From Mycolicibacterium boenickei (GTDB taxonomy: Bacteria > Actinomycetota > Actinomycetes > Mycobacteriales > Mycobacteriaceae): a stretch of 64,000 nucleotides of DNA. This document shows, piece by piece, positions 1 through 64,000 of the stretch. Both the position numbers and the translations under genes were made by a program. Location: positions 4,774,001-4,838,000 of the forward strand of contig NZ_AP022579.1 of NCBI RefSeq assembly GCF_010731295.1, in the 5' to 3' direction. Below the pieces are notes generated by a model, which saw nothing but the letters and a program-made list of their open reading frames with translations, did not search any database and had not been told where the DNA came from. Every line of letters starts with the position of its first letter. Within the stretch, counting starts at the first letter, position 1.

Positions 1-1433
1 GGTCCGCAGCCCAGGGCGAGGTCGGGGGCGTCGGTGTGGCCGCCGTGTTGCCAGTCGGCTCGGGCGTGGTGGACCTCGCAGCGGTCGGCCGCGGCGGTGC
101 ATCCGGGGCGGGTGCAGCCGCGGTCGCGGTTGTAGAGCAGCAGGCGTTGGGCTGTGGTGGCCAATCGTTTGGTGCGGGCCAGGTATAGCGGTTCGGCGGT
201 GTGGCGTTTGTAGACGGTGAGGTAGTGAAAGCTGTGTGATGCCAATCGGATCAGGTCGTTCATCGGCATCCGCAGGCCCGCGCCGGTGACGGCGATGCCG
301 GCGCCGGCTTCCAGTTCGGCCAGGGTCGTGGAGACCACCACGGTGACCGGGAGGCCGCCATGCTGGCCGAGTCGTTTGGACATCAGGACTTCCCGTAGCG
401 CGACTTTGAGGGCGTCGTGGTTGCGTTGGGCTTGGGTCCGGGTGTCCCGGTCGGCGGCGGCCTGCTGGGCGTGTGCGGCTTGAGCCGTGGCCTGCTCATG
501 AGAGGTCTGCTGCTCCTCGCAGGCGTCGAGTTCAGTCTCCTCATCAACGAGAACGGCGGCCTCGGAGTCGGTCACGTCAGGCCCGGACACGTCAGGCCCG
601 GGCACGCCGGCCTCAGCGGCAGGGGTGTCGGTCTGGCGCGCGGCGTCGTCTGTCTCGGTCTGGTCGTCGAGTGGGTTGGGTGTGGGGTTGTGGATGGGTT
701 CGGGGTCGGCGGGGTTGTTGATGCCCGGGGCACCCCAGACGCCGGTGACGGTGGTCAGGTACGCCGCGGTCTCAGGGTCCAGCCAGCCCTGGACATGCAC
801 CAGTCCGTCGGCGTCCTGTGTGCCGATCCGCAACCCCCGCAGATGCGCCGCGACATCAGGCGAGTCGCCGTCCTGGTTGAGCAGATAGAGCAGTTTGTCG
901 GCAGCGGCTTTGAGGGTTTCGGGGGTGTCGCGGGTGGCGGCGGCGACCAGGTCGGATTCGATCTTGCCGAGTTCGGCGGTGTTGACGTATTTTTCGGCCT
1001 TGGCCACGGTGTCGCGGATGATGGTGATGTGGTCGGTGTTGATCGTGCCGGCCAGCAGCGCCTGGGCACACGCGGGAAACAGCGGGTCGAGCACCTCACC
1101 GCCGATGGCATAGCGCGGCCCGAGAGCGGCGGCGGCGGCCACCCGCCGGGAAGCTTCCCTGCCGCTGATCCGCATCCGGGTGGCCAGTACGTCTTTAAAG
1201 GATTTCCCGCCGATCTCATGCGGGCTGGCCTGCGCCATCAGGGCGGCCTGGATCCGGTGATCGATCAGCGCCTCGGTACGGGCGAGCCGTTCCCGCGCGG
1301 ACTGCAGCGCCAACAACTCCGCGGTGTCCAACCCGGTGAAATCGACATCGGCCAACGCCGCGGTCGCGGCACGGTGACCGGCCAGCACGGACTGCACCAC
1401 CTCCCGACCCTGCACCACTCCCGCCATCACCAT
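1..1433 (-). CDS. 13E12-family DUF222/HNH endonuclease-like protein, copy 1 (3' end outside window)
   Basis: The reading frame opens at ATG 1433 and runs off the left edge after 477 codons. It matches the complete copy at 43691-45271 almost throughout: an N-terminal DUF222 helical region, a Pro/Glu/Ala-rich variable linker, then an HNH-type C-terminus with a DRCEVHH motif near the edge. About 45-50 residues should be missing. Family knowledge: 13E12 repeat proteins are multicopy in mycobacteria, have HNH nuclease motifs and no settled function. The start is fixed by the second copy, which shares the same sequence around the ATG and the LexA box just upstream. The linker (window about 470-730) differs most between copies, as expected from mosaic exchange. 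Confidence 0.9.
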   Translation of the reverse strand, partial: MVMAGVVQGREVVQSVLAGHRAATAALADVDFTGLDTAELLALQSARERLARTEALIDHRIQAALMAQASPHEIGGKSFKDVLATRMRISGREASRRVAAAAALGPRYAIGGEVLDPLFPACAQALLAGTINTDHITIIRDTVAKAEKYVNTAELGKIESDLVAAATRDTPETLKAAADKLLYLLNQDGDSPDVAAHLRGLRIGTQDADGLVHVQGWLDPETAAYLTTVTGVWGAPGINNPADPEPIHNPTPNPLDDQTETDDAARQTDTPAAEAGVPGPDVSGPDVTDSEAAVLVDEETELDACEEQQTSHEQATAQAAHAQQAAADRDTRTQAQRNHDALKVALREVLMSKRLGQHGGLPVTVVVSTTLAELEAGAGIAVTGAGLRMPMNDLIRLASHSFHYLTVYKRHTAEPLYLARTKRLATTAQRLLLYNRDRGCTRPGCTAAADRCEVHHARADWQHGGHTDAPDLALGCG

Positions 1434-1436
1434 GAT

Positions 1437-1452
1437 TCGAACACTAGTTCGA
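1437..1452 (-). promoter_or_regulatory. LexA (SOS) box over a predicted leaderless promoter, 13E12 copy 1
   Basis: The 16-mer TCGAAC-N4-GTTCGA is a perfect match to the mycobacterial SOS box. It ends three bases before the ATG at 1433. Read on the minus strand, the box contains TAGTGT, a TANNNT -10 element, seven bases before the ATG. This is the spacing of a leaderless mycobacterial transcript. LexA bound here would cover the -10 directly. The promoter call is inferred; the box is seen. Confidence 0.88.
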
Positions 1453-1541
1453 CACACTGACAGGAACACCGAGTTTGGGACTGACGTGGCCACAGTGACC
1501 AAAGTTTTTCGGCGAGCTCAGGCTGCCTGGAGCCTCGAAGC

Positions 1542-2075
1542 TTATTGGGGCGACCGGTAGTACTCCCGTTCCGACACCCCGGCCAGCGGCGCCAGGTACA
1601 CCCACGGGATGGTTCCGGCAAGCCGGTTGAGGGTGGCGACGGCGTCGTTGTAGTACTGCCGGGCGAATGCGAGCTTGTTCTCGGTGTCGGCCAGGTTCTC
1701 CTGCAAATTCAGAAAGTTGTTCGACGAATTCAGTTGCGGGTAGGACGATCCCAGCGCCAGCACCCCGGTCAACGCCGAGTCGAGATCATGTTCGGCGGCG
1801 CTGCGCTGTTGCACCGAGGCCCCGCCGGTCGCCGAGGTCAGCGCCGCCTGGGCACTGCTGACCCGGCCCAGGACGGCCGTCTCGTGGGAGGCGAACGTCG
1901 CCACGGTCTGCACCAGCGCCGGGATCAGCGCGGCCCGGCGGGTCAGCTCGACATCGATGCCGCTCAACGCCTCGGCGACATGCACATCGGCCGCCCGCAA
2001 TTTGTTGTAGCCGACGACGAACCCCACCAATACCGCGACCGCGAGCGCCAGCACCACGATCAACAGCAGTCTCAC
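1542..2075 (-). CDS. LemA family protein
   Basis: The protein has 177 residues. One N-terminal membrane helix (about residues 3-22) is followed by a helical LemA-type domain with the family-like stretch NNFLNLQENLADTENK and YYNDAVATLNR. LemA proteins are membrane-anchored helical bundles of unclear role. The GTG start at 2075 overlaps the stop of the upstream DUF2207 gene as GTGA; another GTG lies at 2078. The Shine-Dalgarno AGGAGGT (2084-2090) is part of the upstream gene's poly-glycine codons, so translation of the two genes should be coupled. An open frame continues upstream to 2684, but that part is antisense-like shadow of the neighbour. Confidence 0.88.
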   Translation of the reverse strand: MRLLLIVVLALAVAVLVGFVVGYNKLRAADVHVAEALSGIDVELTRRAALIPALVQTVATFASHETAVLGRVSSAQAALTSATGGASVQQRSAAEHDLDSALTGVLALGSSYPQLNSSNNFLNLQENLADTENKLAFARQYYNDAVATLNRLAGTIPWVYLAPLAGVSEREYYRSPQ

Positions 2076-3892
2076 CACGATCCACCTCCTCCCCCTCCGC
2101 CGCCACCCCCGCCGCCGCCGGACGACGACGACCCGCCGCCCGACGACGAGGACGAAGACGACTGCGAGGCCGTGTATGCCCCGATCGATGACGATAGTGC
2201 CGACTCGAAGCTGTCGAAGTCCGCGCCGCCGGATCCGCCGGTGAAGCCGTGGCTGGTATCCGACGACGATGACGACGAGTTGTACCAATCCGGTTGGGGC
2301 GCCGGTGCCCCCATGGAATCCTGGTACTTCTTGGCCCACAACGCGGCGGTGCCGCCGGCCACCGCGAACGGAATGTAGGCCAGGTAGAGGTCTTTGCGGG
2401 CGGCGAAGTCGAATCTGGTCTCCGCGGAATCGGTCGACAGCAGACGGTGGAAACCCTCGGCCCGCGACCACAATTCCCGACCCTCGGCCGTTCGTCGGGT
2501 ACCCACACCGCCGCGCCAGCCACGCACCGAGCACAGGAAGAACACCGCGAAGGGCAACGCCCACAACGTGATACCGAACCACAGGAAGAAACCGGCCAGT
2601 GCGGCGAAGAACGCCACCACATTGGCGACGCGGACCCACAGTTCCTTGCGCCGCCTGACCATGAAGCCGCCGTCGAACGCCCACTTGCGTACGGCCACAG
2701 CCATATCTGCCTTGGCCTTACTCAGCTTCTTGCCCGACGTCGCGGTGTTCTTGGCGGAGAACTCCGCACCCGGGGACATCACCTTGAGCGCCGCGGCCAC
2801 GTCGATGCCGACCGGATCGACATCGGCCCACTCGGCCGGCTTCACGAGACCTTTGATCTTCCAGTGTTGGTCACTGACCTGCCGCAGCTCCACGAGTCCC
2901 CGCTCGGCGAGATGGAACAGCGTCGCGCTCAGCCCGTTCTTGGGGACGGTCTCGGTGCGGATGAACTCGGTCTGTACCGGCCCGAGCCCTTCCGGCGGCG
3001 CGTACTGAACCGGGAACCCCGGTGCCGGTTCGATCGTGGTCCGCGTCCAGAGGTAGGCGAGCAGTGCCATGCCGCCGGTCAGCAGGGCGATCCAGCCCAG
3101 TGTGGGCACCGACCGGCCGAGGATGCGGTCCCAGGTGTGGGGCCACGGCAAAGTCGCCTGCGGCGGCGTCGCCACATCGACGCCGGCGCGAAGCGTCACG
3201 GGGGTGTGGGGCTCCAGGCCGGTGGCCACGAGCCGCACGGTGTTGCCGTCGATGTGCAGATCCGTGCAGGCTTCGCCGACGCCGAATCCCACACTGCACC
3301 CCGCCCCGGTCACCGCGGCCGGCAGGGTGACCGAGATGTCGGCCCGTTCGATCGTGTTGTTCCAGGCCGGCGCGACCACGTTCCAGTAGAAGGCGGACCG
3401 GGCGTCGGGATGGCCGGTGTTCACGGCGAACCGGTGTTGGGCGCCGACGGTGCCCGGGTCGAGGACCCCGTCGATCGTGTACCGCAGTTCGAAAACGTGG
3501 CTGCCCCAGTCCAGGGTGGTGGCGGGGTCACCGATCTTGGCCACCCGGAACCGCTTGCCGCTCTCCCACAGCAATTGGTAGGGAATCGGTGATCCGTCCA
3601 TCGTGATCGACGTGATCTCGGGTTCCTGCCGAACGTGCGAATTGTTCTGGTTCTGCACGTCCCAATAGCGGAAGATGCCGTGCCGCCCGCCGGGAAAGTC
3701 TCCCGTGATGGTCTCGACCGCATCCATCCGGCCGTCGGCACCGACGGTGAAATCAGCCCGGTAGTCGGTGATCACCACCGGATCCGCCGGACCCGTCGCG
3801 GCACCCGACCCCGAGCCGCTGAACAGCAGCGGCCAGAGGAGCCCAAAGGCGATGAGCGCCAACGCAAACAACCACGAGCACACCCGGCGCAT
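2072..3892 (-). CDS. DUF2207 membrane protein with Gly/Ser-rich tail
   Basis: The protein has 606 residues. There is a signal peptide or N-terminal helix (about 1-24), an extracytoplasmic beta-rich DUF2207 domain (about 40-235), a membrane helix near 245-265, a cytoplasmic stretch and a second pair of helices near 415-450. It ends in a Ser-rich then poly-Gly tail closing with Ser-Trp. DUF2207 genes are commonly found beside lemA, as here. The function is unknown; a role in envelope protein quality or cell-wall maintenance is only a guess. The Gly tail is encoded by GGN repeats prone to slippage. The first Met (3892) gives a typical signal sequence with twin Arg at residues 2-3. Confidence 0.85.
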   Translation of the reverse strand: MRRVCSWLFALALIAFGLLWPLLFSGSGSGAATGPADPVVITDYRADFTVGADGRMDAVETITGDFPGGRHGIFRYWDVQNQNNSHVRQEPEITSITMDGSPIPYQLLWESGKRFRVAKIGDPATTLDWGSHVFELRYTIDGVLDPGTVGAQHRFAVNTGHPDARSAFYWNVVAPAWNNTIERADISVTLPAAVTGAGCSVGFGVGEACTDLHIDGNTVRLVATGLEPHTPVTLRAGVDVATPPQATLPWPHTWDRILGRSVPTLGWIALLTGGMALLAYLWTRTTIEPAPGFPVQYAPPEGLGPVQTEFIRTETVPKNGLSATLFHLAERGLVELRQVSDQHWKIKGLVKPAEWADVDPVGIDVAAALKVMSPGAEFSAKNTATSGKKLSKAKADMAVAVRKWAFDGGFMVRRRKELWVRVANVVAFFAALAGFFLWFGITLWALPFAVFFLCSVRGWRGGVGTRRTAEGRELWSRAEGFHRLLSTDSAETRFDFAARKDLYLAYIPFAVAGGTAALWAKKYQDSMGAPAPQPDWYNSSSSSSDTSHGFTGGSGGADFDSFESALSSSIGAYTASQSSSSSSSGGGSSSSGGGGGGGGGGGGGSW

Positions 3893-3940
3893 GGCAGCCT
3901 CCTGATTCGGTACTCACCGACAACGGGTGAAGTATCCGCC

Positions 3941-5941
3941 TTACCCGATGTGCAGAGGGTCGATTTGGATGCGACACGGTTGCTGATCCTTGCGGGCACT
4001 GAGCACCGCGGTGGCCCGGCGCAGCGCGGCCGCCAGCTCCAGGCCCCCGTCGCGGGGCACCCGGACCAGCATTCGGCTCACCTCGGCATCGGCATCCAGA
4101 CCCGGCGGGCGGCGCGCACCCACCGGCAGTTCCACCGGCCCGAGAGTTTCCGCGACATCGGGCAGATGCGCGGTGTCGAGCAGTGCCTCGACTGCCGTCG
4201 TCGTCCCGTCGATGGCCGCCATGTGCACCGCGGGTGGCAGTCCCACCTCGCTGCGGGCATCGAGCTCGGTGTCGGCATGCCCCACCGGGTCCCACCGGAT
4301 CAGGGCCTGCACGGTGGCGATGGCCGATTCCGCGACCACGGCCACCACCCCGCCGTCGGTGCGCGGCCGGACCAGGGCCGCCGCGGCCATCCACCGGCGC
4401 AGCGTGTCCTCGGCGGCGCGTAGATCCTGCCGGCCCAGCAGTGCCCACGCGTCGAGCAGGAGGGCGGCGCCGTAACCGCCGGCCGCGATCGGCTCCGCGC
4501 CGGGCGTGCTGACCACCAGGGCTGGGCCATCGCCCACCGCATCGAGCACCGCGTCACCACCCGAGGTGATCACCGAGGTGCCCGGAAAGGCCCGGCCCAG
4601 CTCTTCGGCGGTCCGCCGCGCCCCCACCACGACCGCCCGCACCGCGTCGGAACCGCAACGCGCACAACGCAATGCGGGCTCAGCCCGGCCGCACCACCGG
4701 CATTCGGCCGCAGCGCTGCCCCGGTCCGGCAGAGCGAGTGGGCCGGTGCAGTGCCTGCAGCGGGTCACGGTGCGGCACCGCGCGCACGCCAGGGCGGGCA
4801 CGTATCCGCGCCGTGGGACCTGGATGAGCACCGGGCGTTGTGCCTGCAGTGCCGTCCGGGCGGCCTGCAGCGCCATGGACGGCAGCCGGGCGGTGTGGGC
4901 TGCAGGGTCGCGTTCCTGGGCGTACCCGCTGTCCTCCAGCGCGACCACCCGCGGCGCGACAGCGCGCACCACCGGCCGCGCCGCCACCACGTCGTGCGCC
5001 CAGCGGGTCCGCACCAGGGCCTGGGCCTCGGCGGTCCGCGCGTAACCACCGATGATCGCCGCGCACCGCAGCTGGTGGGCGCGCAGCATGGCGACGTCAC
5101 GGGCATGCGGATAGGGCGCGCGTGGCTCGGAGAGGTTGTCGTCGCCGTCGTCCCACACCAGGACCAGCCCGAGGTTGGCGACCGGGGCGAACACCGCGCT
5201 CCGGGTACCGATCACCAGCTGGGCCTGCCCGCGCAGCACCGCCAGCCAGCGGCGGTAGCGGGCAGACGGACCGAGCCCGGCCGACAACGCGACCACCCGC
5301 GACGCGGGCACCCGTTCGGTGGCCGCGGCGTGCAGCGCATCGACATCGCGCTGGTCGGGCACCACCGCCACCACACCGAGTCCCGCGTTCACCGCCACTG
5401 CGGCGGCCTCGGCCAGCCGGCGGGCCCAGTTCTCTCCGGGCAGCGCCTGCCACACCGCCCGCGCGGCTCGGCCCTCACCGACCGCGGTCAGGAATTGTTC
5501 GCCGCGCGCGTAACGGGCCCAGGCACTGGTGTCGACCGGGGCGGCCGAGACCGGATCCGGCTCGTCGGGGGTCTGCTTCTCGACCCTGGCGTGGCGCGGC
5601 GGCACCGCGAGACGCAGTACGTCCGCGCGCGTTCCGGCGTAGCGCGCCGCGACGGCGTCGACGAGCCGGCGGACCTCCGGGGTGAGCACCGGCTCGGGCG
5701 AGACCACGCGGTCGAGCCAGCCGAGTTTGCCGGTGTGATCGGTGTCGGATCGCCGCTCCAGCAGGTAGGCATCGACCAGCCTGCCGTTGAAGCGCACCCG
5801 GACCCGCACACCCGGCTGGGCGTCGTCGGACTGCTCTTCCGACACGAGATAGTCGAATTCCCGGTCCAGGTGCGGAACGGTGAGAAGGGGAAGCACCCGC
5901 GCGATGGGCTCATGCTGGGCGGCGCGGCGGGTGATCGTCAC
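3941..5941 (-). CDS. priA: Primosomal protein N' (PriA), helicase motifs degenerate
   Basis: The 666-residue protein has the PriA 3'-DNA-end-binding N-terminus (about 10-115), the helicase lobe and the eight zinc-binding cysteines (C386, C389, C395, C398, C414, C417, C426, C429). PriA reloads the replisome at stalled forks. Here Walker A is missing: the matching position near residues 164-180 has no GxGKT. The DEEH box is replaced by DDGD around 264-267. ATP-driven unwinding is therefore unlikely, as known for actinobacterial PriA. The GTG start (5941) overlaps the preceding YhhN stop as GTGA. Synteny fits Rv1402. Confidence 0.93.
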
Positions 5942-6678
5942 TGCACAGCTTTAGCAGACTTGTCTGACGCCCGGCCGAAGAACAGGCCCGCCGTGATCAG
6001 CAGTAGCGATGCCGCATAGGCCCACCAGATCGGGACGGCGAGCAGCTGGTCGCCCCGCACGAACTGGCTGATGCCGATCATGGAGTCCGACACCGCGAAA
6101 CACACGGCCCCTGCCGCGGTCCACGGTGTGGGCAGCCGGGCCAGCAGCGCCGCGCACACCATGGCTCCGAGCACCGCGATGTAGGCGACCACCGGGACAG
6201 CCATCCCCTGTTCGACCAGCCGGGGCCAGAACCAGGTCAGCAGCGCCAGGCAGGCCAGGACGGTGACCGCGACGGCGATCAACCTTGGCGTCGAGCGCCG
6301 AGCCAGGGGCAGCAGTGCGCCGAGGAAGCACAGGTGCGCGACCAGAAACGCAGCCAGGCCCAGCACGAAGGACGGCTGCCACCACGGGATGGCGAGCAGG
6401 AAGTCGCCGAGTGCGGAGAACACCAATGCGCCGACCAGCCAGCGGCGTTCCCGCACGATCGGATGTGACCACGCGGCCCCCACCAGCCAGCGGCGTTCCC
6501 GCACGATCGGATGTGACCACGCGGCCCCCGCCAGCAGCAGCGCGGGCAGCGCTTTGACGGCCGGCTGGGCGACGAACTGGCCGGTGAGTTCGGACCCGGC
6601 AGGCAGCCTCAGCGCCACCACGAGGAGAAACAGGCCGTACGCCGCGCCGATGACCGCGGCGGCGCCCCACAACCACAC
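5938..6678 (-). CDS. YhhN/TMEM86-family membrane protein with internal duplication
   Basis: A hydrophobic protein of about 246 residues with seven to eight predicted membrane helices, ending in [14 protein letters not shown]. It resembles the YhhN (lysoplasmalogenase-like) family and occupies the Rv1401 position beside priA. Its stop overlaps the priA GTG start. The start is uncertain: GTG 6678 keeps it clear of the divergent esterase, whereas the open frame reaches further upstream to 6960. A 16-residue segment, [16 protein letters not shown], occurs twice in tandem because of the 48-bp repeat at 6434-6529. It adds an extra loop between helices and may disturb topology. Confidence 0.8.
6434..6529. 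repeat. Perfect 48-bp tandem duplication inside the YhhN gene
   Basis: The 48 bases at 6434-6481 recur exactly at 6482-6529. The duplication is in frame and adds 16 residues to the membrane protein. The lack of any mismatch suggests a recent event, an unstable allele, or an assembly artefact. Confidence 0.97.
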
Positions 6679-6706
6679 CGTCCGGCGGTGTGCGTACGGT
6701 GGCGGA

Positions 6707-7651
6707 ATGTCCGTTGCTGATGAGAAACCGGCTGTCGATGCCATTCTGCAGAAGGTACTGGAGGCAGTGCCGTTCCAACTATCCACCGACATAGGTGTCG
6801 AGGAGGCCCGCCGCCAGTTCAGTGAGATCCCGCGGTTGCCGGTCCATCCCGAGGTCGAGGCCACCGACCGGGCGATCCAGGGGCCGGCCGGTCCGGTCCC
6901 GGTGCGCGTGTACCGGCCGCCGACCGCCGACGGCACGACGCTGCCGGTCGTGGTGTTCATCCACGGCGGCGGCTGGGCGCTGGGTGACCTGGACAGCTAC
7001 GACGGCACCGCCCGCCAGCACGCCGTCGGCGCGAACGCCGTGGTGGTGTCGGTGGACTACCGGCTGGCCCCTGAGCATCCGTACCCCGCCGCGGTCGACG
7101 ACGTGTGGGCCGTGACCCAGTGGGTGGCCGCCAACTCCGCCGAACTGGGTGCCGACGCCACCCGGATGGCCGTGGCCGGCGATTCCGCGGGCGGCAACCT
7201 CAGCGCGGTGGTGGCCCTGCTGGCGCGCGACGCCGGCCTCCCGTTGCGTTTGCAGTTGCTCTGGTATCCGGCCACGACGTGGGACACCAGCCTGCCGTCG
7301 TTCACCGAGAACGCCAAGGCACCGATTTTGGGACTCGACGCCGTCACAGGGTTCTCCCGTTGGTACGCCGGTCACGTCGATCTGTCCGATCCGCCGGCCA
7401 CGCTCGTGCCGGCCCGCGCGGCGGACCTGTCGGGCCTGGCACCGGCGTACATCGCGGTGGCCGGGCACGATCCGTTGCGCGACGACGGCATCCGCTACGC
7501 CGAATTGCTGGCTGCGGCAGGCGTTCCGGTGCAGCTGGACAACGCCGAGACCCTGGTGCACGGCTATCTCGGCTATGTCGGCGTGGTTCCGGCCTCCACC
7601 GAATCGTTCGAGCGGGCCATGGCCGTGTTGCGCGAGGCGCTGCACGGCTGA
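6707..7651 (+). CDS. Alpha/beta hydrolase, HSL-type esterase/lipase (LipH/LipI-like)
   Basis: The 314-residue protein has the HSL oxyanion motif HGGGW (86-90) and the nucleophile elbow GDSAGG (Ser160). Likely acid and base are Asp255 (AGHDPL) and His285 (VHGY). Such enzymes hydrolyse short to medium acyl esters. No signal peptide is visible, so a cytosolic enzyme is expected. It is divergent from the YhhN gene and near priA, the position of Rv1399c/Rv1400c (lipH, lipI). The ATG at 6707 starts just before the conserved N-terminal cap region; an upstream open frame to 6263 is antisense to YhhN and was rejected. Confidence 0.93.
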
Positions 7652-7654
7652 GGC

Positions 7655-8221
7655 CTAACTCTTGGGTTCGTTCCTACTGGGCCACAGCGACATTCGACGG
7701 ATGATTCCGTCGCGCAGCGCCACAGTGTGGAACAGCACCGCGCAGATGTGTGCGGTGAACGTCGCGAACAGCAGATAGGCCGCCACCGTGTGGGCCGTAC
7801 GCAGCGCGGCGTAGAGGGTGATGTTGTGCGGGGCGATCGCCGGCAGGTGGATCGCCCCCACCATCACGACCGGGGACTGCGCGGCCGACAGCATGGCCCA
7901 ACCGATCAGTGGCTGCACCAAAAGCAGTGCGTACAAGAGGTATTCGGAGTAGCTGGCGACGCGGCGTTCCACCGGGCCCATTGTGGCCAGGAACGGCGGC
8001 AGCCGGTGGGTCAGCCGGTTGACGAGCCGCACGATCGCGAAGACCAGGATCGCTATGCCCAGCGGCCGGTGGATCGCCAGCAGCAGCGGGTAGTAGCTGA
8101 GCGCGGCGATCATCGTGACACCGATGAAGAACTGCGCGATCACCATCACCGCCATGGACCAGTGCAGCAGCCTGGCCGGCAGGTTGAAGCGGGTGATCGC
8201 CTGCTTCGTCTCGGTGGTCAT
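7655..8221 (-). CDS. Cytochrome b561 family membrane protein
   Basis: The 188-residue protein has four predicted membrane helices with histidines placed to bind two b-type haems (LLHWSM near 18-23, AIHRPLG near 49-55, and HTV and AHICAV in helices 3-4). Bacterial b561 proteins pass electrons from quinol to a partner. The ATG overlaps the stop of the catalase-like gene as ATGA, so the two are co-translated. The partner is exported, so this protein probably supplies its electrons across the membrane (inference). Confidence 0.9.
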   Translation of the reverse strand: MTTETKQAITRFNLPARLLHWSMAVMVIAQFFIGVTMIAALSYYPLLLAIHRPLGIAILVFAIVRLVNRLTHRLPPFLATMGPVERRVASYSEYLLYALLLVQPLIGWAMLSAAQSPVVMVGAIHLPAIAPHNITLYAALRTAHTVAAYLLFATFTAHICAVLFHTVALRDGIIRRMSLWPSRNEPKS

Positions 8222-9297
8222 TGCTCACCTCCGGGGACGACGACGGCGCTGGGCGACTTGGGTTCCCGGGCCCGCCGGTTGAACGATCGGGCGTAGACGG
8301 CAGACCGCGCGTGCAGCACCGGATCCTCGGAGGCGGCCAGGCCGTCGGGCAGCACGAGCGGATCGAAATTGATGTCGCGGGCGTTTCCGGGGGCTTCGGT
8401 GTGGACGGCGTCGATGGTGATGGTGCCCGCGTCGATCGTCGGGCGGTTCGGCGGCCACGGCAGCGTCGGATCGTTGGTGGGGTCGCCCGGTTCGGCCAGG
8501 GTGAGGATCAGCTTCCAGCTGATCGGGCCGCGCGCCACGGTGCCGATCAGTGCGTCGAAGAGGCCGTTCTTGTCGTCGGTCCGCGGTGGCTGGGCGGGCT
8601 CGTCCGCGTGCGCCGGCACGGCCGTCCACCGGACGAACGTCGACCGGCCCTGGTCGTTGGTGGCGCGGAAGGCATGCAGCCCGCGGTAGGTGCTGTCGGC
8701 GAATCCGGCGCTCGGCGGGTCTTGCTTGATGATCTTCATCGCCGCCGCGGTTTCCGGGTGGGCGGCCAGGAAATCGGCCATCGCCTGCGGGTCGGGCTTG
8801 CCGGTCTGCGGTTGCGGTCGAGACGCGAGCATCCGGTCGTAGAAGCCCTGGGGTGTGTTGTCGGTGAAGACCGGGACGTTGACCATCGCGATGCGCCACT
8901 GCTCCCCGTCGGGAAGCCGCAACATCAACCCGAGGCCTCGGACCGTGTCGGCCTTGTCGGGCTGGTCGGGCAGTCCCCCCGACAATGAGAACCTGCCGAC
9001 GACGGGCACTGTGCCGGGTTTGAACACCGCGGCCCTACTCACCTGGGCACCCGCCCCCGTGCTGGTGAACGTTCCGGTCGCGGCCAGGCCCTTGGCATGG
9101 TTGCGCCGGAATCCGTCGTGACGGCCGGCGATCTGCTCGAAACGGTCGGCGAAATCGGCCGGTGTCAGCGCGTCGGGCCGCAACCAGCCTGCCGCCTCGG
9201 CCAGCCCGCCGACGCCGACCGCCGCGACACCGCCGACCGCGGCCAGACCGAGCAGCGCCCGTCTGCGGTTGAGCGCCGGAGAGTCATCGGATTCCAT
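8218..9297 (-). CDS. Tat-exported catalase-family peroxidase
   Basis: The 359-residue protein starts at ATG 9297 with a twin-arginine signal (LNRRRALLGLAAVGG) and an Ala/Gly-rich helix. The catalase core is reduced in size. The distal haem His sits in FRRNHAKG and the probable proximal Tyr in RSAVYARSF near the C-terminus. Small catalase-family proteins of this kind act as peroxidases and lack much of the classical catalase C-terminal half. The coupled b561 gene suggests quinol-driven peroxide removal outside the membrane. A longer open frame to 9375 lacks the Tat start context. Confidence 0.92.
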   Translation of the reverse strand: MESDDSPALNRRRALLGLAAVGGVAAVGVGGLAEAAGWLRPDALTPADFADRFEQIAGRHDGFRRNHAKGLAATGTFTSTGAGAQVSRAAVFKPGTVPVVGRFSLSGGLPDQPDKADTVRGLGLMLRLPDGEQWRIAMVNVPVFTDNTPQGFYDRMLASRPQPQTGKPDPQAMADFLAAHPETAAAMKIIKQDPPSAGFADSTYRGLHAFRATNDQGRSTFVRWTAVPAHADEPAQPPRTDDKNGLFDALIGTVARGPISWKLILTLAEPGDPTNDPTLPWPPNRPTIDAGTITIDAVHTEAPGNARDINFDPLVLPDGLAASEDPVLHARSAVYARSFNRRAREPKSPSAVVVPGGEQ

Positions 9298-9445
9298 CGT
9301 GGTCGCACCCCATTTCGCCGTTGGACTCCTTCCAGTGTGAACGGAGTGCCGCCGCGACGCACGGAAGCCTTCCACTGGAGTTAACCTTCGAATCTACTGT
9401 GTCCCAACCCATAACGTGCTGAGTTTCGAGGTAGCATCCAGGCCC

Positions 9446-10102
9446 ATGCCTATGGATCCGGCGCCTGGCTGGGATGCGATCGACTCCGCACTGGCAAAGC
9501 TTTACCCCGGGCTCGCCGACGTCGCACCGCATTTCGGACGTACCGATGCGCGCCTCCCCGGCCAAGGAATCTGGGGGATCACTGCCATCCCGAACGCCGA
9601 GGCCCCTCACCCGCACTGGCACCTGGTGACCTACGGATTCTCCAACGTGTTCGAGTCCGAACCACGTCCAGATGACGGCGACATCTGGACGGACTTCGAA
9701 TGGACCTTTCGGGTTGCTGCCGACATCGATCTCACGCAACCACTGCCGGCACAGGTTCCCACCTGGTCTGTGCTGCTTCTGCAACGGCTCGGAGACCTGG
9801 TTTTCAGCGGCAGCGCTGAACTGGACATCGGCCACCGCATCCAAGTCGGCGGCCCCATCACGCTGGGCGCACCCCAAACCGACCTGACCGCAATCATGTT
9901 CGGTAGCGATCCCCAGCTCACGCAGATCGACACCGGATTCGGACGGCTGCGCTTTGTTCAGCTCGTCGGGGTTACCGCCGACGCCGTCGCAGCCGCACAA
10001 TCACTGGACAACGGCGTGGCCGGCACACTGCGGATACTCGAAAGCATGGCGGAGACCAATCCCCTGCTCATCACCGACATCAACCATTCCAGCTCAAAAT
10101 GA
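9446..10102 (+). CDS. Suppressor-of-fused (SUFU) domain protein
   Basis: The 218-residue protein reads as one SUFU domain: GWDAIDSALAKLYPG at the start, then HPHWHLVTYGFS and DFEWTFRV, which are typical of bacterial SUFU proteins. Bacterial SUFU domains often serve as immunity proteins for polymorphic toxins. No toxin gene lies next to it, so it is an orphan here or has another role. It sits alone between the divergent catalase gene and the convergent AraC gene. Start ATG 9446 is chosen; ATG 9452 is also possible, and an upstream ATG at 9416 lacks support. Confidence 0.85.
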   Translation: MPMDPAPGWDAIDSALAKLYPGLADVAPHFGRTDARLPGQGIWGITAIPNAEAPHPHWHLVTYGFSNVFESEPRPDDGDIWTDFEWTFRVAADIDLTQPLPAQVPTWSVLLLQRLGDLVFSGSAELDIGHRIQVGGPITLGAPQTDLTAIMFGSDPQLTQIDTGFGRLRFVQLVGVTADAVAAAQSLDNGVAGTLRILESMAETNPLLITDINHSSSK

Positions 10103-10156
10103 GCCCACGGCCGACGAGTCCGGGACTCTCATAAAGCCGCCCAGGCGCTTGTTCCA

Positions 10157-11209
10157 TCAGTGTCTCTGCGAGAACGTGCTGGGCGGCACCCCGTGCCAGC
10201 GTTTGAACGCGTGGCAGAACGTCGAGGTCTCGGTATAGCCGAGACGGCGCGATACCTCGTCGACGGTCAGCCCGACGTTGCACAGCAGATCGCGCGCGAG
10301 CGTGGACCGTGCCTCGTTCACCAGCGCACGAAATGAGGTGCCCTCGTCGGCGAGCCGGCGCCGCAGTGTCCGCGGATGCACATCGAGCTCGGCTGCCACC
10401 TCAGGCAGGGAGGGAAACCCTCCGGTATCGCGAAATAGCTTGCTGCGCACCACAGCGGTGATGCCTCGCCGGTGCTCGTAGCGTTGCATCAGCGCATCAC
10501 ACTGGGCGATACACAGATCGAGGGTGTATGGATCAGCTTGTGGGAGCGGCTCGTCGAGCATGGCGCGAGGGAAGTGCAACCGGGAGTGGGCGCGGCCGAA
10601 TGCGATGTTCGGTAGTGGCATCAAGGTCAGTAGCGGCTGCAGCACTTCCTCGCCGATGGATACCTCGGCGAGCATCCGGTCGGCATAGCGTGCCACCACC
10701 GGGTACGCGAAACTGCTTGTGGTGGCGGCGATCCCGGCAATGTCGCGTTCGATGAAGAACCGCTGGACGTCGGCGGGCAGATGGCCGGCGTTGAGTTCCA
10801 GCACGCAGTCCTCGGCGCCTTCGAACAGCTGCAGATCGATCTGCAGGGTGGTCAACGCGAAGTAGCGCATCCCGATACTGAACAGTTCGCGCAGCGTGGC
10901 ACACGACATGACGGCGAACCCGAACAGCCCCATGTGCGTCAGGGCCGACCGTCCGCCGACGTCGATGCCCAGTCCGGGTACGTCAGGCAGCTGGGCCTGC
11001 AGGTTGCGGACCGCCAGGATCTCGGCATGGGCGCGGATCACGCCATCGGGGTCATCGAGTTCCGCTGGTGCCACACCGGTTCCGGCCAGGACGCGCGCCG
11101 CCGTCACGCCGCGCTCCGCTGCCACCTCGCACAGCACCCTGGTGGCATGAATCGGATGGCACACATCGGCCGACCACGATGAACCCGTCCTGGCGGACAT
11201 GACCCCCAT
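10157..11209 (-). CDS. AraC-family regulator (Rv1395-like)
   Basis: The 350-residue protein has an N-terminal ligand-binding domain of the arabinose-binding-like type (about 20-210) and a C-terminal double helix-turn-helix (about 255-345, including [19 protein letters not shown] and [23 protein letters not shown]). It is divergent from the P450 gene. In M. tuberculosis the syntenic regulator Rv1395 controls CYP132 and itself. The same role is inferred here. Start 11209 or ATG 11200; the latter has a closer G-rich ribosome site. Confidence 0.92.
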
Positions 11210-11283
11210 CCCTGTCCCAAAATCCCAACTCTGTGTCCGATAGTCCCATTCCTAGGCCGTCCTGTCACTCATACGCTGGGTTC
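11210..11283. promoter_or_regulatory. Divergent AraC / P450 control region
   Basis: The 74-bp gap contains three direct TCCCA elements at 11215, 11223 and 11244, possible half-sites for the AraC regulator. TACGCT at 11272-11277 fits a TANNNT -10 six bases before the P450 ATG, so that transcript may be leaderless. All of this is predicted from sequence only. Confidence 0.5.
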
Positions 11284-12663
11284 ATGGCGGCGCCGGCGGC
11301 ACGACTGAGCACCTGGACCATGACCCGCGAGGCGATCACGGTCGGATTCAGCGCCGACAGCGGATTCCTGGCCCGGACCCAGGGCCGGGACATCACCAGA
11401 TACCGCTGTGCAGGAAGACGTTTCGTATCGATCACGCACCCTGATTACGTCGACCACGTTCTCCACCGGGCGCGCCTTCGGTACGTCAAGTCCAACGAGT
11501 ACGAACCGATCCGAGCCGCGGCGGGGATCAACCTACTGACCGACGAAGGCGACTCCTGGGCCGGCCACCGAGCGGCACTGAATCCGACGTTCGCGCGCAG
11601 GCACCTCAATACGATCGTCGACCTGATGATCGACCCGATCGAGCGAGCCACCGACGAGCTCGCCGAACAAGGCGACGGCGCGCAGTTCGACATGCATGCG
11701 GCCATGGTCGAAACCACCCTGCGGGTGGTCTCGAACGCACTGTTCAGCCAGGACTTCGGCCCGATCGTGCACAGCATGCGCGACCTCACCACGCGAGGGC
11801 TTCGGCGCACCGAACTACTGGGCCGGCTCGGCCTCTTGGGCCTGCTTCCCCGTCCGGTCTACGCCGCGCTGGCGGCGAGTACGTTCTCCGGAATCCGCCT
11901 GCCCCCGCCGCTGCGCGAAGGACAGCGGATCGCCCTGGCCCTGGACGCGGCAGTGAACACCGTGCTGGACGAACGCATCGCCCATCCCACGCAATCGGCC
12001 GACCTGCTCAACGTGCTGTTCGGCGCCGACGACGGAACCTGGCCCCGCCGGCGCGTCCGGGACGAGGCACTGACATTCATGCTCGCCGGGCACGAGACCA
12101 CGGCCAACGCGATGTCGTGGTTCTGGTATCTGATGGCGCGCCATCCCGACGCCCGGGACCGGATGCTGTCCGAGGTGGACGACGTGGTCGGCGCACGCCG
12201 CCCGACCGCTGCCGACCTGACCCGGCTGCCGTGGACCACCGCGTGTCTGCAGGAGTCGCAGCGTTTCTACTCCGCGGTGTGGATCATCGCGCGCGAGGCG
12301 ATCGAACCCGATGACCTCGACGGTCACCACATCCGGCCCGGCACGACGGTGATCATCCCGATCCACCAAATTCACCACGACAAACGATGGTGGCCCGATC
12401 CGGAAACCTTTGACCCCAACCGATTCCTGGGCGATGTCGCCAAGGCTCGCCCGCGCTCGGCCTACCTCCCGTTCGGCGGCGGGCGCCGCATCTGCATCGG
12501 GCAGAGTTTCGCACTGATGGAGATGGTGTTGATCGCCGCGATCATGAGCCGGCGCTTCGCGTTCGACCTCAATCCTGATCACTCGGTGGAATTGGAGGCT
12601 ACGTTGACGTTGAGACCCAAACACGGCGTCCACATGATCGGACGCAGCCGGGAGGTGGCTTGA
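11284..12663 (+). CDS. cyp132: Cytochrome P450, CYP132-type
   Basis: The 459-residue P450 has all signature motifs: I-helix AGHETT (268-273), ExxR as ESQR (324-327), and haem loop FGGGRRICIG (397-406) with Cys404 as iron ligand. The gene lies between the AraC regulator and a Baeyer-Villiger monooxygenase, matching the Rv1393c-Rv1394c-Rv1395 trio, and its sequence reads like CYP132. The substrate is unknown; the family resembles fatty-acid or lipid hydroxylases (CYP4-like, inference). Electron partners are not encoded nearby. Its stop overlaps the next start as TGATG. ATG 11284 is chosen over an upstream frame opening at 11233, which would cover the promoter. Confidence 0.93.
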   Translation: MAAPAARLSTWTMTREAITVGFSADSGFLARTQGRDITRYRCAGRRFVSITHPDYVDHVLHRARLRYVKSNEYEPIRAAAGINLLTDEGDSWAGHRAALNPTFARRHLNTIVDLMIDPIERATDELAEQGDGAQFDMHAAMVETTLRVVSNALFSQDFGPIVHSMRDLTTRGLRRTELLGRLGLLGLLPRPVYAALAASTFSGIRLPPPLREGQRIALALDAAVNTVLDERIAHPTQSADLLNVLFGADDGTWPRRRVRDEALTFMLAGHETTANAMSWFWYLMARHPDARDRMLSEVDDVVGARRPTAADLTRLPWTTACLQESQRFYSAVWIIAREAIEPDDLDGHHIRPGTTVIIPIHQIHHDKRWWPDPETFDPNRFLGDVAKARPRSAYLPFGGGRRICIGQSFALMEMVLIAAIMSRRFAFDLNPDHSVELEATLTLRPKHGVHMIGRSREVA

Positions 12664-14135
12664 TGCCCGACGTTCACACCGTCATCGTCGGTGCCGGGTT
12701 CTCCGGCATCGGCGCCGCGATTGCGCTCGACAAGGCGGGCTTGCACGACTACCTGATCCTCGAGGCCGGGGACGGAGCCGGCGGCACGTGGTACTGGAAC
12801 ACCTATCCCGGTGTGGCCGTGGATATCCCGTCGTTCTCGTATCAGTTCTCGTTCGAGCAGTCACGAAGGTGGTCCCGCACCTACGCTCCCGGCAGCGAGC
12901 TGCGGGACTACGCCGACAATTGCGTGGACAAGTACGGTCTGCGGCCCCGGATCCGGTTCAGCACCACGGTTGCCCGCGCGGTCTTCGACGACGACGAGAA
13001 CCTGTGGCGGCTCGACCTCGAATCCGGTGCCACGCTCACGGCCCGGTTCCTGGTCAACGCCAGCGGGGTGCTGACCATCCCGAAGCTGCCCGAGATCGAC
13101 GGCGTGGACTCCTTCGCCGGGATTACCGTGCACACCGCCCGCTGGGACCACACCCTGGATTTGACGGGCAAGCGGGTCGCGATCATCGGCACCGGCGCCT
13201 CGGCAGTCCAGGTGATCCCCGAGATCGCCCCGAAGGTCAAGCAGCTCAACGTGTTTCAGCGCACCCCGATCTGGTGCTTCCCGAAGTTAGACGTGCCGAT
13301 CCCGCCGATCGCCCGCACCCTGATGCGGCTGCCGGGCGGCCGGACGCTGCACCGGCTGATCAGCCAGGCGTATGTGGAGTTCACCTTCCCGCTCGCCGCG
13401 CAGTACTTCACGATCAACCCGTTCGCCAAGCGCGCCGGAGCGGCCGGCCGGGCCTATCTGCGCCAGCAGGTCCGCGATCCGCAGGTGCGCGACAAGCTCA
13501 CACCTCGGTATGCGGTGGGATGCAAGCGACCCGGCTTCCACAACACCTATTTGGCCACATTCAACCGAGACAACGTCCGGCTGGTCACCGAACCGATCGA
13601 CAAGATCACCGGCGCGGGCGTCGCCACCGCCGACGGTGAGAGCCATGACGCCGACGTGCTCATCCTGGCCACCGGCTTCAAGGTGATGGACGTCGACGCG
13701 CTGACTTTCGACATCATCGGGTCGGGCGGGCAGTCGCTGAGCGAGTTCTGGAGGCAGCACCGGATGCAGGCCTACGAAGGCGTCAGCGTCCCCGGTTTCG
13801 CGAACTTCTTCTCGGTGATGGGCCCGTACGGCTACGTCGGGTCGTCGTACTTCGCGTTGATCGAGGCGCAGACCCGCCACCTGGTGCGGTGTATCGCCCA
13901 GGCCGAGCACCGCGCCGCCAGCCGCGTCGAGGTCCGCCAGGAGGCCAACGACCGGTACTTCGCCGAGATGATGCGCAAGCGGCACCGCCAGATCTTCTGG
14001 CAGGACAGCTGCAACCTGGCCAACAGCTACTACTTCGACGCCAACGGCGATGTGCCGCTGCGGCCGGCCACCACGGTCGAGGCGTACTGGCGCAGCCGCA
14101 GCTTCCCGCTGGACGATTACGCGTTCACGTCGTAG
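12663..14135 (+). CDS. Flavin monooxygenase, Baeyer-Villiger type (Rv1393c-like)
   Basis: The 490-residue protein has an FAD Rossmann motif (GAGFSG, 10-15), the Baeyer-Villiger fingerprint FxGxxxHxxxWD (F151, G153, H157, W161, D162) and a second, NADPH-binding GTGASA (176-181). Such enzymes insert oxygen next to a ketone to give an ester or lactone. The one-base overlap with the P450 gene suggests sequential action: hydroxylation, oxidation to a ketone by another enzyme, then ester formation. This pathway is inferred. Convergent with the SRPBCC gene that ends 4 bp away. Confidence 0.93.
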   Translation: MPDVHTVIVGAGFSGIGAAIALDKAGLHDYLILEAGDGAGGTWYWNTYPGVAVDIPSFSYQFSFEQSRRWSRTYAPGSELRDYADNCVDKYGLRPRIRFSTTVARAVFDDDENLWRLDLESGATLTARFLVNASGVLTIPKLPEIDGVDSFAGITVHTARWDHTLDLTGKRVAIIGTGASAVQVIPEIAPKVKQLNVFQRTPIWCFPKLDVPIPPIARTLMRLPGGRTLHRLISQAYVEFTFPLAAQYFTINPFAKRAGAAGRAYLRQQVRDPQVRDKLTPRYAVGCKRPGFHNTYLATFNRDNVRLVTEPIDKITGAGVATADGESHDADVLILATGFKVMDVDALTFDIIGSGGQSLSEFWRQHRMQAYEGVSVPGFANFFSVMGPYGYVGSSYFALIEAQTRHLVRCIAQAEHRAASRVEVRQEANDRYFAEMMRKRHRQIFWQDSCNLANSYYFDANGDVPLRPATTVEAYWRSRSFPLDDYAFTS

Positions 14136-14139
14136 CCCC

Positions 14140-14613
14140 TCAGGACTCGGCGCATTCCTTGATCGCGGTGAGGGTCTGCACCATTCCGGCTTCCAGCAGT
14201 TCGGTGAAGGCCTGCTGGCCGCCGAGGTGCGACTCGGTCAGATCGAGCGAAAGTTGCGATATGCCGTCGGGCGTCTCGCGCCGTTGGGTGAGCACCGTGG
14301 CGGCCGCACCCTCGGCGCTGATCGAGAACGACCAGATCGCGTAGTTCTCAGCGATCCGGAAAGCGATCTCTTCCTCTGGCACGTACCGCACCACCTCTCC
14401 GTGCGTGATCCACTCAAGCTCACCCTGGCGGTTGAGATTGGTGAACGTCGTTCCGAGCCGGATGTCCTCGTCGGGATCGCGCAGTTTCACCGACACCACC
14501 TGCGGGCTCCACTGCGACATGCGTCGGATGTCGCGGATGATCTCCCACACCGCGGAAGGTGTGGCGTCGATGGTGATCCGGCGTTCCAGGAGAGGCTTGA
14601 ACGTGGTAGTCAC
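14140..14613 (-). CDS. SRPBCC (START-fold) protein
   Basis: The 157-residue protein is a single polyketide-cyclase/START-like domain (ITIDATPSAVWEIIRDIRRMSQWSP near the N-terminus), a fold that binds hydrophobic ligands. GTG 14613 is chosen because GGAGGA lies five bases upstream and the residues before it are not domain-like. Divergent from a TetR gene with a shared palindrome between them. TetR probably represses it (inference). Ligand unknown. Confidence 0.88.
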   Translation of the reverse strand: MTTTFKPLLERRITIDATPSAVWEIIRDIRRMSQWSPQVVSVKLRDPDEDIRLGTTFTNLNRQGELEWITHGEVVRYVPEEEIAFRIAENYAIWSFSISAEGAAATVLTQRRETPDGISQLSLDLTESHLGGQQAFTELLEAGMVQTLTAIKECAES

Positions 14614-14627
14614 TTCATCCTCCAATC

Positions 14628-14651
14628 TATACGACCGATCGGTCGCATATA
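14628..14651. promoter_or_regulatory. Palindromic operator between SRPBCC and TetR genes
   Basis: CGACCGATCGGTCG at 14632-14645 is a perfect 14-bp palindrome. A/T flanks extend it as TATA on the left and ATATA on the right, with one unpaired base. Its position 15-38 bp upstream of the SRPBCC start and 59-82 bp upstream of the TetR start is typical for a TetR operator controlling both genes. Confidence 0.75.
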
Positions 14652-14709
14652 GGTCAAGACCGTACGCGACGCGGCCGCCCTTCGTCCAGACTGTGGCTAC
14701 TGTGAACTG

Positions 14710-15309
14710 ATGACCGCTGTGCCTGCAGTTGACGGGCGGCGGGCGCGCGGTGATGCCACCCGCCGGTTGGTCGCGCGCACCGCGGCAGATATCGCCACCA
14801 CCCACGGCCTGGACGGGATCACCGTGGGCGGCTTGTCCACGGCGACCGGAGTGAGCAAGAGCGGAATCCTGACCGTCTTCGGCAACCGGGAGGCGATCCA
14901 GCTGGCCGCCGTCGCCGAGGCGCGCGAGGTCTACATCGACGTGGTGATCCGTCCGGCCCTGAGCTCTCGGCCCGGAGCCGCGCGGCTCGACGCCCTTCTC
15001 GATTCCTGGCTGGCTTACCTGCGCGCCGCGGTGTTTCCCGGCGGCTGCTTCGTATCGGCCACATCGGTCGAGTTCGGGCACCGGACCGGGCCCGTGGCCG
15101 ACGCGGTGCGAAACCTCAAGCGGGAGTGGCTGGATCTGCTGGAAAACGAGTTCTCCGTCGCGGGTTCACCCGACCCCGCCGAAGACACCTTCCGGGTCGA
15201 CGCCTACCTGAGTGCGGGCAATACCCGCCGCGAGCTGTTCGGCACCGATGACGGACTGGAGTGGGCCCATGCCCTCGCGGGCCGTGTCGTAGAGCACTAC
15301 CACACCTGA
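14710..15309 (+). CDS. TetR-family transcriptional regulator
   Basis: The 199-residue protein has an N-terminal TetR helix-turn-helix (about 15-65: HGLDGITVGGLSTATGVSKSGILTVFGNRE) and an alpha-helical ligand domain with a TetR_C-like stretch FPGGCFVSATSVEFG. Dimeric binding to the palindrome at 14628-14651 is inferred. The most likely targets are itself and the divergent SRPBCC gene. Convergent with metK across a strong hairpin. Confidence 0.92.
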   Translation: MTAVPAVDGRRARGDATRRLVARTAADIATTHGLDGITVGGLSTATGVSKSGILTVFGNREAIQLAAVAEAREVYIDVVIRPALSSRPGAARLDALLDSWLAYLRAAVFPGGCFVSATSVEFGHRTGPVADAVRNLKREWLDLLENEFSVAGSPDPAEDTFRVDAYLSAGNTRRELFGTDDGLEWAHALAGRVVEHYHT

Positions 15310-15348
15310 CCATCCCGCCCAGATCAACGCGATGCTGCCCGGGAAACG

Positions 15349-15381
15349 CGACAGCCCCCGGTCAGTGACCGGGGGCTGTCG
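15349..15381. terminator. Bidirectional hairpin between tetR and metK
   Basis: The arm CGACAGCCCCCGGTCA is followed, after one base, by its exact reverse complement, giving a 33-bp inverted repeat. No U-run follows, as is usual for mycobacterial terminators. It lies between two convergent genes and can serve both. Confidence 0.88.
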
Positions 15382-15389
15382 AGGAAAAG

Positions 15390-16589
15390 CTAGACCGAGG
15401 CCTTCAGGTCGTCGACCTTGTTGAGCTGCTCCCAGGGCAGCTCGATGTCGGTGCGACCGAAGTGGCCGTACGCCGCGGTCTGGGCGTAGATCGGCCGCAG
15501 CAGGTCCAGGTCACGGATGATCGCGCCGGGGCGCAGATCGAACACGCTGCTGATGGCCTTCTCGATCCGGGCCGGGTCGACGGTCTCGGTGCCGAACGTC
15601 TCGACGAACAGGCCGACCGGGGCAGCCTTGCCGATCGCGTAGGCCACCTGGACCTCGACGCGCTCCGCGAGCCCGGCGGCGACAACGTTCTTGGCCACCC
15701 AGCGCATCGCGTACGCGGCCGAACGGTCCACCTTTGACGGATCCTTGCCGGAGAAGGCACCGCCGCCGTGACGGGCCCAGCCGCCGTAGGTGTCCACGAT
15801 GATCTTGCGGCCGGTCAGACCGGCGTCACCCATCGGCCCGCCGAGGACGAACTTGCCGGTCGGGTTGACCAGCAGGCGGAAATCGGAGGTGTCCAGCGTC
15901 TCGTGGTTGAGGTCGGCCAGCACGGTGTTGACGACCTTCTCCCGGATGTCCGGGGTCAGGGTGCCGTCGAGATCGATGCCGTCGGCGTGCTGGGTGGACA
16001 GCACCACGGTGTCCAGCCGCACCGGGGTCCGGCCGTCGTACTGGATGGTGACCTGGGTCTTGCCGTCCGGGCGCAGGTAATCGAGCACGCCGTTCTTGCG
16101 GACCTCGGTCAGCCGCCGCGACAGCCGGTGGGCCAGAGCGATGGGCAGCGGCATGAGCTCGGGAGTGTCGCCGATGGCATATCCGAACATCAGGCCCTGG
16201 TCGCCGGCGCCCTGGGCGTCCAGCGGATCGGCGGCGCCTTCGACGCGCGCCTCATGGGCGGTGTCGACGCCCTGGGCGATGTCGGGCGACTGCGCGCCGA
16301 TGGCGATGTTCACACCGCACGAAGCGCCGTCGAAGCCCTTGGTCGACGAGTCGTAGCCGATCTCGAGGATGCGGTCCCGGACGATCTTCGGGATGTCGGC
16401 GTAGGCAGAGGTGGTGACCTCGCCGGCGACGTGCACCTGGCCGGTGGTCACCAGGGTTTCCACCGCGACCCGCGACTTGGGATCCTGCTCCAGCAGCGCG
16501 TCGAGCACCGAGTCGCTGATCGCATCACAGATCTTGTCGGGGTGCCCTTCGGTTACCGACTCACTGGTAAACAGGCGACCTTCGCTCAC
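15390..16589 (-). CDS. metK: S-adenosylmethionine synthase
   Basis: The 399-residue enzyme makes S-adenosylmethionine from methionine and ATP. Motifs seen: [13 protein letters not shown] near the N-terminus (ATP/metal site), [14 protein letters not shown], and the phosphate loop [19 protein letters not shown]. Length matches the family. GTG 16589 is chosen because GGAAGGAAG lies 6-14 bases upstream and the family begins with this stretch; the open frame to 16634 adds non-conserved residues. It follows coaBC at a 143-bp distance, with its own likely promoter. Confidence 0.97.
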
Positions 16590-16652
16590 GGTCTGCTTCC
16601 TTCCTTGCCGATCTGAAAAAGTTCTCAGTCTCAAAACTACTTAGTTAGGCGA

Positions 16653-16658
16653 ATAATA
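16653..16658 (-). promoter_or_regulatory. Predicted metK -10 element
   Basis: On the minus strand TATTAT fits the mycobacterial TANNNT -10 consensus, about 64 bases before the metK GTG. The leader contains a small inverted repeat AACTA-CT-TAGTT (16635-16646). No known SAM riboswitch was recognised. Confidence 0.45.
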
Positions 16659-16732
16659 TCCATGCCCTGTTGCACCCAAGCGCGTGGGACGCCGATGCGC
16701 AACCCTTATCCGCACATTGATGCGGAACCAGA

Positions 16733-17980
16733 TCACCCGTCGCGCTTGCCCAGGAACGCCACGATTGCGTCCACGATACGGGTGGCCATCAGAGTCTTCG
16801 AACCGTGCTCGAGTGCGACCTCGGCACCGTCGGCACTCAGCAACCAACCGTCGTTGTGGTCGACCTCGAATGCCCGGTTCTCCCCCACCGCGTTGACCAC
16901 GAGTAGGTCGCATCCCTTGCGCTGGAGTTTGGCCCTGGCGTGGAACAACACATCGCCGTTGGCGTCACCGGTCTCGGCCGCGAAGCCGACGATGGCCCGC
17001 ATGTTCGGCAGCTGCCCTTCGGACCGGGCCCGCACCGCTCCGGCGAGGACGTCGTCGTTGCGGACGAGGTCGATGGAGCTGGGCTCGGACGCGCCGCCCT
17101 TCTTGATCTTGGCGGTCGCCACCTGTGCGGGCCGGAAGTCGGCGACGGCCGCGGCCATCACCAGGACGTTGGACTCGGGGGCGTACTTGGTCACCGCGTC
17201 ACGCAATTGCGCGGCCGAGCCGATGTGCACCACGTCGACGCCGGCCGGGTCGATCAGGCCCGCGGTGTTCCCCGCGACGAGCGTCACGTCGGCGCCGCGC
17301 TGGGCCAGAACCCGCGCCACCGCGTAGCCCTGCTTGCCGGAGCTGCGGTTGCCGATGAACCGCACCGGATCGAGGGGTTCGCGGGTACCGCCCGCGGTCA
17401 CCAGGGCCTTGACTCCGGCCAGGTCATAGGTCAGCGCATCGCCCCGCTCCAGCAGAAGCTGCGCGAAAGTGACGATCTCTTCGGCCTCGGGCAACCGGCC
17501 CGCGCCGCTGTCGGCCCCTGTGAGCCGACCGGATGCGGGTTCCAGCACCACGGCGCCCCGCCGGCGCAGCGTGGCCACGTTGTCGACGGTGGCCGGGTGG
17601 AACCACATCTCCGTGTGCATGGCCGGGGCGAACAGCACCGGACATCGCGCCGTCAGGAGCGTGGCGGTCAGCAGATCGTCGGCGCGGCCTGCGACCGCGC
17701 GCGCCAGCAGGTCCGCGGTAGCGGGTGCGACCACGACGAGATCGGCCTCCTGGCCGATCCGGACGTGCGGAACCTCGTGCACGTCGGTGAACACACCGGT
17801 GTGCACGGGATTGCCCGACAGGGCTTCAAACGTGGCTGCTCCGACGAAGCGCAGAGCCGACTCGGTGGGCAAGACGCGTACCGAGTGGCCCGCCTCGGTG
17901 AGTTGACGGACCAGGGTGCACGCCTTGTAGGCGGCAATGCCGCCGGCCACACCGACGACGATTCGCTTACCCGCGCTCAC
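16733..17980 (-). CDS. coaBC: Bifunctional phosphopantothenoylcysteine decarboxylase/synthetase
   Basis: The 415-residue protein makes 4'-phosphopantetheine in coenzyme A synthesis. The N-terminal CoaC flavin decarboxylase (about 1-185) has GGIAAYK and VVAPATADLLAR. The C-terminal CoaB synthetase (about 190-410) has GGTREPLDPVRFIGNRSSGKQG. The usual PxMNxxMW motif reads PAMHTEMW, and no cysteine is seen in the flap before GAGRL. From memory, other mycobacteria show the same. The GTG start at 17980 begins directly at the conserved Rossmann strand. It follows rpoZ by 18 bp and is probably in the mihF-gmk-rpoZ-coaBC unit. Confidence 0.96.
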   Translation of the reverse strand: MSAGKRIVVGVAGGIAAYKACTLVRQLTEAGHSVRVLPTESALRFVGAATFEALSGNPVHTGVFTDVHEVPHVRIGQEADLVVVAPATADLLARAVAGRADDLLTATLLTARCPVLFAPAMHTEMWFHPATVDNVATLRRRGAVVLEPASGRLTGADSGAGRLPEAEEIVTFAQLLLERGDALTYDLAGVKALVTAGGTREPLDPVRFIGNRSSGKQGYAVARVLAQRGADVTLVAGNTAGLIDPAGVDVVHIGSAAQLRDAVTKYAPESNVLVMAAAVADFRPAQVATAKIKKGGASEPSSIDLVRNDDVLAGAVRARSEGQLPNMRAIVGFAAETGDANGDVLFHARAKLQRKGCDLLVVNAVGENRAFEVDHNDGWLLSADGAEVALEHGSKTLMATRIVDAIVAFLGKRDG

Positions 17981-17998
17981 GTCCCGGCCCTGGCCTGG

Positions 17999-18325
17999 CT
18001 ACTCGCCGCCCTCGGTGTGCTCGAGCAGGTCCTCGTGGATCTCCCGCATCGCGATCGACAGCGGCTTCTCCTGCAGACCCGGCTCGACCAGAGGTCCGAC
18101 GTACTCGAGGATGCCGTCACCCAGCTGGTTGTAGTAGTCGTTGATCTGACGCGCGCGCTTGGCGGCGTAGATGACCAGCGCGTACTTGCTCGACGCGCGG
18201 TCCAGCAACTCGTCGATGGGCGGGTTGGTGATGCCCAGCGGCGTGTCGTAGGCGCTGGCAGCGGACGAATCGATACCCAAGTCGTCCGCAGCGGCCAGCT
18301 GCGCGTCGGCGTGCGGGGTGCTCAC
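17999..18325 (-). CDS. rpoZ: RNA polymerase omega subunit
   Basis: The 108-residue protein contains the omega core [21 protein letters not shown] and AAKRARQIN, which bind the beta-prime C-terminus and help core assembly. The N-terminal 25 residues form the usual actinobacterial extension. GTG start at 18325 is preceded by CAGGAGAC. Gene order gmk-rpoZ-coaBC is conserved in actinobacteria. Confidence 0.96.
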
Positions 18326-18416
18326 GAAAAAGTCTCCTGGCGGTTAGCGAAAATGCGTTTAGTGGACAGCCTCGGGTGGCTCGCGGACCCGATCGCGTCG
18401 GTCCCGGCACTGTGAG

Positions 18417-19010
18417 TCATCGGCTGGCCACCAGCAAGGATACCAATTCAGCGCATGCGGTATCCAACTGGCGGTTCACGACAACCTGGTCAAAGTCGGA
18501 CTTCGCGGCCATTTCGGCCCGCGCGGTCTCCAATCGCCTGGCCATCACCTCGGGTGTCTCGGTGCCCCGACCCGACAATCGGCTGACCAGTTCGTCCCAG
18601 CTCGGCGGTGCCAGGAACACCGTCGTCACCTCGGGCATGGCCTGCTTGACGGCTCGCGCACCGGCCAGATCAACCTCGATCAGGACCGGGCGGCCGGCCC
18701 TGGTGGCGTCGCGCACAGGCTGGGCAGGTGTTCCGGAGCGGTGCAGCCCGCCGTGGATTTCGGCCCATTCCAGCAGCTCACCGTCGTCGATCAGCTGTTG
18801 AAAGCGTTCCGCGGACACGAATTTGTAGTCGACACCGTCGACCTCCCCCGGCCGCGGTGCCCTGGTCGTGACCGAGACGGAGAAATACAGGTCGGGAAGC
18901 CGCTCCCGCAGACAGCGGACCACGGTGGACTTCCCGACAGCGGAGGGGCCGGCCAACACGACGACCGGAGCCGTCGCTGTGTGTTGTCCGGCCCCTCTAC
19001 CAGCGCTCAA
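18417..19010 (-). CDS. gmk: Guanylate kinase
   Basis: The 197-residue enzyme phosphorylates GMP to GDP. Walker A is GPSAVGKST near residues 21-29, and the GMP-binding segment [19 protein letters not shown] follows. The first ten residues ([10 protein letters not shown]) are an unconserved lead. mihF ends 11 bp before this start, so the genes are likely co-transcribed. Confidence 0.96.
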
Positions 19011-19021
19011 TGCGGGGGTCT

Positions 19022-19336
19022 CTACTGGTCGAACTTCTCCAGGAGGGCCTTGCGCTGACGATCACCGAGGCCGCGCAGACGGCGGGTCGGGGCGATCTCC
19101 AGCTCGGTCATGATCTCCTGCGCCTTGACCTTGCCAACCTTGGGCAGGGCCTCGAGCAGCGCAGAAACTTTCATCTTGCCCAAGACCTCATCGGTCTCGG
19201 CGTCGGTGAGCACCTGCTTGAGGTTGGTGCCGCCGCGCTTGAGTCGATCCTTGAGCTCGGCTCGCGCTCGACGTGCGGCAGCAGCCTTCTCCAACGCTGC
19301 CGCGCGCTGTTCGTCGGTCAACTGGGGAAGGGCCAC
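19022..19336 (-). CDS. mihF: Mycobacterial integration host factor
   Basis: The 104-residue nucleoid protein has a long basic N-terminal helix ([21 protein letters not shown]) and a helix-two-turn-helix DNA-binding end ([19 protein letters not shown]). It compacts DNA and, in phage L5, supports integrase. GTG 19336 is chosen: GGAGGA lies 4 bases upstream and the known short form starts here; the frame opens further up at 19399 without a good ribosome site. First gene of the mihF-gmk-rpoZ-coaBC series. Confidence 0.95.
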
Positions 19337-19835
19337 GGGTTCCTCCGTCTCCTGGCGATTCTTCTTCGGCCATTCTTGTTTTGTACGGCTGGAGTGCAAA
19401 CCAGCCAGCGACGACGAACCTACCCACGCTGGCTGACGAATGCGAACGCCACCCCCTGGTTACGGCGCTAAAAGCCCAGCGTGTAGTGCGCGCCCGCGAC
19501 ACCCGGTTCGCCTCCGAAAGCGCCGCCCGGCATCGTCGCGAGGTCCACACCGGGCCGGATATTCCTGCAAGTCAATGCATTTCGAGCGACTGACAGCTAA
19601 CTACTCAGGGGTCCAGCACCGGTTCCGACGCCACCGGACCCGGTTACCGCCGGGTATTCGAGAAAATTTTCGCTGGTCACGGCGTGTCGGGCGTGTCGGA
19701 GCCGGCATCGCGCACGCCAACCGGGGTGCGTTTCACGGTGCCCAGCCCGCGCCTAATTGCCACATAGCGATTACACAGCTTGGCTAAATAGCCTCGCCTG
19801 GTCGGGTATCCATGACCCCCGAAGGGAAGCTGGAC
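19337..19835. other. Intergenic region between divergent mihF and the GGP-repeat gene
   Basis: About 500 bp with no convincing gene. It must hold the promoters of both divergent genes. A small inverted repeat GGCTA-AA-TAGCC (19782-19793) lies 43 bp before the secreted-protein start. The base composition is slightly more A/T-rich than the surrounding genes. Nothing else was recognised. Confidence 0.7.
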
Positions 19836-20399
19836 ATGAACATCAAGCGTCTGACCTGCGCTTCTGCTGTAGCCATCGCGCTCGGAACCGCCACCTTGGC
19901 GGCGGGCGCCGGCGTAGCAGCGGCCCAACCCGGGCCGCCGTGCGGCTTCGGCAACTGCCAGGGACCGGGCGGACCAGGACCTGGGGGGCCGGGCGGACCG
20001 GGTGGACCCGACCGTCCCGGTGGCCCAGGAGGCCCAGGAGGGCCCGAACACCCCGGTGGGCCGGGCGGACCAGGCGGACCGGGTGGACCGGACCGTCCGG
20101 GCGGTCCAGGGGGCCCTGACGGGCCCGGTGGGCCGGGTGGTCCCGGCTGGCCCGGCGGCCCGGGTGGGCCCGGAGGTCCAGGCGGTCCCGGATGGCCGGG
20201 TGACCGAGGCCCTGGCGGCCCCGACGACCGTGGCCGGCACTGGGGACCGCCACCCCCTGACCTGGCGTGGCGTGGCGTGGACCAGGGACGGTTCGATCAC
20301 CAGCCGTTCAACTACAACGGCAGCTGGGTGACACCCATTTTCGATCCGGGCTACAACGCGTGGGGTTTCTGGTTCTTCGGTATCTGGATTCCGCTGTGA
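19836..20399 (+). CDS. Secreted collagen-like Gly-Gly-Pro repeat protein
   Basis: The 187-residue protein has a Sec signal peptide (about 1-30, ending AGVAAAQ) and two nearby cysteines (C36, C41) at the mature N-terminus. Residues about 43-129 form a Gly/Pro-rich region, mainly GGP triplets with occasional Asp, Arg, Glu, His and Trp. The aromatic C-terminus includes [13 protein letters not shown] and [11 protein letters not shown]. The C-terminal part is conserved-looking and may be the folded unit. Function unknown; a cell-surface role is a guess. ATG 19836 has GAAGGGAAG upstream; ATG 19812 is less likely. Confidence 0.85.
19962..20222 (+). repeat. GGP-coding repeat tract
   Basis: The DNA consists of degenerate GGN-GGN-CCN units encoding about 29 Gly-rich triplets. 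Such tracts vary in length by slippage and unequal exchange, and are also error-prone in sequencing. Confidence 0.85.
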
Positions 20400-20481
20400 C
20401 CGGCTGTGCCACAACGGATCTGACAGCCGGCTGACCAATCCGACTGGGCTCGAACGTGTCTCGCCCCAGTCATCGCTTTCT

Positions 20482-20522
20482 ACGCCTGGGTCGCGACCAC
20501 GCGACGTCCACGACCCAGGCGT
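20482..20522. terminator. Hairpin between the GGP gene and pyrF
   Basis: ACGCCTGGGTCG and its exact complement CGACCCAGGCGT flank a 17-base spacer. The hairpin stands between two convergent genes and probably ends one or both transcripts. Confidence 0.65.
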
Positions 20523-20592
20523 GGAAAACGGCGCGCGGCACGGCGGAACGCGGCCCACGCGTCGGGCTGCGGACGCCGTCGGGTGAGGGCGG

Positions 20593-21405
20593 TCAGATGA
20601 GGTAGGCGACTTCGTCGCGCAGGCGCTCGGCCGCCGCTCGCAGATCGGCCACGGCCGGACCTGCCCGCAGCACCTCACGAGACACCGCGGGAAGCACGAG
20701 ACGGGCACCTCCGAACCCGCCCAGCGCATCGGCCCGACCGCCCTGGGCCCCGACCCCGGGAACCAGCACCGGGCCGCCCAGCGCGCTCAGATCGGGCAGG
20801 TCGGTCACCGTCGCACCGACCACCACACCGACCGATCCGGTGGGCTGACCTGCCGTCCCGTTCACGGCAGCCACATCGTCGACGACGGACTGCGCCACGG
20901 TGCGCGACCCGGCCATGGCGCGTTGCACGCTCGGCCCCTCCGGGTTGGAGGTGGCGGCAAGGACGAACACGCCCCGGCCATGGGCCGCGGCGGTGTCCAA
21001 CAGCGGCTGCAACGACCCGAAACCCAGATACGGCGACGCGGTCACCGCATCGGCGGCCAGCGGTGAGTCACCGGCCCACGCCGCGGCGTAGGCGGCCATG
21101 GTCGAGCCGATGTCTCCGCGCTTGGCATCGGCCAGCACCAGTACCCCGGCCTCGCGCAGCGCGGCCATCGTGCGCTCCAGCACCGCGAAACCGGCCGACC
21201 CGTACGCCTCGAAGAACGCCACCTGCGGCTTGACCATCGCGAACCCCGCGAAGGCCGTCACACAGATGTCGCTGAACGCGGCCAGGCCGTCGGCGTCGGC
21301 AGACAGCCCCCAGGCCCTCAGCAGCTCGGGGTGGGGGTCGATGCCGGGGCACAGCGGCCCCCGCTCCGACACCGCGGCGGCCAGCCGTTGCCCGAAAGCC
21401 TCCAT
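20593..21405 (-). CDS. pyrF: Orotidine 5'-phosphate decarboxylase
   Basis: The 270-residue enzyme converts OMP to UMP, the last step of de novo pyrimidine synthesis. It belongs to the longer type-2 PyrF class found in mycobacteria. The active site motif is [15 protein letters not shown], with the catalytic Asp-Lys-Asp. ATG 21405 lies two bases after the carB stop and begins at conserved sequence; the open frame to 21525 only overlaps carB. Last gene of the pyr operon. Confidence 0.96.
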
Positions 21406-21407
21406 GG

Positions 21408-25921
<4,514 letters not shown>

Positions 25922-25925
<4 letters not shown>

Positions 25926-26431
25926 GCCTCTTCCTCCAGCCAGCGGTCGTACTCTGCGCGATTGTCGGCGCGGAACCCGGTGTCGATCTCGGTGCCAGAG
26001 GGCAGCCGCCACCTGATGGCCAGGATCCCGTCGTAAGTAAGTGCCTTGCCTGCGATTCCGCGTTCGGTCCGGATCGCGGTGATCGACTCGGCCGGAATCC
26101 AGATCGGTCCGGCGCCGCTGCGCTGCATCATGATTCCCTCGGGGTAACGGGTCAGCACCGCCTTGGTGCGAAAGCCCAGATCCCCCGCTGCGACCTTGTC
26201 GTTCCAGTGCGGCACCAGCGTGGTACCGACATACATCCCCTTGGTGGACGGGATGGTCGCCGCGCCGACCGTGTCAGGCAGCGGCGGCAGGGTGCCGATC
26301 AGCTCGGCCTGTCGCTGCGCACGATGCAGCCAGCCGCGCATCATCTGCCGGATCAGGAAAGCGATCAGCACTGCCAGCAGGGCCGCCAGCACCAGCGAGG
26401 CGATCAGCGTGGGAGTGTTCAATGGGGACAC
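25922..26431 (-). CDS. PH-like domain membrane protein in the pyr operon (Rv1382-like)
   Basis: The 169-residue protein has one N-terminal helix (about 8-29), a basic segment, and a beta-rich cytosolic domain of the bacterial PH-like type ([30 protein letters not shown]). It is tightly nested: 13 bases of overlap with pyrC and ATGA with carA. The position is that of Rv1382. Its link to pyrimidine synthesis is unknown; membrane tethering of the pathway enzymes is speculation. GTG start at 26431. Confidence 0.85.
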
Positions 26432-27738
26432 TTCCCGTCGAGCGCCGTGATCTTCCCCCGCAGCAACGTGGCGGTGACCGTCGCAGGCAGCGTCATCGAT
26501 TCGAATGGCGTGTTGTCCGAGCGGCTGGCCAGCGTGTCGCCTTCGACCGTCCAGGTTGCGTCGGGATCGATCACCGTGAGATTGGCCGGCTCGCCCACCT
26601 CCAGCGGTCGGCCCTGATCGGGCAGACCGACGATGGCGGCGGGAGCCTCACTCATCACCTTGGCGACGCCGCGCCAGGTCAGCAGGCCGGGGCGCACCAT
26701 GGTCTCGACCACCACCGACAGCGCGGTCTGCAGGCCGAGCATGCCCGGCCGGGCCACCGAGAACTCGCAGCACTTCTCGTGATCTGCGTGCGGTGCGTGA
26801 TCGGTTGCCACGCAGTCGATGACGCCGTCGGCCAGCGCCTGCCGCAGCGCCTCTGCGTCGCCGGCTTCCCGTAACGGCGGGTTGACCCGGTTGCGCCCGT
26901 CATAGCTGGCCAGCCGGCCGTCGTCGAGCAGCAGGTGGTGCGGGGTGACCTCGGCTGTGATCGAAATGCCCTGTGCCTTGGCCCATTTGAGCAATTCGAC
27001 GGTGCCCGCCGTGGACGCGTGGCAGATGTGCACGCGGGCACCGGCATCGCGGGCCAGGATCGCATCCCTGGCGACGATCGACTCCTCGGCCGACCGCGGC
27101 CAACCCGCCAGTCCGAGCTTGGCAGCGTTGGGCCCCTCGTGTGCGACGGCACCGACGGTCAGACGGGGCTCTTCGGCATGCTGGGCGATGAGCACCCCGA
27201 GGCCGGTGGCGTACTCCAACGCCCGCCGCATGACCAGCGGATCGTCGACACACAGACCGTCGTCGGAGAACATCCGGACCTGGCCGACGCCGTCTGCCAT
27301 CAGGCCCATCTCGGTGAGCTGCTTGCCTTTCAAGCCCACGGTCACCGCGCCGACCGGATGCACGTCGACCAGACCGACCTGCTGTCCGCGGTTCCACACG
27401 TGGTCGGTGACCACCGCGGTATCGGCGACCGGATCGGTGTTGGCCATCGCGAACACCGCGGTATAGCCCCCGAGTGCCGCGGCAGCCGAACCGGTTTCGA
27501 TGTCCTCGGCGTATTCCCGGCCCGGTTCGCGCAGGTGGGTGTGCAAGTCGACGAACCCCGGCAGCAGCACCTGCCCGGTCGCGTCGATCTCCTCGGCACC
27601 CTCGGGAGCCTTGAGAGCAGTACCGATCTCGGCGATCTGCCCGTCGGCGACCAAAACGTCGAGCGCGTCGCCCTCGCCGTAGAGGCGTACGCCGCGGATC
27701 AGGACCGGCGGGTTCGAGTGTGCGCTGTGTTTCGTCAT
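26419..27738 (-). CDS. pyrC: Dihydroorotase
   Basis: The 439-residue zinc amidohydrolase cyclises carbamoyl aspartate to dihydroorotate. The metal motif HxH appears in [10 protein letters not shown]. Further ligands and the catalytic Asp are in [16 protein letters not shown] and [10 protein letters not shown]. Length fits class I PyrC. The start overlaps the pyrB stop as ATGA. Confidence 0.97.
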
Positions 27739-28691
27739 ACGCTGATCGCCTCCCGATCGGCACCCACCATCAGATGGAACAGCACCGCCATCCGCACGTG
27801 GACACCATTTGAAACCTGTTGCAGAACAGCCGATTGCGAGGAGTCAGCGACTGGGAACGCGATCTCCATGCCACGCAGCATCGGCCCCGGATGCAGCACA
27901 ACGGCATTGCCGGGCAGCATGGCCTGACGCTTCTCCGACAGCCCGTAGCGCACCGAGTACTCGCGCGCGGACGGGAAGAACGCTCCGTTCATCCGCTCGG
28001 CCTGGACCCGCAGCATCAACACCGCGTCGGCGGCGGGCAATTCGGCGTCGAGGTCGTGCGACACGGTGACCGGCCACCCGGACACCCCGACCGGCAGCAG
28101 CGTCGGCGGCGCGACCAGCACCACCTCGGCCCCCAGGGTGGCCAGCAGTGTCACGTTCGACCGGGCCACCCGGCTGTGCAGCACGTCGCCGACGATCACC
28201 ACACGCTTGCCCTCGACCGAGCCCAGCCGCTGGCGGATGGTCAGGGCGTCGAGCAGCGCCTGGGTGGGATGTTCATGCGTACCGTCGCCGGCGTTGATGA
28301 CGCTGGGTCCGCCGCCGCCGTCCTCGGCAGTCCATTCGGCGAGTTGCTGCGCCGCACCCGAAGCGGGGTGGCGGATGATCAGCGCATCGGCTCCGGCAGC
28401 CCGCAGGGTCAGCGCGGTGTCACGCAGCGACTCCCCTTTGGCCACAGAGGATCCCGAGGAACTGACGTTGATCACGTCCGCGCTCATCCACTTGCCCGCG
28501 ACTTCGAACGACACCCGGGTCCGGGTCGAGTTTTCGTAGAACATCGTGATGACGGTGCGGCCGCGCAACGTCGGCAGCTTCTTGACTTCCCGGCCCAGCA
28601 GTGCCTCGCGGAAGCGGTCGGCGTCATCGAGGATCGCCGTCGCGTCATCACGGCTGAGGTCACCCGCCGACAAGAGATGACGTGTCGTCAC
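27735..28691 (-). CDS. pyrB: Aspartate carbamoyltransferase catalytic subunit
   Basis: The 318-residue enzyme joins carbamoyl phosphate and aspartate. Motifs: carbamoyl-phosphate loop [11 protein letters not shown] (near 55-65), [11 protein letters not shown] and [15 protein letters not shown]. No regulatory PyrI gene is present. Its GTG start overlaps the pyrR stop (GTGA). Confidence 0.97.
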
Positions 28692-29245
28692 TTTGAAATC
28701 ACCACCCCATCACGATCGTCATCCTCGGACAGCAGCACATGGACACTCTCGGTGCGGGAGGTCGGCACGTTCTTGCCGACGTAATCGGCGCGGACCGGCA
28801 GTTCCCGGTGCCCGCGGTCGACCAGCACCGCCAGCTGCACCACCCGCGGGCGGCCGATGTCGCGCAGGGCATCCAGCGCCGAGCGAACCGAACGCCCGGA
28901 GTACAGAACGTCGTCGACGAGGATCACCACGGCGTCGTCGATACCGCCGGGCGGGATCGACGTGGCCGCCAGCGGTCGCGGCGGCTTGAAGTTGAGGTCG
29001 TCGCGGTAGAGCGTGATATCCAGGGCACCGACCGGCAACGCCACATCGGCGAACTCGTTGATCTTGGCTGCCAACCGTTTGGCGAGGGTCACACCGCGAG
29101 TGGGGATACCCAGTAGGACGACCCGCTCACGTTCGGCGGGATCGTCGAGAGCCGTCTTCTCGATGATCTGATGGGCGATCCGGGAAATGGTGCGGCCGAC
29201 GTCCGCCGCAGACAACAATTCCCGGTCGGTACCTGAAGAGCCCAT
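28688..29245 (-). CDS. pyrR: Pyrimidine operon regulator / uracil phosphoribosyltransferase
   Basis: The 185-residue protein has the PRPP-binding loop [19 protein letters not shown] (about 100-118) and the type-I phosphoribosyltransferase fold. In mycobacteria PyrR binds the operon leader when UMP is high and blocks translation. The leader hairpin with the matching loop is present directly upstream. First gene of pyrR-B-C-PH-A-B-F. Confidence 0.97.
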
Positions 29246-29317
29246 GAGGTGACTCTGACCTCCTTCTCCGCCTCTCTGGACGGATCGTTAAAGGACGTCG
29301 AACTGCACGGCAGCTTA
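29246..29317 (-). promoter_or_regulatory. pyr operon leader with PyrR-binding hairpin
   Basis: On the minus strand TAAGCT (29312-29317) is a likely -10. The hairpin CCGTCC-AGAGA-GGCGG (29268-29283) contains TCCAGAGAGG, the conserved PyrR-recognition loop known from Bacillus and mycobacterial leaders. The Shine-Dalgarno AGAAGGAGG follows directly, and GAGGT can also pair with ACCTC just before the ATG. PyrR binding would hide the ribosome site, giving UMP feedback at translation (mechanism known in M. smegmatis; applied here by motif). Confidence 0.85.
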
Positions 29318-29320
29318 GCA

Positions 29321-29338
29321 GGCCGCAAACCTGCGGCC
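29321..29338 (-). terminator. Hairpin after the MFS gene
   Basis: GGCCGCA and TGCGGCC flank a four-base loop, nine bases beyond the stop of the transporter gene. It probably separates this gene from the pyr leader. Confidence 0.6.
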
Positions 29339-29346
29339 CGCGACGG

Positions 29347-30693
29347 TCACCGCGCAGAGTCACTCAGGACGGCGTCCAGTTCGGTTCCCTTTGTCTCGGG
29401 TAGCAGCACGGTCGAGATGATGCTGACGACGACGAACGCCGCCATCATCGCCCCAACAGCCCAGCTCCCCAGCGTGGCCACCAAGACTCCGGCGACCAAC
29501 GGCGGAATCGCCCCGCCCACGATGCCTGCCAGGTTGAACGCGAGACCCGCGCCGGTGTAGCGGTAGCGGGTGGCGAAGATCTCAGGCAGGAATGACCCGA
29601 TGGGGCCGTAGGACAGGCCGAAGATGCAGAAGATGCCGGCGATCGCCACCGCGAAACCCACCGGGGAGCCGGAGTCGATCAGCGGCATCACCACGAACGC
29701 CCAGGGCAACGCGAGCCCGAAGCCGGCGAGGATGACGCGGCGCCGGCCATAGCGGTCGCAGAGCACCGCCGAGATCGCCGAGAACGCCATGAGTGCGACG
29801 CCGGCGAGCACCCCGACGCCGAGGATCAGGCTGCGCGGGTGCCCGACGCGGGTGCTGGCGTAGCTCATCAGGTAGGTGCCGCCGAGGAAGCTCATGGTGA
29901 AGATGCCCACCATGCATCCCGCCGCGAGGGCCACCTGTTTGGTCTGGGTGCGGAACAGCTCGGCCAGCGGCGCCTTGGGCACCCCACCGGCCACCTGCTC
30001 GCGGGCGAAGACGGGCGTCTCGTCGATGCTCAATCGCACATACAGCGCCACGATCAGCAGGACAGCGCTGAACAGGAACGGCAGCCGCCAGGCCCAGTCC
30101 AGGAACATCGCGCTCTTCTCACCGATGGTCACACTGACGATGAAGACCACCAGGTTGCTCACCGCGAGCCCGGCGCCCGCGCCGAGCTGGGTGAACATCC
30201 CGTACATGCCGCGCTTGCCGACTGGCGCGTACTCGGCGCTCAGTAGCGCCGATCCCGCCCATTCCCCGCCGACGGCGAAGCCCTGCAACAACCGGAGCAC
30301 CAGCAGGATGATCGGTGCGGCGATACCGATCGTCGCGGCGCTGGGCACCAATCCGACGCAGACGGTCGACAGACCCATGATCAACAGGGTCGCGATCAGA
30401 GTCTTCTTGCGGCCCAATCGATCTCCGAAATGACCGAATACCGCGGCACCGATCGGACGGGACAGGAAGGCGACCGCGAAGGTTCCCAGTGACGAGATCG
30501 TGGCCATCGTCGACCCCATGTTCGGGAAGAAGACGTGAGGGAAGATCAACGCAGCGGCGGTGCCGTAGATGTAGAAGTCGTAGAACTCGATCGCCGTGCC
30601 GACGAAGCTGGCGAACGCCACCCGCCGCATCGGGTTGGGCTCGGCGCCGGGTGCCGGGCTCGGTTCGTTCTCGACCTGGTCCTGCTGGGTCAT
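29347..30693 (-). CDS. MFS transporter, metabolite:proton symporter (MHS) type
   Basis: The 448-residue protein has twelve predicted membrane helices. The MHS-family features are FVGTAIEFYDFYIYGTAAAL in the first helix, GHFGDRLGRKKTL between helices 2 and 3, and LLRLLQGFAVGGEWAG-like sequence in helix 4. Members import organic acids, betaines or similar compounds with protons. The substrate cannot be told from sequence. ATG 30693 is chosen; the frame to 30825 overlaps the divergent gene's promoter. Confidence 0.93.
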   Translation of the reverse strand: MTQQDQVENEPSPAPGAEPNPMRRVAFASFVGTAIEFYDFYIYGTAAALIFPHVFFPNMGSTMATISSLGTFAVAFLSRPIGAAVFGHFGDRLGRKKTLIATLLIMGLSTVCVGLVPSAATIGIAAPIILLVLRLLQGFAVGGEWAGSALLSAEYAPVGKRGMYGMFTQLGAGAGLAVSNLVVFIVSVTIGEKSAMFLDWAWRLPFLFSAVLLIVALYVRLSIDETPVFAREQVAGGVPKAPLAELFRTQTKQVALAAGCMVGIFTMSFLGGTYLMSYASTRVGHPRSLILGVGVLAGVALMAFSAISAVLCDRYGRRRVILAGFGLALPWAFVVMPLIDSGSPVGFAVAIAGIFCIFGLSYGPIGSFLPEIFATRYRYTGAGLAFNLAGIVGGAIPPLVAGVLVATLGSWAVGAMMAAFVVVSIISTVLLPETKGTELDAVLSDSAR

Positions 30694-30808
30694 GGGCCTC
30701 TTCTCACGCCGTGTTCGCCAGAGAAGTATCACCCAATCCACGGCGGAACTTGTCGGGAACGCACGGTGAGACGCCACGGGCGGGCGGTCGCCCGCTAGCC
30801 TGGCGCGG

Positions 30809-32011
30809 GTGAACCTCGACGGCAATCAGACGTCCATCCGTGAGGCCATCGACGCCGGGCTGCTGGCCGGCGCGGTCACCCTGGTGTGGCAGGCGGGCCA
30901 GGTCCTGCAGGTGAACGCACTCGGTCACCGCGATGTCGACGCCGGGTTGCCGATGCAGCGCGACACCATCTTCCGGATCGCCTCGATGACGAAGCCCGTG
31001 ACGGTGGCGGCGGCGATGGCGCTGGCCGAGGAAGGCAAGCTGGCCCTGAACGAGCCGGTGACGAAGTGGCTGCCGGAGCTGGCGGACATGCGGGTGCTGC
31101 GCGAACCCCGCGGACCGCTGGACCGCACCGAGCCCGCGCGCCGGCCCATCACGTTCGACGACCTGATGACCCACCGCAGTGGCCTGGCCTACGTGTTCTC
31201 GGTGCTGGGTCCGCTCGCGTCGGCGTACGGAAAGTTGTCGCTGCGGCAGGATCAGGACCGTTGGCTGACCGAGGTCGCCAAGCTGCCGCTGGCCCACCAG
31301 CCCGGCGAGCGCATCACCTACAGTCACTCCACCGACGTGCTGGGAATCGCGCTGTCCCGGATCGAGGGCAAACCGCTGTCCCAGGTGCTGTCCGAGCGCA
31401 TCTTCGGCCCTCTCGGCATGGCCGACACCGGCTTCTCCGTCGACGCGGCCGGTCGACGGCGCGCGGCGACGATGTACCAGCTCACCCCCGACAACAAGCT
31501 GACCCACGACGTGATGGGTCCCGCGCCGATCACCGATCCCCCGTTCTGCACGGGTGGCGCCGGGCTGTTCTCCACTGCCGACGACTATCTGAAATTCGCC
31601 CGGATGTTGTTGGCGGGCGGCACGGTCGACGGCGTGCGCGTGCTGTCCGAGGAGTCGGTCCGCGTGATGCGTACCGACCGGCTCACTGCCGAACAGAAGC
31701 AGTTTCAGTTCCTCGGAGCACCGTTCTGGATCGGGCGGGGCTTCGGTCTGAACCTGTCGGTGGTGACCGATCCGGAGAAATCGCGCATGGTGTTCGGCCC
31801 GGGCGGGCTGGGTACCTTCAGCTGGCCAGGCGCCTACGGCACCTGGTGGCAGGCCGACCCCTCGGCGGATCTGATCCTGATCTACCTGATCCAGAACCAT
31901 CCGAACCTGTCGGTGGACGCCGCCGCCGTCAGCGGCAACACGTCGACGGCGAAACTCCAGACCGCACAACCCAGATTCGTCCGCCGCACGTATCAGGCAC
32001 TCGAGATCTAG
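30809..32011 (+). CDS. Serine beta-lactamase-fold hydrolase (LipL/EstB-like)
   Basis: The 400-residue protein has the SxxK nucleophile motif SMTK (Ser59, Lys62) and a tyrosine motif YSHS in place of the usual YxN. The C-terminal part includes FGPGGLGTFSWPGAYGTWW, typical of class-C-like esterases. No signal peptide is seen, so it is more likely a cytosolic esterase than an exported penicillin-binding enzyme. GTG 30809 start. Its stop and that of the convergent neighbour share the bases CTAG. Confidence 0.92.
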   Translation: MNLDGNQTSIREAIDAGLLAGAVTLVWQAGQVLQVNALGHRDVDAGLPMQRDTIFRIASMTKPVTVAAAMALAEEGKLALNEPVTKWLPELADMRVLREPRGPLDRTEPARRPITFDDLMTHRSGLAYVFSVLGPLASAYGKLSLRQDQDRWLTEVAKLPLAHQPGERITYSHSTDVLGIALSRIEGKPLSQVLSERIFGPLGMADTGFSVDAAGRRRAATMYQLTPDNKLTHDVMGPAPITDPPFCTGGAGLFSTADDYLKFARMLLAGGTVDGVRVLSEESVRVMRTDRLTAEQKQFQFLGAPFWIGRGFGLNLSVVTDPEKSRMVFGPGGLGTFSWPGAYGTWWQADPSADLILIYLIQNHPNLSVDAAAVSGNTSTAKLQTAQPRFVRRTYQALEI

Positions 32012-33096
32012 TCCTGAGCCGGCTGCGCGTTCGAGTCTCCTTCGTCTGTGCCGGCCTTGTCCGCGCCGGTGAGCTTCTTGACCGCCCTGTCGACGTGGGT
32101 GCCGAGGTCGTTCACCGCGGTCCGTAGCCCAGTACCGGAATCCTTGAGTCCTGCCCGGATTTTGGTGTGTCCACCGACGACACCGGGCGCCACCTTGTTT
32201 CCGCCTTTGGTCGAGTTCGCCAGCCGGTCGACGAGTTTGGGCGTGCGAGGAGCACGAGGTTCGTCCACATCGTGTGGTGCGGTGTCGAGGGTGACGGCGT
32301 CGGCCTGCTCGATCTCGGTGCTGTTCACCTCGACACCCGACTTCAATTGCTGCACAAAGGGTTGCGACTGACTCGGGTACACGGCGTTGTAGACCGCGAC
32401 CTGCAGCTTCTGAACCTGCCGAACCACGGGCATGATCAACCCCTCGTCGACCGCATCACCGATGTCGGGATCGCCGCCGATCGGTGCGGGAAGGCCGTTG
32501 TTGAGCCCGATTCCGACGATCACCGGCAGCGTGAAGATCGGCTGTACCACTTCGTTCGCCAGCACGATCCGCACCGAATCGACCAGCGGTACGCCGTCCA
32601 TCACATCCTTGACGACATCCAGCGGCGCGCCGATCAGATCGATCGCCTGCCCGGCTCCGGCGGCGACCGCCAACACCAGCACATCCCCAAGGCCGATGTG
32701 CGCCAGGGATTGGACTTCCGCACCTGTCACGGCGACGATCAGGTTCGCGGCGCCGTTGGCCGTACCCACTATGCCTGTGCGCAGGTGGACGACGGTGTCG
32801 TAGAACGCTTGATCCAACGGCAGTGAGCCGCCGGCGATATCGTCCAGTTGTCCCACAACCGCGGCCAACGCCTGAGGGCCCGAGCTGAGCAGGAGCTGGA
32901 GTGCTTGGGCCGCCGCTGCCAGATCCGGAATACCCAGCGTCGTCAACTGCAGCTGCGCATGATCGACGATGCGCGGTGCCGCTACGTGCACATCCGGCAC
33001 GGCCTGCGGTGGCGCCAGGAGCGGGCTCATTGCGATGACGCCTGCCCCCGTGAGGGCGATTCCAGTGGTGACATATGGACGAAGTACCGAATACAC
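32008..33096 (-). CDS. Exported mycobacterial protein of unknown function
   Basis: The 362-residue protein has an N-terminal signal or anchor helix (about 8-30, ITGIALTGAGVIAMSP-like). Alternating hydrophobic helices (about 110-215) include GLGDVLVLAVAAGAGQAIDLIG. A hydrophilic, Lys/Asp-rich C-terminus (about 270-362) follows. It resembles a paralogous family of mycobacterial exported proteins known to me only as hypothetical. An envelope location is inferred. It overlaps the convergent hydrolase gene by four bases. Confidence 0.78.
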   Translation of the reverse strand: MYSVLRPYVTTGIALTGAGVIAMSPLLAPPQAVPDVHVAAPRIVDHAQLQLTTLGIPDLAAAAQALQLLLSSGPQALAAVVGQLDDIAGGSLPLDQAFYDTVVHLRTGIVGTANGAANLIVAVTGAEVQSLAHIGLGDVLVLAVAAGAGQAIDLIGAPLDVVKDVMDGVPLVDSVRIVLANEVVQPIFTLPVIVGIGLNNGLPAPIGGDPDIGDAVDEGLIMPVVRQVQKLQVAVYNAVYPSQSQPFVQQLKSGVEVNSTEIEQADAVTLDTAPHDVDEPRAPRTPKLVDRLANSTKGGNKVAPGVVGGHTKIRAGLKDSGTGLRTAVNDLGTHVDRAVKKLTGADKAGTDEGDSNAQPAQD

Positions 33097-33165
33097 GCTG
33101 CCCCCTGAGGTCGTTGAGACGATGTGACGCCGACGGAATCCTGTCCGCAGGCAGGGGGTGCGGGC

Positions 33166-33185
33166 TGGGGTAGTTCACTACCCCA
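33166..33185. terminator. Hairpin TGGGGTAG / CTACCCCA
   Basis: Two 8-base arms flank a TTCA tetraloop. It lies 27 bp after the stop of the 63-residue gene and 70 bp before the exported-protein start, so it is a terminator of the former or an operator of the latter. Confidence 0.55.
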
Positions 33186-33212
33186 CTTCGGTTCGCCGAC
33201 TCGACATTCACC

Positions 33213-33404
33213 TCATGGGCGCTGCGCGGCCGCCAGTTTGGCCTCGGCGATCCGGTAGAGACCGTCGAGTGCGGAGTCTTCGATGCTGAGGTATTCGCAC
33301 ACGACATCGCGTGCGACCCCGGCGTCGCGCAGGCGTAGGGCCAGCGAGTACGGCAATGGCAGTGCTCGCAGTGCCTGCTCGCGTACCTCGCCCTCGTCGG
33401 CCAT
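33213..33404 (-). CDS. Small conserved-looking protein, 63 residues
   Basis: A helical, charged protein: LPLPYSLALRLRDAGVARDV, then CEYLSIEDSALDGLYRIAEAKL. The pattern resembles a short helix-turn-helix or sigma region-4-like piece seen in mycobacterial hypothetical proteins. It starts 55 bp after the stop of the large LuxR regulator on the same strand, so the two may be co-transcribed. Function unknown. Confidence 0.65.
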   Translation of the reverse strand: MADEGEVREQALRALPLPYSLALRLRDAGVARDVVCEYLSIEDSALDGLYRIAEAKLAAAQRP

Positions 33405-33459
33405 GCGATTCAGGATGCGACGGTCCAGCCGAACCGGAGCGAGTAGCCAGATACTCGAA

Positions 33460-36066
33460 TCAGCGGTGCCGTCGAGGCAGGAGCGCGATCAGCTCGGCCC
33501 GGGTGGATACCCCGGTTTTCGCCATGGCGCGGTAGATGTGTCCCTCGACGGTGCGCACGGACAACCGCAACCGCTCGGCGATGGCCCGGCTGGACAGCCC
33601 CGCGCCGATCAGCATGGCGATCTCGCGTTCCCGGTCGGTCAACGGCAGGCGTTCCGCGGCGGCGAGCAGCGCGGGCGTGGCCGCACCGCCGCAGGACTCC
33701 CCCAGCGCGGTGGCTCTGGCCGCCGACGCCATCGCCGAGCCGCGCATGTCTTTGCGGCGGTACGCCGCGGCCGCCAAACCCGCTGCGTCAGCCGCCGCCA
33801 CCAGATCTCCGAAATTCTCGAATTCGATTGAGACCGTTGCCAACCCATCTCCGTCGTCGCGGGCGAGGGCACGTGACAGCGCGGCGGCGGCACGAACCCG
33901 CGGCCCCTCGACCAGACCGGTCAGCTCGTCGAGCCGGTGTGTGCGTGAATGGTCACCGAACTGCGCCGCGATCTGTAGGCACCACCCTTCGGCGGCCAGT
34001 TGCCCGTTGGCCCCGGCGGTGTCGGCCGCGGCGTGCGCGATCTCGACGGCCTCGGATACCGCGCCCTGGGTCGCGGCGACCCAGGCCCGGACCAGCGTGT
34101 GCTCGTAGGCGAGATAGCGCCAGCTGGCGTGGCGGCATTCGTCGAGTTCGGCCAGGGCGGTGTCGCCTGCGAGACCCCGGATGGCAAGTGCGGTGACCCG
34201 GGGCAGGTGAAAGCGGTAGCCGAACCCGTTTGTCTCCCCGGCGGCCCGCATCATCTCGACCGCCGGATCCAACAGTTCGGCCGCGGCTCCGAGGGCGCCG
34301 GCGCCTGCGGCGGCACGACCTGCCAGTGCGGCAGCGAACAGTGGTGCCGCGCCGGGCCGCTCGGCGGCTCGCCGGCTCAGCTGCTCGGCCTCCTCACGCG
34401 CCTCACGGATCCGCCCGGCCAGCAGCAACGCACCGATGTGGGCGTCGGCGATGACGAATCGGGTGTGCGCCGCATCAAACGAATTGTCCGTGATGCGATA
34501 CCCGGCGTGCGCCGCCGTGACGGCCTCGTCGGCGCGGCCGGCATCACCACCCGATGCGGCCACCGCCCATGCGGTCACCGCCCCCACGATGGCGGGCAGA
34601 GCGTCCAGATCCAGTCCGTCGGAAGCTGCGCCGGCCCGTTCAGGATCGCCCATCGCAGCCCAGTACACGGTGTAGAACGCGTCGATGGCGGCACGGGACT
34701 CTGCCGGGATGCCGACCGCCGCATCGTCGATGTGCCGCTTGGCGCCCGTCGGGTCGGCGAGCGACCACAGCATGTTCGAGGCCCGCAGGAACGCCAGCCG
34801 GGCCCGCCCGTCGTCGGTGAGCTCGGAGGTGTCGATGGCGTCGAGCACGGCGTCCGATTCCTCGCCCCGGCTGAGCCACGACAAGGCATGAGCTCGGATG
34901 AATTTCGCCTCCGCGTCCGCGCCCGCCGCGATTGCCCCCTGCGCCAGCCGGTCGGCCAGGGCCAGATCGGACAACCACACCGCGCCCTGCGCGGCGCGGG
35001 TCAGCAACTCGGGATCGGGCGGTAGATCCGAGTCGAGCATCAGCGTGGCCCGCCGGACCACCACCCGCATGGCATCGCGGTCCTCCCGATCCCCGAGGGC
35101 GTTCGCCACCAGCCCCCGCAGCCGACGCAATCGAGAACCCGGCACCCGGTTGCGTCGCACCTCCGCGTACAGCGGATGGGCGACACGAACCTCGCGGTCG
35201 GCGGAATCGATGGTGATCAGCCCCCGCGACTCGGCGGCAGCCACTGAATCGGCATCGGTGATCGCGGTCAGCCGGTCCAACTGAATCGGCTCGGCCACCG
35301 CCAGGACATCGACGACTTCGCTCACTGCCGGCGGCAGCGCGCCGATCCGTGTCTCGATCAGTTCGACCAATCCGGGTGGCATCACCGGGTCTCCGGTCCA
35401 CTGCCAGGATCCGTCCCGGCAGGCAAGGCGGCCTTGAGCGACTTCCTGTTCGACGATGTTGCGCAGGTAGAGCACGTTGCCCCTGGTGAGGCGCCACAAC
35501 CGTTGCGCTGCATCGGCATCGAGAGGTCCACCGAGCGCGGCCGCCAGCAACTGGGCCGACTCGTCACGGGACAACGGCTGCAGGTCCAGCCGCTCGAACC
35601 GGCCACGGTCACAAGCCGTCAGCACCTCGGCCGGTACCGGCGTACCGGTACGCACTGTCAGCAGGAGCTTGGCGGCCCGGCGCTGCACGATCTGCTGCAA
35701 CACGAAACCCGACAGGCCATCGAGCAGGTGCGCGTCGTCGACACAGACCAGCACCGGCCGGCCGTCAGAAGTGGAGGTCAGGCCCTCGAGTACCCGGCCC
35801 ACCAGCGCCACGCTGTCGGCGTCCGAGGTTCCCACCCATCGCGCGAACGTCCCCAGCGGCAGGGCGCGGGCCGCTGATGTCCCGACCGTCCAGCGGGTTT
35901 CGTAGCCGTCGCCGCCCGCCGTCGAGAGCGCCTCACGGGCGATACGGCTCTTGCCGACCCCGGCGGTCCCGTAGATCACGATGCCGGACAGGTCGGTGGA
36001 GTCCAGCGCGGCGTCGATCAGCCGGGTCTCCTCCAACCGCCCCGTCAGCGGCCAAGCGAGTCGCAC
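33460..36066 (-). CDS. LAL-type LuxR regulator with AAA ATPase domain
   Basis: The 868-residue protein has an N-terminal ATPase with Walker A GTAGVGKS (33-40) and Walker B-like VLVCVDDAHLL. A long helical, TPR-like middle follows (about 330-790). The C-terminal LuxR helix-turn-helix (about 800-862) reads LTDREREIAMLIGAGLSSRAIAERLRLSVRTVEGHIY. These MalT-like proteins sense a ligand, bind ATP and activate nearby genes. The target is unknown; candidates are the small gene downstream and the DinB gene upstream. Confidence 0.92.
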   Translation of the reverse strand: MRLAWPLTGRLEETRLIDAALDSTDLSGIVIYGTAGVGKSRIAREALSTAGGDGYETRWTVGTSAARALPLGTFARWVGTSDADSVALVGRVLEGLTSTSDGRPVLVCVDDAHLLDGLSGFVLQQIVQRRAAKLLLTVRTGTPVPAEVLTACDRGRFERLDLQPLSRDESAQLLAAALGGPLDADAAQRLWRLTRGNVLYLRNIVEQEVAQGRLACRDGSWQWTGDPVMPPGLVELIETRIGALPPAVSEVVDVLAVAEPIQLDRLTAITDADSVAAAESRGLITIDSADREVRVAHPLYAEVRRNRVPGSRLRRLRGLVANALGDREDRDAMRVVVRRATLMLDSDLPPDPELLTRAAQGAVWLSDLALADRLAQGAIAAGADAEAKFIRAHALSWLSRGEESDAVLDAIDTSELTDDGRARLAFLRASNMLWSLADPTGAKRHIDDAAVGIPAESRAAIDAFYTVYWAAMGDPERAGAASDGLDLDALPAIVGAVTAWAVAASGGDAGRADEAVTAAHAGYRITDNSFDAAHTRFVIADAHIGALLLAGRIREAREEAEQLSRRAAERPGAAPLFAAALAGRAAAGAGALGAAAELLDPAVEMMRAAGETNGFGYRFHLPRVTALAIRGLAGDTALAELDECRHASWRYLAYEHTLVRAWVAATQGAVSEAVEIAHAAADTAGANGQLAAEGWCLQIAAQFGDHSRTHRLDELTGLVEGPRVRAAAALSRALARDDGDGLATVSIEFENFGDLVAAADAAGLAAAAYRRKDMRGSAMASAARATALGESCGGAATPALLAAAERLPLTDREREIAMLIGAGLSSRAIAERLRLSVRTVEGHIYRAMAKTGVSTRAELIALLPRRHR

Positions 36067-36153
36067 GCATCGAGATTAGGCCCAGGACCGGTCGTTAGCA
36101 GCGTTAACGACGAACTTCCACACTGCCGGCATGCGGGCCGACCCGATGCCTGG

Positions 36154-36648
36154 TCAGCGGCCCGTCGTCCCGTCGATCAGTTCGCGCAGAATGTCGGCGT
36201 GACCAGCGTGGCGGCCGGTCTCTTCGATCATGTGGGTGAGCGCCCAGCGGACAGTGGGCGCGGACCGTCCCGAAGGCGACCGGGGAACCGGCGCCCCGAG
36301 GTCGGTACAGCCGTCGAGCACCTCGTTGGCGCGCTCGACGGCGTCCCGGTAGCGGGCCACCACATCGGCAACGGCGTCCGACGGGTCGACCGTGAATGTC
36401 GCCGGCCAGTCGGTGACGTCGTCACCGAGAAAAATCCACCGTTCGACGTTGGTCAGGTGATTCAGCAGGCCGAGCAGCGTTGTGCCCGATGGCACCGGCG
36501 ACGACCGGGCCATCGGTTCGGGCGCACCGTCGACCTTCGCGGCGATCGATGTGCGGAGGTAATCGAGAAACCCCCGGAGAACCTCGGTTTCGGTGTTCGC
36601 GGTCCGCGGCGGCGGATTATCGTGCCTCCTGCGCTGGTCTGTGTGCAC
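36154..36648 (-). CDS. DinB-fold (DUF664) protein
   Basis: The 164-residue four-helix protein has the DinB metal-type histidines: NHLTNVERW (His near 63), and THMIEETGRHAGHADILRELIDG near the C-terminus. In actinobacteria such proteins include mycothiol-dependent transferases and isomerases. The exact reaction cannot be named. GTG start at 36648. It ends 87 bp before the LuxR regulator starts. Confidence 0.88.
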   Translation of the reverse strand: MHTDQRRRHDNPPPRTANTETEVLRGFLDYLRTSIAAKVDGAPEPMARSSPVPSGTTLLGLLNHLTNVERWIFLGDDVTDWPATFTVDPSDAVADVVARYRDAVERANEVLDGCTDLGAPVPRSPSGRSAPTVRWALTHMIEETGRHAGHADILRELIDGTTGR

Positions 36649-36711
36649 GATGCCCAGTATCAGCGCGGCCGCGCCCTACGGCACGGATCTTGCTGTCCGG
36701 GCAAATGCGGC

Positions 36712-39399
36712 TCAGCCGGCGAGGGCCTGGCGCGCATACGCCCGGACGTCGGCGTCACTGTCCTCCAGCGCCACGGTCAGGGCCTGCCGCGCGGTCGATT
36801 CCGAATTCGCCCACCGGCTCAGGCTCAGCACCGCGGCCTTGCGCACGTCGAGATGCTGGTCGTCGAGCGCCCGCGTCAGGGTAGGTACCGCCACCTCCGG
36901 AAGGGCCCCGGCCAACGCCCGGGCTGCGCCCTGACGGATCTGCCAGGCCGACTCGGTGAACGCCTTCTCGACGCTGACCACGTCGTCGTCGGTGCAGCCG
37001 ACGGCGCCGAGCGAAGCCAGGGCCGCCGCCCGGACCAGCGGGTCGGGGTCGTCCAGGGCCACGCGCACCGCATCGGCACCGGCGCGCAGGGTGGCCAGCC
37101 CACCGACCGCGGCGATCCGCACTTCCCGGTTCTCGTCGGAGGTGGCGGCCGCGACCCCGGCGTCGTCGTCGACGGACACGAGGGCCCGGACCGCCTCGAT
37201 CCGTACCCGGTGGTCGGCATCGGTCGATGCCACCCGGTACGCCTGGCCGTTGCCGACGCGTCGGGAGCTCAGCAGATACACCGTGACGGCCCGCACCACC
37301 GGGTCTGCGGAGTGCAGTCGGTCGGCGAAAGCCTCCGGATCGGGAAGGACCTCGACGAGTTCACGTACCGCGTCAGCGGTTTCGCGCCGCACTCCGGCGT
37401 CGTCGTCGGCCAATGCGGCCACCAGCGCGGGTTGGTAGCCGTCGGGCAGATGCTCGACGAGGGTGGCGACCGCGGTTCGGCGCACGCCGGCATCCGCATC
37501 GGCCAGGTAGGCGCTCAGATCCTCCAGTGCGGGCTCCTCCAGTGCCAGGACCGCGGCGATACGCGGTGACGGAGGCTGCCCGGACCCGGCGTCGCGGACC
37601 CTGGAGCGTTCGGCGGCGGGCGCGCGGCCCCCGTGCAGGTGAGGCTGTTCGACGGCGGTCACCGGGTCTTGCGAAGTCAGATGGTCCAGCTCTGGCACCG
37701 CGACGAAATACGGTGCCACCGGCCGCTTCACGAACTTCATCGCCCCGTCGGCGTCCTTGTAGAGGTTGAGGTGATAGCGCCATTGCGCATCGTCGCGCTC
37801 CGGCAGGTCAGCCCGTTCGTGGTACAGCCCCCAGCGTGATTCGGTCCGGGTCAGCGAGGAACGGGCGGCCATCTCCGCGCAGTCTCGGATGAAGGACACC
37901 TCTGCCGCACGCATCAACTCGTGCGGTGTGCGCGCCCCGATGCCCTCGACCTCGGTCGCCATCCGCTCGAAGGTCTGCACTGCGATCGACAGCTTGGTGG
38001 CGGTCTTCGGCGGTGCCACATAGTCGTTGACGAACCGCCGCAGCTTGAATTCGACCTGCGGTTGCGGCGGGCCGTCCGGGTGGCGCAGCGGACGGTAGAT
38101 GAGCTCGTGCGCGTCGGCCACCTGGTCGGCCGGAAGGTCAACCGGTGCAGCCACGTCCGAAAGGGTCGACGCGGCATGTTCGCCGGCGAGATCACCGTAG
38201 ACGAAGGCGCCGATCATGTAGTTGTGCGGCACACACGCCAGGTCCCCGGCCGCATACAGTCCGGGAACCGTGGTGCGGGCATGCTCGTCCACCCACACCC
38301 CGGATGCGGAATGACCTGAGCACAAACCGATCTCGGAGATGTGCATCTCGATATCGTGGGTGCGGTAGTCGTGCCCGCGATTGGCGTGGAACGTTCCCCG
38401 GGTGGGTCGTTCCGTGGTGTGCAGGATGTTCTCCAGGGTGGTCAGCGTTTCATCCGGCAGATGGCTGACCTTCAGGTAGATCGGCCCCCTGGCGGATTCG
38501 ATCTCCTCCTTGACCTCGGCCATCATCTGACCCGACCAGTAGTCGGAGTCGACGAACCGCTCCCCCAACGCATTGACCTGGTATCCGCCGAATGGGTTGG
38601 CCACATACGCACACGCCGGACCGTTGTAGTCCTTGATCAGCGGATTGACCTGGAAGCACTCGATTCCGGATAGCTCGGCCCCGGCGTGGTAGGCCATGGC
38701 GTAGCCGTCACCGGCGTTGGTGGGGTTCTCATAGGTGCCGTACAGATACCCCGAGGCGGGCAGCCCAAGGCGGCCGCAGGCACCCGTGGACAGGATCACG
38801 GCCTTGGCCGCCACGGTGACGAATTCCCCGGTGCGGGTGTTGAATGCGGCCGCACCAACGGCCCTTCCGCCTTGGGTCAGCACGCGCACCGGCATGAACC
38901 GGTTCTCGATGCGGATCTTCTCGCGCATCGAGCGTTGCCGCAGCACCCGATACAGCGCCTTCTTGACGTCCTTGCCCTCTGGCATCGGCAGCACGTAGGA
39001 GCCGGAGCGGTGCACGCGCCGCACGGCATACTCACCGTGCTCGTCCTTCTCGAACTTCACGCCGTACCGTTCCAGCCGCTGCACCATGGCGAATCCACGG
39101 GTCGCGGTTTGATAGACGGTGCGCTGGTTGACGATTCCGTCGTTGGCCCGGGTGATCTCGGCGACGTAGTCCTCGGGCTCGGCCTTGCCGGGGATGACGG
39201 CGTTGTTGACGCCGTCCATGCCCATCGCCAACGCACCGGAATGCCGCACGTGGGCCTTCTCCAGCAGCAGCACCTGGGCACCGTTCTCGGCGGCGGTCAA
39301 CGCCGCCATCGTGCCCGCGGTGCCGCCGCCGATCACCAGTACGTCGCAGTCGATCCGGATCGCGTTTGAAACATCGGGAATCTCGGTCAGTTCGGTCAT
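36712..39399 (-). CDS. AprA/FrdA-like flavoprotein fused to HEAT repeats
   Basis: The 895-residue protein has an FAD motif GGGTAG (24-29) with Glu47. The fumarate-reductase/adenylylsulfate-reductase flavoprotein fold extends to about 600, with the FAD loop LYAAGDLA (381-388). A probable active-site stretch is IGLCSGHSASGVW (357-369). Residues about 622-895 form HEAT-type repeats rich in VRxxAVxAL. The flavoprotein part resembles AprA more than SdhA because it pairs with an 8-Cys ferredoxin and lacks a membrane partner. Substrate unknown. The HEAT part may bind the ferredoxin or the transporter (inference). Last gene of a coupled operon; ATG overlaps the ATPase stop. Confidence 0.9.
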   Translation of the reverse strand: MTELTEIPDVSNAIRIDCDVLVIGGGTAGTMAALTAAENGAQVLLLEKAHVRHSGALAMGMDGVNNAVIPGKAEPEDYVAEITRANDGIVNQRTVYQTATRGFAMVQRLERYGVKFEKDEHGEYAVRRVHRSGSYVLPMPEGKDVKKALYRVLRQRSMREKIRIENRFMPVRVLTQGGRAVGAAAFNTRTGEFVTVAAKAVILSTGACGRLGLPASGYLYGTYENPTNAGDGYAMAYHAGAELSGIECFQVNPLIKDYNGPACAYVANPFGGYQVNALGERFVDSDYWSGQMMAEVKEEIESARGPIYLKVSHLPDETLTTLENILHTTERPTRGTFHANRGHDYRTHDIEMHISEIGLCSGHSASGVWVDEHARTTVPGLYAAGDLACVPHNYMIGAFVYGDLAGEHAASTLSDVAAPVDLPADQVADAHELIYRPLRHPDGPPQPQVEFKLRRFVNDYVAPPKTATKLSIAVQTFERMATEVEGIGARTPHELMRAAEVSFIRDCAEMAARSSLTRTESRWGLYHERADLPERDDAQWRYHLNLYKDADGAMKFVKRPVAPYFVAVPELDHLTSQDPVTAVEQPHLHGGRAPAAERSRVRDAGSGQPPSPRIAAVLALEEPALEDLSAYLADADAGVRRTAVATLVEHLPDGYQPALVAALADDDAGVRRETADAVRELVEVLPDPEAFADRLHSADPVVRAVTVYLLSSRRVGNGQAYRVASTDADHRVRIEAVRALVSVDDDAGVAAATSDENREVRIAAVGGLATLRAGADAVRVALDDPDPLVRAAALASLGAVGCTDDDVVSVEKAFTESAWQIRQGAARALAGALPEVAVPTLTRALDDQHLDVRKAAVLSLSRWANSESTARQALTVALEDSDADVRAYARQALAG

Positions 39400-40151
39400 C
39401 GTTGCTCCAGGGCGGCAATGATCTCGGCGCGCAGCGCGGATCGTTCGGGATGGTCGGTTCTGGGCTGGGCCACCTCGATCAGGGCACGTAACGGCTGTCC
39501 GGCGCGACCGAGCACCGCAACGCGGTCACCGAGGGTGAGGGCTTCATCGACGTCGTGGGTGACGAACACGATCGTCGTCGGATGCGCGCGCCAGGTGTCG
39601 ATCAACAGCCGCTGCATGGCCGCCCGGGTCTGGGTGTCCAGCGCGGCGAACGGCTCGTCCATCATCACCGCACGCGGTGCACCGGCCAGGCCGCGGGCCA
39701 GCTGCACCCGCTGCCGCATGCCGCCGGACAGGTTCTTCGGCAGGAAGTCGGCGAACCCGGCCAGTCCGACCTCGTCGATCCAGCGATCCGCCCGCTCGCG
39801 ACGCGTCGCTTTCGGCTCGCCGCGCAACTGCAGGGCCAGTTCGATATTGGACCGCACCGTGCGCCACGGCAGCAGCGCGCTGTCCTGGAACACCATGCCG
39901 CGGTCGCGCGAGGTGGTGGTGACCGGGTCACCGTCGGCCAGCACCCGGCCACCGTCGGGTCGCAGCAGTCCGGTCAACGCACGCAACAACGTGGACTTGC
40001 CGCAGCCCGACGGACCGGTGAGCACCAGGATCTCACCTGGCTCGACGGTGAGGCTCAGGTTGTCGATCACCGGAGCACCGGTGTAGGACAACCGGATTCG
40101 GTCAAGTTCCAATCTCATCCCGGAGGCGGTGGCGGTCGCGGTGGGACTCAT
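39396..40151 (-). CDS. ABC transporter ATPase (nitrate/sulfonate/taurine type)
   Basis: The 251-residue ATPase shows Walker A GPSGCGKST, Q-loop MVFQDSALLPW, signature LSGGMRQR, Walker B AVMMDEPF and the H-loop THD. It resembles the SsuB/TauB/NrtD group. It is coupled by ATGA overlaps to the permease before it and the flavoprotein after it, and powers the uptake system of this operon. Confidence 0.95.
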   Translation of the reverse strand: MSPTATATASGMRLELDRIRLSYTGAPVIDNLSLTVEPGEILVLTGPSGCGKSTLLRALTGLLRPDGGRVLADGDPVTTTSRDRGMVFQDSALLPWRTVRSNIELALQLRGEPKATRRERADRWIDEVGLAGFADFLPKNLSGGMRQRVQLARGLAGAPRAVMMDEPFAALDTQTRAAMQRLLIDTWRAHPTTIVFVTHDVDEALTLGDRVAVLGRAGQPLRALIEVAQPRTDHPERSALRAEIIAALEQR

Positions 40152-41008
40152 CGCGTCGACTCCTCACCACGCGGCAGCCAGCGGGTGGCCCGGCGGCCGA
40201 TCAGTTCGACCGCCGCGGCGGTCACGAAACCGAGGACACCGATCGTGATGATGCCGACGAACACGTCGGGATAGTTCAGCACCGTGTACGCCTGCCAGGT
40301 GCGATAGCCCACACCGAGACGGCCCGAGATCATCTCGGCCGAGACCACGCAGATCCAGGCCACTCCCATGCCGACCGAGAGCCCGCCGAACAGCCCGGGC
40401 AGGATGCCGGGGAGGACGACCTGGCGCAGCACGTCGAGGCGACCGCCACCGAGGGTGCGCACCGAGTCCTCCCAGATGGTCGGCAAGGCGCGCACCGCAT
40501 GCCGGACGCTGACCATGATCGGGAAATAGGCGGCCAGGAACGTGATGAACACGATTCCCGCCTCGTCGCTGGGGAACAGCAGGATCGCCACCGGCACCAT
40601 GGCGATCGCCGGGATCGGCCGGGCCAGTTCGGTGAGCGGGCCGAAGATGTCGGCGAACAAGGCGGTGCGCCCCAACAGGATTCCGGTGATCACGCCGACG
40701 ACCGCGGCGATCCCGAACCCGGTGAGAATCCGGATCAGCGACTGACCGAGATCCAGCCAGTACTCCGGTGCGCCCAGCCGATTAACCAGGGCGGCGGTGA
40801 TCTCGGTGACCGTGGGCAGGGTGTCGAACCGTAGGCCCAGTCGCACGTCGTTCGCGGTCAGCAACTGCCACAGGACGATTGCGCTGACCACCGACGCCAG
40901 CCGGACCAGACGATGCGGCCAGACCGAAGGCGCGGGCCGGGCGCGCTCGGTCTCGGGTACGGCTGAGAGTTCGGTGGCCGTGACCGGGACGGCGTCGGTG
41001 GTGGTCAT
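40148..41008 (-). CDS. ABC transporter permease (SsuC/TauC type)
   Basis: The 286-residue protein has six predicted helices. The EAA-like coupling loop is WEDSVRTLGGGRLDVLRQVVLPGILPGLFGG, near 185-215. The start at ATG 41008 follows from the ATGA overlap with the binding-protein gene; the upstream frame to 41161 is a shadow. Acidic and Pro-rich residues 1-35 precede the first helix. Confidence 0.94.
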   Translation of the reverse strand: MTTTDAVPVTATELSAVPETERARPAPSVWPHRLVRLASVVSAIVLWQLLTANDVRLGLRFDTLPTVTEITAALVNRLGAPEYWLDLGQSLIRILTGFGIAAVVGVITGILLGRTALFADIFGPLTELARPIPAIAMVPVAILLFPSDEAGIVFITFLAAYFPIMVSVRHAVRALPTIWEDSVRTLGGGRLDVLRQVVLPGILPGLFGGLSVGMGVAWICVVSAEMISGRLGVGYRTWQAYTVLNYPDVFVGIITIGVLGFVTAAAVELIGRRATRWLPRGEESTR

Positions 41009-42435
41009 ACCGCACCCGCCAACGCTTGCCGGTAGTCCACGATCGCGGCGCCGGGATGCGCGGCGGTGTAGCGTTCGGCGCCGGCCTGGGTGCCGAACGG
41101 AAGGTATCCCTCGGCGCCGCCTGCGGGCAGGCGCACCCACACGGACTTGTCGGCGAACCACCGGGTGCCGAACTCGGCGTCGGAGATGTAGGCGGCGCGG
41201 ATTTTCTTGCCGTCCCCTTCAGCCTGGCGGATCGCCTTGAGCAGGCAGACCGGCGTGGCGGCCGCGGTGGTGGTGTCCGATCCGTCGAGCCAGAGTTCGC
41301 CTGCGGTGGCGGGATTGTCGACGGCGGTCTGGCACACCGGGTCGGTGCCGCTCAACGCCGAAGGGTTGGCGCTCGAGTTCAGCGCCTTGTCGTAATCCTG
41401 GCCGCGAGCGGAGTACGCGGCCCGCAGCGGACCGTCCTGCACGAAACCGGCCACGTCGAGGTCGGCAAAGTTGTCGATCGACTTCAGATAGGGCACATCG
41501 CCTTTGAGCGCGGCTACCAGCGAAGGCTTGAGCGTGGTGTCGAACGAGGTGCCGCCCGGCCCGTTGTAGAGGTAGACGACCTCCTGCGGCAGACCGCTGC
41601 CCTCGGCCACCACGCGGGCCGCCTCCAACGGCTTGGTGTTGAGGAAATCGGTGGCATCCAGCTGCGCCTGGAGGAACGCGTCGAGCACCTCCGGGTGCTC
41701 AGCCGCATACGCCCTGCGCACCACCACGCCGTGCAAGGTCGGGTAGTTCAGTTCGGCCCCGTCGTACAACAGCTTGGCCTTGCCCTGATGGACCAGCAGG
41801 CCCGGCCAGGCCACGAACTGCGAAAGCGCCTGGACCTGACCGGATTCCAGCGCGGAAGCACCGACCTGAGGTTGCTGGTTGAGCACCTCCACACCGGTCT
41901 TGGCATCGACGCCGGCCTTGCCGAGGGCCTGCACCAGCATGCCGTGGCCCGCCGAACCGACGCTCGCCGAGACCTTCTTTCCCGCCAGATCGGTCAACGA
42001 CTTGGCCGGCGAATCAGGTGCCACCACAACCATGTTCAGCGCGCCCTTCGGGTTGTACCCGGTGACCGAAACGATCTCGGTCTTGGCGCGTTCGTTGGCC
42101 TGGGTCTTGGATCCGTTGATGAGCATCGGGTAGTCGCCCATCGAGCCGATGTCGATCTTCTCCGCCACCATCTGCGCGGTGATCGGGGCGCCGGTGTCAT
42201 AGTCCTGCCACGTCACGTTGTACTTGGTGCCGGTGCGGGTGGTGATGTCGGCCAGCCGGCGTTCCAGATACCCCTGGGCGCGCAGCAACGTGCCTGCGGT
42301 GACGGTGTTGATGGTCTTGGACTGGTAGCCGACGACGACGTCGACAGTGTCGGCAGACTTCGTCGCCGAATCGAGAGAGCATCCGGCCGCGGCGAGGGTC
42401 AGACCGGCGGTCAGGGCGATCAGGGCTGTTTTCAC
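41005..42435 (-). CDS. Solute-binding lipoprotein with NosL-like C-terminal domain
   Basis: The 476-residue protein has a lipoprotein signal ending LAAAGC (Cys19). The SsuA/NMT1-type binding domain (about 32-350) includes IDIGSMGDYPMLINGSK and GAGHGML-like sequence. The last 110 residues are not part of such proteins. They read DPVCQTAVDNP, a second PVCLLKAI, AAYISDAEFGTRWFADKSVW and GYLPFGTQAGAERYTAAHPG. This layout follows NosL, a metal-binding accessory domain. The two cysteines (368, 397) could bind metal. The fusion suggests the ligand contains, or is handled with, a metal (inference). GTG start. Confidence 0.88.
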   Translation of the reverse strand: MKTALIALTAGLTLAAAGCSLDSATKSADTVDVVVGYQSKTINTVTAGTLLRAQGYLERRLADITTRTGTKYNVTWQDYDTGAPITAQMVAEKIDIGSMGDYPMLINGSKTQANERAKTEIVSVTGYNPKGALNMVVVAPDSPAKSLTDLAGKKVSASVGSAGHGMLVQALGKAGVDAKTGVEVLNQQPQVGASALESGQVQALSQFVAWPGLLVHQGKAKLLYDGAELNYPTLHGVVVRRAYAAEHPEVLDAFLQAQLDATDFLNTKPLEAARVVAEGSGLPQEVVYLYNGPGGTSFDTTLKPSLVAALKGDVPYLKSIDNFADLDVAGFVQDGPLRAAYSARGQDYDKALNSSANPSALSGTDPVCQTAVDNPATAGELWLDGSDTTTAAATPVCLLKAIRQAEGDGKKIRAAYISDAEFGTRWFADKSVWVRLPAGGAEGYLPFGTQAGAERYTAAHPGAAIVDYRQALAGAV

Positions 42436-42444
42436 TTGGGTCCT

Positions 42445-42672
42445 CTAGCGGATGAGGTAGGGCATGTTGACGGTGACGGCGCCGGTGGGACAGCGGGCCG
42501 CACACGGGCCGCAGTACCAGCACTCGTCGACATGCATGAAGGCCTTGCCGTTGGCGGGGTTGATGGCCAGCGAATCGAGCGGACACACGTCGACGCACAA
42601 TGTGCAGCCCTCGATACACAGGGACTCGTCGATGGTCACCGGGACATCGGCGCGTTGATTGACCAGCGTCAT
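42445..42672 (-). CDS. Two-cluster 4Fe-4S ferredoxin (AprB-like)
   Basis: The 75-residue protein has eight cysteines for two [4Fe-4S] clusters: C19-x3-C23-x2-C26-x3-C30 and C51-x2-C54-x2-C57-x3-C61. The first has an unusual CxxxC spacing. The CWYCGPC stretch resembles the beta subunit of adenylylsulfate reductase. It most likely passes electrons to or from the flavoprotein of the same operon. The start overlaps the GntR stop as ATGA. Confidence 0.92.
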   Translation of the reverse strand: MTLVNQRADVPVTIDESLCIEGCTLCVDVCPLDSLAINPANGKAFMHVDECWYCGPCAARCPTGAVTVNMPYLIR

Positions 42673-43424
42673 GCATCTCTCCTAGTGAGGTTGCCGCGCA
42701 TGGTGATTCGATCACCACGCATCCTGATGTACTCCAGGTCGACGGGCGTACCGTCGTCCAGACTCGTGAGCCGTTCGGCCATCAGCAGTGCCGATCCGGC
42801 CGGCACCTGCAGCGTCGCGGCGGTATGGGGATCGGCCGAGACGGCCTCCAACGCAAGGCTCGCCCCGCCCAGGCGGTGCCCGCTGACCCGTTCGATGAGC
42901 GCGAAGATGTCGTTGCTCTCCAGCGCGTGACCGATGACCTGCTCGCCGATCTCGGGGGCCAGGTACGTCAGATCCAGCGACAGCGGTAGATCGGCGAGAT
43001 AGCGCAGTCTCTCGATGAACACCACCTGGGCGCCTGGTTCGAGGGCGAGCTTGCGGGCGACCGCGGGCGGGGCCGAGAGCCGCTGCACGGCACGGACTTC
43101 GTTGCGGACGTCGCCGTAGTCCTTGAAGGTCTCCTTCAGCCCCACCAACGCGTCGAGACCGTGGTCGTACTTGCGGGCCGCCACATGCGTGCCCACCTTG
43201 GTGCCGCGGTCGATCAGGCCTTCGGTCTTTAGGACGGCAAGCGCTTCCCGGATGGTGTTGCGGGACACGAAGAACTCGGCGGCCAACTCCGCCTCCGGCG
43301 GTAGGGCGCCGGCATACGTGCCCTCGTAGATCTGATGACGCAGCACATCGGCCACCTGGCGGGCCTGATCGGCACGCGCGCGGCGACTCGGCAGCGATAC
43401 GGGATGAGCTTCGGGCTGCGACAC
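42669..43424 (-). CDS. GntR/HutC-family regulator
   Basis: The 251-residue protein has an N-terminal winged helix (about 20-85, PPEAELAAEFFVSRNTIREAL) and a C-terminal UTRA ligand domain (about 100-245). It is the first gene of the transport/redox operon, so it probably represses its own promoter and releases on binding the imported compound or a product. GTG 43424 has no Shine-Dalgarno but a fitting leaderless -10. Confidence 0.93.
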   Translation of the reverse strand: MSQPEAHPVSLPSRRARADQARQVADVLRHQIYEGTYAGALPPEAELAAEFFVSRNTIREALAVLKTEGLIDRGTKVGTHVAARKYDHGLDALVGLKETFKDYGDVRNEVRAVQRLSAPPAVARKLALEPGAQVVFIERLRYLADLPLSLDLTYLAPEIGEQVIGHALESNDIFALIERVSGHRLGGASLALEAVSADPHTAATLQVPAGSALLMAERLTSLDDGTPVDLEYIRMRGDRITMRGNLTRRDA

Positions 43425-43431
43425 GCACTCA

Positions 43432-43446
43432 AGGTAAATGCCATTT
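43432..43446 (-). promoter_or_regulatory. Predicted leaderless promoter and operator of the GntR operon
   Basis: On the minus strand TACCTT (43432-43437) is a TANNNT -10 ending seven bases before the GTG. AAATG-G-CATTT (43436-43446) is a short perfect inverted repeat that touches it and may be the GntR site. Predicted by eye only. Confidence 0.45.
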
Positions 43447-43671
43447 CAGGGCCGTCGCAGTGCGGCCGATACGCCGTCGACGCAGGTTAACCGATTGCGC
43501 CGCCGACCAAAGTGCCGTACCTGGCGAAACCGCCGCACCGGCCGGTATTACGCCACCTCGGCCCGGACCAGAATTTACAAATCGCGATGATCGAAACTCG
43601 TTGCGCCGGCTGCAAAAAACTTTGGCCTCTTTGGCCTCTCCAGTCACAATCTGAGGATTCTTGTCAGCGTG

Positions 43672-43687
43672 TCGAACTAGTGTTCGA
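43672..43687 (+). promoter_or_regulatory. LexA (SOS) box over a predicted leaderless promoter, 13E12 copy 2
   Basis: TCGAAC-TAGT-GTTCGA is a perfect mycobacterial SOS box. TAGTGT inside it fits a -10 ending seven bases before the ATG at 43691. A further conserved AAAAACTTTGG lies upstream in both copies. Confidence 0.88.
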
Positions 43688-43690
43688 ATC

Positions 43691-45271
43691 ATGGTGATGG
43701 CGGGAGTGGTGCAGGGCCGGGACGTGGTGCAGACCGCGCTGGCCGGCCACCGCGCCGCGACCGCAGCGCTGCTCGATGTCGATTTCACCGGGTTGGACAC
43801 CGCGGAGTTGTTGACACTGCAGTCCGCGCGCGAACAGCTCGCCCGCACCGAGGCGATGATCGATCACCGGATCCAAGCCGCCCTGATGGCGCAGGCCACC
43901 CCGCACGAGATCGGCGGGAAATCCTTCAAAGACGTACTGGCCACCCGGATGCGGATCAGCACCAAAGAAGCCGCCCGCCGGGTGGCCGCCGCCGCCGCTC
44001 TCGGACCGCGCTACGCCATCGGCGGCGAGGTGCTCGACCCGCTGTTTCCCGCGTGTGCCGCCGCGCTGGGCGCCGGGGCGATCAACACCGACCACATCAC
44101 GATCATCCGCGACACCGTGGCCAAGGTCGAAAAATACGTCAGCACCGCCGAACTCGGCCAGATCGAATCCGACCTGGTCGCCGCCGCCACCCGCGACACC
44201 CCCGAAACGCTGAAAGCCGCCGCCGACAAACTGCTCTATCTGCTCAACCAGGACGGCGACTCACCCGATGTCGCGGCGCATCTGCGGGGGTTGCGGATCG
44301 GCACACAGGACGCCGACGGGCTGGTGCATGTCCAGGGCTGGCTGGACCCTGAGACCGCGGCGTATCTGACCACGGTCACCGGCGTCTGGGGTGCGCCGGG
44401 CCTCAACAATCCGGCCGATCCCGAACCGGTCCACAACCCCACACCCAACCCACTCGACGACCCACCCGACGAAGTCGCGCGCGAGACCGACACCCCCGAC
44501 ACTTCCCAGGCCCCCGACGCTTCCGAGGCCAGTGCCGCGCCCGCCGGCGCCGACGTCGAGGCCGCCGAACCCGAACCCGAAGCCTCCAAGGCCGACGCCC
44601 CCTATGAGCAGGCCCCAGCCCAGCAAGCCGAACAAGCCCAGCAGGCCGCCGCCGACCGGGACACCCGGACCCAAGCCCAACGCAACCACGACGCCCTCAA
44701 AGTCGCGCTACGCGAAGTGCTGATGTCCAAACGACTCGGCCGCCACGGCGGCCTGCCGGTCACCGTGGTCGTGTCCACCACCCTGGCCGAACTGGAAGCC
44801 GGCGCCGGCATCGCCGTCACCGGCGCGGGCCTGCGGATGCCGATGAACGACCTGATCCGATTGGCATCACACAGCTTTCACTACCTCACCGTCTACAAAC
44901 GCCACACCGCCGAACCGCTGTACCTGGCCCGCACCAAACGATTGGCCACCACAGCCCAACGCCTGCTGCTCTACAACCGCGACCGCGGCTGCACCCGCCC
45001 CGGATGCACCGCCGCGGCCGACCGCTGCGAAGTCCACCACGCCCGAGCCGACTGGCAACACGGCGGCCACACCGACGCCCCCGACCTCGCCCTGGGCTGC
45101 GGACCCGACAACCGCCTGGTCGGACTCGGCTGGACCACCACCATCGACCCCGACACCGGCCGCATCCACTGGCACCCACCACCCCTGATGAACACCGGCC
45201 AAGACACCCTCAACCACCACTTCCACCCCGAAGAACTACTGATCTCTCCGGAAGAAACGGACGACGGCTAG
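43691..45271 (+). CDS. 13E12-family DUF222/HNH endonuclease-like protein, copy 2
   Basis: The complete 526-residue protein has a DUF222 helical domain (about 1-235), a disordered Pro/Glu/Ala/Gln-rich linker (about 240-335) and a second conserved part. The HNH domain (about 430-480) reads CTRPGCTAAADRCEVHHARADWQHGG. The fold suggests DNA binding and cleavage; activity is unproven. ATG 43691 is chosen because the LexA box ends three bases before it; a frame opening at 43661 would translate through the box. SOS control is inferred. Confidence 0.93.
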   Translation: MVMAGVVQGRDVVQTALAGHRAATAALLDVDFTGLDTAELLTLQSAREQLARTEAMIDHRIQAALMAQATPHEIGGKSFKDVLATRMRISTKEAARRVAAAAALGPRYAIGGEVLDPLFPACAAALGAGAINTDHITIIRDTVAKVEKYVSTAELGQIESDLVAAATRDTPETLKAAADKLLYLLNQDGDSPDVAAHLRGLRIGTQDADGLVHVQGWLDPETAAYLTTVTGVWGAPGLNNPADPEPVHNPTPNPLDDPPDEVARETDTPDTSQAPDASEASAAPAGADVEAAEPEPEASKADAPYEQAPAQQAEQAQQAAADRDTRTQAQRNHDALKVALREVLMSKRLGRHGGLPVTVVVSTTLAELEAGAGIAVTGAGLRMPMNDLIRLASHSFHYLTVYKRHTAEPLYLARTKRLATTAQRLLLYNRDRGCTRPGCTAAADRCEVHHARADWQHGGHTDAPDLALGCGPDNRLVGLGWTTTIDPDTGRIHWHPPPLMNTGQDTLNHHFHPEELLISPEETDDG

Positions 45272-45278
45272 CCCCTGG

Positions 45279-45429
45279 CTCACCGCTAGATCGTCGTGTG
45301 GCTGAGCCCCATTGGCCGCACTCCTCAACGCGGCTCGTCCCTCACCGCTAGATCGTCGTGCGGCTGAGCCCCATTGGCCGCACTCCTCAACGCGGCTCGT
45401 CCCTCACCGCTAGATCGTCGTGCGGCTGA
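45279..45429. repeat. 62-bp tandem repeat, 2.4 copies, at the 3' end of the oxidoreductase gene
   Basis: Units begin at 45279, 45341 and 45403, each with CTCACCGCTAGATCGTCGTG. Units 1 and 2 differ at one base; unit 3 stops after 27 bases, inside the coding end of the molybdoenzyme. Each unit repeats the final codons and stop of that gene. Confidence 0.93.
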
Positions 45430-47659
45430 CCGTCACCGGGATGCCATTGAGCGCACCGTTCCCCGACGGCTCGTCGATGAAGTCGGGCAGAGACAAGATG
45501 TTGGTGTTGACCCCGGGCGACGCGTTCGCGACACCGAGCCGTGTGCCGGGCAGGCCGTGGCCCCAGCCGTGGGGCATCGACACCACCCCGAGCTTGATCG
45601 CGTCGGTCACCTCGACCGGCACCACGATCGTCCCGGCCCCCGAGGCCACCTCCGCGTTGTCGCCGTCGGCGATTCCCCGCGATGCGGCATCCTGACTGTG
45701 CATCAGCAGCGTGCATCGGTCGCGCCCCTTCATCAGGGAGCCGACGTTGTGGAGCCAGGAGTTGTTGGACCGCAGGTGCCGCCGGCTCACCAACACCAAT
45801 TCGTCGGGGGCCCGGTCGAGCCGCTCGGCCAGCCGTGGCAGGTCGTCGAGCAGATACTGCGGCGCCAGCCGGATCTTCTGGTCGGCGGTACCCAGCACCT
45901 CGGGAACGCGGGGCACCATGGGGCCGAAGTTGATTCCGTCCGGATGGGCCTTGAGCTTGTCCAGCGTCAGGCCGTCGGGGTTCTCACCGTAGCGGTCGCC
46001 GAACGCGGCGGTCCGTAGCGTCAGATCGAGCATGCGTTCCGGTCCGCCGTGATCGTAGTGCTTACGGATCTCGGCACCGTCGAGCCCTTGGGTGAAGCAC
46101 AGGTAGTCGAACCAACCGTCGTCGAGCGCGGCGATGTCGACGTCCTCGGCCGGAGTGCCGGTGCACAACCCGGTCAGCCGGATGAGGATCTCCCACTCCT
46201 CCGGCGCCTCGGGATCCTCACGATGGAACACCGGCGGCGAGTACCGGGCAAAGCTGTTGATCGCCGCACCCAGCAACAGGTCCGCGGAGTGCGGCTGCTC
46301 CAGAGCCGAGGCACCGGGCAGGATGACGTCGGCGTGCCGGGTGGTCTCGTTGAGCCACAGATCTACCGAGATCATCGCCTCCAGCTGCGGCAGCGCCTCG
46401 TCGAGCTTGTCGCCGCCGGGAGTGGACAGCACCGGGTTGCCTGCCACCGTGATCAGGGCCTTGATCTGCCCTTCGCCGGGGGTGGTGATCTCTTCGAGCA
46501 TGCAGGACACCGGCACCTGCCCGAGTACCTCCTTGGCCCCGCGGACCCGGGTGCGGTACCGGCCGAAATTCGGCGCGCCGTCCTCCAGTCCTGGGATCGG
46601 CTGGCCGGTGATCGTCCATGCCGTCGGGGTGGCGAACATGGCGCCGCCGGCAGTGTCGAAGTGTCCGGTGACGATGTTGACCACATCCACCAGCCAGCTG
46701 GCCAGGCTGCCGAACTCCTGGTTACAGGTGCCGATCCGGCCGTAGACCACCGCACGCTGGGTACCGGCCAGTTCGCGGGCCAGCCCACGAATCCGCTCGG
46801 CGTCGATACCCGTTGCGGCAGAGACTCTTTCGGGCGACCATTCGACCACCGTCTGCCGCAGCGTCGACACCCCGTCGAGGTGGCGTTCCAAATCGCCGAG
46901 GTTGACCAGTCCCTCGTCGAACACGGTGTGGATGATTCCGAGCAACAGCGCAGCGTCGGTGCCGGGTGTGATCGGCAACCATTCGTCGGCCTTGGCGGCG
47001 GTCGCGGTGCGCACCGGGTCGATGACGATCACCTTGCCGCGCTTACGGATACCGGAGATGATGCCCATCACGTCGGGGGCGGCCAACAGCGAACCCTGCG
47101 AAGCCGCGGGGTTGGCGCCCATCACCACGAGCAGGTCGGTGCGCTGGATGTCCGGCGTCGGGAAGGCCCACCAACTGCCGTACATCAGGTGCGACGACAG
47201 GTTCTTGGGCCACTGGTCGATCGTTCCCGGCGAGTAGGTGATCGGCATGCCCGACAGGCCCAGCAGGATCGCCGAGTAGCGGGACAGCGAAAACGAGTGC
47301 GCCAGCGGATTTCCGGTGTACGCGGAGACCGCGCCGATGCCGTACTTCTCGATGACGGGTGCGAGCAGTTCGGTGCAACGCCGGAACGCGGTGTCCCAGT
47401 CGACCTCGTGCCACTGGCCGTCCACCTTGATCATCGGCCGGCGGATCCGGTCGGGATCGTCGTGCAGCGCGGCCAGCGACGCACCCTTCGGACAGATGTG
47501 CCCCGCACTCCACTCGTCGGACTTGTTCGGCCGAACGCTCGCCACCTTGCCGCCGGCGACCTGGATCTCCAAGCCGCACATGGCCTCACACAGCGGGCAG
47601 GCATGCAGATGCAGGCCGTCCTCGCCGACGTCCGCGATACTTCTCGGCTCGTGTCCCAT
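45410..47659 (-). CDS. Molybdopterin-dependent oxidoreductase (formate dehydrogenase/BisC-like)
   Basis: The 749-residue protein has a [4Fe-4S] motif C21-x2-C24-x3-C28-x27-C56, a molybdopterin core, and a C-terminal dinucleotide-binding domain (about 625-745). In the place of the metal-binding Cys/Sec/Ser the sequence reads TYSPGTIDQWPKN, so the ligand could not be assigned and the reaction stays open. No signal peptide is seen. ATG 47659 has GGAGG seven bases upstream; the frame to 47698 adds 13 unconserved residues. The 3' end lies in a tandem repeat. Confidence 0.9.
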   Translation of the reverse strand: MGHEPRSIADVGEDGLHLHACPLCEAMCGLEIQVAGGKVASVRPNKSDEWSAGHICPKGASLAALHDDPDRIRRPMIKVDGQWHEVDWDTAFRRCTELLAPVIEKYGIGAVSAYTGNPLAHSFSLSRYSAILLGLSGMPITYSPGTIDQWPKNLSSHLMYGSWWAFPTPDIQRTDLLVVMGANPAASQGSLLAAPDVMGIISGIRKRGKVIVIDPVRTATAAKADEWLPITPGTDAALLLGIIHTVFDEGLVNLGDLERHLDGVSTLRQTVVEWSPERVSAATGIDAERIRGLARELAGTQRAVVYGRIGTCNQEFGSLASWLVDVVNIVTGHFDTAGGAMFATPTAWTITGQPIPGLEDGAPNFGRYRTRVRGAKEVLGQVPVSCMLEEITTPGEGQIKALITVAGNPVLSTPGGDKLDEALPQLEAMISVDLWLNETTRHADVILPGASALEQPHSADLLLGAAINSFARYSPPVFHREDPEAPEEWEILIRLTGLCTGTPAEDVDIAALDDGWFDYLCFTQGLDGAEIRKHYDHGGPERMLDLTLRTAAFGDRYGENPDGLTLDKLKAHPDGINFGPMVPRVPEVLGTADQKIRLAPQYLLDDLPRLAERLDRAPDELVLVSRRHLRSNNSWLHNVGSLMKGRDRCTLLMHSQDAASRGIADGDNAEVASGAGTIVVPVEVTDAIKLGVVSMPHGWGHGLPGTRLGVANASPGVNTNILSLPDFIDEPSGNGALNGIPVTVSRTTI

Positions 47660-47754
47660 CAGCGGCCTCCGGATGTCGGTGCGGGTGTCACCCCACACGT
47701 AACAACATCGTGACGCCGAACGGCACCGATGGTCCCGATGTCCGGGACGCTTCC

Positions 47755-48243
47755 CTATTGCTCGGGCCGGTCCTGCACCGCGCCCTGCACAGCCGCGGCG
47801 GCGGCGCGGATCTGCGGGGTCACCAGCATCACCTGGCCCAGCACCCCGTTGACGAATCCGGGCGACTCATCGGTGGACAGCTCTTTGGCGAGTTCGACCG
47901 CCTCGTCCACGGCGACGGGTTCGGGCACGTCCTCGGCATGAAGCAGTTCCCAGACCGCCACCCGGAGGATGGCCCGGTCGACGGCGGGCAGCCGCTCGAG
48001 CGTCCACCCCTGCAGATGCGCCGAGATGAGGTCGTCGATGTGCGCGGCGTGCTCGGTGACACCGCGCGCCACCGACACGGTGTACGGATTCAGCGGGGTG
48101 ACGTCGGCCTGGTCCTCGGCCAGCGCGGCACGGCCGTCCGCCACCGCCTCCGGCGTCAGACCGCGCGCTTCGGCCTCGAACAGCAGATCCACGGCGCGCT
48201 TGCGGGCCTGGTGACGGCCCCGGTCACCACGGCGGTCAGGCAT
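47755..48243 (-). CDS. nusB: Transcription antitermination protein NusB
   Basis: The 162-residue all-helical protein begins with [25 protein letters not shown], the conserved RNA-binding N-terminus. With NusE it binds boxA RNA in rRNA transcripts. It starts 2 bp after the efp stop, as in other actinobacteria. Confidence 0.95.
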
Positions 48244-48245
48244 GG

Positions 48246-48809
48246 TCAGCCATTCACGCGGCCGAGGTAGCTGCCGTCGCGGGTGTCTACCTTGAGCTTG
48301 TCGCCGGTGTTGATGAACAGCGGCACCTGGATCTCGGCACCGGTCTCCATGGTGGCGGGCTTGGTGCCGGCGCTGGAGCGGTCACCTTGCAGGCCCGGCT
48401 CGGTGTGGCTGACGACGAGTTCGACCGAGACCGGCAGCTCGAGGTACAGCGGAGCGGACTCGTGGAAGGCGATCTGCACCGGCATGCTCTCCAGCAGGAA
48501 GTCGGACAAGCGGCCGACGAGCGCCTCGGACAGCGGATGCTGATTGAAGTCCTCGGAATCCATGAAGACGAAGTCGTTGCCGTCGCGGTACAGGTAGGTG
48601 GCGTCGCGGCGGTCCACGGTGGCGGTCTCCACCTTCACACCGGCGTTGTAGGTCTTGTCGACGACCTTGCCGGACACCACGTTCTTCAACTTGGTCCGCA
48701 CGAAGGCCGGGCCCTTACCCGGCTTGACGTGCTGGAATTCGACGATCTGCCACAGCTGTCCGTCGATCTGCAGGACGAGCCCGTTCTTGAAGTCGGCAGT
48801 CGATGCCAT
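48246..48809 (-). CDS. efp: Translation elongation factor P
   Basis: The 187-residue factor has three beta-barrel domains. The loop with the functional Lys reads [15 protein letters not shown] (about 30-44). It relieves ribosome stalling at proline runs, which matters here because of Pro-rich proteins such as the GGP protein. Part of the pepQ-efp-nusB series. Confidence 0.97.
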
Positions 48810-48833
48810 GAGGGTGTAGCTCCTAAGCTTTTG

Positions 48834-49919
48834 TCACAAAATGGTCAGTTCCTTGGGGAACCGGGTAAGCAGGTCGGGTGCCGCCTCTCCGACGACCAGG
48901 GTGTCCTCGATCCGGACACCGCCGCGATCGGGCAAGTAGACACCTGGCTCAACGGTGACCGCAGAGCCAGCAAGCAGTGTACCGGCGGCAGCGGCATTGA
49001 TTCCCGGCGCTTCGTGGATCTGCAGTCCGACGCCGTGTCCGAGGCCGTGGCCGAAGTTGTCACCGTAGCCGGCATCGACGATGACCTGGCGCGATGCGGC
49101 GTCGACGGAGCTCAGCGAAACCCCGGGAGCCAGCGCGTCACGGCCGGCCTGCTGCGCGGTGGCCACCAGGTCGTAGATGTCGTGCTGCCACTGGGCCGCG
49201 GGGCCCAGCACGAAGGTGCGCGTCATATCGGAGTGGTAGCCCTCCACCAGGGCCCCGAAATCGATCTTGACGAAGTCGCCCGCCGTCAGCACCGCGTCGG
49301 TGGGCCGGTGGTGTGGAATGGCCGAGTTCGCGCCGGTCGCCACGATCGTCTCGAAAGACGGCCCGTCGGCGCCGTGGTCGAGCATCAGCGCTTCCAGCTC
49401 GTTGCGCACCTCTCGTTCGGTCCGGCCGGGCCGCAGGCCACCTCGCTCCAGCAGATCGGTCAGCGCCGCGTCGGCAGCCTCGCAGGCCAGGCGCAGCATG
49501 GCGATCTCCCCGGCGTCCTTGATCTCGCGCAGGGCCTCCACGGCGCCCGCCGCGCGCACCCAGTCGACCGTGTCACCGGCCGCCTTCTTCAGCGCGGCGA
49601 ACGCGTCAACGGTCACCACGTGACTCTCGAAACCCAGTCGCAGCGCCCCGCAGCGCGCCGCGCGCCCGGCCAGATGCGATCCGCAGGCGCGCTCGATCAC
49701 CACCTCGGCGTCCGGGGACTGCTGCGCGGCCTGCGTCCGGTAGCGCCCATCGGTGGCCAGCACGGGAGTGACGTCCTCGGCGAGGATCAGCAGGGCCGCG
49801 TTGGAACCGGTGAATCCGGACAGATAACGCACGTTGACCAGGTCGGTTACCAGCATCGCGTCCAGGCCCGAATCCGCCAGCCGACGGCGCAGCCGCTCCC
49901 TGCGCTGGGAAATAGTCAC
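48834..49919 (-). CDS. pepQ: Xaa-Pro dipeptidase/aminopeptidase
   Basis: The 361-residue metallopeptidase has a creatinase-like N-terminal domain and a pita-bread fold. Metal ligands are seen in DFGALVEGYHSDMTRTF (two Asp), HGLGHGVGLQIHE (His), VEPGVY and RIEDT (two Glu). It cleaves X-Pro bonds in the cytosol. GTG start at 49919. Divergent from the membrane-protein gene. Confidence 0.95.
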   Translation of the reverse strand: MTISQRRERLRRRLADSGLDAMLVTDLVNVRYLSGFTGSNAALLILAEDVTPVLATDGRYRTQAAQQSPDAEVVIERACGSHLAGRAARCGALRLGFESHVVTVDAFAALKKAAGDTVDWVRAAGAVEALREIKDAGEIAMLRLACEAADAALTDLLERGGLRPGRTEREVRNELEALMLDHGADGPSFETIVATGANSAIPHHRPTDAVLTAGDFVKIDFGALVEGYHSDMTRTFVLGPAAQWQHDIYDLVATAQQAGRDALAPGVSLSSVDAASRQVIVDAGYGDNFGHGLGHGVGLQIHEAPGINAAAAGTLLAGSAVTVEPGVYLPDRGGVRIEDTLVVGEAAPDLLTRFPKELTIL

Positions 49920-49952
49920 GGTCTGTGACGCTACTCGCTACAGTGTGCCCCC

Positions 49953-50522
49953 ATGAGCAAGTGGTTACTGCGCGGAGTGGTGTTCGCAACAGCGATGGTC
50001 ATCGTGCGCTTACTTCAGGGAGCACTGATCAACGCCTCGCCGGGTAACGCCACCTGGTTCAGCCTGGGGCTGGTCACGTTGTTCGGAATCGCGGTGCTGA
50101 TCTGGGGTCTGTTCGACGGCCAGAGCGATGCCCGCGCCAATCCGGATCCGGATCGTCGCGCCGACCTGGCCATGACGTGGCTGATCGCCGGCCTGTTCGC
50201 CGGCATCGTCAGCGGCGCCGTGGCGTGGTTCATCGGGCTCTTCTACAAGAGCCTCTACACCGATGCGCTGCTCAACGAGGTCACCACGTTCGCGGCATTC
50301 ACCGCGCTGCTGGTGTTCCTCCTCGGCGTCGGCGGTGTGACGGTGGGCCGCTGGCTGGTGGACCGCAAGGCCCCGCCGATGCCCCGCCAACGCCACCACG
50401 GCCTGGCAGCCGAGGAACGCGCCGACACCGATGTGTTCGCCGCGGTGTCCGCCAACGGCGCCGCCGAGAACACCGACGACACCACGCAGACCATCGAGTA
50501 CCCCGAGCAGCCCAAGCAGTAG
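49953..50522 (+). CDS. Four-helix membrane protein (Rv2536-like)
   Basis: The 189-residue protein has four predicted membrane helices (about 7-25, 35-53, 73-95, 107-128) and a disordered acidic C-terminus. It occupies the Rv2536 position between pepQ and the aro genes. Annotated in some mycobacteria as a B-4DMT family transporter. The function is untested. Confidence 0.88.
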   Translation: MSKWLLRGVVFATAMVIVRLLQGALINASPGNATWFSLGLVTLFGIAVLIWGLFDGQSDARANPDPDRRADLAMTWLIAGLFAGIVSGAVAWFIGLFYKSLYTDALLNEVTTFAAFTALLVFLLGVGGVTVGRWLVDRKAPPMPRQRHHGLAAEERADTDVFAAVSANGAAENTDDTTQTIEYPEQPKQ

Positions 50523-50576
50523 CGGCTCCTGCCCGCGAGGGCAGCTCAGAGATTCAGGCGCGAGTGGCGCGGGCAG

Positions 50577-52376
<1,800 letters not shown>

Positions 52377-52377
<1 letters not shown>

Positions 52378-53594
52378 CAGCCCAGGGCCTGCGCCGCCGG
52401 CTCGCGCTCGGCGACTGCCCGCAGGTAGGCGTCGATGTTGGCACGGGTCTCGGCCAGCGAGTCCCCGCCGAACTTCTCCAGCACGGCGCGGGCCACCACA
52501 AGCGCAACCATGGTCTCCACCACCACGCCGGCGGCAGGGACCGCGCAGACGTCGGACCGTTGATGGATGGCGACGGCTTCTTCACCGGTCGCCATGTCCA
52601 CGGTGGCCAGCGCCCGGGGGACGGTCGAGATGGGCTTCATCGCGGCCCGGACCCGCAGGGCCTGGCCGTTGGTCATGCCGCCTTCCAGGCCACCGGCCCG
52701 GTTCGTCGAGCGCAGGACTCCGTCGGGGCCGGGGTACATCTCGTCGTGGGCCACGCTGCCGCGGCGGCGGGCGGTCTCGAAGCCGTCGCCGATCTCCACA
52801 CCCTTGATCGCCTGGATGCCCATCACCGCGGCCGCGAGCTGGCTGTCGAGGCGGTTGTCGCCGCTGGTGAACGAGCCCAGCCCGATCGGCAGGCCCTCGA
52901 CGACGACCTCGACGACGCCACCGAGGGTGTCGCCGTCCTTCTTGGCGGCCTCGATCTCGGCGATCATCGAGGCTTCAGCAGCCTCGTCAAACGCCCGAAC
53001 GGGGCTCGCGTCAATCTGGTCCAGGTCGGAGAACCGCGGCGGCGGGCCGTCATACGGCTTGGATGCGCCGATGGAGATGACGTGCGAGACCACCTCGACA
53101 CCGAGCGCGGCGCGCAGGAAGGCCCGGGCCACGGTGCCCGCCGCGACCCGTGCGGCGGTTTCGCGGGCACTGGCACGTTCCAGCACCGGACGGGCGTCGT
53201 CGAAGCCGTACTTGAGCATGCCGGCGTAGTCGGCATGCCCCGGTCGGGGACGGGTCAGCGGGGCGTTACGGGCTGCGCCTTCTGCGGCAAGCTCGGCCTC
53301 GTCGACCGGGTCGGGAGACATCACGGTCTCCCACTTGGGCCACTCGGTGTTGCCGATCTCGATGGCGATCGGCCCGCCCAGGGTGGTGCCGTGACGCACC
53401 CCGGCCAGCATGGTGACCTGGTCCTGTTCGAACTTCATCCGGGCGCCCCGGCCATAGCCGAGACGACGGCGCTTGAGCTGTGCCCCGATCTCCTCGGAAG
53501 TGATGGGCACGCCGGCAACCATCCCTTCGAGCATGGCCACCAGGGCGCGGCCGTGGGATTCACCAGCTGTGGTCCAACGCAACACGGGTGTCAT
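52377..53594 (-). CDS. aroC: Chorismate synthase
   Basis: The 405-residue FMN-dependent enzyme forms chorismate. Motifs: [20 protein letters not shown] at the N-terminus, [37 protein letters not shown], and [12 protein letters not shown]. First of aroC-aroK-aroB. Length is normal for the family. Confidence 0.97.
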
Positions 53595-53679
53595 TCTCCC
53601 ACGTCGGGGTTTGCCTCCCGAAATCCGTGGTCAATCGTGACGCACGCGACCTGTTGGCGTTGAGGCCGCCGCGGCGCGG

Positions 53680-54105
53680 CTAGACCAGAACCAGGGCCAC
53701 CGCGGCGGCACTCGCCGCACACATCGACGGTCCGTGCGGCACCGTCCGAATTCCGCGCAAGGCGGCACCCAGCGCCAGCACCGCCGTGCACACCGGTGCC
53801 GCGAGCGCCGCCAACAACCACACGTCCGCGCCGAATGCCCCCGTCATCGCGCCCAAGCCGACCGCCAGTTTGACGTCGCCGCCGCCCATGGCCCGCGGCG
53901 ATACCAGATGCACCGCCAGGTACAGGGCCGACAGCGCCAAGGCCCCGGCTGTGGCTGCACCACCGTGCCCGGCCAACGCCGCCACCACCAAGACCAGCAC
54001 CGCGCCGGGCAGCGTCAGCCAGTTCGGCAGCCTGCGCTCGGCGATGTCGTAGCCGCTCAGCGCGAGCAGCCAGAGCGCCCCCACCACCGTTACCCCCGCC
54101 CCCAT
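53680..54105 (-). CDS. Prepilin peptidase (A24), short form
   Basis: The 141-residue membrane protein has the two aspartate motifs of type IV prepilin peptidases: YDIAERRLPN (Asp20) and MGGGDVKLA. It lacks the N-terminal methylase half of PilD. The position matches Rv2551c. Possible substrates are Flp/Tad-type pilins encoded elsewhere; none is seen in the window. Confidence 0.88.
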   Translation of the reverse strand: MGAGVTVVGALWLLALSGYDIAERRLPNWLTLPGAVLVLVVAALAGHGGAATAGALALSALYLAVHLVSPRAMGGGDVKLAVGLGAMTGAFGADVWLLAALAAPVCTAVLALGAALRGIRTVPHGPSMCAASAAAVALVLV

Positions 54106-54271
54106 GCACCGAGGCTAATCGCGGCCGGGCATCCGGGAATGCGCTCATTCGGTGGCGCATCCAGGCCTGCACACCGTGACCGATCCCGACCCGGATCCGG
54201 CCCGGGAAACAGTGGCCAGGTTGCCCCCGGCGCCACCCGCAAAATCGCTTGCAGCGGTATGACACGGTCGA

Positions 54272-55255
54272 GTGGTGCGCACACTCGTCACCGGCAGTTC
54301 CGGCCATCTCGGGGAGGCGATCGTCCGCACCCTTCGCGACCGCGGCGAAGAGGTGGCGGGCATGGACGTCCGGCCCTCGCCGTGGACGGACATGGTCGGT
54401 TCGGTCACCGACTCCGAAGCGGTCCGGGCGGCGATGACAGGCGTCGACGTGGTGCTCCACACCGCGACGCTGCACAAGCCGCAGCTGGCGTTCGTACCGG
54501 GGCAGGCTTTCATCGACACGAATGTCAGCGGAACCCTGGCGCTGTTGGAGGCGGCCGCGGGCGCAGGCGTACGAGCGTTCGTGATGTCGTCTTCCACAAC
54601 GGTTTTCGGCGATGCACTGGTGCCCGATCTGCACCGCCCGGCGGCCTGGATCGACGAGTCGGTGGCGCCGGTGCCCAAGAACATGTACGGCGTCACCAAG
54701 GCCGCGGCCGAGGACCTGTGCCAGCTGGCCCACCGGAATCACGGGTTGCCCTGCGTCGTGCTGCGAGTGGCCCGGTTCTTCCCGGAAGGCGACGACCGGC
54801 CTGATGCCCACGAGGGCCGGACCGACGCCAACGTCAAGGCCGATGAATACGCGACCCGCCGAGTTGCGCTGGAAGACGCGGTCGACGCGCACCTGCTGGC
54901 CGCGGCCGCCGCCGGCCGAATCGGGTTCGGCCGCTACATCGTCTCCGCCACCACACCGTTCGGGCCCGGCGACCTGGCCCAGTTGCGCGCGGACGCGGCC
55001 GCTGTCTTCGCCCGACGGGCTCCCCGGGTTGCGGAAGTTTGGGCGCGGCGCGGTTGGCGCTTTCCCACCCGCATCGACCGCGTCTACGACAACAGCCGGG
55101 CTCGTGCCGATCTGGGCTGGCGCCCGCGCTACGACCTGGCCTCGATCGCCGAACTGGTGGACACCGCGGACACAGTCCAGACCCCGATGGCCCGCCTGGT
55201 CGGATCCAAGGAGTACCTCCACAGCTCCTACCACAGGGGAACGTTCGTCCCGTGA
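54272..55255 (+). CDS. NAD-dependent epimerase/dehydratase (extended SDR)
   Basis: The 327-residue protein has an NAD motif TGSSGHLG (8-15), the serine SSSTTVFG and the catalytic YGVTK. It resembles sugar-nucleotide epimerases. The substrate is not deducible. Starts at GTG 54272 or 54275. Convergent with aroE, whose stop lies 4 bp away. Confidence 0.9.
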   Translation: MVRTLVTGSSGHLGEAIVRTLRDRGEEVAGMDVRPSPWTDMVGSVTDSEAVRAAMTGVDVVLHTATLHKPQLAFVPGQAFIDTNVSGTLALLEAAAGAGVRAFVMSSSTTVFGDALVPDLHRPAAWIDESVAPVPKNMYGVTKAAAEDLCQLAHRNHGLPCVVLRVARFFPEGDDRPDAHEGRTDANVKADEYATRRVALEDAVDAHLLAAAAAGRIGFGRYIVSATTPFGPGDLAQLRADAAAVFARRAPRVAEVWARRGWRFPTRIDRVYDNSRARADLGWRPRYDLASIAELVDTADTVQTPMARLVGSKEYLHSSYHRGTFVP

Positions 55256-55259
55256 CGGC

Positions 55260-56060
55260 TCAGCCCAGCGCGGCGCGCATCGCCTCTTTCGGAGCGGGCA
55301 TCCCGGTGAACTGCTCCACCTGAGCGAAGGCCTGGTTCAGCAGCATCTGCAGCCCATTGATCGCCTCGCCACCTGCGGCCTCGACGGCCGCGGCCAGCGG
55401 CGTCGGCCACGGGTCGTAGATGGCGTCGAGCACCCGCGGCACTGCGGCGAGCGTGTCCGCGTAGGCGGCAGCCGCGTCCGCCGGGATGGTGCTGACGGCT
55501 GAATCCGCGGTGGCAACCGCGTCGGTCAGTGCGCTGCTGCCGATGTCGCACCAGCTGCCCTGCGCTCCGCACCGGCCGGCCAACTCGACCAGCCGTGCCG
55601 CCTTGCCCTCGTCGCGCGCGACGACGGTGATCCGCTGCACGCCGAGCTCGGCCAGGGCCACCACGGCGGCCGGGGCGGTGCCGCCGGATCCGATCACCAG
55701 TGCCGCGTCGCCGGCCGTGCCGAGTGCTCCGACCACTCCGTCGACATCGGTGTTGTCGGCGCGCCAGCCTCCTGTGGGCGTCCGCACCAAGGTGTTGGCC
55801 GAACCCACCAATTCGGCGCGTTCGGTCCGCTGATCGGCGAACTCCAGCGCGGCGAACTTGCCTGGCATGGTGACCGACAGCCCGACCCATTCCGGGCCGA
55901 GCCCACCGACGAGGCCCGGCAGTTGTTCGGCCGTGCACTCGATGCGCTCGTAGGTCCACGACATCAGCCCCAGCGCCCGGTAGGCCGCCAGATGCAGTTG
56001 CGGCGAACGTGAGTGGGTGATCGGCGAGCCGAGAACGGCCGCTTTCCGGCTATCGGGCAC
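55260..56060 (-). CDS. aroE: Shikimate dehydrogenase
   Basis: The 266-residue enzyme reduces dehydroshikimate. Motifs: LGSPITHSRSPQLHLAAY (shikimate site), SVTMPGKFAAL with the catalytic Lys, NTDVDG, and the NADP loop GSGGTAPAAV. The start is uncertain: GTG 56060 is closest to the conserved sequence, and GTG 56084 and 56096 overlap mltG. The two nearest are embedded in the same repeated GTGCCCGATAG. Confidence 0.95.
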   Translation of the reverse strand: MPDSRKAAVLGSPITHSRSPQLHLAAYRALGLMSWTYERIECTAEQLPGLVGGLGPEWVGLSVTMPGKFAALEFADQRTERAELVGSANTLVRTPTGGWRADNTDVDGVVGALGTAGDAALVIGSGGTAPAAVVALAELGVQRITVVARDEGKAARLVELAGRCGAQGSWCDIGSSALTDAVATADSAVSTIPADAAAAYADTLAAVPRVLDAIYDPWPTPLAAAVEAAGGEAINGLQMLLNQAFAQVEQFTGMPAPKEAMRAALG

Positions 56061-56073
56061 GGCGGCGGGCCGC

Positions 56074-57318
56074 CTATCGGGCACTGTCGAGGACACCGTT
56101 GTGCTGCGCCTGCTCGATATTGGCCAGGTGCTGCTCGTAGTCACGCGTGAACAGCGTGGTGCCCTGCATGTCGATGGTCACGAAGTACAACCAGTCCCCG
56201 TCGGCCGGATGCTCGGCCGCGGCCAGCGCATCGGTGCCCGGCGAGCAGATCGGGGTCTGCGGAAGTCCTTGGCTCATATAGGTGTTCCACGGAGTCGTCT
56301 TGGCCCGGTCGTCATCGGTGGTCGCCACTTCCTGGCGATCCAGCGGGTAGTTCACGGTCGAGTCGAACTCCAGCTTGCGGTGTTCGGCCAGCCGGTTGTA
56401 GATCACCCGCGCGACCTTGGCGAAGTCCTGCGGCTTGGCCTCTCGTTGCACCAGGGATCCGACGGTGAGGATCTGATACGGCGACATCTGCATTGCGGCG
56501 GCGGTGTCGAGCAGACCGCTCTGCGTGTAGAGATTGGCACTGCCCGCGATCAAGGTGGACAGGATGTCCTGCGCCGTGCCCGCGGGGTCGACGTTCCAGG
56601 TGCCCGGTGCGATCAGCCCTTCCAACCGCCGGTGGTCGTTGGGCATCGCCGCGACCGGGGCGGCGGCCCAGTCGGGTACGGCCAGCGCCGCCGCCGGCGC
56701 TGTCTGCGCGGCCGCCCGCAGCTCGTCGACCGGCACGCAACGCTGCTTGCCGTCGAGTTCGACGCAGGAGGCCTGCGAGATCAGCGTGAAGACCCCTTCG
56801 GTGACGGCCTTGGTCTTGACGTCGGCCGTGTCGTCGAGCTGACGCCCTTCCGGGATGGTGAGCTTGCCCACCCGGCTCTCCGGATCTACCAGGCGCTCAA
56901 CGGCATTGGCGGCCGGGATCTCGGTGCGAAGCTTGTAGAAGCCCGGCTGGATCGCCGAGATCTCCTCGTTCTTGTGTGCCGCGTCGACAAACGCCTTGAC
57001 GGTGGCGACCACTTTCTTGTCCTGCAAGGTCTTGGCGATGGCCGTCGTGGAATCGCCGTCGTGGACCTGGACGACGATGTCGGCCACGCCGTCACCCGCG
57101 TAGTCGTTGGCGCTGCCGGACATGCTGTGCCACAGCTTGGAACCCAGGAACACCGCACCGATCACCACCACGATGAGCGCCGCGATGGAGAAGCCCCGGG
57201 TGACGCGCCGCTTTCGGTCGTTGCGCGCTTTGCGGGCCCGCTCGGCCTTGCTCAACCCGCGGCGCGGCGGCCCGATCGCCTCGGGCTTCGCCTTGTTGGC
57301 GCCCCACTTCTCAGCCAT
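56074..57318 (-). CDS. mltG: Endolytic murein transglycosylase MltG
   Basis: The 414-residue protein has a basic cytosolic N-terminus, one helix (about 40-60), a LysM-like region, and a YceG domain. The catalytic Glu is in [23 protein letters not shown], followed by [11 protein letters not shown]. It cleaves nascent glycan strands and so sets their length. ATG 57318 overlaps the ruvX end by 8 bases. Confidence 0.94.
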
Positions 57319-57829
57319 CCATGCCCTCTCCGCGCGCAGCCAGAGCCGCACGTCGCTGATCCAGCCAGCTCTGCAGAATGCCCACCGCAGCGGCCTGGTC
57401 GATCATCGCCTTCTGTCCCTTTGCCCGAACCCCCGCCTCACGCAACGACCGTTGAGCCGTCACAGTAGTGAGCCGCTCGTCGGCCATCCGCACCGGTATC
57501 GGGGCGATTCGACGCGCCAGCAGATCGGCCAGTTCGACGGCATCGACGGCTGAGCTTCCGGCCCGGTCGGCGAGTGTGCGCGGCAGTCCGACTATGACCT
57601 CGACCGCTTCGTACTCGCCGATCAGCTTGACCAGTCTGCGCAGGTGCTTGCCCGACCGGTCGCGCTTGTCCCGCTGAACGGTCTCGACGGGGGTGGCCAA
57701 TATGCCGTCAGGATCACAGCTGGCCACGCCGATCCGCACGGTCCCGACATCGATGCCGATGCGCCGCCCGCGTCCGGGGTCGTCGTCCCCTGGGCGGTCC
57801 GGTAGCCGGTCGTCGACCGTGTCGGACAC
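57311..57829 (-). CDS. ruvX: Holliday junction resolvase-like YqgF/RuvX
   Basis: The 172-residue RNase H-fold protein has [14 protein letters not shown] (catalytic Asp), [15 protein letters not shown] and [12 protein letters not shown], and the final Asp in [12 protein letters not shown]. It may act in pre-rRNA end processing or junction resolution. GTG 57829 lies 4 bases after the alaS stop; family length is then normal. Confidence 0.94.
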
Positions 57830-57833
57830 GAAG

Positions 57834-60524
57834 CTAGCCCCGGCCGATCTCGGCGCGCAGCGCGGCCAATGCCGCGTCGATACCCGCCGCCCCCTTACCG
57901 GAACCTTGTGCCATGTCCGCTTTGCCGCCGCCGCGGCCGTTGACCGCTGCACTGAGCGGTTTGACCAGTTCGTTGGCGCGCAGCCCCAGATCCTGGGCGG
58001 CCGGGTTGACCGCGACCACGAAGGGCACCGCGTCGTTCTCCCCCTCGGTGATCAGCGCGATCACCGCCGGGTCGCTGCCGAGCTTGCCCTTGATGTCGCC
58101 CACCAGGGTGCGCAGATCACCGCCGGACATGCCGCCGGCCATCCGCTGGGCGACGACCCGGACCTTGCCGATGGTCTCGGCGCCGGCGGCGGCGTTGGCT
58201 GCCGCGGCCCTGGCGTTGGCCAGCCGGACCTTGTCCAGTTCCTTCTCGGCGGCCTTGAGCCGCTCGACCAGGTTCGCCACCCGGGCGGGCACTTCTTCGG
58301 AGGGCACCTTGAGCGACGAGGCCAGGCCCGCCATCAGGGCGCGTTCCTTGGCCAGGTGGCGGAAGGAATCGAGCCCGACGTAGGCCTCGACACGGCGGAT
58401 ACCCGAGCCGACCGAAGACTCCCCGAGGATGGTCACGGGGCCGATCTGGGCCGAGTTGCGCACGTGGGTGCCACCGCAGAGTTCCAGTGAGAACGGCCCG
58501 CCGATGTCGACCACCCGCACCTGGTCGGGATAGTTCTCGCCGAACATCGCCATCGCGCCCATGGCCTTGGCCTTGTCCAGGGCGGTGATGAAGGTGTTCA
58601 CCTGGTAGTCGGCCTCGACGGCCTCGTTGGTGACCTCTTCAATCTGCGTGCGCTGATCGTCGGTGAGCGCGCCCTGCCAGTTGAAATCGAACCGCAGGTA
58701 GCCCGGACGGTTGAGCGAACCGGCCTGAACGGCGGTGGGGCCCAGTACCTGTCGCAGCGCGGCGTGCACCATGTGGGTACCCGAGTGCCCCTGGGTCGCG
58801 CCGTGACGCCACTTGGGATCCACCGCGGCGGTGACGGTGTCGCCTTCGACGAACTCGCCCGACTCGACGTTGATCCGGTGCGCCCACAGGGTTTTGGCGA
58901 TCTTCTGCACATCGGTGACGGCAGCCTTGGCGGTGACCGAGGCGCCCGTGCCGGAAATCGTTCCTTCGTCGGCGATCTGGCCACCGGACTCGGCGTAGAA
59001 CGGGGTGCGATCCAGGATCAGTTCCACGCGATCGGCGTCAAGGCCTTCATGGGTCACCACGGGCACCCGCTTGCCGTCCACGAAGATGCCGAGAATGCGT
59101 GCCTCGGTGGACAATTCGTCGAAGCCGGTGAATTCCGTAGGCCCGGCGTCGACCAGCTCGCGGTAGGCCGACAGATCGGTGTGGGCCTGCTTGCGCGCGG
59201 CGGCATCGGCCTTGGCACGCTGACGCTGCTCGGCCATCAGCGACCGGAAGCCCTGTTCGTCGACCGAGAGCCCTGCCTCGGCCGCCATCTCCAGCGTGAG
59301 GTCGATCGGGAAGCCGTAGGTGTCGTGCAGGGTGAAGGCGTCGCTGCCGGAGAGCACCGTCGTGCCCGATTTCTTGGTCGCCGCGGCGGCGTCGTCGAAC
59401 AGCCGCGAGCCCGCGACCAGGGTCCGGTTGAACGCGGTCTCCTCGGCGACGGCGATCCGGTTGATGCGCTCGAAGTCGGTGACGAGCTCCGGGTACGACG
59501 GGCCCATCTCGTCGCGCACTGTGGTCATCAGCTGGCCCATGATGGGCTGCTCGACGCCGAGCAGCTTGGCCGCGCGGATGATGCGGCGCAGCAGGCGGCG
59601 CAGCACGTAGCCGCGGCCCTCGTTGCCGGGGCTGACCCCGTCGCCGATGATGATGGCCGCCGTGCGGCTGTGGTCGGCGATGATGCGGTAGCGCACGTCG
59701 TCCTCGTGGCTGCCCTTGCCGTAGCCGCGGGGCGCGATCCCGGCGACCAGATCGATCACCGGCCGCACCAGGTCGGTCTCGTAGACGTTGTCCACGTCCT
59801 GCAGCAGGCACGCGATGCGTTCGACGCCCATCCCGGTGTCGATGTTCTTGCGTGGCAGCGGGCCGAGGATCTCGAAGTCGTCCTTCGAGGTGCCCTCACC
59901 GCGCTCGTTCTGCATGAACACGAGATTCCAGATCTCGATGTAGCGGTCCTCGTTGGCCTCGGGCCCGCCCTCGATCCCGTATTCGGGCCCGCGGTCGTAG
60001 TAGATCTCCGAACACGGCCCACACGGCCCGGGGATGCCCATCGACCAGTAGTTGTCGGCCATGCCGCGGCGCTGGATGCGCTCGAGCGGCAGCCCGGCGA
60101 CTTCCTGCCACAGTTGGATCGCCTCGTCGTCGTCCAGATAGACGGTTGCCCACAGTCTTTCCGGGTCGAACCCGTAGCCACCCTCGCTGACCGGGTTGGT
60201 CAGCAGGGTCCAGGCCAGCTCGATGGCGCCCTTCTTGAAGTAGTCGCCGAACGAGAAGTTGCCGGCCATCTGGAAGAAGGTGTTGTGCCGGGTGGTGATG
60301 CCCACCTCGTCGATGTCGGGGGTGCGAATGCACTTCTGCACGCTGGTGGCGCGGTCCCACGGCGGTGTACGGGCGCCGAGGAAGTAAGGCACGAACTGCA
60401 CCATGCCGGCGTTGACGAACAACAGGTTGGGGTCGTCGAGGATCACGGAGGCGCTGGGCACCTCAGTGTGGCCCGCCTTCACGAAATGATCGAGGAAGCG
60501 CTTCCTGATCTCGTGTGTCTGCAC
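57834..60524 (-). CDS. alaS: Alanyl-tRNA synthetase
   Basis: The 896-residue enzyme has the class II catalytic core (1-450), the editing domain with zinc ligands ([13 protein letters not shown] and CGGTHV) and a C-terminal DHHA1/C-Ala part rich in Gly and Lys. It charges tRNA-Ala and removes mischarged Ser/Gly. GTG 60524 opens the conserved [18 protein letters not shown]; the upstream frame to 60575 is not conserved. Confidence 0.98.
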
Positions 60525-60634
60525 GTTGCTCGTGTCCTCGTGTTCGTGGGTGGCTGGGGTTGCGCGAGCAACCACCAGTTCGACCGCTTTACATTACCGT
60601 TCTGCGCGTTCACCCCGGAAAAGGGCGACGGGCG

Positions 60635-61036
60635 TCATGTCCCCAGAAAGCTGAGCCGCACCGAACGCTGCGGGTTGTCGCGGTTCAGATCGACCAGCAC
60701 CACGCTCTGCCAGGTCCCCAGCAGCGGTCGGCCGGCCTGGACCGGCAGCGTGACCGACGGCGACACCAGGGCGGGCAGCACGTGATCCGCACCATGGCCG
60801 AACGATCCGTGGCTGTGCCGGTAGCGATCGTCACGCGGCAACAACCGTTCCAGGGTATCGAGCAGGTCGTCGTCGGACCCGGCACCGGTCTCGATGATGG
60901 CCACACCGGCAGTCGCGTGCGGGACGAACACGTTGCACAGGCCGTCGTGATGCGTGCCGCAGAACTCGCGCACGGAGTCGGTGAGATCGACGATGCGCCG
61001 CCGCGAGGTGTCCACGTCGATCACGTCGGTATCCAT
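60635..61036 (-). CDS. YjbQ family protein (UPF0047)
   Basis: The 133-residue beta protein has the family histidines FVPHATAGVAIIETG, HSHGSFGHGADHVLP, and the final LVDLNRDNPQRSVRLSFLGT. Members have weak thiamine-phosphate synthase activity in vitro; the true role is unsettled. Matches Rv2556c beside alaS. Confidence 0.92.
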   Translation of the reverse strand: MDTDVIDVDTSRRRIVDLTDSVREFCGTHHDGLCNVFVPHATAGVAIIETGAGSDDDLLDTLERLLPRDDRYRHSHGSFGHGADHVLPALVSPSVTLPVQAGRPLLGTWQSVVLVDLNRDNPQRSVRLSFLGT

Positions 61037-61152
61037 CGGCCCAGCCTACGAGGCACCCGCCACACCATTGCCACCTGCGACACAGCGGAGGAAGGTTGGG
61101 GGTGGAACCGGTGGCGCCACCGGGGCGCCGCCCTGGCAGGAAGGGGTGGATC

Positions 61153-61773
61153 GTGTTCGCACGTTCAACCACGATCGCGGCGCGCACCCAGGCCGTCAAT
61201 GCCGGCATCGCCGTTGTCCGCGACGAGGTCATGCCCGCCCTCGACGACGTCGACGGCTGCGTGGGCCTGTCCCTGATGGTGAACCGGGAATCGGGCCAGT
61301 GTGTCCTGACGACGGCCTGGCGGTCCGACGACGCAATGCACGCCAGCGCGTCCGCGATAGCGCCGATGCGCCATCGGGTGGTGGAGACCTTCGCAGGCAC
61401 CGCCACCGTCGACGAATGGGAGATCGCGGTGGTGCACCGCGAGCAGTACTCCGGCCCCGGCGCCTGCGTACGTGCGACGTGGCTGCGAACCCGCCCCGAA
61501 CTGTTCGACCGGGCCGTGGATTTCTACCGCGCGTCGGTGTTGCCGGCGATGGAAGACCTGGAGGGCTTCTGCAGCGCCAGCCTCATGCTCGACAGGGCCT
61601 CGGGACGGGCGGTGTCCTCGGCCACTTTCGACAGCGCTGAAGCGATGGACCACAACCGCGATCAGGCGCGCGCCCTGCGTACCGCGCGGCTACGCGACCT
61701 GAGCGCCGATCAGATCGATGTCGGAGAGTTCGAACTCGTGCTCGCCCACCTGCGAGTTCCCGAGATGGCCTGA
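61153..61773 (+). CDS. Two-repeat ABM-like protein (Rv2557/Rv2558-like)
   Basis: The 206-residue protein has two similar halves. VMPALDDVDGCVGLSLMVNRESG and VLPAMEDLEGFCSASLMLDRASG are matching segments, each followed by T(A/F)W- or TFDS-type strands and a helix. This is the pattern of a duplicated dimeric alpha-beta barrel. Known as stress-induced hypothetical proteins in M. tuberculosis. GTG 61153 has AGGGGTGG upstream; the ATG-like frame to 61096 is weaker. Confidence 0.86.
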   Translation: MFARSTTIAARTQAVNAGIAVVRDEVMPALDDVDGCVGLSLMVNRESGQCVLTTAWRSDDAMHASASAIAPMRHRVVETFAGTATVDEWEIAVVHREQYSGPGACVRATWLRTRPELFDRAVDFYRASVLPAMEDLEGFCSASLMLDRASGRAVSSATFDSAEAMDHNRDQARALRTARLRDLSADQIDVGEFELVLAHLRVPEMA

Positions 61774-61864
61774 AGCGCCGACGAATAGCAATTGACGGCG
61801 CCGTTTGCGTTGTGACGGTGCGGGGTACTTCCCTGGTCAGCCCAACCCAGCCGCGGAGGAAACC

Positions 61865-62173
61865 ATGACCATCACCGGCATCATCAGCGCGATTCTGATC
61901 GGCATCGTCGTCGGCCTGATCGGCCGGTTGATCGTCCCCGGCAGACAACCAATAGGCATTCTGGTGACGATCCTGGTCGGCATCGTCTCGGCGTTCATCG
62001 GTACCGCACTTGCGCGCGCCATGGGCATCCCGACGGTGACCAGCGGAGTCGACTGGCTCGAACTCCTGGTCCAGGTGATCGTCGCCGCGCTCGGCGTCGC
62101 CCTCGTGTCGGCGATGATGGGGCGCAGAAGGACCGGGTTGTTCGGCGGGCGAGGCTCAGGAATCCTCCGCTGA
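61865..62173 (+). CDS. GlsB/YeaQ/YmgE-family membrane protein
   Basis: The 102-residue protein has three hydrophobic helices with the family motif GLIGRLIVPGRQPIG and a basic end. It is often stress-induced; function unknown. ATG 61865 follows GGAGGAAACC. Confidence 0.9.
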   Translation: MTITGIISAILIGIVVGLIGRLIVPGRQPIGILVTILVGIVSAFIGTALARAMGIPTVTSGVDWLELLVQVIVAALGVALVSAMMGRRRTGLFGGRGSGILR

Positions 62174-62207
62174 TTCCGCGCCACCTGACGGTCTGCCCGG
62201 CCTGAGA

Positions 62208-62681
62208 TCACCGCGCGGCCAGCAGCCCGTCGAGGCGTTCGTAACCCTCGGTCATCCCGCCTTCCATGCCCGAGGACAGCAGGGCATCGCGGGCCTCGGT
62301 GTTGGGGCAGATCGAACGCCCGCGCAGCTGGCTGCGCCCGTTGCCCAGGTCGTCGAACCACATGAACTCGATGTTCACCATGTCCGGGGCGCCTTCGAAT
62401 TCGAAGGTCTGGATGATGAGTTCATTCGGGCGCACCACGTGGTACACCCCGTTGAACGCGTAGCTGCCGGACCCGTCGGAATGCTGGTAGCGATATCCGC
62501 CGCCGGTGCGGAAATCCCAGTGGTCGATTCGCATTTCCAGGCCACGGGGCCCCAGCCACTGGGTGACCAGCTCGGGCTCGGCGTGGGCCCGGAACAGCGC
62601 GTCGACCGGTGCGTCGAAGGGGCGGGTGAACTCCATCGCCAAGGTGTCGACGGGGGCAGTCAAGTTGAGCGCGTTCGTCAT
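62208..62681 (-). CDS. SRPBCC/AHSA1-type protein
   Basis: The 157-residue START-fold protein has FTRPFDAPVDALFRAHAEPELVTQWLGP and GGGYRYQH, typical of ligand-binding AHSA1-like proteins. It is coupled by ATGA overlap to an ArsR-type regulator, a common actinobacterial pair of unknown signal. Confidence 0.92.
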   Translation of the reverse strand: MTNALNLTAPVDTLAMEFTRPFDAPVDALFRAHAEPELVTQWLGPRGLEMRIDHWDFRTGGGYRYQHSDGSGSYAFNGVYHVVRPNELIIQTFEFEGAPDMVNIEFMWFDDLGNGRSQLRGRSICPNTEARDALLSSGMEGGMTEGYERLDGLLAAR

Positions 62682-63049
62682 TGGTCTTTCTCCTCAGGTT
62701 GGTCGGTTGCTTTCGGTGCCAGTCGGGCCAGCAGGTCGTCGAGCCGGCGGTAGTTTCGTTCGGCGTCGAGCCGATATCGATCGATCCATGCGGTCAGTCC
62801 TTCCAGCGCGGCCGCGTCCAGATGGACCGGTCGTCGCTGGGCGTCACGGGTCCTGGTGACCAGGCCCGCCTGTTCGAGCACCTGAATGTGTTTCGAGACA
62901 GCTTGTTTCGTGATCGCGAAGGGTTCGGCCAATTCGTTCACGGTGGCCGGACCGCGGGACAGGCGCGCCACGATCGCGCGCCGGACCGGATCGGCAAGGG
63001 CCAGGAAAGCTCGGTCGAGGTTGTCCTCGGCATCCCCATCACGCTCCAA
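62678..63049 (-). CDS. ArsR-family regulator
   Basis: The 123-residue winged helix protein has ALADPVRRAIVARLSRGPATVNELAEPFAITKQAVSKHIQVLEQAGLV. No cysteine metal site is seen, so it senses something other than metal. The start is TTG 63049; no ATG/GTG in frame lies closer to the domain. It probably controls itself and the SRPBCC gene through the repeats upstream. Confidence 0.9.
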   Translation of the reverse strand: MERDGDAEDNLDRAFLALADPVRRAIVARLSRGPATVNELAEPFAITKQAVSKHIQVLEQAGLVTRTRDAQRRPVHLDAAALEGLTAWIDRYRLDAERNYRRLDDLLARLAPKATDQPEEKDQ

Positions 63050-63087
63050 TAGTCAATCTTTCCGTTGATCAACCAATTGATTGACTA
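63050..63087 (-). promoter_or_regulatory. Inverted repeats before the ArsR gene
   Basis: TAGTCAATC (63050-63058) and GATTGACTA (63079-63087) form a perfect 9-base inverted repeat. Inside lies GTTGATCAAC (63064-63073), a perfect 10-base palindrome. The region is clearly A/T-rich and abuts the start codon, as expected for an autoregulatory operator. Confidence 0.72.
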
Positions 63088-63136
63088 CCAAGTTAGAGCG
63101 AGGTTTTGAGGCTGTCAAGGTGTGGGACTGCGGGAC

Positions 63137-64000
63137 TCAGCGCCGGATGCGCCGGATGATGGCCCGCAGCTTGTCCACCCGGGTTGTCAGCTCGCGTTCG
63201 AAGCCGCGTCCGGTCGGCTGGTAGTAGTCCGTCCCCACCAGCTCGTCTGGCGGATACTGCTGCGGCACAACACCATCGGGATGATCGTGGGCGTATTTGT
63301 AGCCGACCGCATTGCCGAGCTTCTGCGCACCCGAGTAGTGACCGTCCCGCAGGTGCGGAGGCACCAGCCCGGCCTTGCCTGCCCGAATGTCGCTCATCGC
63401 CGCGCCCAGCGCGGTGGTCACCGCATTGGACTTGGGCGCGGTGGCCAGATGCACGGTGGCGTGCGCCAGCGTCAGCTGCGCTTCGGGCATGCCGATCAGC
63501 TGCACGGTCTGGGCCGCGGCGACCGCGGTCTGCAGCGCGGTGGGATCGGCCATACCGATGTCCTCGCTGGCCAGGATCATCAACCGGCGCGCCACGAAGC
63601 GGGGGTCCTCCCCCGCCACCAGCATCCGGGCCAGGTAGTGCAACGCCGCGTCGACGTCGGATCCGCGGACCGACTTGATGAAGGCGCTGACGACGTCGTA
63701 GTGCTGATCCCCGTCGCGGTCATAGCGCACCGCAGCCTTGTCCAGCGACTGCTCGATGATCTCGAAAGAAATGACGCCACCGGGCCCTCCGGCTGTTTCG
63801 GATGCCACCTCCAACGCGGTCAGCGCGCGGCGCGCGTCACCCGCGGAGAGCTGCACGAGGAGCGCGACGGCCTCGTCGGTGACCTCGACCGAGCCACCCA
63901 GACCCCGCGGGTCGGTGATCGCGCGGCGCAGCACCGTCTCGATGTCGCGTGGGGTCAACGGCTGCAGCTGCAGGATCAGGGACCGCGAGAGCAGCGGCGC
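63137..64000 (-). CDS. rarA: Replication-associated recombination protein RarA, C-terminal part
   Basis: The frame is open to the right edge, giving 287 residues of the C-terminus. It includes the AAA sensor-2 and helical regions ([16 protein letters not shown]), the tetramerisation part ([38 protein letters not shown]) and the ending [10 protein letters not shown]. RarA acts at stalled forks. The Walker motifs lie outside the window. Matches Rv2559c. Confidence 0.95.

Follow-up and report, generated by a model that had tools for sequence, protein, structure and literature searches.

Six open reading frames, all on the minus strand at positions 36712-43424 of the window (the entire 64,000-nucleotide stretch of Mycolicibacterium boenickei DNA analyzed here), form a compact operon. 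The ORFs and a domain search give the order GntR regulator, ferredoxin, binding lipoprotein, permease, ATPase, and flavoprotein-HEAT protein, preceded by a pair of short repeats. The features, in the direction of transcription, are:

43547..43554, minus strand: first GGCGYAAT copy of the repeat pair, GGCGTAAT, upstream of the GntR gene
43494..43501, minus strand: second GGCGYAAT copy of the repeat pair, GGCGCAAT
42669..43424, minus strand: GntR/UTRA transcription regulator, 251 aa (PF00392, PF07702)
42669-42672, minus strand: GntR/ferredoxin junction, ATGA overlap
42445..42672, minus strand: ferredoxin, 75 aa, two 4Fe-4S motifs, C-W-x-C (Fer4 families)
42436-42444, minus strand: ferredoxin/lipoprotein junction, 9 bp gap
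41005..42435, minus strand: substrate-binding lipoprotein, 476 aa (NMT1/SsuA family; lipobox-like AAGC)
41419..42354, minus strand: SsuA/TauA-fold domain of the lipoprotein, about residues 28-339 (fold match)
41008..41358, minus strand: NosL-like C-terminal domain of the lipoprotein, about residues 360-476 (PF05573)
41005-41008, minus strand: lipoprotein/permease junction, ATGA overlap
40148..41008, minus strand: ABC permease, ATG start (PF00528, BPD_transp_1)
40148-40151, minus strand: permease/ATPase junction, ATGA overlap
39396..40151, minus strand: ABC ATPase, 251 aa (PF00005, ABC_tran)
39396-39399, minus strand: ATPase/flavoprotein junction, ATGA overlap
37660..39399, minus strand: FAD flavoprotein part, about residues 1-580 (PF00890, PF02910)
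36712..37566, minus strand: HEAT-repeat part of the same protein, about residues 612-895 (PF13646)

Re-reading the five junctions from the sequence gave an ATGA overlap at four and a 9-bp gap at one, as the initial annotation had described. The permease start is the ATG at 41008, and the ORF list also holds an earlier GTG at 41161. Simple scans of the operon DNA returned no promoter or terminator. Two genes further downstream, MST (36154-36648) and LuxR (33460-36066), had no match in 16 actinobacterial stretches and were therefore excluded from the module.

A search of genomes for the gene set recovered the six genes in identical order in all 16 other actinobacterial loci examined, in one of which (L139) a stop splits the flavoprotein; the same order is also found on a Tsukamurella plasmid. 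Conservation across 16/16 stretches is more than chance, and the expectation of a conserved operon is thus upheld. The module is present in Actinomycetota, Alpha-, Beta-, and Gammaproteobacteria, Acidithiobacillus, and Cyanobacteriota. HEAT is a recurring core gene, detected by tblastn in 90 of 93 loci, and is encoded as its own gene in proteobacteria and cyanobacteria. The importer is absent between ferredoxin and HEAT in at least 26 of 80 proteobacterial loci, a lower bound because loci with no detected ferredoxin or HEAT were skipped; import and redox functions are therefore separable. This qualifies the initial reading, since the importer is not a constant part of the gene set.

The GntR gene comes first in all 16 actinobacterial loci. 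The upstream GGCGYAAT pair, with copies 53-55 nt apart, recurs in 11 of 13 Mycobacteriaceae-level loci (window included) and occurs once in the M. boenickei genome, with none for the reversed control. Judged from sequence, the copies are a candidate operator or promoter element; candidate target sites of the GntR protein are the GGCGYAAT pair in mycobacteria and ACTTGTYATRACAAGT in proteobacteria. A LysR gene adjoins the module in two cyanobacterial relatives.

The predicted model of the binding lipoprotein has a mean pLDDT of 85.1, and a fold search with it returned SsuA and TauA as the best matches; nitrate and bicarbonate binders share the fold at slightly lower Z. The protein scores 129 against SsuA_fam, below the cut-off of 163.5. 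For the permease and ATPase, the nearest NCBIfam models are taurine, nitrate, and sulfonate transporters, all best models falling below their cut-offs, including the taurine ATPase model that ranks first for the ATPase. The fold match to SsuA and TauA agrees with the importer of sulfonate/taurine type proposed at the outset. Since the fold search barely tested the C-terminal part of the lipoprotein and listed no NosL chain, this domain was scanned against Pfam. PF05573 (NosL) was the top family in all ten C-terminal segments (E 1.6e-6 to 0.09), exceeding the Pfam cut-off in two, with the window's own segment at 17.0 bits against a cut-off of 24; NosL was also matched in 17 of 32 whole binding proteins at E up to 10. 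The copper ligands of NosL are Cys, Met, and His, none of which occupies an invariant or near-invariant column of the ten NosL-like segments. The binding-protein alignment omits two sequences whose matched region contains stops.

The last gene encodes a fusion of FAD_binding_2, Succ_DH_flav_C, and HEAT domains. It exceeds the cut-offs of two NCBIfam models, NF010374 (PRK13800, 1701 bits) and NF006131 (PRK08275, 879 bits), and NCBIfam already models the flavoprotein both with and without HEAT. The predicted model is poor in the FAD part (mean pLDDT 69.1) and was therefore used for the HEAT part only, which consists of helical repeats with high pLDDT. The top solved relative of the flavoprotein is PAPS reductase alpha (8a8o). 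In a first tree, with L107 included, the flavoprotein family falls together with AprA and PAPS reductase (91/85); a second tree omits L107 (a wrong ORF) and L110 and L102 (long branches). In this second tree, which has long branches and an AprA row without residues 295-427, the flavoprotein groups, with support of 97/96, with AprA and the PAPS reductase of Methanothermococcus thermolithotrophicus (MtPAPSR), not with SdhA or AsfA. This placement bears out the kinship of the redox pair with AprAB.

The active site departs from that of these reductases. In the alignment, equivalents of Asn74, Lys267, Asp268, and His398 (the His placed on MtPAPSR) are kept in 10/10 flavoproteins. The position of Arg265, an Arg in both AprA and MtPAPSR, is Leu in all ten, and the Arg317 equivalent, placed on MtPAPSR, varies (Arg in two, Lys in three, Asn in four, Gly in one). 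In APS reductase, Arg265, a catalytic or substrate residue, and Arg317 bind the sulfate/phosphate end. With these residues lost or variable, sulfur chemistry is not readable from the site. The Leu at position 265 and the variable Arg317 equivalent led us to reject an APS/PAPS reductase proper, and the fumarate reductase/succinate dehydrogenase identity was rejected on the missing catalytic residues of SdhA (Arg286, His242, and Arg399, kept in none of the ten rows).

The companion protein is of the 4Fe-4S dicluster ferredoxin type, and its C-W-x-C motif is kept in 13/13 aligned family members. From the alignment end points, the Trp of this motif would lie at residue 42 of PAPS reductase beta, provided all gaps precede it. 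In passages of PMC10322725, Trp42 of MtPAPSR beta is proposed as an electron carrier between cluster and FAD.

Sulfur-related genes lie near part of the relatives. Among the loci fetched, those from Rhizobium, two cyanobacteria, and Aquabacterium contain TauE/SafE; a TauE match was found in 0/80 proteobacterial loci. Family 2A encapsulin genes occur in 7/80 loci, with a cysteine desulfurase cargo in six. Altogether, 24 of 80 loci have at least one sulfur-panel gene and 56 have none, on a panel drawn from recurring neighbors of the same loci. The sulfur genes near some relatives are in line with the earlier guess of an organosulfur substrate.

On balance, the operon probably encodes a module for scavenging organosulfur compounds, built around an AprAB-like redox core. 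The lipoprotein and its SsuA/TauA-type ABC importer would take up a small organosulfur anion, the likeliest being a sulfonate or a related compound. In the cytosol, the FAD protein and its own two-cluster ferredoxin would form an AprAB-like complex, for which the HEAT part may serve as a scaffold or docking surface. The flavin would be the site at which the substrate gains or loses electrons, and sulfur would be released, in the simplest case as sulfite that the cell then assimilates. The GntR/UTRA protein may sense a ligand and control the operon. A narrower version, which we regard as doubtful, is that the APS/PAPS reductase line has given rise to a second, oxygen-tolerant descendant, this flavoprotein, with which aerobic bacteria and cyanobacteria carry out ferredoxin-driven reductive sulfite release from an organic sulfur compound, an oxygenase-free desulfonation. 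It would come with a HEAT scaffold and with a dedicated importer whose binding protein bears a NosL-derived domain.

Other readings were weighed against the same data. The flavoprotein and ferredoxin might do no more than transfer electrons to an oxygenase whose gene lies elsewhere, and this oxygenase would cleave the sulfur compound oxygenolytically. The same role has been proposed in the literature for AsfA/AsfB, and genes for DmoA-type monooxygenases lie near 5/80 loci and TauD-like genes near 6/80. The operon has no recurring oxygenase gene, however, and the flavoprotein is distinct from AsfA (25% identity; p-AU 0.02), clustering instead with enzymes that do their own chemistry. We consider this arrangement unlikely. 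We see a similarly small chance that the imported compound is no organosulfur but another small oxyanion, or a carboxylate or aromatic, which the flavoprotein would oxidize or reduce: proteins for nitrate, bicarbonate, and thiamine precursors are also among the NitT/TauT binders, most loci (56/80) are without a sulfur-panel gene, and the APS reductase Arg residues are not conserved, while SsuA and TauA are the top fold matches and sulfur genes lie near relatives.

It is highly improbable that the database name is correct and the protein is a fumarate reductase/succinate dehydrogenase flavoprotein, or else that it is a true APS/PAPS reductase, in either case standing beside an unrelated importer. 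The NCBIfam name and superfamily membership speak for it; the SdhA residues are missing, Arg265 is replaced in all ten flavoproteins, and the importer sits within the operon in 16/16 actinobacterial loci. The name 'fumarate reductase/succinate dehydrogenase flavoprotein' is thus misleading for this family.

Passages of PMC4267179 put the organic share of soil sulfur at more than 95% and credit oxygenase systems with freeing it from sulfonates. With its sulfonate-type importer and APS-reductase-like flavoprotein, the module is a testable candidate for another route of sulfonate-sulfur release. Neither the gene set nor its substrate was found described in the open-licence literature; an analogous kind of system, asfRABC, has been described. 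A search of the M. boenickei genome for FlpD gave no lead.

The closest described system, asfRABC of Pseudomonas putida S-313, is an analogue only. As review passages describe, it serves the use of aromatic sulfonates as a sulfur source and comprises a binding protein, an ABC transporter, an FAD flavoprotein, and a 4Fe-4S ferredoxin, thus resembling the module in joining importer, flavoprotein, and ferredoxin in one locus. Elsewhere in the M. boenickei genome there is an asf-like set consisting of permease, ATPase, flavoprotein, and ferredoxin, whose flavoprotein is 50% identical to that of Cupriavidus metallidurans CH34; in CH34, AsfA/AsfB were assigned to Rmet_4334/5 by gene counting. The module's flavoprotein is 25% identical to this same-genome asf-like protein and lies on a separate branch, and a tree that joins it to AsfA is worse by 9.25 log units (p-AU 0.02). 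Identity, tree, and a search that covered the CH34 megaplasmid record led us to reject orthology with asf, and no AsfA label appears among the best 120 homologues listed. The ferredoxin of two asf-like pairs has C-Q-x-C whereas that of the module has C-W-x-C; the module's regulator is GntR/UTRA and that of asf LysR; the HEAT part and NosL-like domain are the module's own. AprAB and MtPAPSR likewise pair a flavoprotein of the same clade with a two-cluster ferredoxin, but only in the module is the flavoprotein tied to an importer, HEAT, and GntR. NF010374 and NF006131 are sequence families with a generic name, whereas the module's flavoprotein is without the fumarate/succinate residues. SsuABC and TauABC share the fold of the binding protein, to which the module's binder adds a NosL-like domain.

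The operon is real and conserved over a wide range. Its six genes and their junctions, proposed in the initial annotation, are borne out by the open reading frames and junctions read from the window sequence. The features of the window discussed here are:

36712–43424, minus strand: operon of GntR regulator, ferredoxin, binding lipoprotein, permease, ATPase and flavoprotein-HEAT fusion
41008–41358: NosL-like C-terminal domain, unusually fused to the binding lipoprotein of the sulfonate-type importer
45410–47698: molybdopterin oxidoreductase of 762 aa, under the cut-off of every NCBIfam model listed

The flavoprotein is 98% identical to a protein named for Mycolicibacterium porcinum and 96% identical to one from M. 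septicum. Of the NCBIfam models, NF010374 covers its full length (1701 bits); NF006131, which has no HEAT part, matches at 879 bits. A literature search found no published description of the gene set in openly licensed papers.

The likeness of the redox pair to AprAB is upheld by both the nearest solved proteins and a phylogenetic tree. Among solved proteins, the flavoprotein comes closest to the PAPS reductase alpha subunit from Methanothermococcus thermolithotrophicus (MtPAPSR), and next to the APS reductase alpha subunit (AprA) from Archaeoglobus. In a 17-row tree, which contains long branches and an AprA row lacking residues 295–427, the flavoprotein family joins MtPAPSR and AprA with support 97/96, and forcing it to group with AsfA, the flavoprotein of the arylsulfonate system, costs 9.25 log units (p-AU 0.02). 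SdhA residues Arg286, His242 and Arg399 were not found in the family alignment. In APS reductase numbering, the equivalents of Asn74, Lys267, Asp268 and His398 are conserved in all ten family rows, Arg265 is replaced by Leu in all ten, and the Arg317 position holds Arg in two, Lys in three, Asn in four and Gly in one. The module's ferredoxin carries C-W-x-C in 13/13 sequences. According to the MtPAPSR study, that enzyme retains the residues suggested to be catalytic in APS reductases, and a role in electron transfer is put forward for Trp42 in the beta subunit (PMC10322725). Most probably the operon serves to scavenge organosulfur, with an APS-reductase-type flavoprotein at its core in which the APS site has been lost.

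Searching genomes for the conserved gene set, a check proposed at the outset, recovered the complete six-gene order in all 16 other actinobacterial stretches (10 from the same genus, two from the same family and four from one genus of another family). The flavin part runs to the HEAT end in a single open frame in 15 of them. In L139 (G031:C1), a Mycobacterium-level relative, the flavoprotein is interrupted by a stop. The fusion is patchy, exceeding the cut-off in 14/61 genomes among relatives and 12/396 drawn from the phylum, own genome included in both. In annotated relatives the flavoprotein, ferredoxin and HEAT genes stay together, and most of these loci also have ABC genes, a regulator of the GntR or Crp/Fnr type and DUF971; cyanobacterial relatives have an Mrp/NBP35 ATPase where others have DUF971. 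By tblastn, 213 plasmid records match the window flavoprotein, mostly partially and below 60% identity, and 49 match the Cupriavidus flavoprotein (E up to 1e-120).

The proteobacterial sample comprises the best 80 of at least 587 stretches passing one scan of genome contigs; the first query set the ranking, so Pseudomonas and Burkholderiales predominate. At least 26 of these 80 have HEAT straight after ferredoxin, with no ABC trio in between. Together with eight plasmid loci, the window and four mycobacterial stretches of only 5.7 kb, too short to show all genes, the 80 form a 93-locus set in which tblastn, with cut-offs varying between families, detected flavoprotein in 93, HEAT in 90, ferredoxin in 89, GntR in 80, DUF971 in 69, ATPase in 68, permease in 64 and binding protein in 62.

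Several loci have distinctive surroundings. Plasmid pTcM1 of Acidithiobacillus caldus (L094:6361-14035) carries GntR, flavoprotein, ferredoxin and HEAT, followed by FdxA and by an FAD oxidoreductase of 1153 aa. Nucleotidyltransferase, ThiF-type, Mov34 and SAVED genes, presumably a CBASS-type defence set, lie downstream of the operon on a Tsukamurella plasmid (L001:15272-19558). In two cyanobacteria, long LysR-type proteins of 666 aa (L095:7676-9676) and 678 aa (L096:7388-9424) adjoin the flavoprotein; a large part of the latter beyond its LysR domains has no assigned domain.

Two sequence elements upstream of GntR are candidate operators. The palindrome ACTTGTYATRACAAGT occurs just upstream of GntR with at most two mismatches in 71/79 proteobacterial loci (L003 and most of L009–L088) and in none of 1410 control windows (220 bp each) drawn from these loci; the pattern was derived from 78 of these loci, and the 71/79 figure is therefore not independent. 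The best match in the window has five mismatches. Two GGCGYAAT copies 53–55 nt apart precede GntR in 11/13 Mycobacteriaceae-level loci, the window included; the pair occurs once in the own genome, and the reversed control gave 0.

Sulfur genes lie near the module in part of the relatives. Among the best 80 of at least 587 loci, a family 2A encapsulin gene lies beside it in seven (L043, L049, L054, L068, L084, L086, L088), accompanied in six by a cysteine desulfurase cargo gene and CysE. The same 80 loci contain CysE (6), rhodanese (5), TauD-like (6), sulfate-binding (6), DmoA-type (5), SsuA-type (4) and MetQ-type (4) genes; queries for TauE, YeiH, SelO and mercaptopropionate dioxygenase matched none of them. 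The sulfur panel was itself compiled from the neighbourhoods of these loci or related ones; at least one of its genes is present in 24/80. A comparison set of other neighbours matched 57/80 loci, 56 through a single ABC ATPase query, and is not a fair control; its remaining queries gave two matches in total. TauE/SafE genes are found in loci of Rhizobium, Pseudanabaena, Leptolyngbya and Aquabacterium, and YeiH-type exporters in both cyanobacterial loci.

The described analogue is the arylsulfonate system asfRABC. According to a review, it includes a LysR regulator and a reductase/ferredoxin system as well as a binding protein with an ABC transporter, and P. putida S-313 mutated in asfA lost aromatic sulfonates and kept aliphatic ones (PMC4267179). 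PMC2864759 gives Rmet_4334/5 as the AsfA/AsfB of Cupriavidus metallidurans CH34 and describes Rmet_4300 as homologous to NuoF. The CH34 megaplasmid record contains no close member of the present flavoprotein family. It encodes a 549-aa flavoprotein, 31–32 predicted genes past a NuoF-like gene, whose gene overlaps that of a two-cluster ferredoxin near predicted binding-protein, ATPase and permease genes; we take this pair to be AsfA/AsfB. The own genome encodes a homologue 50% identical to the CH34 protein (G000:C1:2522252-2523781; L106, L140), preceded by permease and ATPase genes and followed by a ferredoxin. This genome thus contains two gene sets with a common layout, the operon and the asf-like locus; their flavoproteins share 25% identity.
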